A stretch of 64,000 nt of DNA from positions 67,216,278 through 67,280,277 of the forward strand of contig CP136066.1 of NCBI GenBank assembly GCA_032622095.1, in the 5' to 3' direction. The notes beneath the pieces were generated by a model. The model saw only the letters and a list, made by a program, of their open reading frames with translations. It had not been told where the DNA came from and did not search any database. The number at the start of each line of letters is the position of its first letter. The first letter of the stretch is position 1. The position numbers and the translations under genes were made by a program. Below are positions 1 through 64,000 of this stretch, one piece after another. Source of the DNA: Siphonodentalium dalli (lineage: Eukaryota > Mollusca > Scaphopoda > Gadilida > Siphonodentaliidae).

Positions 1-1230
1 TTACTTGAAGAACGTGTTAATTGCTGGTTGATATATCGGGTCATTTAATTGACGGGGAAATTGTCGTCTTTTTGAGTGGCATTTATCGATCCATCCATCT
101 ATTGATGAACTACAAAAATATAGGCTATCACCGACGTCATATGCGACAACAAGACAATGGCTGAACTCCGAGCGTGAAATTTTGTCCTTTTGTCTCGATC
201 AGTGCATGCATTAAATATTTATCGATATGGGTTTTTAATGGCGTGGTGCTACTTCAGTCTGAAATGAAACGCATCAAACGGTACGTTATCTTTAACACCT
301 TCTATAGATTCAGTTTGCATAGTAGCCAATACACATGGCTGAAACACTAAGAACACACAACGAATGAACTTAATATAGATCTAGATTGGTTGTACCGACC
401 TCACCTCTTTGTTGCTTCATGGAATGCTAGAACGTTCAGCAACCTGTTATAGTGTGGTATATACGATTGACACTTAAATATAAGTATTGTCATCGCGATG
501 GGTGTTGCTCTTTTAAAATGTGGCATCGGTTAAGACCGCCATAAACAGAACGAATATAAATTTATAGACATATTGTGTAAAATCATAAATAGCATGTTAT
601 TGTCAAGACCGTACGGTTTGTTAATAAACAAAAATCCATATTATGATACAGTAGAGTGAGTAAAGTGTGCTATACGCAAAGCACTCAACACAGAGGAGTC
701 CCCGATAAGTTTACTTTAACAAGACTTCTGCGTTGAATTAAATTCTCGGTTCACACAAAGTGTTTTGTGGGTAATATCACTTTCATATTATCATTATACT
801 ATACTTTTAGTATATTCTTGATAAAATTCATAATTAGGTAACTTTTATTTTATTTTCAATATTGTGACCTTTGACGAAACTGCAGAACATTTAAGTCATT
901 TTAAGAGTTATTGTTCATTTAGCATGGTTAAGAATGTTCTAGATCACTGTTAAAGCAATGATAACCGATCTCAAACTACAAATATGATATCTTGTTAGCG
1001 GTGGCACAGGCTAACTTATATTATGGACTTGTTCTGTTGCGTATAACCTGATAAGTCAGTATTCAGGTGCTATGCCAACTGGGGAAATGTAGCATCGCCG
1101 AAAATCTCAAACAAATCAAAAGTACCGTCTAAACTAAGCTCAATTGTAATTAATTACTTCTCAATTCGGGACGCAACTGTCTACGGTAAACTAACGAAAC
1201 CGGTTTCACATTCGAGAATATCTGCATTTA
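1..1230. other. Non-coding, no recognisable feature
   Basis: AT-rich sequence without a convincing coding region, splice-bounded module or clear repeat. Open frames here are short and carry no domain signature. Confidence 0.5.
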
Positions 1231-1740
1231 ATCTACTTTATATTTTAGGACTTCTGTTTGTTTGTTTGTTGTTTGTCTGTTAGCTATGGCCGGGAAAACT
1301 GCCGGGCGGATTTAGCCCAAACTTGCTATCTGAGGGTAAAAACCGCGGGAATGGTCATCGGACCGCTTCTGAGAACGTCAGAGCACTCATTCTCCAACCC
1401 CCCGCCACCGCAATGGGAATTCATGGGTTAATTGCGTGATAGTTAAAGAGCGTTCGTATCCGCAGTGTCGTTGATAAAGAGCGTGTATGTGTCCAGACAT
1501 GAGCGTGCTGTGCCTGTGTACAGACATGAGCGTGTTGTGTGATTCTTAAGTCTGTGTTCGTACTTAGGGGTTCCTGGGAAATTGGGGAGATTTTCATCGG
1601 GTCAGTTTTTCCGCCCGAGGTGACCTTCACCTTGAAACAGGTACCCACAAATGATCTAATATATAGTTTGGGACTTCTGTTTGTTTGTCTGTCTGTTAGC
1701 TATGGCCGGGAAACACAAGAAAATATTAATGCCAACTAAA
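1231..1740 (+). repeat. Two direct copies of a Helitron-like 5' end
   Basis: Two similar segments begin near 1231 and 1656. Each starts with TCTA plus an AT-rich run, then GGACTTCTGTTTGTTTG and TTAGCTATGGCCGGGAAA. The layout (TCTA, AT run, then T/G/C-rich TCTG repeats) resembles the 5' termini of the better-supported Helitron-like elements at 23609 and 29102. No matching CTAG-type 3' end was located, so these may be fragments or tandemly repeated 5' portions. Confidence 0.35.
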
Positions 1741-2047
1741 ATAAAATGCGACAACAAAACATGACACGGATATAAAGGCCATTGACACGGATTAACAAAT
1801 ATGCATATATATATATATAATTCAATATATGAAATTGTTTTTTATTATAAAAGATTTTATCTGACAATTCTTTATTCATTGACGAAATCAATCCGGGCCA
1901 AATATACCCGAAAAAATCCTACCGCAAGTAATACTGCGGCAACTCTTTGATGTCGCGGATTATTCACACCTCCCGCACTGTCCCTGACTGGGATGCAGAC
2001 CACGCCGTAAACACGACTGACCACGCTATTAACACGGCATGAACATG

Positions 2048-2275
2048 ACTTCAACACGGATGACCACGGCGTGCACTCAGATGACCACGGCATGTACACG
2101 CCGTGTTCAGACCGTTTTTGAACACGCTGGCCATTTTGCCGAAATTGATCACGCTAAGAACACGACTTCAACACGGATGACCACGGCGTGAACTCGGATG
2201 ACCACGGCATGTACACGCCGTGTTTGAACACGCTGGTCATTTTTCTGAAGTTGACCACGCTAAGACCACGCGCGA
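2048..2275. repeat. Tandem duplication, ~117 bp unit
   Basis: Two adjacent copies (about 2048-2164 and 2165-2275) share the same order of motifs: ACTTCAACACGGATGACC, then GGCATGTACACGCCGTG, then a CACGCTGG block. Each copy also has internal short repeats of GACCACG. No coding potential. Confidence 0.7.
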
Positions 2276-2457
2276 TTTTACCGTGTTTTTTCCGTGTTAA
2301 AATGTTGGCCACGCGTGGTTTTGAAAAAACCACGGGCTTTGTACTGTATGTATGTTTAGTGTTATGTACAAATTTGTGTCATGGATCTGTGCTTGGGTGT
2401 AATTCGGTGTTACACATTTAGTGCTTGGGCAGATGTCTCTATCCGTTAACGCTAACA

Positions 2458-2590
2458 TGTTAAAGCCACATGGCGGTTTGCGCTCCAAAATACAAATAAT
2501 ATTATTAGATAGTTGATTTTTTCCCGGTATCGAAATAGGTCGATAATATCTTAAATACCTTTCTACGAACATTATGTAACCCAAAATGAT
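2458..2590. repeat. Dispersed repeat family R1, copy 1
   Basis: Starts at AAAGCCACATGGCGGTTTGC and continues with a CGGTATCGAAATAGGTCGAT block. The same sequence recurs at about 17209-17340 and 17589-17715, so it is an interspersed repeat. Its class is unknown. Confidence 0.65.
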
Positions 2591-2777
2591 CGGATAAGTT
2601 ACCGCCGGTTATTCTGGTGGTTGTGGTGGTGGTGTGAGGGGGGTGTATTTGTGCATGGTAATATAGCGATAAATAATTTATAACCGCATATCTATAAGAT
2701 GGTGCCGTGGAGACAGAAATTGCATACCATCTAACATCTCTAAACATATGGGGAAAAATTAGATCCTCTCTGATCTG

Positions 2778-3690
2778 CAGCATGTCTTTTGTCAACGAAA
2801 CTCATTTGAAACACAAGTCGTTATATTAGCTGGTGATCTCGTAAGACGCATTGCTGCAGGCCAGCATACCGATACTATTCTATTAAATTTCAGTAAGGCC
2901 TTCGACGAGGTCGATCATGGCAAATTGCTATATACACTTGAACATTATGGCATTGTTGGAACATAAGTTAATTGGATCAGAGCCTTTCTCAATAACAGAA
3001 CCCAAGTCGTAGTCCTGGAAGGGGGTGCCTCTTCAGAAATCTCAGTCACTTCAGCTTTGTCCTGGGGCCCATGTTTTTCTTCTCTACATCAACGATTTAC
3101 CAAAGCACATTACCACTCAAACACGCCTATTTGACGATGACACTGCTTTAAGCATGACAATAAATAACTCAAAAGATTCTGGACAACTATAACAGAGCTA
3201 AACAAAATATAGACATTGCATAATTTGGATATGGCCTTTAACCCCGCCAAAATGTCAAGTCCTCACAGTCACCCGCAAAGCAAAAAATCCATTATTTTGT
3301 ATTACACCGTTCACTCAAGTCTTGACCACGTTTGTAATGCACGATATTTGATCACCACATACAACGAACAACTACAATTGTAAATCAGGTCCTGGGCTTC
3401 CTAAAATGGAATGTTAAAACACAAACTAAGGCACGCAAGAAAGCAGCTTATCAGGCCATGGTTAGAGAAAAGCTGGAATATGCAGAAACCACTCAGGCAT
3501 AGCATATACAGCAACGCTGACGTGTACATGCATGTATCGTCGAATTCACACTGGTGCAAACTACTTTATATATTCATTCTTCCTAAGCATAGCTATACTT
3601 TGGAACCAACTCCTGTCTGATCTGATCAGGCCCTCTGATCCTGACAGGCCCAGGCGGAGTTCCTATCAGCTTCAACCATAAACCCAACAG
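2778..3690 (+). pseudogene. Degenerate LINE reverse transcriptase (jockey/CR1-like)
   Basis: Conceptual translation across several frames follows the order of a non-LTR retrotransposon RT. An SFETQ segment near 2800 is followed by NFSKAFDEVDHGKLLYTLEH and, past a stop, WIRAFLNNRTQ. A YINDLPKHI block with a damaged active site (FDDD where FADD/YADD is expected) lies near 3090-3150. Next come an FNPAKCQVL-like block near 3240, a KAAYQAMVREKLEYA block near 3435-3485, and a WNQL segment near 3600. Stops and frameshifts (for example after HYGIVGT near 2965 and around 3075) make it a dead fragment. No endonuclease domain or intact 3' tail is seen. The family assignment follows known LINE RT block order; the exact clade is uncertain. 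Confidence 0.8.
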
Positions 3691-5330
3691 CAACCTATGT
3701 TTTTAACTTGCATTTATGCTGTGCATGTTCTTTTAACTTGACAAACTTGTCAAGTCTCCACTTAGTTTTCCTCATCACCTGCTCTGACGCGCCTGGTGAT
3801 AATACACAACTAGGTGTCAACCAGTATAAAAAGGTAGATACGAAACGAGTGGGGTATATTGTAGGTGCCGTTTTTATCTGTTTTAGTATATCACGGTTGT
3901 ATATATTCTGTTATGTATCATGGCGCTTGCGCGCTTCATGTATTGTATGTATGTATGTATGTATGTATGCGCGTGAGAGCATGAACGATAATGTCACCGT
4001 GCAAGCTGATTAGCGTTCACCCTGTGTTACTGTTATCAGTCAGTAATTGTTTTCCGAAATGGTCAGACGCCTGATTATATATATCCATTGAAAGAGATCA
4101 TTTTGAAATGCAGATTTCATTATACAACCGAACAGAAGGGCCGGTCCGAAGGGTGTTCGGTTTAGAGAGGTTTTACTGTACTGAATATCTTTAATATCGT
4201 TTCATATTAGCTGTGCCGTGATAGCATGTTGATGCCTGTTAATATGATCTTAAATACACTTTGTTGACACGATTTCATTTGTTGTTGGACTTACTTTATA
4301 AGTTAAATCCAGCGGTTCAACAGATATATATATATATCACGTCACTGCATATCTACATTGAAACCATCAGCAAGTTTTCTACCAGAAAATAAATAGGTCG
4401 TACCAATTAATAGCAGGTTCTGACGGTCAAGTAGCAAAGCAACCCAATTATCGTTTCTCATAAAGAGCGTCTATGCTTTCGTTTCCCAAAACCGGTTGAC
4501 AATATTCAGTTGTCGCCCTTCTTCTCGGGAGATATTGAGACTTGTCACCCACTCGAACGGAATGTTTCGCGGGGAGCGCAGCTTCGATGGAGACATTCCA
4601 TTCTCGACCGGGTGAAAAATCTCAACATCACACGCACGGTGTTGCACTGAGTAATCGCATCGGACGAGTGTCGTGCCATCTCTCGCGATTATAGTTTCAG
4701 TAACTTCGTATCGTCCTAGGATGTATATTCATATATAAGTTAGTCAAGATGTTATGATTTTGATAACCGCCGTGCATTTAAAATCATGTCAGTGGTTAAA
4801 TCGTCAAAATTGGTCCATGCAATAAACCAATGAAATGATGTTCTTCTGCAATTGGCATATCTATGGACGGCCAAGCCACAGTGACGCACAGCTACGGGCA
4901 TAGTCCTTTCATTCCGACGCAAACCAGCTTGTGAAATCGGTAGGAATAATACTGATTTACGTCGAAACACGATCGCCTTATTCTTCTATAGCGGACTTTA
5001 AGCGTAAATCACCGCTCATATAAAATCACCAATACCGGTGTATTCCATGCAAAATACTTATGCTATTTGTTCTGAACTCCACAAGAGTTGGCAACTGAAA
5101 GTATTAAATTTAATATGGAAATATAGTTTCATCACAATGTTTACACAATTTCAAAAGAAAACGAACTCATTTGACCTCGCGAACTTCGTAACAGTTCGGG
5201 TCTTCTCAAGACGTAATCATACAAATCAAATGTGAGATTATTCGAATGTATACGGCATATTCTGTTCTAAGTTTAACACCAGTTAGATTATAATACATAA
5301 ACACTAATAACTGTTCTCAGGAGCATACGG
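3691..5330. other. Non-coding stretch with a TATG microsatellite
   Basis: No supported gene. A (TATG)n/(TGTA)n run occupies about 3943-3970 and a short (TA)n run lies near 4325-4337. Open frames are short and lack domain motifs. Confidence 0.5.
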
Positions 5331-5762
5331 TTTTTTTCGTCGAGTGAGATGCGCAGGATTATTTTTACGAGGCGCCAGCCGAGTGAAAATAATCCGCGCA
5401 ACTCACGAGAGGCGCCACTACGCATAAAAGTTGACTTTTGTGTTTATGATATTTGCTATGCCAGTTTGTAATATCCAAGCCACAACGAAACACATGGTTA
5501 GACCCAATATGTTCTTATTAAAGCTACAACAACATCAGTCATTTGTGTTATAATAACGCGCAAGGAACACCGAATGACGCAAAAATTGACGTCATGACGC
5601 AGTGCTGAGAGTAGGATAACATCTTGAGTGTAGGATAGCACGTTCGGTCTTCTGGAAGTGGATATATGATTTATATTTTGATGTACAAAGTTGGTGAAGA
5701 CATAAGAAATCATTATGACCCAATAATAACTCAATATTTTCGACTCATGTAACAATATAAAA

Positions 5763-5883
5763 ATGGTGACCTGGCTCGAGGGCAACATTGCGGATTGTCT
5801 CCCCGAGGAACCAATGTCTCCCGATGCCACATTGGTTCCAAGGGGAGACTATCCGCAATGTTGCCCTCGAGCCAGGTCACCAT
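5763..5883. repeat. Near-perfect inverted repeat (hairpin), ~55 bp arms
   Basis: The left arm begins ATGGTGACCTGGCTCGAGGG and the right arm ends with its reverse complement at 5883. By eye about 52 of 55 positions pair around an ~11 bp loop. Related words (CAACATTGC, AACATTGCAAA) recur between 6080 and 6140, suggesting a compound MITE of roughly 5.5-6.2 kb. No transposase is present. Confidence 0.8.
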
Positions 5884-6348
5884 TGTTTTTATTATACCGA
5901 ATAACCATGTCAGCAGTTCTGAAAATTTAACCGGTATCCAAGATGTTAATTTTGAAGAATGCGGAAGTCGTCTGAATCGTGACGATTTGGGGTTTCCGGT
6001 TTGAATGTCACGGTCAAAATACGTCATAAATTTTCGTTCGGGTGCCTTCGTGAACATGTTCGGGCTCTTTCTGTCGGAGCGGTAAACATTGCAAAAAATG
6101 GTGACCGGCAATGTTTCATGGGCGGGAAACATTGCAAATTGTAAAATCACACCCTATGGGAAATTAACATAGGCTTTTAATATGAGGTATAATAATTTGT
6201 ATTGATTTGTATGATAAAGTCGATTAAAATTGCGAAAACGTCCGCTGTAGAAGAGTAAGGCAACAGTGCTTCGGTGTAAACCATCACGAGGTTATCACTA
6301 CCGATTTCACTCTCTTGTTTATGTCGAATGAAACCATGACTAATGCAG

Positions 6349-6511
6349 GGACCACTGGGTTTGTGGGACCGCCCTCAATATAACACATATAATGTCAAAT
6401 ATGTTGTTTACCAGGATGGGGACTACTGCTGGAACAGTCAGCCACAAGGACCACACACGTGCTCGTGTGGTCCTGGATTCGTGGGAGCATGCTGCCAACA
6501 ACCCCCTGCAG
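6349..6511 (+). CDS. Exon: atypical cysteine-rich EGF/EB-like module
   Basis: Open segment of 54 codons bounded by an AG at 6347-6348 and a GTGAGG donor at 6512. It contains DGDYCW and CSCGPGFVGACC, the latter resembling the tail of EGF-like domains. It leaves in phase 1, matching the next exon at 7687. The 5' boundary is less certain: this acceptor gives phase 0, and an alternative AG at 6413-6414 would start the exon at the DGDYCW segment, also in phase 0. An upstream in-frame stop rules out a much longer exon. GD-x-CW also appears at the start of the next module, suggesting distant relationship. Function is unknown; an extracellular disulphide-bonded role is likely. Confidence 0.55.
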
Positions 6512-7686
6512 GTGAGGGTGATACATATATGGAGTTAGATATCGGAGATGACATACGTTTTTATTAATTACGAGATATAGGTTAATTTCTATGCAGCCCA
6601 TTTTACTTATTAGTATTCAAGTGTATAACAAAACGCTTTGAACGAGATCTCAGACGTGCCAAATGGAATATACAGACATGTATCGTGTTTGATATTGCAT
6701 TTTATCATATGACTTGCCGAGACTTGCGTCTTTTATTGGGCTTCATGCATTTCATAATAATCAGGTGTTATTAGTTATTAACACCGTCCATTTATTTGAT
6801 TGGTCAATTGTTCGAAGCGTCTTTGCGATTGGCTGTCACCTAAAAGTTCTAGGTCAAATTCATGTGTGTTTAAATATAACTATTTCAAAATAAGCCCGCG
6901 CTTGGTGACACAGACTATGAAAAATCATACCAAGGCTACACTGTTCCCAACACTCATAACTGGATAGTCTGACTATTAACGATACATGTAGGTCAGACAC
7001 TTTAAGGATAATACAATCGCTTACCAGCTAAAGTTTCAATAATTTCAATGAAAACGTTCGAACAAGATAGACAATTCGATGTTCACAAGAATGCATTGGA
7101 AATGAACCATACAGTAAAAGCCCTCTACGTTCAAACGGATTTGTTTTAAAATATTTGGAATAATAAAATACTATGTAAATTATATAGATTTTGGATGTGT
7201 AACTGGAGGTCATACATCCCAAATACTTCTCTAAAGACCCACATAATTCTCAAGTCACAATATAAACTTATTTATTGATAGCTTTTGGAATTCCGGTGGT
7301 TACAATTGCCATGCTTGCTACTCTGAGACTTTATATGCCATGCAGACCTACATATCGCATCCACTGACATGCATATGGAGATGTACGGCAATCGTCATTT
7401 GTATTTATCGTCACCAGATCAGCGAATACTAACAAAGAATTGTCACATTCACTGATAATTTTGATTAACTGAGGATATGTTCAAATCGAAGTGTGCGATT
7501 TTTTGTCGGTAATGATTATTGGTCCAACACATTTATTGTTTTTAATGTTTGGCCTTTCCACTGTTCGTGAACTGCTCAACACATTTTCCATTTTTTAAAT
7601 TTTTTTGTTAAACTACCAATAATGGATAACGGTCTTCAGCACCTCCCATATACCCCTGCTAACGAATAATCGTTCAAACACTGCAG

Positions 7687-7809
7687 GTTTACAGTACGGA
7701 GATTGGTGTTGGCTGACCTGTCAATCTGCGAATACTTACTGCAATGATGTAACAGACATGTGCGATTGCATCGCGCATCACCACGATGTTTCAGGGAACT
7801 GCGAAGCGA
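7687..7809 (+). CDS. Exon: six-Cys EB-like module 1
   Basis: A 123 nt exon, phase 1 at both ends, between a TGCAG acceptor and a GTAAGT donor. It encodes one module with LQYGDWCWLTC, then SANTYC, then MCDC and a final NC. The spacing fits C-x3-C-x2-[AS]-N-T-x-C-x(4,6)-C-x-C-x(10,13)-C, shared with the exons at 9315, 10364, 19225 and 20927. This resembles EB/EGF-like modules of extracellular invertebrate proteins, but no exact family is claimed. One exon per module and symmetric phase 1 are typical of shuffled extracellular domains. Outside this exon no frame continues. Confidence 0.8.
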
Positions 7810-9314
7810 GTAAGTGTGTCAACTCATTGACTCTTTCCGCGAATTGATTTACTACAATTGCATGGTATAGTCTTCATCGGTAGGGATGCGTGATAATGTA
7901 AGTAGACGTGGACAGAGGCACGCCATTATCAGGTCAGACACACCCTGAATTCCACTATTATAGTGGTATATGACCATAACATATTCACGTTTCCTTTATT
8001 TGCATCTGGAATAGAAGACGGCCCATACCAGTGCACATCCCATTTTACTCTTAACAATATCGCAGCGAATGAACAGTCTTCCGACAAAATACGTTGTGCA
8101 AAATCTTTTGCGTCAGTTTTGTAATTCAATAATATTATTAATATATGCCGTTCTAAATGACAATAACAGGATGACACAATCGCTCCTTCATAAAAACATT
8201 TAAACTAATTGAATACTAATTGAGTTGCTTATCGTGTGCCGTCATGATTAATCATTCTCTTGGACAAAATATATGTATGATACCGATTTAGTGCGACACT
8301 AATTTTGAATAATTTGTGTGAAATATGATTTTGGATTATACCTCTTTGATCAAATTCACAGAACGGTAATGGTCATATACACTATAATAGTGGAAATCAG
8401 GATATGCCTAACCTGATTATGGGTTCGCATCAAATCATATGTATTTTTAGATAATGAGTGCAAGACAGCATTGATGAACTTAATAACACGTAAATGTGGT
8501 ATACACTTTATCAATAGAACGCAGAACAGCGTGGCATGGCCGCTAACCAACGTAAACCACCCTGATTCTCGTCGTTGGTCAGAGTGACATCCGTTCCATC
8601 CCTGTTGTGTCCATACCAAGAGAATCAAAGGCGATACTGATATCATCAATGGCGATGATAATAAATATCAGCGCTGATCAGCATTATGTCTTTATTATTA
8701 TAATCATTATCAACGTCATCACCCACCAGGAATATCAACATCATCGCCGCAACCACCACCACTATAATCATCATCGCCATCACCATCATCACCGGCGTCA
8801 TCGTGATAATCATCAGCACCATCATCGCCATCAGTATTGACATGATCATCATCACCACCGTCGGAATCATGATGACCATCATCATCACCGTCTGCATGAT
8901 CGTCAGTACCACCATCACCATCAGTGCTGACCAGCATTATGGCTTTATTGTTATTATTATGAACACAAGTATCCTCACCACCAGCAATACCAACATCATC
9001 GCCGCAACCACCACCACCACTGTCGTCATAATGATGGCCATCAGTACCACCATTATCATCATCATCATCGTCATCATCATCATCATCGTCATCATCATCA
9101 TCACCGTCGTCATAATGATGATCATCAGTACCACCATTATCATCATTATCACCATCGTCATCATGATGATCCACCATCATCAGCATCAGTATTGTCTACA
9201 TCATCACCATCATCATCGTCGTCGACCACATCATTCACCAATACAACTGACATCGTCTACTGAAATAAGAGTCAGACCTTTTCATATTGATATTCCCTCA
9301 CGATTTTTGTGCAG
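7810..9314 (+). other. Intron between modules 1 and 2
   Basis: Begins with GTAAGT and ends with TTGTGCAG. It contains the ATC/ATG low-complexity tract described separately; no other feature is supported. Confidence 0.6.
8640..9235. repeat. ATC/ATG/CAC low-complexity tract
   Basis: Imperfect trinucleotide-type sequence dominated by ATC, CAC, CAT and GTC on the + strand. Every reading frame therefore gives artificial His, Ile, Asp or Met-rich peptides on both strands. Two longer duplicated blocks are visible: CAGCATTATGnCTTTATT recurs at about 8681 and 8932, and AACATCATCGCCGCAACCAC recurs at about 8737 and 8991. The tract is therefore a ~255 bp duplication of an older repeat. It lies in the intron before the exon at 9315. 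Confidence 0.85.
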
Positions 9315-9452
9315 TGGTCGGCTCGGTGTTGGGAGATGAATGCTATCTACAGTGCCAGGCAGCTAACACGGAATGCGACCAAGTGACGTACCAATGTGAA
9401 TGTCAGCAGTACTACCAGGTCTCTCTGATCAGCCCAGGGTCCTGCGATCAAG
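9315..9452 (+). CDS. Exon: six-Cys module 2 (long type)
   Basis: A 138 nt phase 1-1 module exon after a TTTTTGTGCAG acceptor. Key residues: GDECYLQC, AANTEC, YQCEC and a terminal SCDQ, the same six-Cys pattern as its neighbours with a longer C5-C6 loop (13 residues). It is closest to the exon at 19225, which has identical length and the same CDQ ending. The 3' boundary is odd. The expected phase-1 donor position carries GCTAGT, not GT, so it is either a GC-AG intron or a dead donor. Read-through gives Gln-Gly-stop, so it could instead act as a terminal exon. Confidence 0.75.
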
Positions 9453-10363
9453 GCTAGTAGCAATCAATGCACATTATTTCTCCAGTGAATTGACCTGGTT
9501 GTAGTATGATGTCACGTTGAAGAGGTCAGATAGTTGGGTGAAACCAATCGCACCGGGGGGGCGAGTTTGACCCAGCAATCTGACGACTTCAACACATGAT
9601 GAGGCGACCACAGATTTCAATCGCTATATGTATTATATTGTTTTTCCAATCCGCCCCGCAACGTTCTAACCAGCTAACACGTCTCGGTGAACTTGTGTGT
9701 AATGGTAGCTCTACCACGGATTGTGTATACTTTTAGTTCTGCTAGTGCCGGGGGGGGGGGGTGGTGACGCAATGTGTCACTCAACTAATACGCAATGATA
9801 TGTTATCATGTATATAATTGCAATTGTAGCACGCAATGTTGGTAATGTCAGTCTGCTAATCGGGCATTTCTATGGTACAATATCCTTCTAATCTAACACG
9901 AATATTTGTGCGACAACGTGCCACTTAATTTTAACACGCAGCTAATATTTTTGTTCGACCATTCTTGTTGTTTTGCGGCGTAACGTGCTATTCGTCTAAC
10001 ACTAGTTAACTTGTCTGTCAATAGAGGTCTGCTGGTCGTAGATCTGTTATGTCTGCTAGTCGGCGACGCAGCGTGCAATTCGCCTAAGATGCAGTTAACA
10101 TGTGTGCCATTTTGATTTTTCTAGTAGTTATCATGCGTGTCATTTTTATTTTGCTAGTCGAGGAATTGTTTGACGAAATGTGTTACTTGTCTAACATGAA
10201 GTGTGTAACGATAGGTGTGTTCATTTGGGGATGTTTGCGACGAATGTTAAATGGTTATTCGTCTAACAAACAGTTAAAATGTGTGTAAGTTTATATAGGA
10301 TAACCGATGATGCTTTGCGACCCAGATTACGGTAACAAACAAATAATTTGTGTATGATTTTAG

Positions 10364-10483
10364 GTCTACTGGTCGGGGATATTTGCGGTGCGGCGTGCTA
10401 CTCAGCTAACACTCAGTGCACTTCTCACACCTGTGTTTGCTTACAGTACCATTACGAAGACGGCTCCGGTGGATGCGCACCAG
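10364..10483 (+). CDS. Exon: six-Cys module 3 (short type)
   Basis: A 120 nt phase 1-1 exon between TTTTAG and GTACGA. The module reads GDICGAAC, then YSANTQC, TSHTCVC and GSGGCAP, giving six cysteines with a short four-residue C3-C4 loop. It is strikingly like the exon at 20927 (same TSH-x-CVC and GSG-x-CA). Together with module 2 it forms a long-short pair that recurs at 19225/20927. It is presumably one disulphide-knotted unit of an extracellular chain. Confidence 0.82.
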
Positions 10484-10599
10484 GTACGAAGGCACATACC
10501 AACATATTCTCGTGCAAATAGGTTCAAATTGAACCTGAATACTCACATAGGTTCATACTTGACATATTTTGTTATAAAATAGTGAACTTACGTCAATTA

Positions 10600-10960
10600 T
10601 TGTGGTGTATGGCATGGGCCACAGTGAAAACACATTGGCCGGATTCGTCATCTCAGGTTTAAACCTGGTCCAGCCAGACCAGTGGTTTAGCAGTAGTGTC
10701 TGTATCGTCGAGATAATTAAACGTACTTTCATAATGCGAAAATCAATAATTACGACAGCGGTCATATTTTGATTGGAAATTTATAAGCGAGAAGCAGTCA
10801 CACATATAAAGCGTATGGGGATACGTTTTTGTCAATTTCAATATTGTTTTTGCGTTTTATAAGCTTAAACCGGCAACTAAACCATCTATTTCGGCGGTCC
10901 TGCTAAACCAGCTTTATCGAGGCTAAACTTGAGATGACGAATCCGTATTTTCTTCATCGC
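10600..10960. repeat. Inverted-repeat element with CGGATTCGTCATCTC ends
   Basis: CCGGATTCGTCATCTCAGG near 10637 pairs with GAGATGACGAATCCG near 10931. Related words occur near 15340 and 17192. The flanking word GGGCCACAGTGAAnACAC recurs near 47910. It is interpreted as a short MITE family lying in the gene A intron. Confidence 0.5.
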
Positions 10961-11886
10961 GGTTTAGAATTGTCAAACAATCAGTTAAAGGGTGGAGCTG
11001 TGATTAATCTCGAGTGAAGGCGTGTCTAAGTAGCGACTGCCGACTGGTGTTGTCATGTCACAGTTGATTCATTCGCACGCTCAGATATGGACATGTTCCT
11101 AATATATCTTGTGGTTTTTTTGTTTGGCTTGTGGCAATCACAAATACTAGTGTTTTCTACGAATTCATTTGAAGGGTTCAACTTTTTAATTTTGACACCA
11201 AAACGATGCTAATGCATGACCAGATATGCTATACACATAGTTTGCAATCCTAAACTTATTTTGCTATATGAGTCAAATTTTATAACTTATTTTGATGTAG
11301 ATCATGCCACAAAGCTCTACTCTGGCTACGCCCATAAATTTCCGTAATATTCTAACAGTTCAAAACCTGGGAACCTTTTTGATTTTCTGCATGACCGGAA
11401 ATTTATGACATTGAAAAAAATCAACGCATGTAATATATTTCTTTATTAAAAGCTGTCCCTCTGCATGGTTGCCCACTTCTAACAGTTCAAATTTCGCTTA
11501 TGGTGTGCACTCATAAGTAAATTGCCTTTTCTTGACTAGCCTCTTGGTCCAGGATTGACTCAATTATGGAGACTTTATTCAGCGCCAGAGGGGCTTTGCG
11601 CACATTTTGATCATTTGAACATTTTTTTTTTTTTTAAATGTAATTAAATTTAAAACAAACAAATGTTAATTTAAATTTTAAATTTTGTTTCTTAATTCTA
11701 GATTCAACTCCTTACTCAATTTAACACAATTTTTTCATTTTTTTTTAAATTATATTTTTTTCTTATTTTTATATAATTGTTTTTTAAACCTAACGCCGTT
11801 ATACCACTCGAATCACCACACCTACTTTAATTGAAATCGGTCCAGTGGCATTGGAGAACAGTTGCGAACAGACAAACGGACATACA
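10961..11886. other. Intronic sequence without further features
   Basis: AT-rich, with long T runs near 11620-11640 and 11735-11760. No coding module or clear repeat boundary is seen. Confidence 0.45.
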
Positions 11887-14800
11887 GGTACAGTACACTC
11901 ATCGTGTGCTGTAAGGAAAACACTCAACACGGTGGGGATATTTTTGGGAGAGTGAATCACGATGGCCCACTCAACAGCGTGGGCCTTAGTGGAGAGGATT
12001 AGCGAGGCGCTTTTGTCTAATCAACAAGGTGATGGCAGTTTATTCCCACCTCACTACAAAACACCGCGAATCACCGTGAAACACGGTGGATTGCCGACAA
12101 TCACTGCGAAACCATTATATTCGCAACCTTCTATCAAAGCATTGCATTTTCCACCGTTTACTTTTTATTTGTTTTCATTTAAAAAAATGAAAAATACAAC
12201 ATAGTAATGTAAAATTAAAATTAGCTGTAGGGAACGCTTTATTATACGTGGTCCGTTTGTGTGCTTCGCGCACATTTTTATCTTTTAAACTTTTTGACAT
12301 GTTGACTTGAGAAAAAAAACAACCATAATGTTTTCAGTTTCAACTTCTTGCTCAATTTAAAGGCACTTGTTGGTTTGAAAGTCCAAATTATGATCGATTT
12401 TGATACATCGCGGATCATGGATCAGCATATGCCGATAAGTACGCTAAAAATGATATACATGAACGGCCTCTTTCTGGTTGTATTAATTATTGTGATCGAA
12501 GAATGTTTGGGTCCCGAACGTTCTTCGGCATACAGATAATTCCCAGTATTCTAGTCATTACATGGTACAAATACAGAGCGTTTATTTCACTTATCTGCGA
12601 AAACTGAGGACAGCTCGTAAATATCTCTGACATGATCAAATATGTGTTTTGTTCAGAGCAGGTGCAACTAAATATATCGCGTATGCAACTATATACTTGT
12701 TGTATAAGCTTTGTTTTAACTTTTTATCTGTATGTATGCACATTTATATATTACATGCCTGTGTCTAATGTGGAAGTTGTGTGGTTTCGGATTACTCGTT
12801 CACCATCATTACGGCATTATATCTACACAAAGAGAGCACACGAGAACACTACAGGATGCTCGGGTATTCAGCGAAATGAATTTGACCGTTGTTATGTAAT
12901 ATTGCGCATTGCGGATCGCAACTGTGTTTTTTTTAATTCCTATCTGATTTTCATGATATATTAAAAGCTATATATCTGAAGGATTTAAATTCCGAATCGC
13001 GACGGACTGATTTCGTGGTATCCAAATGATATGTTGCAGGGTAAATCCGATGTTAAATTGGTTAACATGTTTTTAACCAATAACGATATATATACCTCTA
13101 CATAACCATATTATAGACACGATAGTATGGCAAATGCAATTGTTGAGTCATGATAAAGGGCATTTTATTATTTAAATATTGGATATATATTCATCGCGTT
13201 CGAGTCTGCAGAGGCTTATACACGCATAAATTAGTTTTAAAATATGAATTAACTATATTTTACTCTGGATAGACCTCAGTATTCCCCAACATCAAACATA
13301 CATGTATGTTGCCCATTAATTTGTGTCTTCGCAATAAAGCATTCAATCATTTCATATGAACTGCCACATAACGGTACGTAGTCGGAATTAGGAAAGATAA
13401 TACGGTAACTTAATATAGATCACAATCCCGGAGGTTTCATTTATTCGGGATAAATAAATATAGCATATACACATACAGCATTTTTTAAATGTGTTTTCAT
13501 TCGTACTGAAGAGAAAGTTTATTTTTACCATGTATATGAATAGACTAACAGTGAACGCTCTTTATTGTTCCAACGTGACTAATAGCAATGGTACTTATAT
13601 GTATATGGTAAATATAAAGAGCATTTGTCATACGAACCAGAGGAAACACCTGAGTCTGATTGCATGCGACAGTACCGGCGTACGGTTTATTTGTGGCCGC
13701 TAACACCGGAACAATAGCCATGCGGAATGTATACTGTGCGCCTTACTTCATTCTGAATGGCAAAGTGAACACTACATGTAAATGTAGCTCACATGGTTAT
13801 GATTGAAACTCGCACCCTATGCGCGGCGCTGCAATGGGGACAATTAATTTTGACACCTCTTACAGACTTGGCTGAACTGTCAAAGGTTATGTAAGAGCTA
13901 ACTGACTCCCATTATACTACCATTGTCTGAAATAACACGGACACAGTAGCACGCTATTTTTAAACATAACTATGTATATGTGAATCCTAGTGGTCACCGA
14001 CAATTTGTTTTATTATTTTAGCTAGTATATATATTTACACTATACACCCGTTTCATCCACTTCATGTTATTATACACCCATAGCATGATAATCATTAAAA
14101 ATAATCAAAAGTGGGTTGTAGGGAAGTAGTTCCGCCCCTTCCAAATCATCTAGGGTTAAATCCAAAAACCCAATAAATAAAAAAAACATATATGCTAGCT
14201 GAATCAGTCTTCCCTCGGAACGTTTATGCATGCATTTATGTGGGGGCCTGAACAAATGAGAGAGCTAGGGAATGTTATCCATATTTGCGTTTCGCGCATA
14301 TTTCGATCTTTTAAACATATTGCTAAACAAGATAGCATTATTAAAAATAAATTAAAACAAATTTAATTGTTTAATGGACTTGGATCATTATATTATACAT
14401 ATATAAATGTGTGCATGTGTGTAAATAATACGAAATTTGCGCTTAAAATTTGAAATAAGTGATCGAGGGGCGGAAGAAATCAACCAATACAATAACAAAT
14501 TGTTTATTTATTTTACCTATACATGTAGCTAGTTAATCATTCTGGAATTTTTGAAAATATAAACCATAATATAAATATAATGTACAACAGCATGCAATGC
14601 ATGACCCACTGAGTGTATGCTTTAGAATAAACTACAGTAAAGGGTTTCGGCTATGCATGACGTGATACAATATAGCTGTTGCCGTTTTGAAGCGATTCTC
14701 TGTGATTCCCAGTGATTCCCAGTGATCACCGACAAGTCACCCGGACGTTTGTTTATTCAACTTAATCCGATCCACTCGAGTTCACCGTGGATCACCGTGG

Positions 14801-14897
14801 AAAAATCACCGTGAATGCCGGTGATTCACGGTGGGCTTAGTGGGGTTCCCACCGTGTTGAGTGTTTTCCTTAAACCACACTCTGAGTGTACTGTAGA
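11887..14897. mobile_element. ~3 kb element with terminal inverted repeats, no transposase
   Basis: The left end (from about 11887) has GTACAGTACACTCA and then TAAGGAAAACACTCAACACG. The right end (to about 14897) has the reverse complement of both, giving ~45 bp of TIR. Inside each end are more diverged GTGAATCACnGTGG-type blocks pointing inward. The 3 kb interior has only short open frames, so this is a non-autonomous element or two facing MITEs. It lies in the large intron between modules 3 and 4. Confidence 0.6.
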
Positions 14898-16535
14898 CAG
14901 CTCCTATACCCTTTAATATATACAGATATACATGTAAATATACAAAATTTTGTCTTTGCGGGTGAAGCATCTTGCGGAAATCTATCACAAACAAAGTGAT
15001 CAACAGAGCGTGAACCTCGTGTTGAGAGACAAGCCCTTTGTTAAATTGATTTAAACACATAATGAGATCGGATTAATAGTCAATGAGCGATACTTGTTTG
15101 TCAATGAATAAATCCATTGAGCGTGCACGCGGTCACGATAATTTATGACTTGTCAATAACCATTATATCGGACTATCTTTTGGTCCGATTGGTAAGAGGG
15201 TAGTTCGATTGCATAATCGTATAACCGAATCGAGTTGTCAACTAGCTGGTAACTGAAAGACAAAAACGACCCCTTAGACCCGGTTTGGTTGGACGCCAAT
15301 GTAGGTTTAAACCAGGTTTAAACTCTGAGGTTTAAACCGGAGATGACGAATCCGGCCATTGGCTTTGTAACTGTAATAAGCTTGTATAGAACCTATTGCT
15401 CAAAAAGTGTCATAATGGATTCATTTCGTTTTCAAATAAGTTCATATGGAACCTATTTCGACCTCCAATAGGTTCTTATTGAGTTTATGATCCAGGCGAA
15501 CACGCTGCACAAAATGTCAGTATTGCTAAATTTGTCGCTCTCACCGGATTTTTGTGTCATAAAATGACCCAGATTCCCTAAAAATACCAGGGTTAAGCAT
15601 AATCTCACACATTTAACGAGATTGAAAAGTTACTGATGGAATACTGCATGGTAGTCATGGTTCCAGACATGAATTGGTCACTCTCATCGGTTTTTTGTGT
15701 GATAAAGTGGCCCAGGCTCCCGAAATTGTGATAAAGTTACAATATTAAGCAAACCTTACACCATGAACGCGATTTAAAGATGACTGAGTAAGATACTGTT
15801 CAGTGTTTGTAGGTGATAGCTTTCATTGAGCATAAATTAAGAAATATTACTACTCGAGGCGGTCATTTAGATGTATATATGGTTGCTATGCAATGCGTGG
15901 AATTTAATAAACCTGGGTATTGTTATCAAAATATTGGGAACCTGTCACACAAAATCAGTGAGTGACATTAGGTTCAGTATTGGACATGTTTAGAATAAGG
16001 ATACCAAACGTCCCACATCGAGAAAGATGGTACACATATCATACTTATGGTACATCGAAACGGATTTGTGGGAACACACTATGATATATAGGTATTTATC
16101 TTACAATTCGCTACCTAATTCATAATTATGGAAACGACTAGGTGGTTTACGATTCCGCATTCTGTATGGCAACATGCCGAATCCTTGATGTCAACATTGA
16201 ATGCACGTAGAAGTTGGGAATAAATGATGAAATCGTGGGATTATTAGACTGCATGATGTTTTCAATAAAAGCACATGTCCTCAATTTTCTTAAAATCTGA
16301 AATATTGACATCATTGAAACGGATATAGCGTTCGTCATTGTTAATACAGCCATCCTGAATCCTTGATGACGTAATAATTCGCAATGACGCAGAGCGACGT
16401 CAATTGTGCGATGTGCTATGTTATCCGCGAAAAAACACAGGTCCCATATCACTACCTATTATTCGATATTATGTTGAATGAACTGTAGAATAAATTGTAA
16501 CCATGTAGGTAATTCCAGACATTGGTTGCCAAGTG
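14898..16535. other. Intronic sequence, scattered repeat fragments
   Basis: Contains a copy of the CCGGTTTAAACC/GAGATGACGAATCCGG word pair (15300-15360). An AATAGGTTC/GAACCTATT inverted segment (15425-15485) belongs to the same repeat style as 47.9-48.1 kb. No coding module. Confidence 0.4.
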
Positions 16536-16785
16536 TCGCTACCTTCGCTGGGCCGGACTCATTGATATGCGTCCCAGAGAAGGCAGCTTAACCTGAATAC
16601 GGATCTCGGAAACCCAAAAGGTGGTGATAACCCATGCATTAACATTTATATAGGTCCCATGCCAAAGTACCTTATTCGATATTCTATATGGCTACCTTCT
16701 CGAGGTCGGACTCGTTGATATGCATCCCAGAGAAGGCATCTTGACCATGGATACGGATCTCGGAAACCCAATTGGTGGTGAATAC
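16536..16785. repeat. Tandem duplication, ~150 bp spacing
   Basis: The segments at about 16536-16635 and 16686-16785 both carry ATATGCxTCCCAGAGAAGGC, then TACGGATCTCGGAAACCCAA and a GGTGGTGA tail. No coding potential. Confidence 0.7.
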
Positions 16786-17208
16786 CTATATATGTATTAA
16801 TTATTCGCCGCATAATCGTCCTCAGATTAATCAATTTTCTTGACAATGAGCAGCGGTGCATGGGTGGAAAATGGTCATGTGTGAAAGATCCGAATTATTT
16901 ATTCATATGAAAACAAATGAATGTTTGTATACCTCGAACTCGGGAAGCATTCGGGGAGGTCTAATTAACTACTTCCAATAATTAGGTACGCAGAAGACTG
17001 CCTTGTTCTAACGATTAGACTAGCGACAAAGTTCAATAACAATACACACATAATTAATTCAAAACAAATATATATATATATAACAACGGTTTCGCTAACT
17101 GACGAAGCAAAATGACTAAGGAAAACACGATAGGGTACCAAGGGTGCACATAGGTATTTACGGTGCTATTCGGTTAGCTTGAAGCGCTTGGGCGGATTCG
17201 TCACCTTG

Positions 17209-17910
17209 AGTTTAAAGCCACATGTCGGTTTGCGCTCCAAAATACACATAATATTATTCGCTTTTGAATTTGTCCAGGTATCGAAACAGGTCGATAAATG
17301 CTTGAACTACCTTCCTATGAGTATTATATGTCACAGAAAGACGCATTGAAGTCATAACAAATACAACTTTGAACTGGATGTTTGGGTCACAAACAAACAA
17401 CAGCCATGTGCATGTCATGGAACAGAAAAGAGCGTTCCGTGTTAGTCTATTCCTGTTATGGTATAAATAAAGAGCGTTTGTTTCACTTCTATGCGAATAA
17501 TTGAAAACAGCTGGAAAATGGATTTGACCTTAGCATGTCAATTTCAAACTCCTTCCAATTTTTTAAGCTCGAATGAGCGATGTCCTTTTAAAGTCACATG
17601 GCGGTTTGCGCTCCAACATACGAATAATATTATTAGCTTTTGAATTTTTCCCGGTATCGAAATAGGTCGATTAATATCTTAACTACCTTTCTACGAGCAT
17701 TCTGTAACCCGAAAAGGCGCATTGAAGTAATGACAAAAATGCAACTATGATCAAGGTGTTTGGGTCCGAAACAAAACAACAGCCGTTTGCACGATATGGA
17801 ACAGAAAGAGCGTTCCGCGTTATTCGATTCCTGATATGGTAGCAATAAAGAGCGTCTGTCTGACTTCGGGCGAAAAATTTAAAACAGGCTGGAAAATGGT
17901 TGTGACTTTG
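17209..17910. repeat. R1 repeat family, tandem copies 2 and 3
   Basis: Two ~320 bp copies (from about 17209 and 17589) start AAAGyCACATGnCGGTTTGC. Each ends with an AAAGAGCGTnyGTyTsACTT block followed by a GGAAAATGG tail. Partial matches to the tail occur near 12575 and, inverted, near 42190. Confidence 0.7.
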
Positions 17911-18045
17911 GCAAGTGTTTTTTCAAACCATATGAAGCCGGCATACCAATAGTTCGTGTATTTAAGGACCTATCGTATCCGTCCCTCCAAATTACGTAGA
18001 CAACATTTGGAGGTCCGAATATATGGAAAGCCAGATTGACATTTA

Positions 18046-18735
18046 ATAAATAATTGAGCTTAAGCGCAATAAGGAAGATCTAATTGCGCTTAAGCGAAAT
18101 AAGGAAATTCCTTATTGCGCTTAAGCACAATAAGGAATATCTTATTGCGCTTAATATTTTATTAAGCGCAATAAGGAATCACTTATTGCGCTTAAGCGCA
18201 ATGAGGAATATTCTCATTTCGCTTAAGCTCAATATGGAATATTCTTATTGCGCTTAAGGGCAATTAGATCTTCCCTTATTGCGCTTAAAGCGCAATAAGG
18301 GATTTCTTATTGCGCTTAAGCACAATAAGACATTATTTATTGCGCTTAAGCGCAATTACATCCTTATTGCGCTTAAGCGCAATAACTATCTCCCTCATGA
18401 GATCACCCCTCTGCAAATAGTAGAATTATACTATATTTGCCTGTTAACAAGCACCATGGACTACACCCTTTGAATTATAGGGAGTTTATGTAATGTCACT
18501 AATTGCACTTAAGTGCAAAAAGGATTATTCCTTATTGTGCTTAAGCGCAATTAGCTCTTATTGCGGTTACGCACAATAAGAATATTCCTTATTGCGCTTA
18601 ATAAGATATTCCTTATTGCGCTTAAGCGCAATACGGAATTTCCTTATTGCGATTAAGTTCAATTAGATCTTCCCCTATTGCGCTTAAGCCAAATAAGGGA
18701 TTCCTTATTGCGCTTAAGCTCAATTATTTATTAAA
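18046..18735. repeat. Array of short palindromes (TTGCGCTTAAGCGCAA)
   Basis: About 25-30 head-to-tail units of roughly 20-30 bp. Each is built on the perfect 16 bp palindrome TTGCGCTTAAGCGCAA or a slightly decayed form, separated by AAGGAAT/ATTCCTT-type spacers. A non-repeat segment (about 18385-18500) interrupts the array. Because the unit is self-complementary the array has no strand and would extrude cruciforms or slip easily. It is intronic to gene A. Confidence 0.9.
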
Positions 18736-19224
18736 TTTTCAATTTCGCTTCCCATGCGAATGAGCCATGTCCGTTTAAAGTGAATCACAGTAAATATATG
18801 GCTCGCCGTAAATATAATTTATCGTCGATGCATGCTGTAAATTAAGAGTTATCGAAAATATGCTATTTTCTGAATAACGAATTTAAAGGGGTTGGCGATT
18901 TACCCCACAAGCATTAACGAGTGGTTTAAAATCGTTATTCAGAAACACTATGAGTGTATTTTGTTTATACCATGATCCCGTCTTGTTAAATTTTTACCCC
19001 ACTTTTCAAACAATAAAACCAGAATGTTACATTACATAGTCGGTTTCGACTCCACAGGCACGGTAAATGATCGAGGTGAATCTTTGAATCTTTAAAAACT
19101 TCTTCCTTGATTAACCTGTTTTTACCTGGACACCCCACCAAATGAACAACGGACTATTCCAATGTATACTTTTATCACTGAGTTGGAGAATACATTTAGT
19201 ATAGAAAGTGTTAATAACTTGCAG
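18736..19224 (+). other. Intronic sequence before module 4
   Basis: No repeat or gene recognised. It ends in the AACTTGCAG acceptor of the next exon. Confidence 0.4.
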
Positions 19225-19362
19225 TTGTCGGGACCAGCTATGGAGCGATGTGTTATCAGCAATGCAACGCGGCCAACACATACTGTAATGGAGGATCGCA
19301 TCAGTGTGCGTGTAACCAATACTACCAGCAATCACAGGACAGCCCGACAATATGCGACCAAG
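19225..19362 (+). CDS. Exon: six-Cys module 4 (long type)
   Basis: A 138 nt phase 1-1 exon between an AACTTGCAG acceptor and a good GTACGT donor. The module carries GAMCYQQC, NAANTYC, SHQCAC, NQYYQQS and a final ICDQ. By eye about 25 of 45 residues match module 2 (9315-9452), including the QYYQ and CDQ positions, and the exon length is the same. Unlike module 2 it has a canonical GT donor. Its pairing with the short-type module at 20927 mirrors modules 2 and 3. Confidence 0.85.
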
Positions 19363-20926
19363 GTACGTGCGATTCTAAGTAATAGAGAGATTCCACTTAT
19401 AACGTCTGGCGTTTAGCTTGTAAGGTAAATGGCAGCATGTGACAGCGACAAATAATACGAGACAACTCAAACAAATACCAGCAATTAGGGAACATCTCGT
19501 TACATACAATTTTAACAAGACTTTGACAGTATATTAATTAATGTTGTTTCAATAGGGATAACTGTAGCAGTTGAAGTCAAAATATTTTGTGGCAATCGGC
19601 TGAGTTATATCGGGTTATAAATTCGAAGGATCAATCACCATAGTTTATTCTATTATAACCAACCCTGGGCTATCATCCAAACAAAATAAACGATGTTTAT
19701 GATTAGACATTTTCCTAAAATGCCTACAAGTTAAACGCCATAACCGACAAGCGGAATCTCTCTTATTCAGTTGAAGTAATGCAGATATTTGTAGTTATGT
19801 CAACTTATGATTTGTGTAAAATTGTTTTATGTGGAGGCAAGTATCAAACAATAGAGGGATTCACAGTTCACATCGGTATTGGATAGAAATAGTTTATTTA
19901 GTATTCATGTCCAGGACGTATTTAACAAAATAGTTATTTGAGTTTCATATTCAAGAAATACACTAAATATGGACAATGAACCGAATCCAGACTGCTGGTA
20001 ATGATTACAGTACCCATAGTGATAGCAAATTCACAAACAAAGTTGATACAGTATTACTCACGGTGATATGGAAACGTTATCTCTAAAAAAAATTTAAAAC
20101 CCACCCTATCGATGATAACTTTCCATCAAACTTTATGCAACATAGTTAGTCTTGAATTGGAATATAAAACAATGGTTTGTCAAACGAGAATGTGTATTGA
20201 TATACATATGGCATTGTTACTGTTACATCTTGAGTGTTGTCAACTGATTCTGTCAGACGAACTGGGATAGGCATTATTTATTTATGACAGGTCATAGGAC
20301 ATTTGTTGAACGAATGTGCAGCTGCAATTGAACCGCAAGGTGAAACACTGTATAATCCAGCCAAAATATGGTTTTACATATTCAAAGTTTGCACAGAAAT
20401 GATTTTAAATTGGGTCGAAGCAGCGCATAATTGCATTAAACATATTGAAATTTCGCTTCGAGATATGTGTGTAAATTTCTTAATTTGGTATTTTTGCGGG
20501 TACACCAAATTTCGCGATAGGCTTGAATGGGTGGGGTTAAGAATCGGGGGCATATTTTGCAACACTTATAAGAACTAATATGGCCATGTGGCATATAAAA
20601 ATAACCACACGTGACCCCCACTTGTCGGCTGTATGAACATAACGTGAATAATATGTTACTATAATTAGGATGGCGTCCAAAATGGCCGATAACAACGCGA
20701 ATCAGCAGGTGATTTTTCGACATGCAATATTTATTAACAAAGTGATATATTCTCTGTTTGTTCCATAATAGAAAGTACCTATCAGAACATCAAATGTTTT
20801 GATCTGGTGGAGTATGATCTCTACGGGCGGGGCCAGAGAAGGAGATCGATAGCGTGATCTATTTGGAGGCTGATTGTGAAGGATGTTCAATGCAAGCATT
20901 CTTCATTAATCCTCATCATTTTTCAG
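19363..20926 (+). other. Intron between modules 4 and 5
   Basis: From GTACGT to TTTTTCAG. It includes an ATGGC-containing GC-richer patch near 20668-20710 resembling the inner ends of the GGTGG MITEs at 33.05 kb. No coding module found. Confidence 0.5.
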
Positions 20927-21049
20927 GGGTCCGAGCTGGTGATGTATGTGCCGCCACATGCTATTCCTCCAACACAAAGTGTACAAGTCATGTATGTGTG
21001 TGTTACCCGTACACATACTCTGCAATTGGCTCTGGTGCCTGTGCTTACG
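20927..21049 (+). CDS. Exon: six-Cys module 5 (short type)
   Basis: A 123 nt phase 1-1 exon after CATTTTTCAG, with a strong GTGAGT donor. The module reads AGDVCAATC, YSSNTKC, TSHVCVC and GSGACAY, nearly the same scaffold as module 3 at 10364. It is the last recognisable six-Cys module before the CTLD exons 10 kb downstream. Phase 1 at its end allows in-frame splicing to 31129. Confidence 0.85.
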
Positions 21050-22290
21050 GTGAGTAGATGCGGGCATTTACTATATTTGGTGTGAACAATATTTATTCCA
21101 AACAAATAAAATGGTTTAAAGTGATGTGAAATACTCCACTGAGGTGTTTTGAACGAAATAACAACGAATCATGCCAAAATAAGTTATTTTAATAAATTTG
21201 ATATCAAAATAGGCAGAAAACAGCTTCATCGTAATAAACTAATCACGTGCAGTGACTATTTTTAGCGGAATCATTACCGTAAAGTTTATGCTCAATAATG
21301 CGTCCCGAATAAAGTAGTAAATATTTACATTCGTGCGTAGTTATAACGTTTTGTTCTCTGAAATGGTACTGTCGGTGTGGTTGGAATATTCGAATATCTT
21401 GGTTGATTGCTATGTTCTTTCAATGGATATAGTGTTTGGATACTAACTTATCAATTTTATTTACTGAAATAAGTCCATAATATGTCTTTAACAAACTTTA
21501 AGTGATTGGCTGATTGGAATGGGATGATACAACAACCTGTTGTAACTTTTTTGAAAGTACATATACTCTCCATTACTGTATTTAGAACGGTCTACTGTAA
21601 CAACTTGTATAATTACAGACGAACGTGTTCAGGCTTGGCGATTTCATACGCGTGGCAACATTTTGGGAATGTGAGACTGAAAGACAGATTTTTCGGATAA
21701 TTTGATTTGTTTAGTGTAATTATGATATTTTCCGATGTTTGCCGTCATAATTGGATGCTATTTAGTATAAATTGTGTTCTTTTTTATCTATGAGTATGGA
21801 ATTGTCAGTCTGATTTTCGACTGAAATGATAATCGGTCGAAATGATGTTTTCCAGTTGGAAAATTGTAGCCTATTAATATTCCCATATCTGGGAGTTAGT
21901 AGAGTTAACAGAGCTATATTTGAATGGAAATTCGTGACATGACCCTTGAAACCGAAACACTCTGACCATACTCACTGAACGGGTATTTGTTAAATCTGAA
22001 TAATCCTTAAAAAGAACTACTGACTATATGAGTATTTTGTAAATAAAGGATTCATACTACATTGACTAGAGGAATACGAGACATTAAAGTCATTTGGTTT
22101 GAGCAAGGTTTGCATACATGTATAAGCAGTGTGTGGGTATGCTCAAAACGTATTTAATGTCCAACGATTTCCCATTATAGCGAATGACAAATTAATTCAC
22201 GTTTATGCAACATGATGTCGTTTTACGACAATAATATTGGATTCACTTTTTATACCTCAACGTTTTTGGATTGGTTTTGTCCATCTATCC
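21050..22290 (+). other. Intronic sequence, nothing recognised
   Basis: Starts with the module 5 donor. AT-rich with no module, repeat boundary or RNA gene visible. Confidence 0.45.
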
Positions 22291-22299
22291 GTTTTGGTC

Positions 22300-23225
22300 G
22301 TTTCACTGTTTTAAGAAAAAATGATAAAAATTATTACAGAATGAAAGAATAAATGATAACAATTGATAAAAATTGTTAAAGATTGTTGCCTCTCACCTAA
22401 TACCTGTATTGTATAGATATTGAAAAAATGATAATTTGTTTTAAAGAATGTCAGAAATAATGATAAAAAATGATAATTTATAAAGAATGTAAGAAAAAAT
22501 GATAAAAAAAAATGATAAAGTTGTTAAAGAATATAAGAAAAAATGGTAAAAAATGTTATAGAATGTAAGAAAAAATGATAAAAAAAATGATAAAAATTAT
22601 TACAGAATGAAAGAATAAATGATAACAATTGATAAAAATTGTTAAAGAATGTAAGAAAAATAAAAAATAAATTATAAATTGTTTCTAGGCCAATGTATTC
22701 TCTTATTTATGCGATGCGATCTATGGTCGACTCGCATATATAAGAGAATGCATTGGCACATGATCTTTGACTGTTGCCTCTCACCTAATACCTGTATTGT
22801 ATAGATAGTGAAAAAATGAAAAAAATGATAAAAAAAATTGTTAAAGGAAGTCAGAAATAATGATAGAAAATGATAATTTATAAAGAATGTAAGAAAAAAT
22901 GATAACAAAAATGATAAAGTTGTTAAAGAATATAAGAAAAAATGGTAAAAAAAAGTGTTATAGAATGTAAGAAAAAATGATAAAAAATAATGATAAAAAT
23001 TATTACAGAATGAAAAAATAAATGATAACAACTGATAAAAATTGTTAAAGAATGTAAGAAAAATAAAAAATAAATTATAAATTGTTGTTAGGCCAAAGCA
23101 TTCTCTTATATATGCGAGGCGACATATGGTCGACTCGCATATATAAGAGAATATTAATGCATTGGCACATGATCTTTAATGTTGCGCCAGCGTAGCTCCG
23201 GTAATGAAAGGGATAAGACTTTTTC
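22300..23225. mobile_element. Hairpin MITE with A-rich GATAAAAAATG spacer
   Basis: Two copies of the ~70 bp hairpin (22689-22757 and 23092-23166) are joined by an A-rich stretch of GATAAAAA and GTTAAAGAATGTAAG words. The right terminus carries GCGCCAGCGTAGCTCC and AATGAAAGGG, like the other family members, but lacks the final TTAA. A similar A-rich block precedes the first hairpin. Minus-strand Phe/Ser-rich open frames here are composition artefacts. Confidence 0.7.
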
Positions 23226-23608
23226 GAAACATAAAGGGGGTAATTTTGGATTGACTTTGTCCATCTATCCGTTTTTGTCGTTTGACTGTTGACTCTGACC
23301 TAATACCTGTATTGTATAGATAGTGAAAAAATGAAATAAATGATAAAAAATTGTTAAAGAATGTCAGAAATAATGATAGAAAATGATAATTTATAAAGAA
23401 TGTAAGAAAAAATGATAACAAAAATGATAAAGTTGTTAAAGAATATAAGAAAAAATGGTAAAAAAAATGTTATAGAATGTAAGAAAAAATGATAAAAAAT
23501 AATGATAAAAATTATTACAGAATGAAAGAATAAATGATAACAACTGATAAAAATTGTTAAAGAATGTAAGAAAAAAAATAAATTATAAATTGTTTCTAGG
23601 CCAATGCA

Positions 23609-26495
23609 TCTATATATCTATATTTGCGAATGTCTGTCTGTCTGTCTGTGTTCTATAGAAATTCACAGCGGACCACCTAGATGGCACAAAAGGGGTCTAA
23701 TAGGGGTAATATAATGAAAGATAATGGCGAGGGTTAGAATTTTCTAAAGTGACGCCGTTGTTATCAGGGGCAGAAAAGGGGAGGGGCAAAAAACTAATTT
23801 GTCGCCGATTGCCACCAAACTTTTATATAATCATCTCCATAATATGAGGAATATAATGTGTGGTTTAAATATGTCAAAAGTCGCGCCGTTCGCGTCAGGG
23901 ATGCCCAGATGGGAGAGGGGCATCAAAATTGATCAAAATTATTTTAGCGCCGAATTCCACCAAATTGATGCACATTCTTCAGAGATCTTCTCCATGATAC
24001 AAGGAATCTTATTGTGTGATTTAAAGACGCCAAATTGGTGTCGTTGGGATGAGAGATTTGGGGGGGGGGGGAGCGGTGGGTAGGTACTAAATCTGAGAAG
24101 AATTGGTTTAGTCGCCGATTGCCACGAAACTTATACAAATTCATCCCCATGGTATGAGGTGTCTAATTGCGTGGCTTAAATCTGTCAAAAGTGGCGTCAT
24201 TCGAGTCAGTGGTGCACTGAAATGGAGAGGGGTACCAACATTGATACACAATATTTTTGGCGCCAATTTCCACCAAATTGATACACATTCTTATCAATGA
24301 TATGAGGAATCTAATCGTGTGATTTTAAAGATGTCATATTGGCACTGCTTTGGTGAGAGATGGGGTGGGGTGGGCACTAAATTTGATAAAAGAAATTTTA
24401 GTCGCGGATTAGCACAAAACTTACAAATAATAATCTCCATGATATCAGGAGTCTAATTGTGTGGTTTAATGATGTCAAAAATGGGGCCATTCGAGTCAGG
24501 GGTGCCTAGAGGGTGAGAGGGACACAAACATTGATAAACATATTCTTCTCCGTGATACGAATAATCTAATCGTGTTGTTTAGATGTGCCAAATTGGTGCC
24601 TTTTTTGGTGAGAGATATGGAATGGTGGCCCTAAACTTGATACGAATTTGTATACTCGCCAATTTTCATAAAATTTATATATATTCATCTCTATAATGAG
24701 TCTAAGTGTGTGGTTTAATGATGTCAAACGTGGGGCCGCTTGCGTCCGAAATAGGGACGGGAGGGTCACCAACAATTTATAAAAATATGTTTAGTGCCAA
24801 TTACCATCAAACTCATGCACGTTCTTCTCAAATGATACAATGAATCAAATATTTGCGAATATCTGTCTGTGTTCTATATATAACTTTAAGGGCACAATCG
24901 AGATAGCACCAAAGCGGTCTAACAGGGGTAACTTTTTACGAGTAAGATAATGGTGCGGGTTAAAATTTTCTAAAGTGACGTTGTTGGTGTCAGGGGAAGG
25001 GCTATTTTTAGCGCAGATTTCGACCAAATTGATATATTATTCTTCTCCGTGATACCAGGAATATAAACGTGTGATTTAAAGACGCGAAATTGGTGCCGTT
25101 TGGGTGAGAGATGGGTGGGGGTAATAACTATGATAAGAATTTGTTTAGTTGCCGATTACAACCAAACTTATATATAATCATCTCCATTATATAATGCATG
25201 CATGAGTCTAATAGACGTGGTTTAAATATGACAAAGGTGGCGCGATTCAAGTCATGCACGAGGGGAGTATGATACAAATATATTTAGCACTGATTCCACC
25301 AAATTCATGCACGTCCTTCTCTAATGATATGATGAATTAAATCATATTTGGATTGTTCAATTCGCCGATATCCAACAAAGTTATATATAGTCATCTCCCA
25401 GGCCATCTCCATGTCGTTCTAAGGAGTTTTTGGCATTCCAGTTTCACAATCTCGACAAATGGTGACCGAATTAAGTCACTTGAACAATTATATCTTCTCA
25501 ACTGTCATATTTATATGGGGATGGAAATCTGGGCATTCCTATAATGATCTAGCAACACAGATACATAGAAGAAAGCATTAAAAGTATATTTATATCAATC
25601 TATTTAAGAGATACATATCTTCATTCAAACTGAGGGACATTGAATCGTCAGAGGATTGCATATAAGAATGGCTCATGTATATATTATAACATGATTGAGT
25701 CTGTCCCATTCAATATAGTTTCCACAAAAAAGGTTACAATTGCCAAGAGATATGGAAATGTAGAGCAGGCCTATTCAAAAATTGTGGTCACAGTGTGCAG
25801 CCAAATATGGTTACTGCTGAGATAAAGGAAAACACAGTCCGTAGCACATGACTTTTCAGGATCCTCCAAATGGGACATCTGACAAGGGTATATCTGGCCG
25901 ATACAGAGGATTTCTTTCATTTTTTATAACAGACACATCGCCTAACATAACAACTCAAAATCTCGCTGTGTTTGGCACATGTAGCTGCTATACGTGCATA
26001 ACATCATTTCTTTTAAACTGAAAATGATTAGCCAGTATATAGTACCAGAACAGAGGAGCACCTGGACATATCTTTAAAACATCTGTATCTTCATGAAGAT
26101 ATGATAAACTAGATTGATTGATTGATTGATTGATAGATACATCTCTATGTAAAACACAATTGTCGTCTTTTATTTTTTCGAACTAATGTGTTTATGATGT
26201 TCATGGTTCATGCTATATAACGTCTGAAGTATACGCAGTTGTAAATAAATAAATACTTCTTTATTGGTGGGACGGATTAAACGCGATAAACAAAATGATA
26301 ATCGCTCCGACCTGACAAGGTGAGCCACTTCTTATATTCCATGTGTAAGAATCATGTTTTGTGATGCCATTTGGATATACAATTTATGAGAATACGTTTA
26401 ACACTTTGAGAACAGGAGTATTCTCTATTCCCACCAAATATCCACAGAGGGTTTCACGTCACTTTAACCTGGGCAACGCCGGGTAACCCTGCTAG
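23609..26495 (+). mobile_element. Non-autonomous Helitron, 2.9 kb
   Basis: The 5' end is TCTATATATCTATATTTGCG followed by TCTG repeats. The 3' end is GGGCAACGCCGGGTAACCC closely followed by CTAG at 26492-26495, with GGGTAACCC able to form a small hairpin. It sits between A (23608) and T (26496). Removing it restores the hairpin word CCAATGCA|TTCTCTTATATA exactly, as expected for Helitron insertion between A and T without target duplication. No Rep/helicase frame is present. The interior is mostly a ~145 bp tandem repeat. Confidence 0.85.
23690..25400. repeat. ~145 bp dimeric tandem repeat inside the Helitron
   Basis: About 11 diverged monomers are anchored by GCCGATTnCCACCAAACTT (type A, followed by ATATAATCATCTCCAT) and GCGCCGAATTCCACCAAATT (type B, followed by GATGCACATTCTTCT). 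Anchors fall near 23800, 23945, 24111, 24259, 24401, 24653, 24793, 25009, 25147, 25287 and 25360. A and B largely alternate, so the working period is a dimer of roughly 290 bp. The Helitron 5' word TTTGCGAATrTCTGTCTG recurs inside at about 24850, so the array also carries part of the element end. Confidence 0.8.
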
Positions 26496-26555
26496 TTCTC
26501 TTATATATGCGAGGCGACCTATGGTCGACTCGCATATATAAGAGAATGCATTGGC

Positions 26556-27010
26556 ACATGATCTTTGACTGTTGCCTCTCACCTAATACCTGTATTGTAT
26601 AGATTGTGAAAAAATGAAAAAAATATATAAAAAATTGTTAAAGAATGTCAGAAATAATGATAAAAAATGATCATTTATAAAGAATGTAAGAAAAAATAAT
26701 AAAAAAAAATTTATAAAGTTGTTAAAGAATATAAGAAAAAATGGTAAAAATGTTATAGAATGTAAGAAAAAATGATAAACAAAAGTGATAAAAATTATTA
26801 CAGAATGAAAGAATAAATGATAACAATTGATAAAAATTGTTAAAGAATGTAAGAAAAATAAAAAATAAATTATAAATTGTTTCTAGGCCAATGCATTCTC
26901 GTATATATGCGAGGCGACCTATGGTCGACTCGCATATATAAGAGAATGCATTGGCACATGATCTTTGACTGTTGCCTCTCACCTAATACCTGTATAGTAT
27001 AGATGGTACG
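26556..27010. mobile_element. Hairpin MITE remainder with A-rich spacer
   Basis: Continues the MITE interrupted by the Helitron. The A-rich GATAAAAA/GTTAAAGAATGTAAG spacer is followed by the second hairpin (26887-26955) and the TGATCTTTGACTGTTGCC tail also seen after 22757. No TTAA end was identified. Confidence 0.7.
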
Positions 27011-27115
27011 TGCACATCTGAATTAAAGTGACTCATGGTCTTCGAAGTGTGGATCACAAGCATATATAGAACTAGATATACGTTGTTCTTATGTTCGCTG
27101 TTAATACGCTCCAAT

Positions 27116-27349
27116 ACGCCCTGTCACTAACTCCGGCCATATTGGATCCACCAGGTCCGGTTCCGTGGTTTTACTTAGCTTTCCATATATGGAAGTCATG
27201 AATAAATCAAAAGCTCCATATATGGAAATGCTACTCAAAATATTTTACATGTAGCACTAAAACCACGGAACCGGGGCTGGATGAATCTATGAAACCACGG
27301 AACCGGACCTGGTTGATCCAATATTGCCGCGAGTTAGTGACAGAGCGTA
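27116..27349. repeat. Inverted-repeat MITE, ~55 bp arms
   Basis: The left arm contains CTGTCACTAACTC, CCATATTGGATC and CCAGGTCCGGTTCCGTGG. The right arm (27293-27349) is the reverse complement with a few differences. The interior holds extra copies of CCATATATGGA and CCACGGAACCGG. No coding potential. Confidence 0.8.
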
Positions 27350-27890
27350 TAACGAGACTTCGCATGTCGAAACTATTGTTATATAAACATTACTGTTGAC
27401 GTGGAATTACTGATAAAAGTCCACTCAATCAAACAAATTATCAAAGTTTAATTAAAACTTGACGGCAAACATTGGAAAAAGTCAAAGCATTGAAAAATTT
27501 CTGATAAATCAGAGACTAAAATATTTGAACTTATACGCGTTAGAAATGTTTGTTGACAAACTACTGTTTTGTATGATAGGATAGGATATTTTATTTCCAA
27601 TACACATATATTTCATAATAGTTATGAAAATTCTGGATAATTCTGGCTTATATTGTTGAGGATGGCATAATCTGGCAAGAATGTCTTCCTGCCATCCCTA
27701 GTATGGTAAATATAAAAAGTAATAACTTATAATAAGATGGCCTCGAGTTTTCACATAACAATGACTTCAACGCGCGGAATTGAGTCAAACATTAATATAA
27801 GAATCAACTGTTCAATATTCTTCTTGGTGGTGACGTCTTTATGGACTTTTGTAGTTTTTGTACAATTATCCACTGTGAGCACCTTTTGTA
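27350..27890. other. Non-coding, no clear feature
   Basis: AT-rich sequence between two MITEs. No supported gene or repeat. Confidence 0.4.
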
Positions 27891-27892
27891 AC

Positions 27893-28050
27893 TTTAACCC
27901 TTCCATGACCGGAGCTTCCTGAAATTTTTGTGAAAACGCAACTGCATTCTCGTATACATACGAGTCTTGTACAGTCTGCCATAGAGAGACTTGCATATAC
28001 GATAATGCATTGGCCTAACAATATGTACCTTGACCTTGTAATTCAATGCA
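27893..28050. mobile_element. 5' half of a hairpin MITE
   Basis: Starts TTTAACCCTTCCATGACCGG, with a TAACCCTT terminus and GGAGCTTCCT word as in the copy at 33533. It has one hairpin (27941-28014) and the spacer ending in CAATGCA. At that point a Helitron-like sequence begins (28051), so the second hairpin is cut off. Confidence 0.65.
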
Positions 28051-29101
28051 TCATCTATTATATATTTTTTATATTTTGTGTGTGTGTGTGTGTGTGTGTA
28101 TCTGTCTGTGTGTGTGTGTGTAATCGATGAACTCAAAAACGACCGACCCGATTTCGATGAAACTTGGTACGTGGGGGTATTTTCGGCCGGGGGTTAACAT
28201 AGGCCTATTGATTTGCCCGTGCGACGTGACCTTGACCTTCAAAACTCATATCTCGGGATCCGCAGTGCTATCACGCCGGATTTAGCACTGCGATGCAGGG
28301 AGGATAACTCTATATTCATACGTCGACGAACGTTAGCAATTTGCAGGCATGCAATTACGCATCGTGTATTTTCCCCAAAATTATAACATTTACAATATAT
28401 ATTGTCAATTTGCAGGCTATTAAAAATCGTGCATCTATCCCAAAATATATCATTTATTACAATTTCTGATATATAAATTTTGTTACAGCTAATATTCTTA
28501 GGTCTATTGTCGATAGATTAATTTTTTGTATATTCACACCACGCATAGGCTCAAGCTGTTTACATTTACCCCGCGGGTCTGGAATCTCATCCAAGAATCC
28601 ATTTAGCTGAAATGATACTTCGTTGTTGCGAAATGGAATCTACCGGTGGCCCCAAGCCGTCAATGTCAACAACATCGAAATTGTTCAACTTTGACTGCGA
28701 GAAAATAATTAGTTAAAATTTACCACACAATGCTAATTTATCTTTACGTTGAAGCTTGATAATTAATGAGCGTGTGTATATGAGGCGCGTTTACATACTT
28801 TAGTGGAAATCAAATCGGGTAAAACTGGCGGATTTTTACGGACGAAATTTGATACATAGGGTATCTCGGTATCCGCTGGGCCGATTTCCCGGTATCCGCT
28901 TGCCCAATTTCCACCATTTTTGGGGTGTTGGTGTTGGAAAATTTCCAGACGGATTTTGACAAAATTTGATACTTAGTGGACCATAGTGGTAATTGTTTCC
29001 AGGGAGTGTTTTGGACGGGTCAAATCGTGACCCCACCTGACCTTGACCTTCAAAATGGTCAATTCAATGTCAAAGTCCGGACGAAGTCGGGTCACCTTCT
29101 A
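28051..29101 (+). mobile_element. Helitron-like copy 1 of a head-to-tail trio
   Basis: Begins TC with TCTATTATATATTTTTTAT, then a (GT)n tract (28078-28120) and CCGACCCGATTTCGATGAAA. It ends in GGGTCACCTTCTA where the family ends CTAG. It contains GACCTTGACCTT words shared with the other copies. No Rep/helicase. It runs directly into copy 2. Confidence 0.6.
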
Positions 29102-29714
29102 TCTATTATATATTTTGGAAGATCTGTGTGTCTGTCTGTGTGTCTGTCTGTGTGTTCGCGATGAACTCAAAAACGGCCCACCCGATTTCGATGAAACTTG
29201 GTATGTGGGGGTATTTTCGGCCGGGGACGAACATAGGCAAATTAATTTGTCCGTGCGACGTGACCTTGACCTTGAAATCGGGTCATTTCAAGGTCAAACG
29301 CCCGAATATCACGGGATTTCGATGAAACTTGGTATGTGGGGGTACTTTCTTATGGCGAGTATCATAAGCATATTCATTTGCCCGTGCGACGTGACCTTGA
29401 CCTTGAAATCGGGTAACTTCAAGGTCAAATCGCCAATTTTGATGGGATTTCGACGAAATTTGATACGTGGGGTTACATTTGTCCACTGGTTGTTTTGGAC
29501 AAGTCAAATCGTGACACCGACCTGACCTTGACCTTCAAAATGATCAATTCAAGGTCAAATCGGGTGAAACCGGATGGATTTAGACGGGTACTTTTGTCGG
29601 GTACTTTTGTTCGGGCAGTGTTTTGGACGGGTCAAATCGCGACCCCACCTGACCTTGGCCTTCAAAATAGACAATTCAAGGTCAAAGCCCGGGCGAAGTC
29701 GGGTCACCTTCTAG
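29102..29714 (+). mobile_element. Helitron-like copy 2 of the trio
   Basis: Begins TCTATTATATATTTTGGAAG and TCTG repeats. It has two internal repeats of GATTTCGATGAAACTTGGTA and GCGACGTGACCTTGACCTT, and ends GGGTCACCTTCTAG at 29714. The next element starts at the following base. The 160-residue open frame across this copy is a by-product of the repeats. Confidence 0.65.
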
Positions 29715-30629
29715 TCTATTATATATTTTGGAAGATCTGTTTGTTTGTTTGTTTGTGTGTGTGTGTGTAATCGATGAACTCGAAACGGCCGACCCGATTT
29801 CGATGAAACTTGGTATGTGGGGGTATTTTCGGGTCAGGAGTAACATAGGCCTATTGATTTTCAGATCCGAGGTAAACTTTTCACGTGCCGAGGTCAAATC
29901 TGTTTTTACGCTGTGTTACGGGACTTTCATTTGAGTTCGGTGCTTACAAATCGATTCGAAACAGCGCGAATAATAAAATGCCAGTCATAATAATGACACT
30001 GTGAGAATCTTTCGTGTTTCCTCTTTCCAACGATAAATAATGCGTATGTATCCGTTTTAGTTATCTGCCTCAATTATCAAGAAGAAGTGGTACTATCTTC
30101 CATCAGGATAAAAACAATGCGTAACTTCTATGACGTCGTTAGAGGTCATAACGTTAGATCACGTTAACGCTTAACCGGCCGATGCATTTGACTGTTTCAG
30201 ACGTCTTGGCGATATCTCGGGCACCGATGGTAATTTATCTTTACGTTGAAACTTGATAATTAATGAGCGTGTGTGTACGAGGCGCGTTTATATACTTGAG
30301 TGGAAATCAAATCGGGTTAAACTGGCGGATTTTTACGGACGAAATTTGATGCATAGGGTATCTCGGTATCCGCGTGGCCGATTTCCCGGTATCCGCTGGG
30401 CCGATTTACACAATTTTTCGGGTGTTGGTGTTTGACCCCACCTGACCTTCAAAATGGTCAATTCAAGGTCAAATCGGGTAAAACCGGATGGATTTCGACG
30501 GGTACTTTTGTCGGGTACTTTTGTTCGGGCACTGTGTTTTGGACGAGTCAAATCGTGACCCCACTTGACCTTGGCCTTCAAAATAGACAATTCAAGGTCA
30601 AACCCGGACGAAGTCGTGTCACCTTCTAG
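29715..30629 (+). mobile_element. Helitron-like copy 3 of the trio
   Basis: Starts TCTATTATATATTTTGGAAG immediately after the CTAG of copy 2. It has T/G repeats, the GATTTCGATGAAACTTGG block, an interior shared with copy 1 (AATTAATGAGCGTGTGT, ATCTCGGTATCCGC) and an end in GTCACCTTCTAG at 30629. Non-autonomous. Confidence 0.65.
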
Positions 30630-30653
30630 TATTATATATATACCAAAGGATAT

Positions 30654-31039
30654 TTAACCCTTTACCCAACAAACCGGCCAAATATAGCTTCAACGGCCTA
30701 AAATATCTTCGGTCTGTCTCAATAGAACCATACAAATATGGATATCATTGGAACCGGCTCCTTGACCACATTGTGATAGTCACAGTTATGCCCTGTGCCA
30801 ATGCATTCTCTTATATATGCGAGTCGACCATAGGTCGCCTCGCATATATAAGAGAATGCATTGGCCTAAAAAAAAAAAAATTTAACACTTTTTACCATTT
30901 TTTCTTACATTCTTTAACAATTTTATAATTTTTAATGTGTTAAGCCAATGCATTCTCTTATATATGCGAGTCGACCATAGGTCGCCTATATATAAGATAA
31001 TGCATTGGCACAGGGCCCTTCTGTTGGGTAAAGGGTTAA
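30654..31039. mobile_element. Complete TTAA-flanked MITE with two hairpins
   Basis: Ends are TTAACCCTTTACCCAACA and its reverse complement, with TTAA at 30654-30657 and 31036-31039. Two family hairpins (30797-30865, 30944-31009) flank an A/T-rich spacer. TTAA target sites and CCCTT-type termini are as known for piggyBac-superfamily elements. No transposase. It ends 89 bp before the CTLD exon at 31129. Confidence 0.8.
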
Positions 31040-31128
31040 TGCTGCACCAGCACAGCTCCCGTCACGAACCTCGTGTAAGGGATAATAGATCAAATGCACA
31101 TACATCAGCAACTCACCGTTCATTGCAG

Positions 31129-31305
31129 ACTGTCCTAATAACAACCAACACATTGAATTCAGCGGTATATGCTATGCCGTCATCTTGCAGTCAAGGATCT
31201 ACAGCAGTGCCATTAACAACTGTTTCGAACTCGGTGGCGAACCTGCATACGTTTACTCATATACTAGATGGGTACAGTTAAAGGATTTCCTTTTTTCCGT
31301 CAGTG
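31129..31305 (+). CDS. Exon: C-type lectin domain, N-terminal half
   Basis: A 177 nt phase 1-1 exon after a TTCATTGCAG acceptor, with a GTGAGA donor. It encodes the first half of a long-form CTLD. DCP supplies the extra N-terminal cysteine, followed by FSGICY with its partner, then a helix segment SSAINNCFELGGEPAYV holding the first core cysteine, and LKDFLFSVS at the exon end. The exon at 59324 has the same order and the same DFLFSV-x-G junction, a strong internal control. The second half is supplied by 32399-32625. Family knowledge: CTLDs are extracellular recognition folds, often sugar-binding. Confidence 0.85.
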
Positions 31306-31805
31306 GTGAGATAATATTTTGTTGCAAACATACTACAATTCAATTACAAGTGCATTACTTATACAATAGTATACGTTATCGACTTCCTTGGGATGGAAGA
31401 GCGAGAATTAAAAATCCTGAAGTGGTGACTTTTGAGCAGCAAGAACGAGGACGCCAATTGTTAGAGTAGTTCTGACCATTTCCCGGGAGCGAACTATCGC
31501 CTGGGCTATTGTCTTCGAACTATTACCCGCCTGCTGACATCAGAATCTGGCGCGATGCCATAATTTTGCGCGATTCAAGAATTGTCACGATGCTTTCGTG
31601 GGAATATCTCCACTGGTGTCCGATGCTTTAACGGGAGTTATATCCACTGCCCTAGCTGTATACGGATGGATCATAATCCAACATGAAGAGAATTATTTAA
31701 AATATGACTGTTTCATTATAATAATTTTGTGTTCGGATATTGCTGCATTTCTGGCCATGGTTTTTAGGATATGTGGAAATTCAACATTTTGGGAGTTAGG
31801 AACCT

Positions 31806-31880
31806 TGTCTTATTGTACTGTTAGTGTTATTGTACTGTTAGTGTTATTGTACTGTTAGTGTTATCGTACTGTTAGTGTTA
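31806..31880. repeat. 17 bp minisatellite, four copies
   Basis: Four consecutive copies of TTATTGTACTGTTAGTG, the last with one change (ATCG for ATTG). Confidence 0.9.
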
Positions 31881-31989
31881 TGACCAAATTTGTGTTAGGG
31901 ACATTGTGTATCACGCGGGCTAGAGTTTTCGATCTATTCATATGCCTGCTAGCGTCACGGCCGATGCGAGGCGAGGACTGTGTCATATA

Positions 31990-32380
31990 TAATAAAACAC
32001 ATACATGTATTGACTGCCTTAGAGTGGAATAGCGAGCGCTGTTTACCATCGATTGTGTCGAATACTATAGCACGCTCGAAGACTATAGCACGGGCGACAG
32101 TTTGCTTGCCACAATTCTCGCATCGTGCCAACCACGACGTCAGCGGGCGGGTAAGAGTTCGAAGACTATATAGCTCGGGCGATATTTTGCTTGCCGGACA
32201 ATGGTCAGAACGACTCTGCGGCACGTGAGCACGATTCGTCCAATCAAAATATGACACGACCCTCTGTGAATTATACTTATATATAATATCAACACATATG
32301 ACATTGAGACCTCGGTCAATAGTCACACTTGTTCGCATGACTATTCTATCAAAGGCAGTCAATTCATGTATAAAATTTTA
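31990..32380. mobile_element. Inverted-repeat MITE abutting a splice acceptor
   Basis: TACATGTATTGACTGCCTT (about 32003) pairs with AAGGCAGTCAATTCATGTAT (about 32351-32371), and adjoining bases also match, giving ~40 bp TIRs. The interior has a direct repeat of CGAAGACTATA and TTTTGCTTGCC-type words. Its right end lies about 18 bp from the AG of the next exon. Confidence 0.65.
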
Positions 32381-32398
32381 GTTATGTTTTTGTTCCAG

Positions 32399-32625
32399 GT
32401 ACCGAATCCCATAACACTGTTTACATCGATGGAACTGATAACGCTATTGAGGGAACATGGGCTAGATACAACGGAGAACTTATGCCTTATGCCAATTGGT
32501 GGCCAGGCCAGCCCGGCGGGGGTACATCTCAGAATTGCAGAGGAATGTACCGACTAATGGACGGCTACATGATGGGTGATCATCCATGCACATCGGCACA
32601 GATATCGATGTGCCAGTTCACTTAG
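32399..32625 (+). CDS. Exon: C-type lectin domain, C-terminal half, stop
   Basis: Phase-1 terminal exon from a TTCCAG acceptor to TAG at 32623-32625 (75 codons plus stop). It carries VYIDGTD where many CTLDs have WIG, then EGTWARYNG, NWWPGQPGGG, QNC, GYMMGDHPC and a final SMCQFT. The three cysteines are the C2, C3 and C4 positions of the fold, so with 31129-31305 all six long-form cysteines are present. The ligand-loop position reads QPG, not EPN or QPD, and the WND position reads MGD, so calcium or sugar binding may be altered or lost. No polyadenylation signal was recognised close behind it. Confidence 0.88.
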
Positions 32626-32690
32626 GGGTGCATTTGGCACGTGGACTTCATGCCAGTTCTGGAGGTTCTCGGGATTCACACACCCGTCTT

Positions 32691-33048
32691 AACCCTTTCA
32701 TGACGGGAGCTGCGCTGGTGCAGCTTAAAGATAATGCACCAGTGCATTCTCGTATATATGCGAGTCTTCCATAGGGAGCCTCGCATATATAAGAGAATGC
32801 ACTGGCTTACAAGGTCAAGGTAAATATTGTTAGGCCAATGCATTCTCTATACGAAAGGTGCCATATGGATGACTCGCATATATAACAGAATGCATTGGCA
32901 CAGGGTTTTCGCAAAATTCAAATAGAAAGCTACATTAGTATGCAACTTTCATGACAACAAATTGTGGTATTTGATGGTTATATATAGGAATGAGCCGTTT
33001 TATCCATTTTCGGGTATCGTTCTGTTAATCGAGCACTATTGATTAATA
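32691..33048. mobile_element. Hairpin MITE, left part
   Basis: Begins CTTAACCCTTTCATGACGGG with GCTGCGCTGGTGCA. It contains two hairpins (32739-32806 and 32834-32899), then leaves family sequence after GGCACAGGGTTTTCGC. A proper right TTAA end is not identified. Confidence 0.65.
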
Positions 33049-33480
33049 TCACGGTGGGGGAATCACGTGGTTCAAAATGGCCGAGGCGATCGCAAACGCG
33101 ACCAGAAACGAGGAAAAAGGTGATATATTAGGATTATGATAAACTAGCATAATTATGCTTTACTGTTTTTCAAACAAGCTGATACCTCATTTGTGTCCAA
33201 ACTCAGTTGCTTGCTTTAACATTCTGACCAAAGTTGTCAGTCGAAGGATTCTTCTAGATGTATGGACTTGTGTATTCCACGAACCTCCGACTGGAAACTT
33301 TGGTCAGAATGTTATAGAAAACTACTGAGTATTTCTGAACAGATAAGGTATCAACATGTTTTAAAAATAAACTAGCATATGCTCGTAACAGTCAAAATGT
33401 TATGTTTTGTGTCAGTTCCTCATATTTTATGTTTCTGTGCGTCTGCGCAAGCTCCAAACCACGTGATGCCCGCACCGTGA
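33049..33480. mobile_element. Inverted-repeat MITE with TCACGGTG ends, copy 1
   Basis: TCACGGTGGGGGAATCACGT at the left pairs with CACGTGATGCCCGCACCGTG at the right. CTGACCAAAGTTG and CAACTTTGGTCAG-type words (33217-33230, 33296-33312) form an inner palindrome. A related copy lies at 58843-59290, just upstream of a CTLD exon. Both contain AAAATGGCCGA near one end. Confidence 0.75.
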
Positions 33481-33487
33481 ATATCAG

Positions 33488-33490
<3 letters not shown>

Positions 33491-33532
<42 letters not shown>
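33491..33532. repeat. (CT)n microsatellite
   Basis: About 42 bp of pure CT repeat directly adjoining the TTAA of the next MITE. The minus-strand Arg-Glu repeat peptide is an artefact. Confidence 0.95.
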
Positions 33533-33536
<4 letters not shown>

Positions 33537-33778
33537 CCATTTGAAAACTGGAGCTTCCTCACTTATTGCGAAAAAACCCTGTGCCAATGCATTCTCGTAA
33601 AGGGCGACTCGCATATAAGAGAATGCATTGGTCTAACAATATTTACCTTGCTTTTGTAAACCAGTGCACTATTTTATATATGTGAGGCTCCATATGGGAG
33701 ACTCACATATAAAAGAGAATGCCATGAGACAGGATCTTTAATGATGCACCGGCGCAGCTCCCGCCATGTAAGGGTTAA
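33533..33778. mobile_element. Compact complete hairpin MITE, 246 bp
   Basis: TTAACCATTTGAAAACTGGA at the left and CTCCCGCCATGTAAGGGTTAA-type end at the right, with TTAA at both ends. Two hairpins (33583-33631 and 33661-33729) are separated by CTAACAATATTTACCTTG. This is the smallest full unit and defines the family structure. Confidence 0.8.
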
Positions 33779-33844
33779 TATGGTACAATTTCACTATTGA
33801 GTGATGTGATGCACATCGATGGCATGGAAGTTATTTTTTTGCGG

Positions 33845-34063
33845 AAAAAAAAACCTGTGCCAATGCATTCTCTAATATATGCTAGTCGCCCATATATAAG
33901 ATAATGCATTGGCCTAACAATATTTACCTTGATTTTGTAAGCCAATGCAGTCTCTTATATATGCTAGGCTCCATATGGGAGACTCGCATATATAAGATAA
34001 TGCACTGGCACGGGATCTTTAATGCTGCACCCGCACAGCTAGTTCTCATCATGAAAGGGTTAA
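33845..34063. mobile_element. Hairpin MITE lacking its left end
   Basis: Two hairpins (33859-33913 and 33941-34009) with the CTAACAATATTTACCTTG spacer, then CTGCACCCGCACAGCT and ATGAAAGGGTTAA ending at 34063. The left terminus is replaced by a T/A-rich stretch. Confidence 0.7.
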
Positions 34064-34275
34064 TGTGGTATAGTTTCACTATTGAGTGAAGTGTTGTACA
34101 TCGATTGCATTGACGTGTGAAATCTTATGTCCTTCGTCACATATTTTGTTATTTGGTATAAAGGGTTGACCCTCTGTTAAATGACTTAATATAGTAACAC
34201 CCGCGTCGGCTGGTACTCAGGCGACTACAAGGTCGCAAATGAAGCATGACTGGTAGAGATTGATAACTCTGGTTT

Positions 34276-34808
34276 CAGAACCCTGTGCCAATGCATTCTC
34301 TTATATATGCGAGTCGAAAATAGGTCGCCTCGCATATATAAGAGAATGCATTGGCCTAACAAATTTTATATTATTTTTTATAATTGTTAAAAAATGTAAG
34401 AAAAAGATAAAAAAATTTAAAAAAAATTGTTAAAGAATGCAAGAAATAATGATAAAATATGATAATTTTTTTTAATGAATGTAAGAAAAAAATTGATAAA
34501 GAATGTCAGAAATTTTTTATAAAAAATGATTAAGTTGTTAAGAATATAAGAACAAAAAATACAAAATGTTATAGAATGTAAGAAAATATTATAAAAAATG
34601 ATAAAAATTAATAAAGAATATCAGAATAAATGATAAAAATTGTTAAAGAATGTAAGAAAAATTTATAAAAAAAAGATTACCTTTTTAGGCCAATGCATTC
34701 TCTTATATATGCGAGGCTACCTATGGTCGACTTGCATGTATAAGAGAATGCATTGGCACATGATCTTTAATGTTGCACCAGCGCAGCTCCCGTAATGAAA
34801 GGGTTAAG
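34276..34808. mobile_element. Hairpin MITE with expanded A-rich spacer
   Basis: Hairpins at 34287-34355 and 34689-34757 are separated by ~330 bp of GATAAAAA/AATGTAAGAAA words. The right end is GCACCAGCGCAGCTCCCG then AATGAAAGGGTTAA. Compared with 33533-33778, the spacer has expanded more than ten-fold. Confidence 0.75.
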
Positions 34809-35819
34809 AATTTTTAAATAGTTTTGTGTTAAGATAACTCAATATCCGCACTTCTCCGGACATTCGGGTTCCATAATTCCCTTGAATGCAAAGGACAGTT
34901 TTGTTCGAAATTTGTGTTCGGAGTTGTAGTTTTTATTATTTCAATGTGTCTTTCTGGGACATGCAATGGTCGTAGATATTTCACGTATGTATCGAGTTTC
35001 CACCTATTTCGATACCGGTAACAAATCAATAATATCACTCTCTTAAATTTGTTTCATCCTATATATACATGTATGTTACTCTCATTGAAGCTTTAATTGT
35101 ATTGCCTCATCATTACTTATTGTTAAATTTTGAGTAGTGGGGTATATCTAAGTGGATAGCATTTGTACCCCAATCCATGTTTGTCATACCTGTGCATGTA
35201 TTGGCAATAAAATATGTTTAACTAAATAATATTAGGTGTATTTTGGAGAGCAAACCGTCGGTTGACTTTATATGAATTTTACACTTCAGCAATCTATCCA
35301 GCCATTTGTCGCTATCATGTCACCTCAAGTTCCTCCATCGTGCAAATAGAGAAATGGGAGCCATTGTTTAGCATAAATTCATTATTGTATTCCTTGCTTG
35401 TTCTACATGTAGCTTTAGATAAATAAACATATGAAAAAAACCCAACTATTTTGCCAGTGTTGTGAATGGGAATATGACATATTTTCTAATTTATACCCAA
35501 TGTACCATTGTATTTTGGGATTTCTAAAAAAAAAGAAAAAGAAATGTCACTCAGAATTGACTATACCCCCGTAATGAAGCAACTCGTGCGCGAATTTATA
35601 CCCTGACCTCCAATAATTTGTAATGTTACGTTCCATGAAGTGTTTTTGAATATAATACCCATATTGTATTAATTTTATTTTCATGAAAAACCTATCAGAC
35701 TGAGTTTATTGGCCCAAGGTTATATAAAGAATGCATTGGATATAGGTAACATCATCAACTCGCTTCCATATAGGGTATGCGTTGGTTTTGAAAATTGGTG
35801 CAATCCGTTGATTCTACGC
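34809..35819. other. Non-coding, no clear feature
   Basis: No supported gene. A GAGTAGTGGGGTATATCTAAG patch near 35131 followed by AATAAA (35207) looks like a retroposed or terminal fragment, but no promoter boxes could be assigned. Confidence 0.35.
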
Positions 35820-36470
35820 ATCATATCACATCCGACCTTGACCTTTGACAAACCACAAATGCACACATATTGCGACACACCCTCAACCTTAGGTTAGCCA
35901 TCACACATTTGTTCGTTCAAATCATGTGATGTACACACAAGTTATGGAGCGGATACGAAGGGAAGTGTCTGGTGAATTAATCGAGTGAACGACCTTTTCC
36001 TGTGACCTTGACATTCAACGATTGGAAAAAAATATTTTGTGCGCGACACATCGTCTCCTCATTATAGGAGCATGCAGCTATATATGCTGAGTTTCAACAT
36101 ACTCCAATGAAGCATCGCGATGTTATGGAGCGGACACGATCGAAGTTTGAAAACACCCTGTGACCTTGACCTTTGGCAAACCACAATGCATACCTATCGC
36201 GACACACCGCCACCCTCAGGTTAATCGTCACGCCTTATTTTGTTGAACTCGTGTGATATACACAAAAGTTATGGAGCGGACACGAAGGGTAGTGCCCGGT
36301 GACTTAATTGTCCTGTGGCCTTGATCTCCAACGATTTGAAAACAGTTTTGAGCGCGACGTATCGTTTCCTCATTAGGAATGATTATGACAAGTTTCAACA
36401 GAATCCAATAAAGCATCGCGATGCCATGCATGGAGCGGACACGAACAATCTTACAGACAGACCGACGTCC
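35820..36470. repeat. Tandem repeat, ~300 bp unit, about two copies
   Basis: Each copy runs GACCTTGACCTTTG, CAAACCACAAnTGCA, TATnGCGACACACC, then AAGTTATGGAGCGGAyACGA and CGATTnGAAAA. Copies start near 35835 and 36161. A CTTACAGACAGACCGACG end near 36450 resembles the tails of other dispersed elements in this genome. Confidence 0.7.
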
Positions 36471-37384
36471 CGACGTATGCCCCGAATGAAAGAAAAGACA
36501 TACACTAAATTTTGTTTCGGGGGCTTAAAAGTACCTAATGTAACATTAATGAATTCATTGATAGGTGAAGTAACCAGAAGCAACCAAGAGTACATTATGT
36601 ATCAATGTGCTGTCAATTACTTCCGGAAATATGGCTTCTAGTTTTCTAAATGTGTACTTCTGAAATGTAAACAATGTACTGAGGTAACAACAAGGTATAA
36701 CATTTCTTATATTTTGCTGCGTATAGAAAACAAAAATAATGAAAATGTCAATGTTGCTAAACTTGGAGAGGGAATAATGCCATGCCTTATGGCGATAAAG
36801 AATGCTGAACGTTTAAATGTTTAAGTAATACTAAGTGATACTAGCGGTTATAGACCGCGAGCTACCATATGGCCACCCTCCCCCGGTGCGGATTTTTGCC
36901 GACTATGTTTTTCCGATAGAGGGATGTATTTCACACATTTTTCTGCTTGTTTGCCACTCGGGCGTGGGGGCTTTTTCATTTTATAGCGATTTTCAACGAA
37001 CTACTGTGATTTTTTGCGATAAAATCCTTATTGGGGGTAGGGGAAAAATTTATCTCAAAATTAATACTAAAACTATAGGTATATTTTCAAACACAGTTTT
37101 ATTCGAACTGTATATAATAAGTGTCTGCGTCGATAGCGTTAGATGGGCACTTGACTCGACATGTTTCTTAAAGTGACACCGATTATATTATTTTTTATTT
37201 ATTTTGAAGATATATCGGAAAAAGCACAGTGTGTGAACTTACGCATGCATAACGTAATTAAACTATGAACAATACCGATGTTTTCATGATTTTCCACGAG
37301 AACATAGGCCAGGGCAGTTTTCTACAACATTCCACGAGCACATGGATGTATATAGGTAGTCAATGGTCTCGTGTTTGGAGGCCA
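36471..37384. other. Non-coding between repeats
   Basis: Contains open frames of ~110 codons (around 36315-36641 and 36835-37176) without recognisable domains or splice-consistent module structure. No repeat boundary assigned. Confidence 0.35.
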
Positions 37385-40300
37385 TTGAATTCAAGATGGC
37401 CGCCAAAATTGATTATCTGACCTGGCAAATTTTAATTCGCAATCACTCAGGGGGTTTATGAGGTATAAAGTGGTGCGATATGTCGTTCTATTGATAATTG
37501 AGTACTCCTTATTTATATGTATGAATAAATTCATTTATTCAAAATGGCCGCCAAAATGGCCACCGGAAGTGGAAAATATGACTTTTTTTCACTAATATCT
37601 TCTATATCAGTTTCTGCTGTTTGGAGCTGGTTGAGGATTGTGACCTTATTTTTGTATATTTATATTACGTTATCATTGGGGTAATGTAAAAAGCAATTAT
37701 TGGGTTCCTAACCCCTTCTGATACCTCAAAAGTTTGATTTTACAGAACGCGGTATAACATTTCACCAAAAAAAAATAACAATTCGGTTTCTATACATATT
37801 TCAACAAGGAAGGAGCAGAAGCAGAACTGTGGAATGTAAGTGAGACATACCATAACCCATCGATATTCCAACTCATAGGAACAAAAGTTGTTACTTTGGC
37901 TCAAAATGGCCGCCAAAATGTGGAAAATGGTAGATATTGCCCCAGTGTGCCCTGCAGTCGCTTACAAGATGTAGTTGATGAATACAATTGGATATTCTGC
38001 CTTCTATACATTGAACACTAATATACCTGGTGCACTTTGGTTAATTGTCACTATTGTAATAAAGACATTACTGGGGAATATTGGATTTTACTCTCACAAA
38101 CTTGACATATATATCGGCAAAAAATCTCCTCGGGTTTGAACCATGTTTGTAAAACAAAATGTAACTATCTTAGTTTTGAAAGGTGTTTATTGTTTTTGAT
38201 CTAACTTAAATGTGTCACAATAAGGTGTTTAACGACCAAATTACTCAAGATGGCTTCCAAAATGCAAATAAATTGGGTAAAAAGTTGATTTTCACATATA
38301 TCCGGAACATAATGCTGTGACGTTCTGAAACGATAGCACAGTGTGACTCACTTGGTTGTTAGACATGTTAGTTAATCGACTGACAACTAACTATTATATT
38401 CTGGCTGTCACAGTACATTATGATTCATTGACATTTAATTTTAATGTATGTAGTGTGGAATTGTGCGAAAACGCCTTTTTTGGGGATTCTGGCCATGTTT
38501 TTGAAAAGAAATTGACAGAACGAAACGGAACTGAGAGGAACCATAATATGTGACTACTCTAGCTCATTAACATAAAAGTTTACCAACTGTTGTCAGGAAA
38601 GTCGTTTAGCATTTCCTCCATTGTGTATAAACGCCACCAAGAAGGAGGACTCTCTGACGTGAACTCTCTATCGATTAACATATCATTGAGTTATTGTGGA
38701 AAGCGATACCCAAGATGCACATGTACAACCCACCAGTAACATAAGTCACTTCATATATAAATAAACACCACACAGCTGACAATAATATAGTCGCTCGCTA
38801 TTTACACCTCACCCATCACCGTTCACCAGAACTTGTGAAAACCCATGCACATCACACATGACCATACACCTATCAGTAACAATGCAGGTACACCAGGTAT
38901 AGGTCCTACACTTGACCCATGACCATATCGTCACAATATTACACATATTCACCACATTCATTATCATACAGTCAATCATTGTATACCTATTGACATCACC
39001 ATTGGCCATACAGTCACTTCAATTGTACCTATTACCCACACACATGGCCAAAATAGCCACTCGATATATGCATATACACTCCACCATGACTGACCATATA
39101 GTCAATCCAGGTATACATATGCACATCGACAATGGTCATATAATCACTCGCTTTATTCAAATGCCCCTCATCCAGGTATACACACGCACCTCACCAATGG
39201 TCATATAATCACTCGCTTTCTACACATACCCTCGCCCACGACAATACCACACGTGTGTATACCCATACACCCCACCCGTGACTATAGAGTCACCCATGTA
39301 CCATATAGTCACTGTATGTATACATATTCACCACATTCATGATCATAGTCAATAATTTCATACATACTGACCTCACCATTGGCCATATTCACCCCATGTG
39401 TACCTATTTCCCCACACCATGGCCAAATAGCCACTCAATATATGCATATGTACTCCACCCATGACATACAGTCACTCCAGTTGTACATATGCACCTCACC
39501 AATGGTCATATAATCACTCGTTTATACACATATCCATCATCCAGGTATACATATGACCTCACCAATGGTCATATAATCACTCGCTTAAAACACATACCCC
39601 TCAGCCATGTCAATACCACACTTGTTTATACCCATACACCACACACAGCCATTAATTTAGTCAACATACAGGTAGACCAGGTAACTCAGTGTATACCTAT
39701 TCACCACATCCATGATCATACAGTCCCTACTGGTACACATATTCACCACGCCATTGGCAATACGTTCACTCCCTGTAAATCTACTGGCCACGCCCATTGC
39801 GAAATAGCCATTCTCAAGATAAACATATACACCCACTCATGACTATAGAGTCACTCCAGGTATACACATGTACATTGCCAATGGCAATATGGCCACACTA
39901 GCTATACATAGCTCTAACCCATGACTAAACAGCCACGCTTGTGTATACCCGTACACAACACATGACCATACAGCTATGAGTCACCATACATGCACACGGG
40001 ATATACTCCTACATCTGACCATCACCATATAGTCACTCCATGTATACCCATTCACCACATTGCTGATCATACAGTCACTCCTTGTACACATATTCATCTC
40101 ATCAATGGCCACACAGTCACTCCCTGCATATATATTCGACATGCTCGTGGCCATATAGCCATATATGGCCACTCGATATATACATATACACCCCACACAG
40201 AACCACATAGTCACTCCAGGTGTACACATACACATCACCAATGACCATACGGTCCTTCCAGATGTACCAATACTTCGCACACACGGCCAATCATACTCCC

Positions 40301-41548
40301 CACACATGGCAATTCAGCCATTCGCTGTACAACCACACACGCCGGCATTGGTCATACAGCTACTCCATGTCTACCTATACATTCACCAATGACAATGTCC
40401 ATATATACATAAACAACACGAGATGACCATGTAGCTACTCTCTTGATATCCACAATCATATCATTGTCCATACAGCCACATCGTACATTCCCGTACATCG
40501 ACACATTACCATACAACCATACATCACTCCCTGTAAACATATTCATCTCACACATGACCATCCAGCCACCACTTGTATGCATATACATCTCACAGTGGAC
40601 ACCCCACTCGGATATATGTGAAAAATGAACCTTTTACCCAAGTTAGTTGCCATATGGAAGCCATCTTAAGTAATTTGGTCTTTGAACACCTTAGTGTGTC
40701 AGATTTAAAATAGATCAAAACAAATAAACATCTTTCATACCACAGTTAGTTAAAGTTTACTTTAAAAAAAATGGTCCGTACATAAAAAGTTAATTTTTGC
40801 CGATATTCATGTCAAGTTTGTGAGAGCAAAATCCAATATTTCTTGTAATATCAGTGGTTACAATACTAAAAAGTAACCAAGGTGAATCATACATGTTGGT
40901 ATTCAACAGATAAAAGGCGGAATGGCCAATTTGATTCATCAACCACAACTTGTAGGCGATTGCAGGGAACGCTGGGGCAATATTTACAATTTTCCATATT
41001 TTGTAGGCCATTTTGGTGGCCATTTTGAGCAATTAAGTAACTAATTAAGTAATTAATTAACAATTTGGGTTCTAATAACTTGGAATTTTTACGGGTAATG
41101 GTATGTCTCACTTACATAACACAGTTATGTTCATTCCTTTTTGAAATGTGACTAGAATCCCAATTGTGATTTTTTTTGTGAAACATTTATACCGCATTCG
41201 GAAAAATCAATTTATTTCACAGATCGGAAGGGGCTAGGCCCCAAAGAATTTCTTAGTTCATTGGCCCAATGATCAGTTAATATAAATTGTACAAAATAAA
41301 GTGACAATACTCGAACAGTTTCAAACAGCAGACACCGATATAGAAGATATTAATGAAAAAGTGTCATTTTTCACTTCCGATGGCCATTTTGTATATTTGA
41401 CACTTATACATACCTATACATAAGGAGTACTCAATTATCAATAGAATGACATATCGCACGATGTAATAACTCATAAACTTCTTGAGTAATTGCGAAATGA
41501 ACTTTACCTGGTCAGATATTCAATGTTGGCGGCCATCTTGGATTCAAA
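37385..41548. mobile_element. Large fold-back element, ~0.93 kb inverted arms
   Basis: The left arm (about 37385-38306) and right arm (about 40609-41548) are reverse complements along their length with moderate divergence. Shared blocks in order include TTGAATyCAAGATGGCC, GATAATTGAGTACTCC, TAAGTGAGACATACCAT and TACTyAAGATGGCTTCC. The loop (2.3 kb) holds a minisatellite and no transposase. It could be a Foldback-type element or an old inverted duplication; no target duplication was identified. Confidence 0.8.
38820..40608. repeat. Degenerate minisatellite, ~40-60 bp unit
   Basis: Dozens of units alternate CATAyAGTCACTCCAGGTAT-like and CACATACACCwCACCmATG-like words. Unit length varies, and larger blocks are repeated: the GGTCATATAATCACTCG block occurs at about 39132, 39198, 39505 and 39565. 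All open frames here (Thr/His/Ile-rich) are artefacts. It fills the loop of the fold-back element. Confidence 0.85.
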
Positions 41549-44168
41549 GACCGATAACTCTATAAAGCCCCCTTAGCCAGATGCCAAACAACCGGCAAAT
41601 TGAAGGACTGATATAGTTCTACAAAGATATCATAACCACCAAAAATCCGCAATGGGGGGAGGGGGGTCTACATGCAGCCCAAGCTCTATTAACCCAAAGA
41701 GCCATATATGCAGCTTGGAATCAATCAGATGAACACATTTTGTTGTAGGACATGCAGCAAGAGATTTAGTCGTGCAATGTGTACAATGATCACCCCGATG
41801 ACCCATATGAAGTTTGGTGACGATCGGGTGAGGGGTGTGGCCTGTAGGGTGTGTCAAAGGAAACTTTTGGCGGACGGAAAGACACACACAGACGGACGGA
41901 CGCCAGTCCGTTTCAATCGCTCAAACATGACTTTGTCAAGTTGGGTTAAAGGCACGGGTGGCGTTCGTTGCAGAAATATTTGTTCAAATCGCCATCAACA
42001 GAAGGAATATTAAAATGTATATAGTTTTGTTCATATGGCAAACATAATCAACGCGTAAATAGTATATTGTCGTCAAGATGTACGGTGGTCGGCGTAAACA
42101 ACAGCCTGTTGCTGTTACAGAAGTTGTGCTTCTGTTTATATAACATCGCTCAATTCTATTGGTTAATCACACAAAAATGATATAAACGCTCTTTATTATT
42201 TCCATATCAGGAAAACAATAATACATAACGCTCTTTATGTTTGCCATATCCCGATCTAAACAAAAGTCAGGAAACGTAACTTTTTTTGCTTTTGTTTACA
42301 TAACAAAGCTAATAAAATTGACAATAAACATACTGTCTATGCCATATTTCTGATTGGTGTGAGAACAAAGTATGTCTATAATTTACTGTTCTTTCTGTTT
42401 ATGGCGGTTTTTGACGGAGGTGCATATTTTAACGGCATACCCACCTCCAAGGCCGCCCGTGTCTTTAAAACAAACTATTAATTGCAAAACTCCACATATA
42501 TATATATAGCAACTTTCAAAGAGCGTCCCCAATGAATCCGAAATACACACACTCATCATCTAATTATCCAAAGTTATAAAACCAACATATTTCTCTATTA
42601 TATATATTCAGTAATCCAAAGGCAATAATCGTCAACTCGGATCTGGTAACGCAGATAAACACACAAATGTATAAAAGTGTGTCATTATCTCCAATAGTAA
42701 TTTTCTTATCGCTATATGGGGAGATGGGTTAGCGAAGATGTTATAACATGTGCCCCAATCCCAAATATGTCAGTTGTACATAAATGATCATACACCATAA
42801 TATATATATACATTAATGCAGCAGTACGTTGAGGAGCGTTCATATCCAGTTTATTTGTCTGACCATATTTTATTAAGCATGTCACATGCGGTCATCAAAC
42901 AAAACATGTTATACAAAACATTAATCAGAATTAACGCTCCCAAAGTACTATTCCTTTGGCTTCGGGGGTAAAAACTATTTTATTCGTGTCGAAGCTCAGA
43001 TATCGATTTTAATTTTTTTTTTATTTCTCGAGATATGTACTTATTTGTGGACTGGGAAATAATGCGACAATGGGACGATTTCGGACAAAATTGCGGATGA
43101 AGATGGATAACTCTAACATCAAGTGGCAATACGGCCATATGTCGTGATAAGGGATAATACGGCAATACTTCGTTGAACAACAGGTTGATAAATAACACGT
43201 TTTGGGAAATTTTATAACATAGTTGGCAGTTGTTAGCATTATGTTGTTGTAATTAATCAATTCTAAAGCGTATTTTGAAGAAATGTTATAGTTGTAACTT
43301 GATGATATGGGGACCGTCTGATCGGATTGAGTACATTTAAGAGGAACAATGCGGAATGAAGCACAATTATGTTACAGCAACATACTGAATACTCATCTTC
43401 CCAATATTAGAAATCCGTAAACTTACTTCTGAAAGAAATATGTGTAAATTGGGATAGAAAATAATCAAAATCACAGATATTCGTCGAGACGCGTGAAGTA
43501 ATTAATTTAGTTTTCAGTATGAACCAATTTTGAACATGTGAATATACAATTATAATTTGATATTGTTTCCACAGTGCTTCACATTACGAAAAATAAGTGA
43601 GTGTATCAGGAGTGTATTATGAATTGCCGTGATTGTGCACACCCTGGATGTATTTATGTATCCTGGCGTCCTCAATAAATGCGCACATTCTTCGTAGCAA
43701 CAGGATGTTGTTATTGTTGTTTATTTGAGGTTAGGGAAGACTGAACTCATAGTTTGAAATCGGCATGGGACATGTAGTACGAAAGACATCTATAGCCATA
43801 TATGTGTGCCTTCACTATCGTTAAATTAAGCGATATAATATTCAAGCTTTAATCTAGTATGCATAGACGAATTTGTTCACGTCTTTTGTTTGCACAAAAC
43901 TATTGTATTTTTAATCCTACCACTAGGACCCTATGTAGTCAAGTAGCTGATGTTGTATCCAAACACTGTAGATTGTTAGTGACCACCATTTGTAAAAGTA
44001 TTGTTAATATTGAGACGTGTAATGAGCTATTAATATTGACGCATATCAGTAAACATAAGCGGCCCAAAGTAATGATAACAAGAGGTTGTTGCCGTTCTTT
44101 GCTACAGATAGACAGTTGTGTGGTCGGCGAAGTACAACGTATACAAAAACTAAAAGTGGTGACTAGAC
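41549..44168. other. Non-coding with scattered repeat fragments
   Basis: A TTTGGTGACGATCGGGTGAG...ACACACAGACGGACGGACG tail (41810-41905) resembles dispersed element ends. Inverted AAAGAGCG-type R1 tails lie near 42185-42240. A 120-codon frame at 43859-44221 runs into the MITE at 44169 and has no domain support. Confidence 0.4.
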
Positions 44169-44511
44169 TTAAAGGGGTACTGTATACTAAATCCGGCCAT
44201 TTATGTGATATCTCCTTTTAACAGAATATATGCAAAAATTAATGAATTTTAAACATATATGAGTGTAAAATACACTCATGTGTTCTTGGAACGGTGCAAA
44301 CAACATGGTAATTATAACAAAAATTAATTTATGATTGGAGTAAAAATTCATTTGTTATAATTACCATGTTGTTTGCATCGCTCATAGAGCACATGAGTGT
44401 GTTTTACACTCATCCGTGGCTCAAATTCATTCATATGTCGCATATATTCTGTTGAGTATAAACGGAGATGGTCCCATAAATGACCGGAGTTAGGGTACAG
44501 TACCCCTTTAA
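44169..44511. mobile_element. TTAA-flanked palindromic MITE
   Basis: TTAAAGGGGTACTGTA at the left and TACAGTACCCCTTTAA at the right, with TTAA at both ends (44169-44172, 44508-44511). The interior folds on itself almost completely. GTGTAAAATACACTCATGTG pairs with its counterpart near 44390, and AACATGGTAATTATAACAAA pairs near 44352. Consistent with a piggyBac-type non-autonomous element. It inserted 35 bp upstream of the PAN-like fragment. Confidence 0.85.
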
Positions 44512-44545
44512 ACAGGCCCTGGTGGAAGGCAAACGATCATTGTAT

Positions 44546-44737
44546 ATGTTGATCTTGTGTTTATCGCTCCGTTTATGTCTCGCGACTCAACCATTTTTTC
44601 GGACAATCCACATGAGTTATCTCAACGAGTTTGATGGAATATCGCAGTCACATCATTTGGGCGACGTTTCGATTCCAAACTATCGTTTGGCTCGAGATAA
44701 TCACATGTACTACGCAAAAGTATGGCGATCATATTGA
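44546..44737 (+). pseudogene. Truncated paralogue of the signal peptide/PAN exon
   Basis: ATG at 44546 opens MLILCLSLRLCLATQ, a plausible signal peptide, then HMSYLNEFDG, DVSIP and MYYA. These line up with HMKHLNKLDG, DVLIP and MYCA in the exon at 52239. After that point the PAN cysteines (CASICLSNEC in the intact copy) are missing and the frame ends WRSY-stop. A weak GTATGG donor could end an exon after the codon for Lys in MYYAK, but that is phase 0, unlike the phase-1 donor of the intact copy. It is most likely a damaged duplicate; a divergent working first exon cannot be excluded. Confidence 0.55.
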
Positions 44738-46229
44738 AAACATTTTCCCTTACTAATAATATCCATTTTATCACGCATTCAGCATATCTGTTATCTGTGC
44801 ATCGCTATAAACAACAAGAAAACCATGGTAACGCCCTCAAGATAATATTATTATATAGGCATATAATTATATAATATAAAATATATTGGTTTCATGGATG
44901 CACCACTTCCGAATTCCGTTAAAATAACTAATCCTTCAAATTATTACAACATTTACGGCTTTTCACTGAAGGTTTCTCATTCATCACAACAGAAAGCCTC
45001 ACAATGCAGACAAAAATATCTACTAATCGGATTAAATGCGCCCCCAATACTTCGCAATACGACATTTAGTCTACTTTCCAACTGAGACATACTTCATCAG
45101 CATTGTTAGCTGTTATATTATGCATTGTGTTCCCGAAATAAAATCTTCAAGAGTGGCCCACCCATTGTTCACACAAGGCGTTTGTCATTTTGTTGGAAAT
45201 GGGTGTTTGGTTATAACCAATAATATATTGGTGTATCAATGCAATGCCAGTTGCATGTTTGGCGATGAACTTTTCAACCAATTGGAACGCATGCGCCCTT
45301 TGTGAACACATCATACGTAACGTATATATATACATATCTCATAATTATCATAAGATTAGTTTGGCACGTCCGATTTAAAAAATGTGTTCATATGCTTTCT
45401 CACAAAGCACATACTATACACATATACACAAAAATTACATATAATCAACTATATACACATAGCCAATATCTATATAGACATTTTTCACAATCACTACATT
45501 AAAGCTCCAATATTTATTATGCCTAATATTATGATCTAGATAGCGTTACCTTTTCTGACTATGGTTTTCTTGTTGAATATGTCGTGTGGTGTTTGCATGG
45601 AATTATACACAACGCACGTCTGGCACTTAACTGCTAGCCAATTGACTCTGCAACTCATGTAAGTCTGAATTACAAAATTCCACCTTCGTCTGTCAAATAT
45701 TTCCCTGAGTACACGATATACCCCCATAACACACCCCATCCTTCAAAAAATCCACACACATCAAGTTCTACAATAGATCATGCCATGAATATCATCTCTG
45801 ACTAACGCCCGTAGAGATAACATTCCACCATAATAAAACCTGGGAACTTTCTGAAGTTTTTGACAGGGGCCTTATAAAGTCGAGAAAATAACGCAGAGAA
45901 ACTATTTCTTAGTTATTAGCTGTTCCTCAATAATATATACTTCACTGTACGTGAAGGTCCCAACTCGAAATTTCCCGATTTAAGTGACTTTGTGATAATA
46001 TTGCTTTGCGTCGCTTACAATTATGGAATTTCTCCTGGGTAAATAATTCGATGTTTATTGCGATATCGGCTCAAAACAGGTAATAACTAAGAAATATGTT
46101 CCCTGCGGTATTTGTTCGACTTTATAAGTTTCCATCTCAAAACATCAAAAAGTTCCCAGGTTTTGTACTGGTAGAATATGATCTCCACGGGTGTTGACCA
46201 GAGTATAGATTCATGGCATGATCTAGTAC
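44738..46229. other. Non-coding, nothing firmly recognised
   Basis: An 89-codon frame at 45036-45305 contains several cysteines but no matching module spacing or splice sites. No repeat family assigned. Confidence 0.35.
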
Positions 46230-46410
46230 AATATTATATAAATATTGCACGGCTTGGAGGTGACTATGCCAAAATAGTGGTCCGAGGGGACTATTCCTCC
46301 ACCAAGGACCACTATTTTGGCATAATCACCGACAAGCGCGCAATATTTATTATATTTTATCGAACGTTTTTCATTCTGTCCCAGGACCCATAATTTCAAA
46401 CAATTCACAA
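46230..46410. mobile_element. Inverted-repeat MITE family R2, copy 1
   Basis: CTATGCCAAAATAGTGGTCC pairs with its reverse complement around a short loop. The flanks are AATATTGCACGGCTTGGAGG and CGCAATATTTATTATATTTT. The tail CATTCTGTCCCAGGA is shared with the copy at 62093-62258. Confidence 0.75.
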
Positions 46411-48419
46411 TCATCTATATTCCCATGTATTCCCTTTTCACTTTTCATTGCAGAACGATTTCAATATTTCCAATGCAAAGTTTTGTTGTTGTTGTTTTTC
46501 TTTTTTGCTTGTCAAATTTTCTTCAATTAATTGCCCGGCTTCTAATTGGGCAAATCTTAAATTTTCTTCCTCGGGAAATATTAACTATGGAAAGCAGACG
46601 TCGTTGTTGTTGATGTTGTTGTTAAACAATGACATCAGTTTAAAACAGTATTTTTTAAACCGAAAACAAACTGAAGATTCGGTCACAAAATTTAGTAGCG
46701 CGAACTAAGGAATAGACAAAAATATCGAAGCGATATTGTGATCAGCGGAGAAAGGAACATGATAAATCGCCACACCAAGCATGGGTAAAACATCACAAAT
46801 AACATAAAGAAATTGCTTACGATAATTTATTATGCTCTAGTTCTCGATTACAAAGACATTTCGGATAAAAACATGTTGAACTTTTGCAGCGAGGCGGAGA
46901 TGACTTTCAAATTACCTCCCCGGAATAGTGGACATGCTAAAAATAGATTTATGGATTTTCCAAGAGATAGTGGGTGTGCTAAAAGTAGGAGGCCCACTAT
47001 GGCTTCGCGGACGACACTATCGATAATAGTGAATGTCAATCAACCAATCACAAGCGTGGATAAGGCTTAGATAGTTACGTGAGATAAAATATCATATGAT
47101 ATGTTTTCGGTTCATTATTGTATTCATCCGCCTGTCATAAACAATTGTTTTCTATTAATTATTCCTGTAATTATACATGTACGTTGTAATATTTATTCTG
47201 CTTGCGAGGAGGTTCTTGTTAGTTTCCAGTACGTGTCCGCCAATACGTCAACATTTGTATTTTATTAATCAAATTAACTATGTTTAAATCAACTTTTTTG
47301 GTGAATCATATTTTCTTTGTTGGTTTGTTCTTTCATTTAAATTTTTCCAATGTTCCTTTATCTGGGACTTCCGGCCAATTACGCTGTAAAATTGCAAGGC
47401 GAATTAAGAAATTGATCACGTAAAAGCCGGGGCGGCGCATTTTTCTTACTGACTTTACGCTAGCGTTACTACCGACAGTACACCGAACAATAACTGTCGA
47501 TCATTCAACATTCTCATGTTGTGAATGAGTTGTTATATATTCAATAGTATGAGCCCACCACTCCCGTGCAAAAGTATATGTCATTTGTTGTTGTCTTGTT
47601 GACATGCATATACTTTATCGGGTTTTGCCAATATATAGCACGTTATGCGCTTATTATGGGATTTGGCTTAGGTTCATAATCGGATTAGAATCACCTCATT
47701 TTGAGCCCAATACGAACTGAAAATGAGAGTGTTTTAGTGCAATTATCGGCTCACAATGACTTATTATAAGTTCATTATGGGCGGAAAATAATATTACACG
47801 AATATACCATATGTACGCCCTTTAAAATGTGTTTTAAGTCCACTATGGGCTTATTTCAGAATCAAATATGTCCAATATGAACATATGTGCTATTCCGTTT
47901 ATGGCGCGGGCCACAGTGAAGACACATTATTATGACCGTACATCTGGTAAGTCGATTTAGCTTCATATAAAACGTAATTCAGATTCAAATAATGCCGATA
48001 TGGGTTTATTTCTGTTTTTGAAATAAGTTCAATATGAGCTTATTTTCAGGAGATCAGGCTATATAAGCCCAATATTGCCTTATTTCAGAATCGAATAAGA
48101 CCAATATGAACCTATGTACACTGGGATATGTTGATATGTTATAACTATTTTAATAGCATGCATGCTCGCTGTTGCAAACCGTCGCAATCAGGATGGCTAT
48201 TCCTGTCGTTTGGCAAGCACCAGCTCAAAGTATATCTGATCTTGAATGTTTCTCACATATAGACACTGGCTTTTCTTCGATGTTTTCCGTAAGATTGCCA
48301 AACACCGCGAAAATGACAACATTACAATCAACAATGGTACGTATGGTCTGAAAAAATGGGGAAACTAACTTCACACATCTGAATTTACTATATAATATTG
48401 CATAAAGTCCAAACTGGTC
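46411..48419. repeat. Non-coding; GTTCAATATGAGCTTATTT repeat fragments
   Basis: Between about 47650 and 48130 the sequence repeatedly uses AATATGAACyTATGT, GGGCTTATTTCAGAATC and CACCTCATTTTGAGCC words. The same family reappears at 54430-54720. A ~65 bp segment near 47020-47110 is the inverse of 53066-53140. No gene supported. Confidence 0.5.
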
Positions 48420-48660
48420 TTCGAAAAGAAAAATAAATGTTACTACAAAACGCGACGATTTTCTACTACACAACTCGTTAGCTTGTTTGATACTACACAA
48501 CACGTTGGTTTTCTACTACATAATCTTTGACCACAAATTACTACATAAATCGTTGAATTTACTACATAACTCATGAGCTACCACAGAACTCGGCGATTGT
48601 TGCTACAGAACCCGCGAGCTACCACATAACTCGTCAGTTACTACACAACTCGGCATAACA
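48420..48660. repeat. Tandem ~20 bp repeat (ACTACACAACTCG)
   Basis: About ten degenerate units of the form nACTACAnAACTCGnnnnTT occur in succession between 48420 and 48660, varying from 17 to 26 bp. Non-coding. Confidence 0.75.
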
Positions 48661-48880
48661 CTTGGTCTAATGTGTTTTGAAAAGGACTCGCAAAATAAAT
48701 CATGATAGGCTTGAGAAATGTCCGTGCCATCGACGACGTTGATGGACCCATCACATTTACGCCCATTGTTATTGTTAAGTCCACCTCGACTAATGCATTG
48801 CTTGTGATGTTGGCGCAAAGGGGGTAGTGCACTATTAGGATATAGTTTGTGGGCAACAAAGGCCATTTCCATGCTTTGTG
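48640..48880 (-). pseudogene. Possible LINE linker fragment, minus strand
   Basis: On the minus strand the segment GRKCDGSINVVDGTDISQAY then FCESFSKHI resembles the region between endonuclease and RT of non-LTR elements, where a VDG-x-DI block precedes an F-x-K/N-F helix. No RT catalytic motif is present and frames change nearby. The assignment rests on this one block. Confidence 0.4.
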
Positions 48881-49339
48881 AGTAGCGAAGCACTGTGTAT
48901 CGAACCTCCACAACAGTCTGTATACACCAATCGACTATCATATGATATCTAAGTAGGTATAATGCAACGAGTACATTATATTGCATGTATCCGTTTAGAT
49001 ATAAGTTCTCTCTACAAGCCCTATATTACAACAGTTCATATCGCAGAAATGTTTTCCCTGATTCTTTCATACTTGCAGCGATGGTACTACACTGCATCGG
49101 TCAATACTGGGGATATACCACAAGGGGACGACATTTCATCTCTTGTTATATCTACCATTAGTCACACTCGCTTTATTCAAAGTAGCAAAAACGCCGACGA
49201 ACAACGCTTCTATTGAGATAAGGAGACGTATAATGTTTGTGTGTTTTAGTAACATTAGTGGCTAATGGACACATCCTCTATTTCTATTTGCAAACTGGGT
49301 TAATACTAACTGACACATTCGTCTTAAACTGATACTTTA

Positions 49340-49810
49340 GCAATGAAACGCATCGGAAAAGAATACAAGGCAATACTTGACAGGGAAATAAAAGTATGGG
49401 ACAGAAATAGACACGATTCGTTCAGATGAGCGTGTAAAACCCCAAAGTTGTTTTGGAATACTGTCAAGCAGATCAATAGGAACAACATTGAGGTGGAGAT
49501 TTTGTTAGCGAGTACCACTAAACGTATTTCATAAACATTTCCAAAACTTCAATGCATGTACCTGGCGATATTCAGGAAGAGTTTGAGCCCCTTTTAAACC
49601 AGATATGTGACAGCTTACTGAATGATAACTTTATAACTTTACTAGAGATGAAATTCTGAATGATAATTTCCAAAACATTAATGCATGAACCTGGCGATTT
49701 TCAGGAAGATTTTGAGCCCCTTTTAAACCAGAAGTATGCCACCTTGCTGAATGTTAAACTTACCCGAGATGAAATTCTGAATACTATATAGACTGACTTG
49801 AGATCTGATC
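49340..49810 (+). pseudogene. LINE linker fragment with internal duplication
   Basis: EYKAILDREIKVWDRNRHDSF, a stop, then KTPKLFWNTVKQINRNN matches the region before the RT of LINEs (the PKLFW block is characteristic). Downstream, GDIQEEFEPLLNQ and GDFQEDFEPLLNQ occur in two copies ~130 bp apart (about 49540 and 49670). The second is followed by LTRDEILN and DLRSD, the usual entry to RT. Stops and the duplication show it is dead. Confidence 0.6.
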
Positions 49811-49887
49811 ATCTGGTCAATCCATACCATTAATTTCAGGAAACTCTAACAATAAAATTGTATTAATGGTGTTTTATATGGCATAGG

Positions 49888-50290
49888 AACAGTTAACACC
49901 TCTATTAAGATTCAGTTAATCTGATAGCATTAGTATCGATGGGTGGATGGATCACCCGTATTTAGTGTGGTAGTGTTTACATAGCTACACCTCTTGTGAT
50001 GAGCCCTTGTGATGAAGCAACACTTCTATCATGTTATTGTTCTGTGGTTGGTTCATTGTTGAATGATAAACCACAATAGAGATTATAATTATTAACTAAC
50101 TGCTTTCCTATCGATATAAAAAGTCGATCAAACCGCGATATTCGAAACATAAGACTCAAAGTTGCAGAAAATGTATCAGGATAGCATTTTGGCATATTCT
50201 AAATGAATTTGGCGAACAAGGAATTAATTTGGCAAATTATATGTCAAACGTAAATTTTGGTCAAGCGCGGACCCTGGACAAAACGCGCCC
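49888..50290. repeat. Dispersed repeat R3, copy 1 (inverse of 56640-57045)
   Basis: GTTAACACCTCTAT, ATTAGTATCGAyG, GTGTTTACATAGCTA, AACTGCTTTCCTATCGATA and GCGCGGACCCTGG appear in order. The same words appear reverse-complemented in the opposite order at 56640-57045. Confidence 0.75.
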
Positions 50291-51124
50291 ATTGTTGGGC
50301 CATGTACTACACAATTAGAAATGCGGTGATTTGAGCCGCACAAAAGTAGTACTATAAACCTCGATGATTTAATAGTGTGGGCGACTTCTGCCAAATCACA
50401 AGATTGAGAAAATCTCATATATTGGCTGAGAATTACTTACTTGAGTACCTGTACTATCGAACTCAAGATATGAAACATTCAGGCTCTCCATTTCCGCCAA
50501 CTGCTAAGCGTTTCCTATTCCAGTGAATCCCGGTAAATTGACGGCTCGTCGAAATATGAATAATTTCTCGTCGATACATGCAAATTAAGGGGTTTCCACG
50601 CCTGAACTATGTCAGGAGGTGGAATGTTTAGATGGGCCTACACAGAAAACTAGTTAACAATTATTGTTAAGCTAGTACACCACATGAAGGAATCTATACT
50701 ATCTGAAGACCACACCAAGCATACTCTATAACAATAACATGTCAAACAGATGACTTTAATCATAGTTTTAGAAGGAAAGTTTTCTGAACAGCGTTCTCGG
50801 AAAATACACAAATTGAATGGGAATGAGTTGAACTAGTAAAGGGGAGGCATGGCAATTTAATTGAGTTCAATACTACATCACGAATCTGGTTAACTCCTTG
50901 ATATTGTCAATGGTTAACTCCTCGATAATGTCAACAGATAAAATATAAAAATGTAGGCCTGACGACCAATGAGATAGATGCAGAAATGGTTACGGAAACA
51001 TCTAACACATTGTGACTGTAAATACGTGCAACAATTCCCATATAAGCTTAAAGCTTGGTTCACCGCAAATAACCTTAATCTCAAACTTCGAAACGAATAC
51101 AATATAAAAAAAATAATATGTATC
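50291..51124. other. Non-coding, no clear feature
   Basis: A short AATnTCnnCGATAAT direct repeat (about 50898 and 50920) is visible. No gene supported. Confidence 0.35.
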
Positions 51125-52130
51125 TCCAAATATTGACTGCGATACAAGCGACAACACATGTGAAATCTCGCATATATTGTCGCTCGATGGAAAGTGGGAA
51201 ATATCGCATTTTTTCGCGCGACAAGCGACAAAACATGCGACATTATGTCGCATGTTATATCGCTTTCGTCCTGCGACGGAGACCGCTAGATTTCGCATGT
51301 TTTGTCGCGCGACGAAAGCGACAAACTGTGCGATATAACGTCGCATGTTTCGTCGCTTCTAAAGCTAGGTATACATACCAGCGCATCCGATTTGTAAGTC
51401 GCATACGTTTTCGTCGACTACCAACATATGATTTTCAATTGACCAGGACACATACCTGCGACGATTATTTGATACGACAATCGGATGAAGCTTCAAATGA
51501 AACCTTTTTTGAAACATTTTAGAAGTTTTCACACCCGGTTTAAAGGCTGTTCATGATTGTTTGTTGATAATGTTTTTGGAAATAAAAATAACTAATTCTC
51601 AAAATATAAACTTATCTTATACGTAATGTTTATGGCCAGCTTTTGTCGGGGACATAACAATTCTCTCACATTTGTTCGGCTTCTCGTTATGGCTGGTGCA
51701 ATGAGATGAAGCACCTGTGCAAATTATTCTCTGCACATGTTCAATCTAAAGTACTCTACAACGCGTTCTTCATCGTCATACAGATCCCTGATAATCATGT
51801 TATGAAAGACCCCTTGCCTTATTCCGTTTCTTAACAATAGGATGCTCCCACATTCTTCTGTTCTTTCTCCAATGAATGTGCTGGTGAAACAAGAAGAGGA
51901 AAAACTCTTCATCACTTGAAGACATCTTGGAGAAATGATTCGTCACGCAAGCGGCAAGTACATATACCTGCGTTATTATCTTATCGCTCTTAAATTCAAA
52001 TACGTTTTACGCATATATAAACGCATAATACGCAGGTATGTATTTCTAGCTTCACGCTTTCGTCGCGCGACGGAAAAAAGTCAGATTTCGCATGTTTTGT
52101 TGCGCGACAAAAGTGACAATAGGAAGTGGC
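51125..52130. repeat. GCGAC/GTCGC-rich palindromic element(s)
   Basis: Between 51160 and 51365 the words TTTCGCATGTTTTGTCGC, GCGACAAAACATGCGAC and GACGAAAGCGAC recur in both orientations, giving nested hairpins. A second block (about 52055-52120) repeats CTTTCGTCGCGCGACGG and TTTCGCATGTTTTGTTGC. Together they look like two ends of a ~1 kb MITE. The second block ends ~120 bp before the start codon of the exon at 52239. Confidence 0.65.
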
Positions 52131-52238
52131 CCCAATAGTATTCCATACTAAATCGATGATCATTCTTGCAGCTGGTTGACTTCATGGACAAGCACGATAA
52201 ATACACGCCATACTTAAATCATTCCGTACTCTGATGAA

Positions 52239-52563
52239 ATGTGGTCGGCTGTTCATCTCCTAGCGTTGTGCTGTTCATTTCATACGTGTCTCTCTGTTCT
52301 GTCTGATATCCATATGAAACACCTTAATAAGTTAGATGGAGTAACTATAACAAGAGTGTTGGCGGATGTTCTGATCCCGGTTCACATTTCAGATCGAGAG
52401 ATATACATGTACTGTGCGAGTATATGTTTATCCAATGAGTGTGTATCTTTCGTCTATGACAAGAACAATCAGATGTGTCACTTTTTTAAACAGAATCTCT
52501 TCAGTGGGAGCCCATCAAATATACCGTTACCAGGGGCAAAATACTACAGGCGGATCAACCCAG
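52239..52563 (+). CDS. First exon: signal peptide plus PAN/apple-like domain
   Basis: ATG at 52239 opens MWSAVHLLALCCSF and a hydrophobic run ending near CLSVLS, a typical secretory signal of ~22 residues. Then HMKHLNKLDG, DVLIPVHISD and the PAN-like core MYCASICLSNECVSFVY, followed by MCHFFKQ. The C-x3-C-x4-C-x2-F-x-Y and a later C follow PAN/apple domains, which mediate protein or carbohydrate contacts outside the cell. The exon ends in CCCAG with a strong GTGAGT donor at 52564, phase 1, so it can join any module exon of this cluster. The nearest candidate on this strand is the CTLD exon at 59324. A damaged copy is at 44546. No TATA box was recognised. Confidence 0.8.
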
Positions 52564-52890
52564 GTGAGTACTCCCATCAAATATACCGTTAACAGGGGCA
52601 AAATACTATACAGGCGGAACAACCCTGGTGAGTACTCCCATCAAATATACAGTTAACAGGGGCAAAATACTACCGGCGGATCAACCCAGGTGAGTACTCC
52701 CATCAAATATACCGTTAACAGGGGCAAAATACTACCGGCGGATCAACCCAGGTGAGTACTCCCATCAAATATACCGTTAACAGGGGCAAAATACTACCGG
52801 CGGATCAACCCTGGTGAGTACTCCCATCAAATATACCGTTACCAGGGGCAAAATACTACCGGCGAACAATCCAAGTGAGTGCTGGTTCAT
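52503..52890 (+). repeat. Minisatellite of exon end plus splice donor, six copies
   Basis: The last ~60 nt of the PAN exon together with its donor are repeated. GTGAGT occurs at 52564, 52628, 52690, 52752, 52814 and 52875 (periods 64, 62, 62, 62, 61). Each unit contains CATCAAATATACCGTTAACA and GGCAAAATACTACCGGCGGA with small changes. Copies 1 and 6 have TTACCAGG, the others TTAACAGG. In the exon frame the second copy gives a stop near 52590, so only the first donor yields an open message. Confidence 0.92.
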
Positions 52891-54429
52891 TGTTCATGTA
52901 TATGTTTTGTAAAAAATCTGGTCAATCGCCCTATCACCGTCGATTGAAACGATTGCAAATATCGGCTCACTAGCTTCTTGTATGGGTCATCCATTCCAAA
53001 TTAATATTTATTTATTGAACCTTAACAAAATGATTACAATAAATTATTGACACAACGATATGATATTTATCATATATTTTATCTCACGTGACTATCTAAG
53101 CCTAACCCACGCTTGTGATTGGTTAATCGATATTAACTACATCGACATATACGATATATATAACACTGTTTTTCTTTGTTTGTCACCTGAGTTTAGTTTT
53201 AATACAAACAATGAGTTATATTATGTAAAGTTGGAACAAGTTTGTCCTGCATTTACAAAAATGTTCTTACTTGTATACCTAAAATATTTTTTAAAGAGTC
53301 AAAAAACGCGAAAAATAGCCCAATTTGTGATACCATCATGAAAGTTGGCATGACTGATAAGTGCGAAGTACTGAAAACAATTTTCCGACCAACCAGTCAG
53401 AATTATATATATTCAAGATGGCCGCTATTTTCTGCTTGTGATCAAAATATATCAATGTTTGTTTGTTGTTATTTTATATTTGTTACATAAATATAGTAAA
53501 TCAGAAACATGAGTTAATTAAGCAGTTATTCTTTATGCGTTGTAATGGTATATTATCCGTTTTGGAGGATGTTCACCATACAAGATCCGACAATAAATTG
53601 TTTTGATAATAAGTTCAGCAAACTATATTTCCTTATAGAATTTACTCACTAATGCGTATTTAGTAAGAAAATGTTAAAATGCTTTAGGAATTATTTATTG
53701 ACACCGACATCCCAGGGTTCTGTTACATTCGACCATGATGATGTACACTATGTTAGTCTGTACAATTTCTACAGTCAATGACAAGATCGTACAACAGTCC
53801 CTGTATTCTACGGCAGTGTTGTTCTCTAACTGCTTTATGTAAACACGGTTGGCAATTATCGCAATACGATAGGGGAACACTTTGACGTTCGTACTCATAT
53901 TTCACCAATTTTTTTTTTCAATCAACAAATTCACCAAATGTCCTAATTAAAATTGAAACGAAAGAATCTTTCAATTTTTTATGCGAGCATGAAACATTGC
54001 AAGAATAAATGATATGTGTGTGTACAGTACTGTTAATGTTTCTCGACCAGCCAATACACTTGGCCATGTGATTCAAGATATCCGCGATTTCGAAATTGTG
54101 TGCTTATTAGAAACTATATATATATGCAGAGAACGATAATTGTTGGTCCAATATTGAACAATATTTTGTGCTTCTTAAATATATTTTTTAAATGTTTGAT
54201 ATTTACATCTATAGGTTTACATAATACATATTTACAATTATATACATATGTATGGCATGGAACTTAAGTAATTCATACATATAGGTATATTGAAATTTAA
54301 AGATGCAGTAATGCCCAAGTATTTTCGATAGTAATCTTCCGAAATCATTAAACCGTTCACTATGTTTGGTAGATTCATGTTTAGCTTCGTTTCCAGCCTG
54401 TTCTTCTGAAATCAGCACATCAGCTTATA
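52891..54429. other. Probable intron, no module found
   Basis: Includes the ~65 bp segment (53066-53140) that is the inverse of 47020-47110. No six-Cys, PAN or CTLD exon was detected. Confidence 0.45.
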
Positions 54430-54720
54430 ATATGATTTGCTTTAAGTTTATAATTGGCGTATAATCGCCTCATTTTGAATATGATAGTGTTTATTGCCAT
54501 TATCTACTTATAATAACTAACTATAAGTTGACGATGGACGGACAATAACACAAATAAACCAACTCACGAAATGACCAGATGGAAGCTCTTTAAAACAAAT
54601 TTCACAGTGGCCCGGGCCATAAAAAGAAATATCGGCTTATTTCAGAATAAAATAAACATGCATCTATGTGTGTATTATAGGTCGATTATGAACCTGTGAC
54701 AGTTTATGCAGAATGACCCT
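54430..54720. repeat. Copy of the 47.65-48.1 kb repeat family
   Basis: Shares ATCGCCTCATTTTGAATA, GGCCCGGGCCAT and GGCTTATTTCAGAATmAAATA-type words with 47650-48130. Boundaries uncertain. Confidence 0.5.
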
Positions 54721-56639
54721 TACTGGCTAAGCCACCGGTGACCCCTAGTGTATATATAGAGAAGTTTGAGTTGGTGTCGTAACGTCGCAATTTGATGTAA
54801 ATGGAATGACAATTATTAAGATCTTATTATTACAAATGTCTGCCCCAGTCCACAACCAATCAAGGAACAGAACAATGAACCATGATTGTCCAATGTTTTC
54901 TGAATTAGTCTATCCTCAATAAACAAGAGAACATTTGTGTCACAAATTGCCACTGATGGAAGACTTCAGTGAATCTATAGCCACAACCGCACGTCTGTCG
55001 ATCATTTCTGTAAGCATGCGTCAATCTGACCAATTGGCCCACCAAGAAAATCATCACAACTCTTTTCCGGAATCGCAAGACCAATTGAACTCATATTTTC
55101 TGTCAGTGAATAAGGTTCATATCTGTCAAAAAAATATGCGACCTATTAAAATATGGGAGGAATCAGTGGATATAACTCGCCTTCTCTCAAATAATGCAGT
55201 CAAACATAGAACCTTTTCTACAAAGCCATTATGCTTGACCCTATTTGACTTCAATCTGGTCTCAATGATCTTCGGATGACTGTGATCGGACCTGACATAC
55301 AACATTCATGCTCAACAGGGGCACATTTAATGGACTGTCGCATTTTTTTTCAATCAACAAGTTCACCAAATGTCCTAATTAAATAACGTTTTCTGAAATT
55401 CCTCCCCTCTTATTCTTACATTTGATGTGAAACTTCATTCGAGGAACAAGTTGATCGACGAGGGGCTGTGGCATGGAATGCAAGACATTGTCCATTCCGA
55501 AATGTAATTGAAACTATGGTGTACCCTATAGTAATGTGAACTGTTCAATTAGTTTCTCATTATATGTTTTTATATATCATATCTTATTATACTATAGATA
55601 TCGGACTGTTATTCCTTTTCCTTTACGAAAATGATGTCAAGGCTATTAGGATATTTGGCGCCATCGATTGATTGGTTATATTAAGGCGGCAGTCATTAAA
55701 TTAAATACACATTTCTTTATCAAATGGCTAACTATATGGATGCATGGAGACATGTATTGAACGTGAACCATAATACAATATGAAGTAGCTTTGATGCCCG
55801 TAGTCTGCGGTAGACTTTCAAGAACCAGTCTCCCCCATTACATATAATTGACTGTGCTATTGACATACGAATAATGAAAATGTGACATATATTCTGCACT
55901 GTCACATGATGGCAAGTAGCATACTGGGTGGGATTATACATGCGCCTTTTTTGGGCAGAGCTTCATATGTCTATGACTTTGGAAAATAATTTATGTTATA
56001 TCCTGCAAGTAAATATTTATTTGCATTAAATGACCTGATAATTTTAAATAAAGCAGCTAATTTTCTACAATATATTGTTTTAGCATGCTCCAATTATGTG
56101 CTAACCAATTTAACTTCAGGAATAATATAAGAGCTCGTATTTGAGTTTTACATTGATAACATTGGTTTGTGAGCACATGTTATTGGCTTTCCTGAAAGTG
56201 GCGGTCACCTTGAGAACGGCGGCCATCTTATATATAGTACCCTTTCTACTCAATCACAGATTAGTAGAACGTGGACCAATGCCTCAAGCTCTAGACGTGA
56301 ACGATATATACGATATGGAGTATCATAGCATATGACATATCCCACCATTGAAACAATTATGCTAAGAAATGTCACCACGCCCAAAAAAGAGGTTTTGTTT
56401 CCTCATGATTTTGTTGTAAATTTGAGTCGCGTACACCGGGCTCACGGCAATTGGCAACTATCATGGCAACTATGGCTTTCGTATGCCATTTGCTGAACAA
56501 TATATGAACAATGTAATTGGTCTGTCTATACAAATGTACATCTACATTACTTGTATGTTATAAACAACTAATAATATTTTTATTTTGGAAGTACATCCGA
56601 CGACTGGCTACATATCGTCAATGGTCAATTTGCTCTTAG
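54721..56639. other. Non-coding, no clear feature
   Basis: Open frames at 54935-55279 (114 codons) and 56141-56335 have no domain or splice support. A CAATCAACAAnTTCACCAAAT word near 55350 also occurs near 53921. Confidence 0.35.
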
Positions 56640-57045
56640 AACCAGGGTCCGCGCTGGTCCGAAATTAACATTTTGCCAATGTTTTGCCAAATGAAAATAT
56701 CTTTTGCCAAAAGCTGTTAGAAGTTACTAACTGCTATCGGTTTCTGCAACACTTTGTCTTTTATTTTGATTATTTCGACAATCGCTGCTTGAGCGACCTT
56801 TGGTATCGATAGGAAAGCAGTTCATTGTTAATAATTCTCGCCTCTATACTTGGGTTCATCATAGAACATTAAACCAACAGCATAACAAATTAACACTGGA
56901 ATTATAGAATGGTTTCTTCATCGGAAAGGCACATCGAAACAAAGATGATTAGCTATGTAAACACAACAACCAGATATACTAGCAAATCCTCCGCTCGTCG
57001 ATACTAATGATATCAGATTATTTGTTTTCTGATAGAGGTGTTAAC
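56640..57045. repeat. Dispersed repeat R3, copy 2 (inverse of 49888-50290)
   Basis: Reverse-complement order of the words listed for copy 1, for example CCAGGGTCCGCGC, TATCGATAGGAAAGCAGTT and ATAGAGGTGTTAACA. The two copies lie 6.3 kb apart in opposite orientation. Confidence 0.75.
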
Positions 57046-58185
57046 ATTTCATAAATGTGAATTATTTTTTACCACTGGCAAATTTTCCAAGTGCCGGCGC
57101 AAACCCTGCTTAGAACGTAGTCCGGTGCATCGTGTGGTAAAAGCAATAGCAAGCATTTCGGAGTTTTGTGTTTGTTAACTAAAATCCTGAATATCACAAT
57201 CATCTCACTTTGTGGCATAACCAACAGCGACACAAACATATCCTGACCCATTCCACAACTTCGAAATCTCGTCGGACTCTTCTGGTCTATTCATAAGAAA
57301 TGTACGGAGCGTAAATTTCCGGGTCATTCGCTTCAGAGAGATTGTAGCATTAATGATGATTCTAATGCACTTAGGCCAATATATCCCCGGAAACACCACA
57401 TATTTGCGGGGGGTTATTCATTCAATAACCTGTCGCAATGTATAGTCCGGTTCACCGCTTCAATGTTAGATATTCCTACGCGCCAATATTGCCGTTAGCT
57501 GAATTCCTAATCTCGGACATGCATGCCCAATCCAGCACCGATCACTGTTCCGTTTCACTCCATGACGTCACCCTTACGCAATACACGCCGGCGACGTTAC
57601 GGAGTAGATTATAGAGTTGGCGCCCTTGCTACTGACTTCCGTTACTAGCTCGTTGCTATATAAACAAACCAGCGATGCCTCTTTTGTCGAAAATTGAGTC
57701 AGTACATTCGCGCTGTATACATGTACTTTCAGAAAATACAAAACACCACACCGTTATATTCCACCAATGTCAGTGTCTCGATATCATTTTGACCAAATTT
57801 CTTGACATGAAACCGCGAGATACGGCGTGAAATACAACGCATTGAGTAAACAATTTCCCATTGTTTTTCAATTCAACTTCAAGTTCGCGGTAAAATCAAA
57901 ACTTCAATTTGAAAGTGGTAAACATCTGAAAAAGACATCAGGTACATGCAGAAACTAATTGTTGTGCATATTTATTTCTATTTGAAGTGGCAATTTTTCA
58001 TGTTTATCAGCATTTTTAACGATAAGAGCGATGGTAATTGGGGGACTATATTTTATCTAGCGAATTAAATTTGAAATAAAAAGTCGTGAATTGGCTGAGT
58101 GTTTTCTATGGCCGCACATTTCGTTGATAATTACGAGGCATTTGTTTGTCTAAATAACGTTTTAAAGTTCGAAGAGCATTAGAAT
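57046..58185. other. Non-coding; word shared with the adjacent hairpin
   Basis: AAAACACCACACCGTTAT near 57740 matches an arm of the perfect inverted repeat at 58186-58353, hinting at an older copy. No gene supported. Confidence 0.4.
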
Positions 58186-58353
58186 GGGGATAACAGTGTG
58201 GTGTTTTGTGATTTCGGAAAGGTACATGGCGAATATACTGTGGCAAATACCCGTTAATGGGCTCCGGCTCCGCCGTCGCCCATTAAATAAATTTGCCACA
58301 GTATATTCGCCATGTACCTTTCCGAAATCACAAAACACCACACTGTTATCCCC
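58186..58353. repeat. Perfect 63 bp inverted repeat
   Basis: The left arm 58186-58248 (GGGGATAACAGTGTGG to TGTGGCAAAT) and right arm 58291-58353 are exact reverse complements over 63 bp. A 42 bp loop can pair further (TTAATGGGC with GCCCATTAA). No mismatches were seen, unlike all other hairpins in the window. Confidence 0.92.
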
Positions 58354-58842
58354 TAAATGTCTTTAATTGGAGACCCAAGACAAAGTCAAAAAGCGTAACT
58401 CTATTTTGTTGTCTGTATCAAATAGCGCTTAGAGAGCGAGAAGGCAGTAAGGCAACCTAAATTTAATAGTCTGTGTTACGAACCCATCCATCAAATGTTT
58501 TGTTTATTATAATATGAAACAGGTGGTCATAGCGGTGACTAAACTAGTCTATGGAAGAGTCTCTTATTTACCTTGATTTCCATTATCTATACAGCTTGGT
58601 TAATTCTATAATTTGAGTGAAAGTTATAATATTTAAAACTCATGGACAGTTGCACTATTTGTGGATTGCAGTCGTGGTGATGCATATTCTTATTTGAGTT
58701 TTCCCCTTCCTGTATCTACTTTGATTAATCCAAATGTTCGTGAATCAGGATATTCTATGTTTGTGGTATAAACATAGCTGTACATGTACTAGCCGTCTAA
58801 CGACAATACGCATATGGTGGCAAACTTGCTAGGTGTCAATTC
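58354..58842. other. Non-coding, no clear feature
   Basis: Short region between the perfect hairpin and the next MITE, without coding signal. Confidence 0.4.
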
Positions 58843-59290
58843 CAGGGTGGGTCATCACGTGGTTTCGAGGTTGTTGAATACCACGCATTCAAAATGGCCG
58901 ATGCGAGCGCAGACGTACAGAACACAAATAATGAACTGACACAAAACGTAACATTTTGAATGTTACGAGCATATGCTAAATGTAGTTTACTTTTAAAACA
59001 AACTGATGGCTTATTTGTTCCGAAATACTCAGTGGTTTTCTATAACATTATGACCAAAGTTGCCGTCGGAGGTTCGTGGAATACACCAGTCCATACAACT
59101 TTGGTACGAATATTAGAGCAAACAACTGTGAGTTTGGACACAAGTGAGGTATCAGCTTGTAGTTGAAAAAATACTATGTAATATGTCATATCCTAGTTAA
59201 CGTAGCATTTGTCCACGTTTCTGGTCGCATTTGCAATCGTTTCGGCCTGTTACTCATCGACGCGAAATCACGTAATTCCCCACCGTGAAC
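58843..59290. mobile_element. Inverted-repeat MITE with TCACGGTG-type ends, copy 2
   Basis: The left end AGGGTGGGTCATCACGTGGT and right end ending TTCCCCACCGTGAA pair in reverse. The interior contains ATGACCAAAGTTG and CAACTTTGGTACG facing each other, as in 33049-33480. Its right end lies 33 bp before the CTLD exon at 59324, so an apparent ATG-less frame starting at 59209 is MITE sequence. Confidence 0.75.
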
Positions 59291-59323
59291 ACGTACGCTT
59301 TAACCAAGTGTTGGCCGTTATAG

Positions 59324-59563
59324 ATTGCGTGGATGATGGTTACCATCTTGTGTACGATGGGTCCTGTTATGATTCTCTCGTTGTATATTGCGTGGATGAT
59401 GGTTACCATCTTGAGTACGATGGGTTCTGTTACCTAGTCGACATGGTTCTCGACACGTGGATCAACAGTAGAGACAGGTGTGACCAGCTCGGAGGAAAAC
59501 TAGCGCTGGTCGATTCTCAGCTCAAATGGGAAATTCTGAGGGATTTTCTCTTTTCAGTGGAAG
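59324..59563 (+). CDS. Exon: CTLD N-terminal half with internal duplication
   Basis: A 240 nt phase 1-1 exon from a CCGTTATAG acceptor to a GTACAT donor. It encodes CVDDGYHL-x-YDG-x-CY twice (period 63 nt, starts at 59324 and 59387), then WINSRDRCDQLGGKLALVD and LRDFLFSVE. From the second copy on it aligns with the exon at 31129: a DC-type start, G-x-CY, helix with C before LGG, and DFLFSV at the junction. The first copy is an in-frame tandem duplicate of the N-terminal hairpin, adding 21 residues and two cysteines. No matching C-terminal half is found on this strand downstream, so it is either spliced to an exon beyond the window or orphaned. Confidence 0.78.
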
Positions 59564-62092
59564 GTACATGTTTGGTTAGATGCACACGTAGAAAGGTGCA
59601 ACAGGTTACGATGCCAATCACACAAGTACACGTTTTTAATGGAATAAAATCTAATATATGGCACGCAGTGCATATGCTACTACTCACATGGTATTCTACA
59701 CGTGCGAAGATTATATTTTGATTGAAGCCAATTAAGAATATCGGCGGTCGCACTGTGGACACGTCACTTGTCTCTACCACCGGATTATTGTTTACACGCT
59801 GTGCTACAAGTTGGGCAGATATATCAAAAGTGTAAAAGCACATGATTCTTCCCACCAAGTGCACAGGCCATTCCACACCATAGTAACACACGTTATACGT
59901 TGCACGTACGTGTTTCTGAACCTGACTAGTAAATAGTCTCCAGTCTGTTATTTTATGTATGGTGATGTTTAAAAGCCGTGCAAATATTTGGCGTAAGTGT
60001 TCTCGTAACATTTATCACATATCACACTTATCATGAAGCCTTTTGGATATTATTAAGTCTATTGCACTATGATACATTAATAAATTATCGTTAATTATTT
60101 CGGTTTTACGCGCAGTTATATACATGTACATTTACACAAACACATGCTCGTGTTTCTCGTCTTGTCTTTACCGGGATTGGCCAAGTTATAGCATACATAT
60201 ATATATTATTCATACATATATTGCATACGAATACTTGCAAAGTTATAGAGTAGTGTTATAGACATTGATATCTTCAATACTTTTCGGTTGTGAGGTTTGG
60301 GAACTTATCTAATTTTTTTAAGTTGTTACTATATTTGAAAACATCAACTCCAAATTATATGGTCTAAGGTGAGACTGGCACGTATCCAATGGAAATAGTA
60401 ATTAAAACCAATTTAGTTCGGTGTTGGTCATCTTTAGTATCCACTGAATCTGTTAAACTTTCGTAATTATTTTTGCTTATTATAGAAAATGCATTCTGAA
60501 GGACGATTCTGTCCCTCTTGGCTATCAAAAGTAGGAATTTGTTTTTTATTTCAATTTGAAAAAAATACATTCACGTGTAAAAAAAAATATTCAAAGATGA
60601 CATACAATTTTCTGAACTCGACAGGCTAATTGTATTCCATAACCAATACTAGTTTTCAAATTGAACAGTATCTATAGTCTAAAAATCAATCGTTTGTCTT
60701 CATATTAGCTCGATTCACAACCCGAAATCACACCCTTCCGTTTGAGAGCGGAACTTATCTTAATGTCCGTAAAGAAGGACTGTGCCAGTGTTGACGCAAT
60801 GCCCATACCTCCAAATACCGTGTCTGGACTTATTTGATCCCACGGTTACTGGACAATATACCACTAGCCACCATCCACCATTCAGCCTTGTCAAATGATT
60901 CATTAGTGTAAATCATAATTACTGATTAACTGATGTATTTGGTAGCACATTGTTTGAAAATGTACTGCCACGAGTGCCTTTCGTTGCCCACTAAGTTGCA
61001 TCACATACTCAGTTAGCAGATGATCATACTATATGATTGATTCTCATGTCGCTCCCGTTACAAAATAAATTTGGGTATTGGAATTAGATTTCTCAGACTT
61101 TGGGGGTAAACAAAAAACAAAACTTCGGCCAAATACAATATTGTTTTGGCCATTTTCGAGCAAAAACCAAGGACGGCGTGTACCTTTCTCTGTACCCGTT
61201 GCAATCGATGAACGGTGGGCGATGAACAATGCATTGCCTCGAGGAATGTGCAGGTAATAACTTTGATACAGTACACGAGGCTCAATTTCCAATGTGTAAT
61301 ACATCACGTTATTCGTTATTGAAATCGAGAACATTTTTCAAAATTCTCGACCATCAGTCACGAAAGGAACTTGTCGCTTCTTGAAATTCATTCAACAGAC
61401 CGTTGGGACCTCTCTTGTTTACCCAATCTGCCATATCATATATTAGCAAACACTACTTTGTGAAATCCTATGCAATGCATCGACTAGAAAATGGGTCCCA
61501 CAATAAGCGGAATTTGACTAAACGGACCCTACAGACCTACGATCGTTTGTTCTATATGTGGCCCTAATAATGGCGAGGACGCTACGATTGTGTTGTCTCA
61601 CCAAGAAATCAACGAACCGACGTTCGAGTATTCAGCAATAGACTAATTAAATTATCAGTGCTCTAAGATAGATTCCAGAAGCAAATTTAATCTCAGACAT
61701 TTGAAAAATACGTACTGGCGTAATTCGTACCAGGGGTGACACTACACTTACCACACTGTCAGGTCGGGAGCCGACGCTAATAGCTGTCCCATGTGCAGCA
61801 ATGTGCTCACGGGAAAGAACCCTACCGTGCTTAAGTAGTCGCGGATTTGGCTAAAATCCGGGACAAATTGGGTGGTGGATCAACCCGATCCCTTCACAAG
61901 AGTCTTCAACATGATGAATTTCGCGAGGTATCGATAGATAGCTATATGTTCGGAATATTGCGCCTCCAAAACAATCTTGTTGACTCACACTTATAACAAT
62001 TCGCACGTGGTTAGCGGTCTATATATCAAAGCAATCTACTTGCGGCGTGTTCTATTGCATATCCCATCAGTAAAACGTCCACGACGGCAATG
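59564..62092. other. No recognised gene or CTLD second-half exon
   Basis: Scanned on the + strand for WW-x-GQP and GD-x-PC type sequence without success. The long minus-strand frame 59517-60011 partly mirrors the CTLD exon and has no domain of its own. Open frames at 61044-61334 are unsupported. Confidence 0.45.
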
Positions 62093-62258
62093 TATATTAT
62101 ATAAATATTTTACGGCTTGGGTGAGATGAGCCTCCGTCTCGGAGGCTATTCCACTCCTCGGACCACTGTTTTTGTATAGCCATCGACCAGCCGTGCAATA
62201 TTTATTATATTTTATCGAACGTTCTTCATTCTGTCCCAGGATCCATAATATCAAACAA
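62093..62258. mobile_element. MITE family R2, copy 2
   Basis: AATATTTTACGGCTTGGGTG and CGTGCAATATTTATTATATT flank a loop with GAGCCTCCGTCTCGGAGGCT. The tail CATTCTGTCCCAGGA matches 46230-46410. Confidence 0.72.
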
Positions 62259-62701
62259 TTGACAATCAGATATTGTTATTAGCTGGCGAAAAATTCAAAG
62301 ATTCATTAATAATAACACTTTGGTAGGCACAACACTTATTTCTCGGGTTTTCTCTGACCAGGAATAACATTGGTTATGTACAATGTACAGCTCCCTCCAA
62401 TAGAAATTGTTGATTGTACGTTATCATAGACTTTGGTGGCACTACAGGCTGCTAGATGCTGATTAATAGATCATAAATGGGAATATCATCTAGTCCTAAC
62501 ATTTCACCTGCAGTCAACGAATTGTTATGTTTTCTCAGGTCATTGTTGTCTGGTACTGGTGTCACCTCAGAACTCGAACCAGCAGATAGATGGTTAGCAT
62601 TAGCATTTGACATGCTACGCTTGTTTTTCAGAAGCATCGGCGCAATAACTCATAATTTACTGTGGATTTCTACGCATTGATACAGATGCAATATGTCTTG
62701 C
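62259..62701. other. Non-coding or unrecognised
   Basis: Open frames on both strands (62452-62680) without known motifs. A low-complexity Ser/Asn-rich minus-strand peptide could be part of the Crypton-like sequence to the right, but nothing demonstrates this. Confidence 0.3.
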
Positions 62702-63171
62702 TTAACCCTTTCAGTGCCAGGGGCCGATCTTATCGGCCCTAATTTACGGTCTGTAAAATCGGCCCTAAAATAGATTTTTTTTAAGTTTATATTTTGTTTG
62801 GTATGCTTAAGCATGCTATAGCGAATTTAAAAACAAACTGGTTAAAACCTTAGGGGCATGTTATAACTAAAAACTATCTCCAAGTATTCATAGTACTAAT
62901 TTTGATGCCCATGATAAATGTAAGATTCCCTGGCACTAAACCTACAAAATAAGTCTGGCACTGAAAGAGAGTAGAATATAAGCAAAAATTATTAAAATTA
63001 TAAAACATTGTAAAAAATAATAACAAATGATGAAAATTTGTTAGGCCAATGCATTCTCTTATTTATGCGAGGCGATCTATGATCGACTCGCATATATAAG
63101 AGATAAGAGAATGCATTGGCACAGGGTATATGGGTTGATACAAAAATCGGATTTGGCACTGAAAGGGTTAA
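62702..63171. mobile_element. Complete TTAA-flanked MITE with one hairpin
   Basis: TTAACCCTTTCAGTGCCAGG at the left and TTGGCACTGAAAGGGTTAA at the right, with TTAA at 62702-62705 and 63168-63171. The interior has GGGCCGATCTTATCGGCCC and one family hairpin (63045-63120). It ends ~95 bp from the Crypton-like fragment. Confidence 0.82.
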
Positions 63172-63265
63172 AAGCCACAATAATTGAGTATTGTAATTGC
63201 TGTAGCTCTGATACAGTGGTCAGTGTACAATTTTGACAAGCATGCCATCTATGCGCATTTGTACA

Positions 63266-63777
63266 TCATATTCCCCAGGGTGTTGTGTCCCATAGGCATA
63301 GGAATAGTGCCCTACATTCATTGTTCCGTTTACTCGAATATCTTTCAAATGACTCAATGGGATATGTTGGCTTGCCAGTGGTGTACACCCTAGCACCCGA
63401 ACCTTCTCCGCTGATCACGGTATCGCCTTGATAGTTTTTTTGTTTGTTCAGATGTAACTTTTTATAAGATACTTTCTACCATCATCATCACATTTAACTT
63501 CAAAATCAGTTGGCTTCAGTTCACGGAGATGTTCACGGCCCCTCACAATCTCAAAGAATGTTTTGTTTACGACTCCGAATGGTATACTGGTGTCAAACAG
63601 CATAGCGTTGTACATCTGGTTAATATCCTCAGATGTAATGGGAGCCTTATGTTTCAGTTTTCCTTTCCCGACAGAAAGACATTTTTTTAACATCGCCTCG
63701 AATTCCGAACAACTTTTGGTGAAGATTGCATTTGTCAAGAGATCGGTTTCCCTCGTCTCATTTAACTGCCTATTGAG
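63266..63777 (-). pseudogene. Crypton-derived DUF3504-like (KIAA1958/ZMYM-type) fragment
   Basis: Minus-strand translation gives LNRQLNETRETD, SCSEFEAMLKKCL, GKGKLKHKAPITSEDINQMY, IPFGVVNKTFFEIVRGREHL and LKPTDFEV. After a TGA at 63448 and a frame shift comes GEGSGARVYTTGKPTYPIES and NNECRALF. The order (short N-terminal helix, GKG-x-HKxPIT-x-ED, FFE-RGRE-LREL, then G-R-x-YxTG-P-PI-SF) matches proteins with DUF3504, the domesticated Crypton tyrosine-recombinase relatives. About five residues that usually separate FFEI from RGRE appear deleted. With a stop and frameshift it is a broken copy. It joins the CTLD exon directly at 63777. Confidence 0.62.
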
Positions 63778-63961
63778 CACGGCGCGTCTCCCATCTCGTA
63801 TCCGCTCATGGCACGGTACATAGCCAAGCAGCTCTGACCGGTCCCTCCATTCGGCTGTCCGCCCCACCATTTTAGAAAGGGTGATGGGTCTCCTGACAAT
63901 GTGCGCCATGTCCCTTCTGATCCTTGGTCATTCCCATCTATCATGACGTAGCTGTCGGCTC
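63762..63961 (-). pseudogene. Exon: CTLD C-terminal half, truncated
   Basis: On the minus strand a TTTCACCACAG acceptor opens a phase-1 exon at 63961. It contains YVMIDGND, EGTWRTLSG, KWWGGQPNGG, QSC and GYEMGDAPC, position for position like the exon at 32399 (YIDG, EGTW, WW-x-GQP, NC, MGD-x-PC). After the C3 cysteine (63777) homology stops: the frame reads SIGS and ends at 63762, so the last cysteine and final strand are lost. Crypton-like sequence begins at exactly this point. The first-half exon should lie to the right, outside the window. The loop motif is QPN, between the usual EPN and QPD. Confidence 0.78.
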
Positions 63962-64000
63962 CTGTGGTGAAAAAAATTAGTTCGTTTGATATATTTGGGG

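Follow-up and report, generated by a model that had tools for sequence, protein, structure and literature searches.

A six-unit minisatellite across the donor boundary of a PAN exon in Siphonodentalium dalli, probably a tolerated tandem duplication

The end of a PAN exon, together with its splice donor, stands six times in tandem in a 64,000-nucleotide stretch of the genome of the scaphopod Siphonodentalium dalli (hereafter the window; C6:67216278-67280277 in a nine-contig genome of 2.23 Gb). The locus raises the question of whether the six donors diversify or regulate the splicing of their gene or are merely carried at an exon-intron boundary. We favor the second answer: the array is likely to be a tolerated tandem duplication across the boundary, close to neutral, with the normal mRNA made from donor 1.

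The PAN exon, its lectin partner, and the repeated donor

The features on which the argument depends are the following.

52239-52563, + strand: PAN exon (exon 1) with ATG and an apparent signal peptide; open frame, Pfam PF00024, phase 1 end (MWSAVHLLALCC...KYYRRINP + G)
52511-52572, + strand: unit 1, at the ancestral position; the final 53 bases of the exon and the initial 9 of the intron, with donor CAG+GTGAGT at 52564
52573-52636, + strand: unit 2, 64 bp; donor 52628 (CTG+GTGAGT); read-through from unit 1 stops at the TAA in its TTAACAG
52637-52698, + strand: unit 3; donor 52690 (CAG+GTGAGT); open 30-nt cassette 52660-52689
52699-52760, + strand: unit 4; donor 52752 (CAG+GTGAGT); open 30-nt cassette 52722-52751
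52761-52822, + strand: unit 5; donor 52814 (CTG+GTGAGT); open 30-nt cassette 52784-52813
52823-52883, + strand: unit 6, 61 bp, divergent, last; donor 52875 (CAA+GTGAGT); runs into the original intron; cassette 29 nt, out of frame
59324-59563, + strand: predicted exon, 240 nt, phase 1-1, encoding the first half of a C-type lectin domain; its acceptor reads CCGTTATAG+ATTGCG; supported by the frame joined to exon 1, by paralogues, and by phmmer

The first-pass annotation had called exon 1 a PAN exon, and Pfam confirmed this (E = 2.2e-6; score 27.8 bits, cut-off 21.4); the apparent signal peptide is our reading of the hydrophobic N-terminus rather than a tool prediction. The lectin exon, 6.8 kb from the PAN exon, is the nearest downstream exon identified. 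It had no Pfam CTLD match over 59324-59563, and in the PDB phmmer matched it to CTLD chains of LY75 (E = 6.1e-6, taken over the whole chain) and CD69 (E = 0.0023). The two exons together make up a predicted gene model. Three-frame Pfam scans of 59300-63999 and the next 9.8 kb returned no further lectin-domain exon and a single PP2C match below its cut-off (E = 0.024), but these scans also missed the predicted half-exon in the first of these stretches and are too weak to show absence. The remainder of the lectin domain was not located by these scans or by blastn against the flanks of three paralogues, in which the 66.83-Mb flank had several matches of 73 to 83% and the other two had short matches. 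The strongest short flank matches, the only ones examined, were inverted-repeat elements. Short inverted-repeat elements with AATGCATTCTCTTATATATGCGAG ends, resembling small mobile elements, are shared by lectin loci (approximately 4061-4294 in L048 and 9601-9888 in L051). On the minus strand, 63448-63927 holds an open frame of 159 residues whose best Pfam match (E = 0.15) is below cut-off. Upstream in the same cluster, 44537-44728 and C6:66930178-66930369 each hold a PAN-like exon that is only distantly related (E = 9.6e-4, identity 36%).

Minisatellites are head-to-tail arrays of units of about 10 to 100 bp, and the donor array is one: TRF reported 52511-52880 as a head-to-tail repeat of period 62 with 6.0 copies, 93% matches, and a score of 638, the highest of the 66 rows for the window. 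TRF ends the array at 52880; we take unit 6 to 52883. In a repeat search, successive unit starts were spaced by 62, 64, 62, 62, and 62 bases, with a 2-nt insertion in unit 2 and a 1-nt loss in the diverged unit 6. Every unit starts with CCCATCAAATATAC, and units 1 to 5 end with GTGAGTACT. The claim of six tandem copies of about 62 bp carrying the exon end and donor thus stands, with GTGAGT intact in 6/6 units. The base triplet before it varies: CAG is present in units 1, 3, and 4 only, CTG in units 2 and 5, and CAA in unit 6. The acceptor-like TTAACAG followed by G, which had been ascribed to the copies in general, is found in units 2 to 5 (4/6) and is replaced by TTACCAG in units 1 and 6. Because it combines 53 exon and 9 intron bases, unit 1 spans the boundary; its exon end was placed from the frame and the paralogues, not from transcripts.

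A 23-base sequence across the junction between units has 10 exact matches in the genome, namely, five in the window array and five in its twin (see below), and eight further places with three mismatches; the same sequence read backward, as a control, has three places in all. As DNA, unit 3 folded into a hairpin no better than shuffles did (z = 0.70; 151/200 shuffles at least as good). A scan for bacterial promoters and terminators, with bacterial models that are not relevant to an animal gene, found nothing. The surroundings are rich in minisatellites, with large AT-rich and TTAAGCGCAATAAGG tandem arrays at 18053-18724, 22423-23576, 26603-26881, and 34420-34672.

Origin of the array from a single unit

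When the genome was searched with the DNA of the array, five places were found: the array itself, a twin, and three paralogues, L003, L004, and L005. The twin, 330,638 bases upstream, has the same six units and differs by 2 mismatches in 3,388 bp. The region around it (C6:66.89-66.95 Mb) is 94.9 to 100% identical to the window in sampled pieces and is without an approximately 2.9-kb stretch near window 2349-5247. The pair could be a recent tandem duplication subject to conversion, or else two haplotypes placed end to end. The unit number is six in both copies, which thus give no sign of the variation in unit number that the first-pass annotation suggested.

Each of L003, L004, and L005 has one unit, and the array is therefore the derived state. 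One unit thus became six after the window gene split from its neighbour. The window segment 52503-52572 is identical to L003 and L004 (70/70 bases), in both of which the exon end GTGAGTACT runs directly into GGTTCATT; in the window, GGTTCATT comes only after unit 6 (GTGAGTGCTGGTTCATT). These paralogues bear out the first-pass reading of the locus as an amplified donor and identify the donor at 52564 as the ancestral one. The PAN exons of L003 (C6:67291376-67291679) and L005 (C6:183.19 Mb) are themselves broken, by a short frameshifting deletion and by an in-frame stop, respectively.

Unit 1 probably also exchanged sequence with paralogue B. Between exon 1 of the window and that of paralogue B' (L004), 37 of the 334 aligned columns differ, gap columns included, and none of these is in the last 79 columns, an outcome with a chance of 2.3e-5 if differences fall at random. 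The end of the exon is not simply invariant, because L005 has nine differences from the window and nine from B' in the last 71 columns. For exon 1 of the window gene and B', dN is 0.094 and dS 0.125 (22.0 and 8.0 changes), with no change in the last 22 codons, a pattern that may weakly and not decisively point to either weak constraint or conversion. Two variable sites are informative within the array: L005 carries TTAACAG with CTACCGG and B' carries TTACCAG with CTACAGG, and all four combinations occur among the six units. Exchange of sequence among the units would explain this most simply; repeated mutation is the alternative.

The same outgroup bears on the acceptor-like sequence. In L005, TTAACAG lies inside the coding sequence of the exon, which means that it already formed part of normal coding sequence when the array arose; the idea that it is a product of the array is not upheld.

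We envisage that one paralogue in a gene family combining PAN and C-type lectin domains acquired a 62-bp duplication over the PAN exon-intron boundary. Unequal exchange or slippage may then have raised the number of units to six, accompanied by exchange of sequence between units. Unit 1 would have retained the original exon end and donor, and units 2 to 6 would have become intron with redundant donors. Duplications that span a boundary can survive because the coding exon is left intact, whereas a 62-bp duplication wholly within the exon would shift the frame. Duplications of this kind also occurred on the acceptor side of this intron and over the donor in a second PAN clade.

Duplications over other exon-intron boundaries

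The lectin exon carries a duplication of its own at the acceptor end.

59324-59449, + strand: 63-bp duplication (two copies) over the acceptor end of the lectin exon, unit starts 59324 and 59387

At the second acceptor position, the window has TAT and the twin TAG. Use of the first acceptor (59324) would add 21 residues in frame. In a paralogue at C6:66.83 Mb (L045, C6:66826500-66832500), the same acceptor boundary is an array of 74-bp units, for which TRF gave 9.4 plus 25.9 copies. By motif, this array has approximately 34 units, with AT at the splice position in 31 and AG in 3. Compared by eye, the 63-bp unit is the 74-bp unit minus 11 bases and hence a multiple of three. One intron thus carries tandem duplications at both of its ends. 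All of its donor copies have retained their splice sites, whereas most acceptor copies in the paralogue's array have lost theirs. The loss of AG in 31/34 units may hint that live extra acceptors are harmful, which we set against near-neutrality, although those units derive from one another and cannot count as independent losses, and the donor array has lost none of its sites.

A separate duplication was found over the donor of another group of PAN exons. At four places (L024 to L027, C6:5.80-6.42 Mb), a 47-bp unit is present twice with both donors intact, and by eye, reading past the first donor into the second copy meets TGA; their kin L029, L030, and L034 have a single copy of the unit.

The PAN search of the genome returned 36 matches at 35 distinct places, and 32 donors were scored, leaving out L033, where the donor was not placed, and the distant copies L039 and window 44537-44728. 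L033 (C5:18590700-18591700) has a 34-bp array of 8.6 copies that begins 45 bases past the PAN match. Six of the 32 donors lie inside a tandem array and represent two events by our count. Arrays of period 20 or more cover 8.8% of the bases flanking the 32 donors (400 upstream to 500 downstream), and the mean of the 26 values listed for the donors outside arrays is approximately 5.6%. Over roughly a dozen independent PAN lineages, grouped by eye, about one event is expected and two are seen. The overlap of PAN donors with arrays is therefore not clearly above the local array density. The proportion 6/32 does exceed the flank coverage, though the loci are not independent, and we count it against near-neutrality.

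A genome-wide bias of donor motifs to tandem arrays was also considered and is not claimed: there is a mild excess at most, also when loci are counted. Pairs of CAGGTGAGT spaced 25 to 55 bases apart numbered 1379 places against 364, 379, 884, 446, and 343 for five composition-matched control motifs, but these counts are dominated by a few long arrays. Counted by hand as distinct loci on C1 and on C2 up to 215.84 Mb, the pairs came to 21, against 18 (including 12 from a single dispersed family), 11, and 10 for three controls. Single occurrences of the donor motif numbered 11,860 and those of its backward control 10,234, these being the only two motifs so counted.

Boundary duplication is a kind of event already described. 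In the part of PMC2812944 drawn on here, internal tandem repeats at exon-intron boundaries are known from human segmental duplications, with units that average 30 bp and are repeated four times and with transcripts available. Like the present arrays, they are minisatellites in recent paralogues that alter exon-intron structure; unlike them, ours have six 62-bp units at the donor and approximately 34 units of 74 bp at the acceptor and are known from DNA alone. Tandem duplication across an exon-intron boundary is also described in potato, in the part of PMC4974935 consulted. The donor array shares with intron gain by tandem duplication a boundary-crossing duplication with splice signals and units containing AGGT (3/6 here), but in that system a new intron was detected, whereas the extra copies here sit inside an old intron, as judged from sequence. 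What differs is the larger number of units and their presence on both sides of one intron. A narrow literature search found no donor minisatellite of at least six units in titles and abstract openings, and we make no claim that none is in print.

Splicing from the six donors

Donor 1 joins exon 1 in frame to the lectin exon at 59324 and is the only donor to do so without an internal acceptor. On read-through to any of donors 2 to 6, the protein always ends ...RRINPGEYSHQIYR, stopped by the TAA within the TTAACAG of unit 2. Neither this stop nor the duplication on the acceptor side had been noted in the first-pass annotation. The distance from the stop on to the junction is 35 nt with donor 2 and 97, 159, 221, and 282 nt with donors 3 to 6, respectively. 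As a rule, nonsense-mediated decay acts on transcripts whose stop lies more than 50 to 55 nt before a junction, so transcripts from donors 3 to 6 would be targets. Measured against the GTRAGT-type consensus of donors, no later donor surpasses donor 1, and those of units 3 and 4 equal it. Under exon definition, the upstream of two near-equal competing donors is favored (PMC9225289, in the part of the source used). Given this preference, the long identified intron, and the absence of a later donor nearer the consensus, we think that donor 1 dominates, with some leakage possible. That unit 1 keeps the ancestral place, that the acceptor lies 6.8 kb off, and that the surroundings of PAN donors are rich in arrays also count for the tolerated duplication; that all six donors are intact and that units 3 and 4 read as donor 1 count against it.

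These last two facts make leakage to later donors quite possible and lead to the alternative that the extra sites are leaky decoys. Donors 3 and 4, together with the others, would compete with donor 1, and a fraction of transcripts would stop in unit 2, giving either a secreted PAN fragment ending GEYSHQIYR or mRNA lost to nonsense-mediated decay; the unit number would then tune the gene down. The stop distances above agree with such products, and SRSF1 can favor the intron-proximal donor (PMC5585400, as far as the part used goes). We nevertheless consider it rather unlikely that this is what the array does, since at such close donor strengths exon definition favors the upstream site. In either case, the array is a natural experiment on donor choice, with six near-identical donors approximately 62 bp apart in one exon context, only one of them full-frame, and single-donor paralogues as controls. 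Use of later donors, if seen in RNA, would link mutation of a minisatellite to the regulation of splicing in a lectin family.

A broader proposal is that in this genome both ends of introns in the PAN/C-type-lectin family recurrently become minisatellites, that spare donors and acceptors vary the splice outcome, and that the unit number thereby acts as a quickly mutating switch of splicing in what may be an immune family. The outcomes would be cassettes of 10 residues, shortened PAN fragments, or the 21 residues added by the duplicated acceptor. Judged from the sequences, we regard this as improbable.

The cassettes themselves were described in the first-pass annotation and proved correct as drawn: units 3 to 5 each define an open 30-nt phase 1-1 cassette. 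Its estimate of about 32 nt from a donor to the next acceptor-like site was also right (32 nt), as was the suggestion that skipping to a later unit is conceivable, at least on paper, since joining donor 1 to units 3, 4, or 5 would keep the frame open and remove a first intron of 96, 158, or 220 nt, respectively. By contrast, units 2 and 6 break the frame, the former with a cassette of 32 nt after a 32-nt intron and the latter with one of 29 nt. If donor 1 were spliced to an internal TTAACAG, 0 to 3 extra copies of GAKYYRRINP would be inserted, as the cassettes of units 3, 4, and 5 combined also stay open. TTAAC, moreover, fits the branch-point consensus. We hold this length-diversity reading to be very doubtful. 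The AG context is ancestral coding sequence, as L005 attests, a 30-nt microexon is short, and by eye, without scoring, there is no clear pyrimidine tract before the AG. The closest parallel is the multigene family of prawn Rlec C-type lectins, which likewise has a minisatellite and in which, in the part of PMC7536079 drawn on, immune activity increases with the number of 30/33-bp coding repeats. Those repeats are in frame, in exon 2, and translated, whereas the 62-bp unit is not a multiple of three, meets TAA in unit 2 on read-through, and is intronic if donor 1 is used.

It is highly unlikely that the array is removed by recursive splicing, with the CAG+GTGAGT of units 3 and 4 as ratchet points and the mRNA unchanged. 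Ratchet points are juxtaposed acceptor and donor sites, as given in the part of PMC8605326 used, and AG directly adjoins GT in units 1, 3, and 4 (3/6), the latter two at 126 and 188 nt from donor 1. However, the units here are tandem and closely spaced, units 2, 5, and 6 have no AG/GT, and the acceptor context looks poor, with pyrimidines at 8 of the 15 positions that precede the AG in units 3 and 4, counted by eye and without a scoring model. Least credible of all is that misassembly made the array or the twin: a copy some 330 kb off that is 94.9 to 100% identical in sampled pieces is what two haplotypes might look like, but a 370-bp array would be short for long reads, both copies hold the same six diverged units, and the differences between units are unlike stutter.
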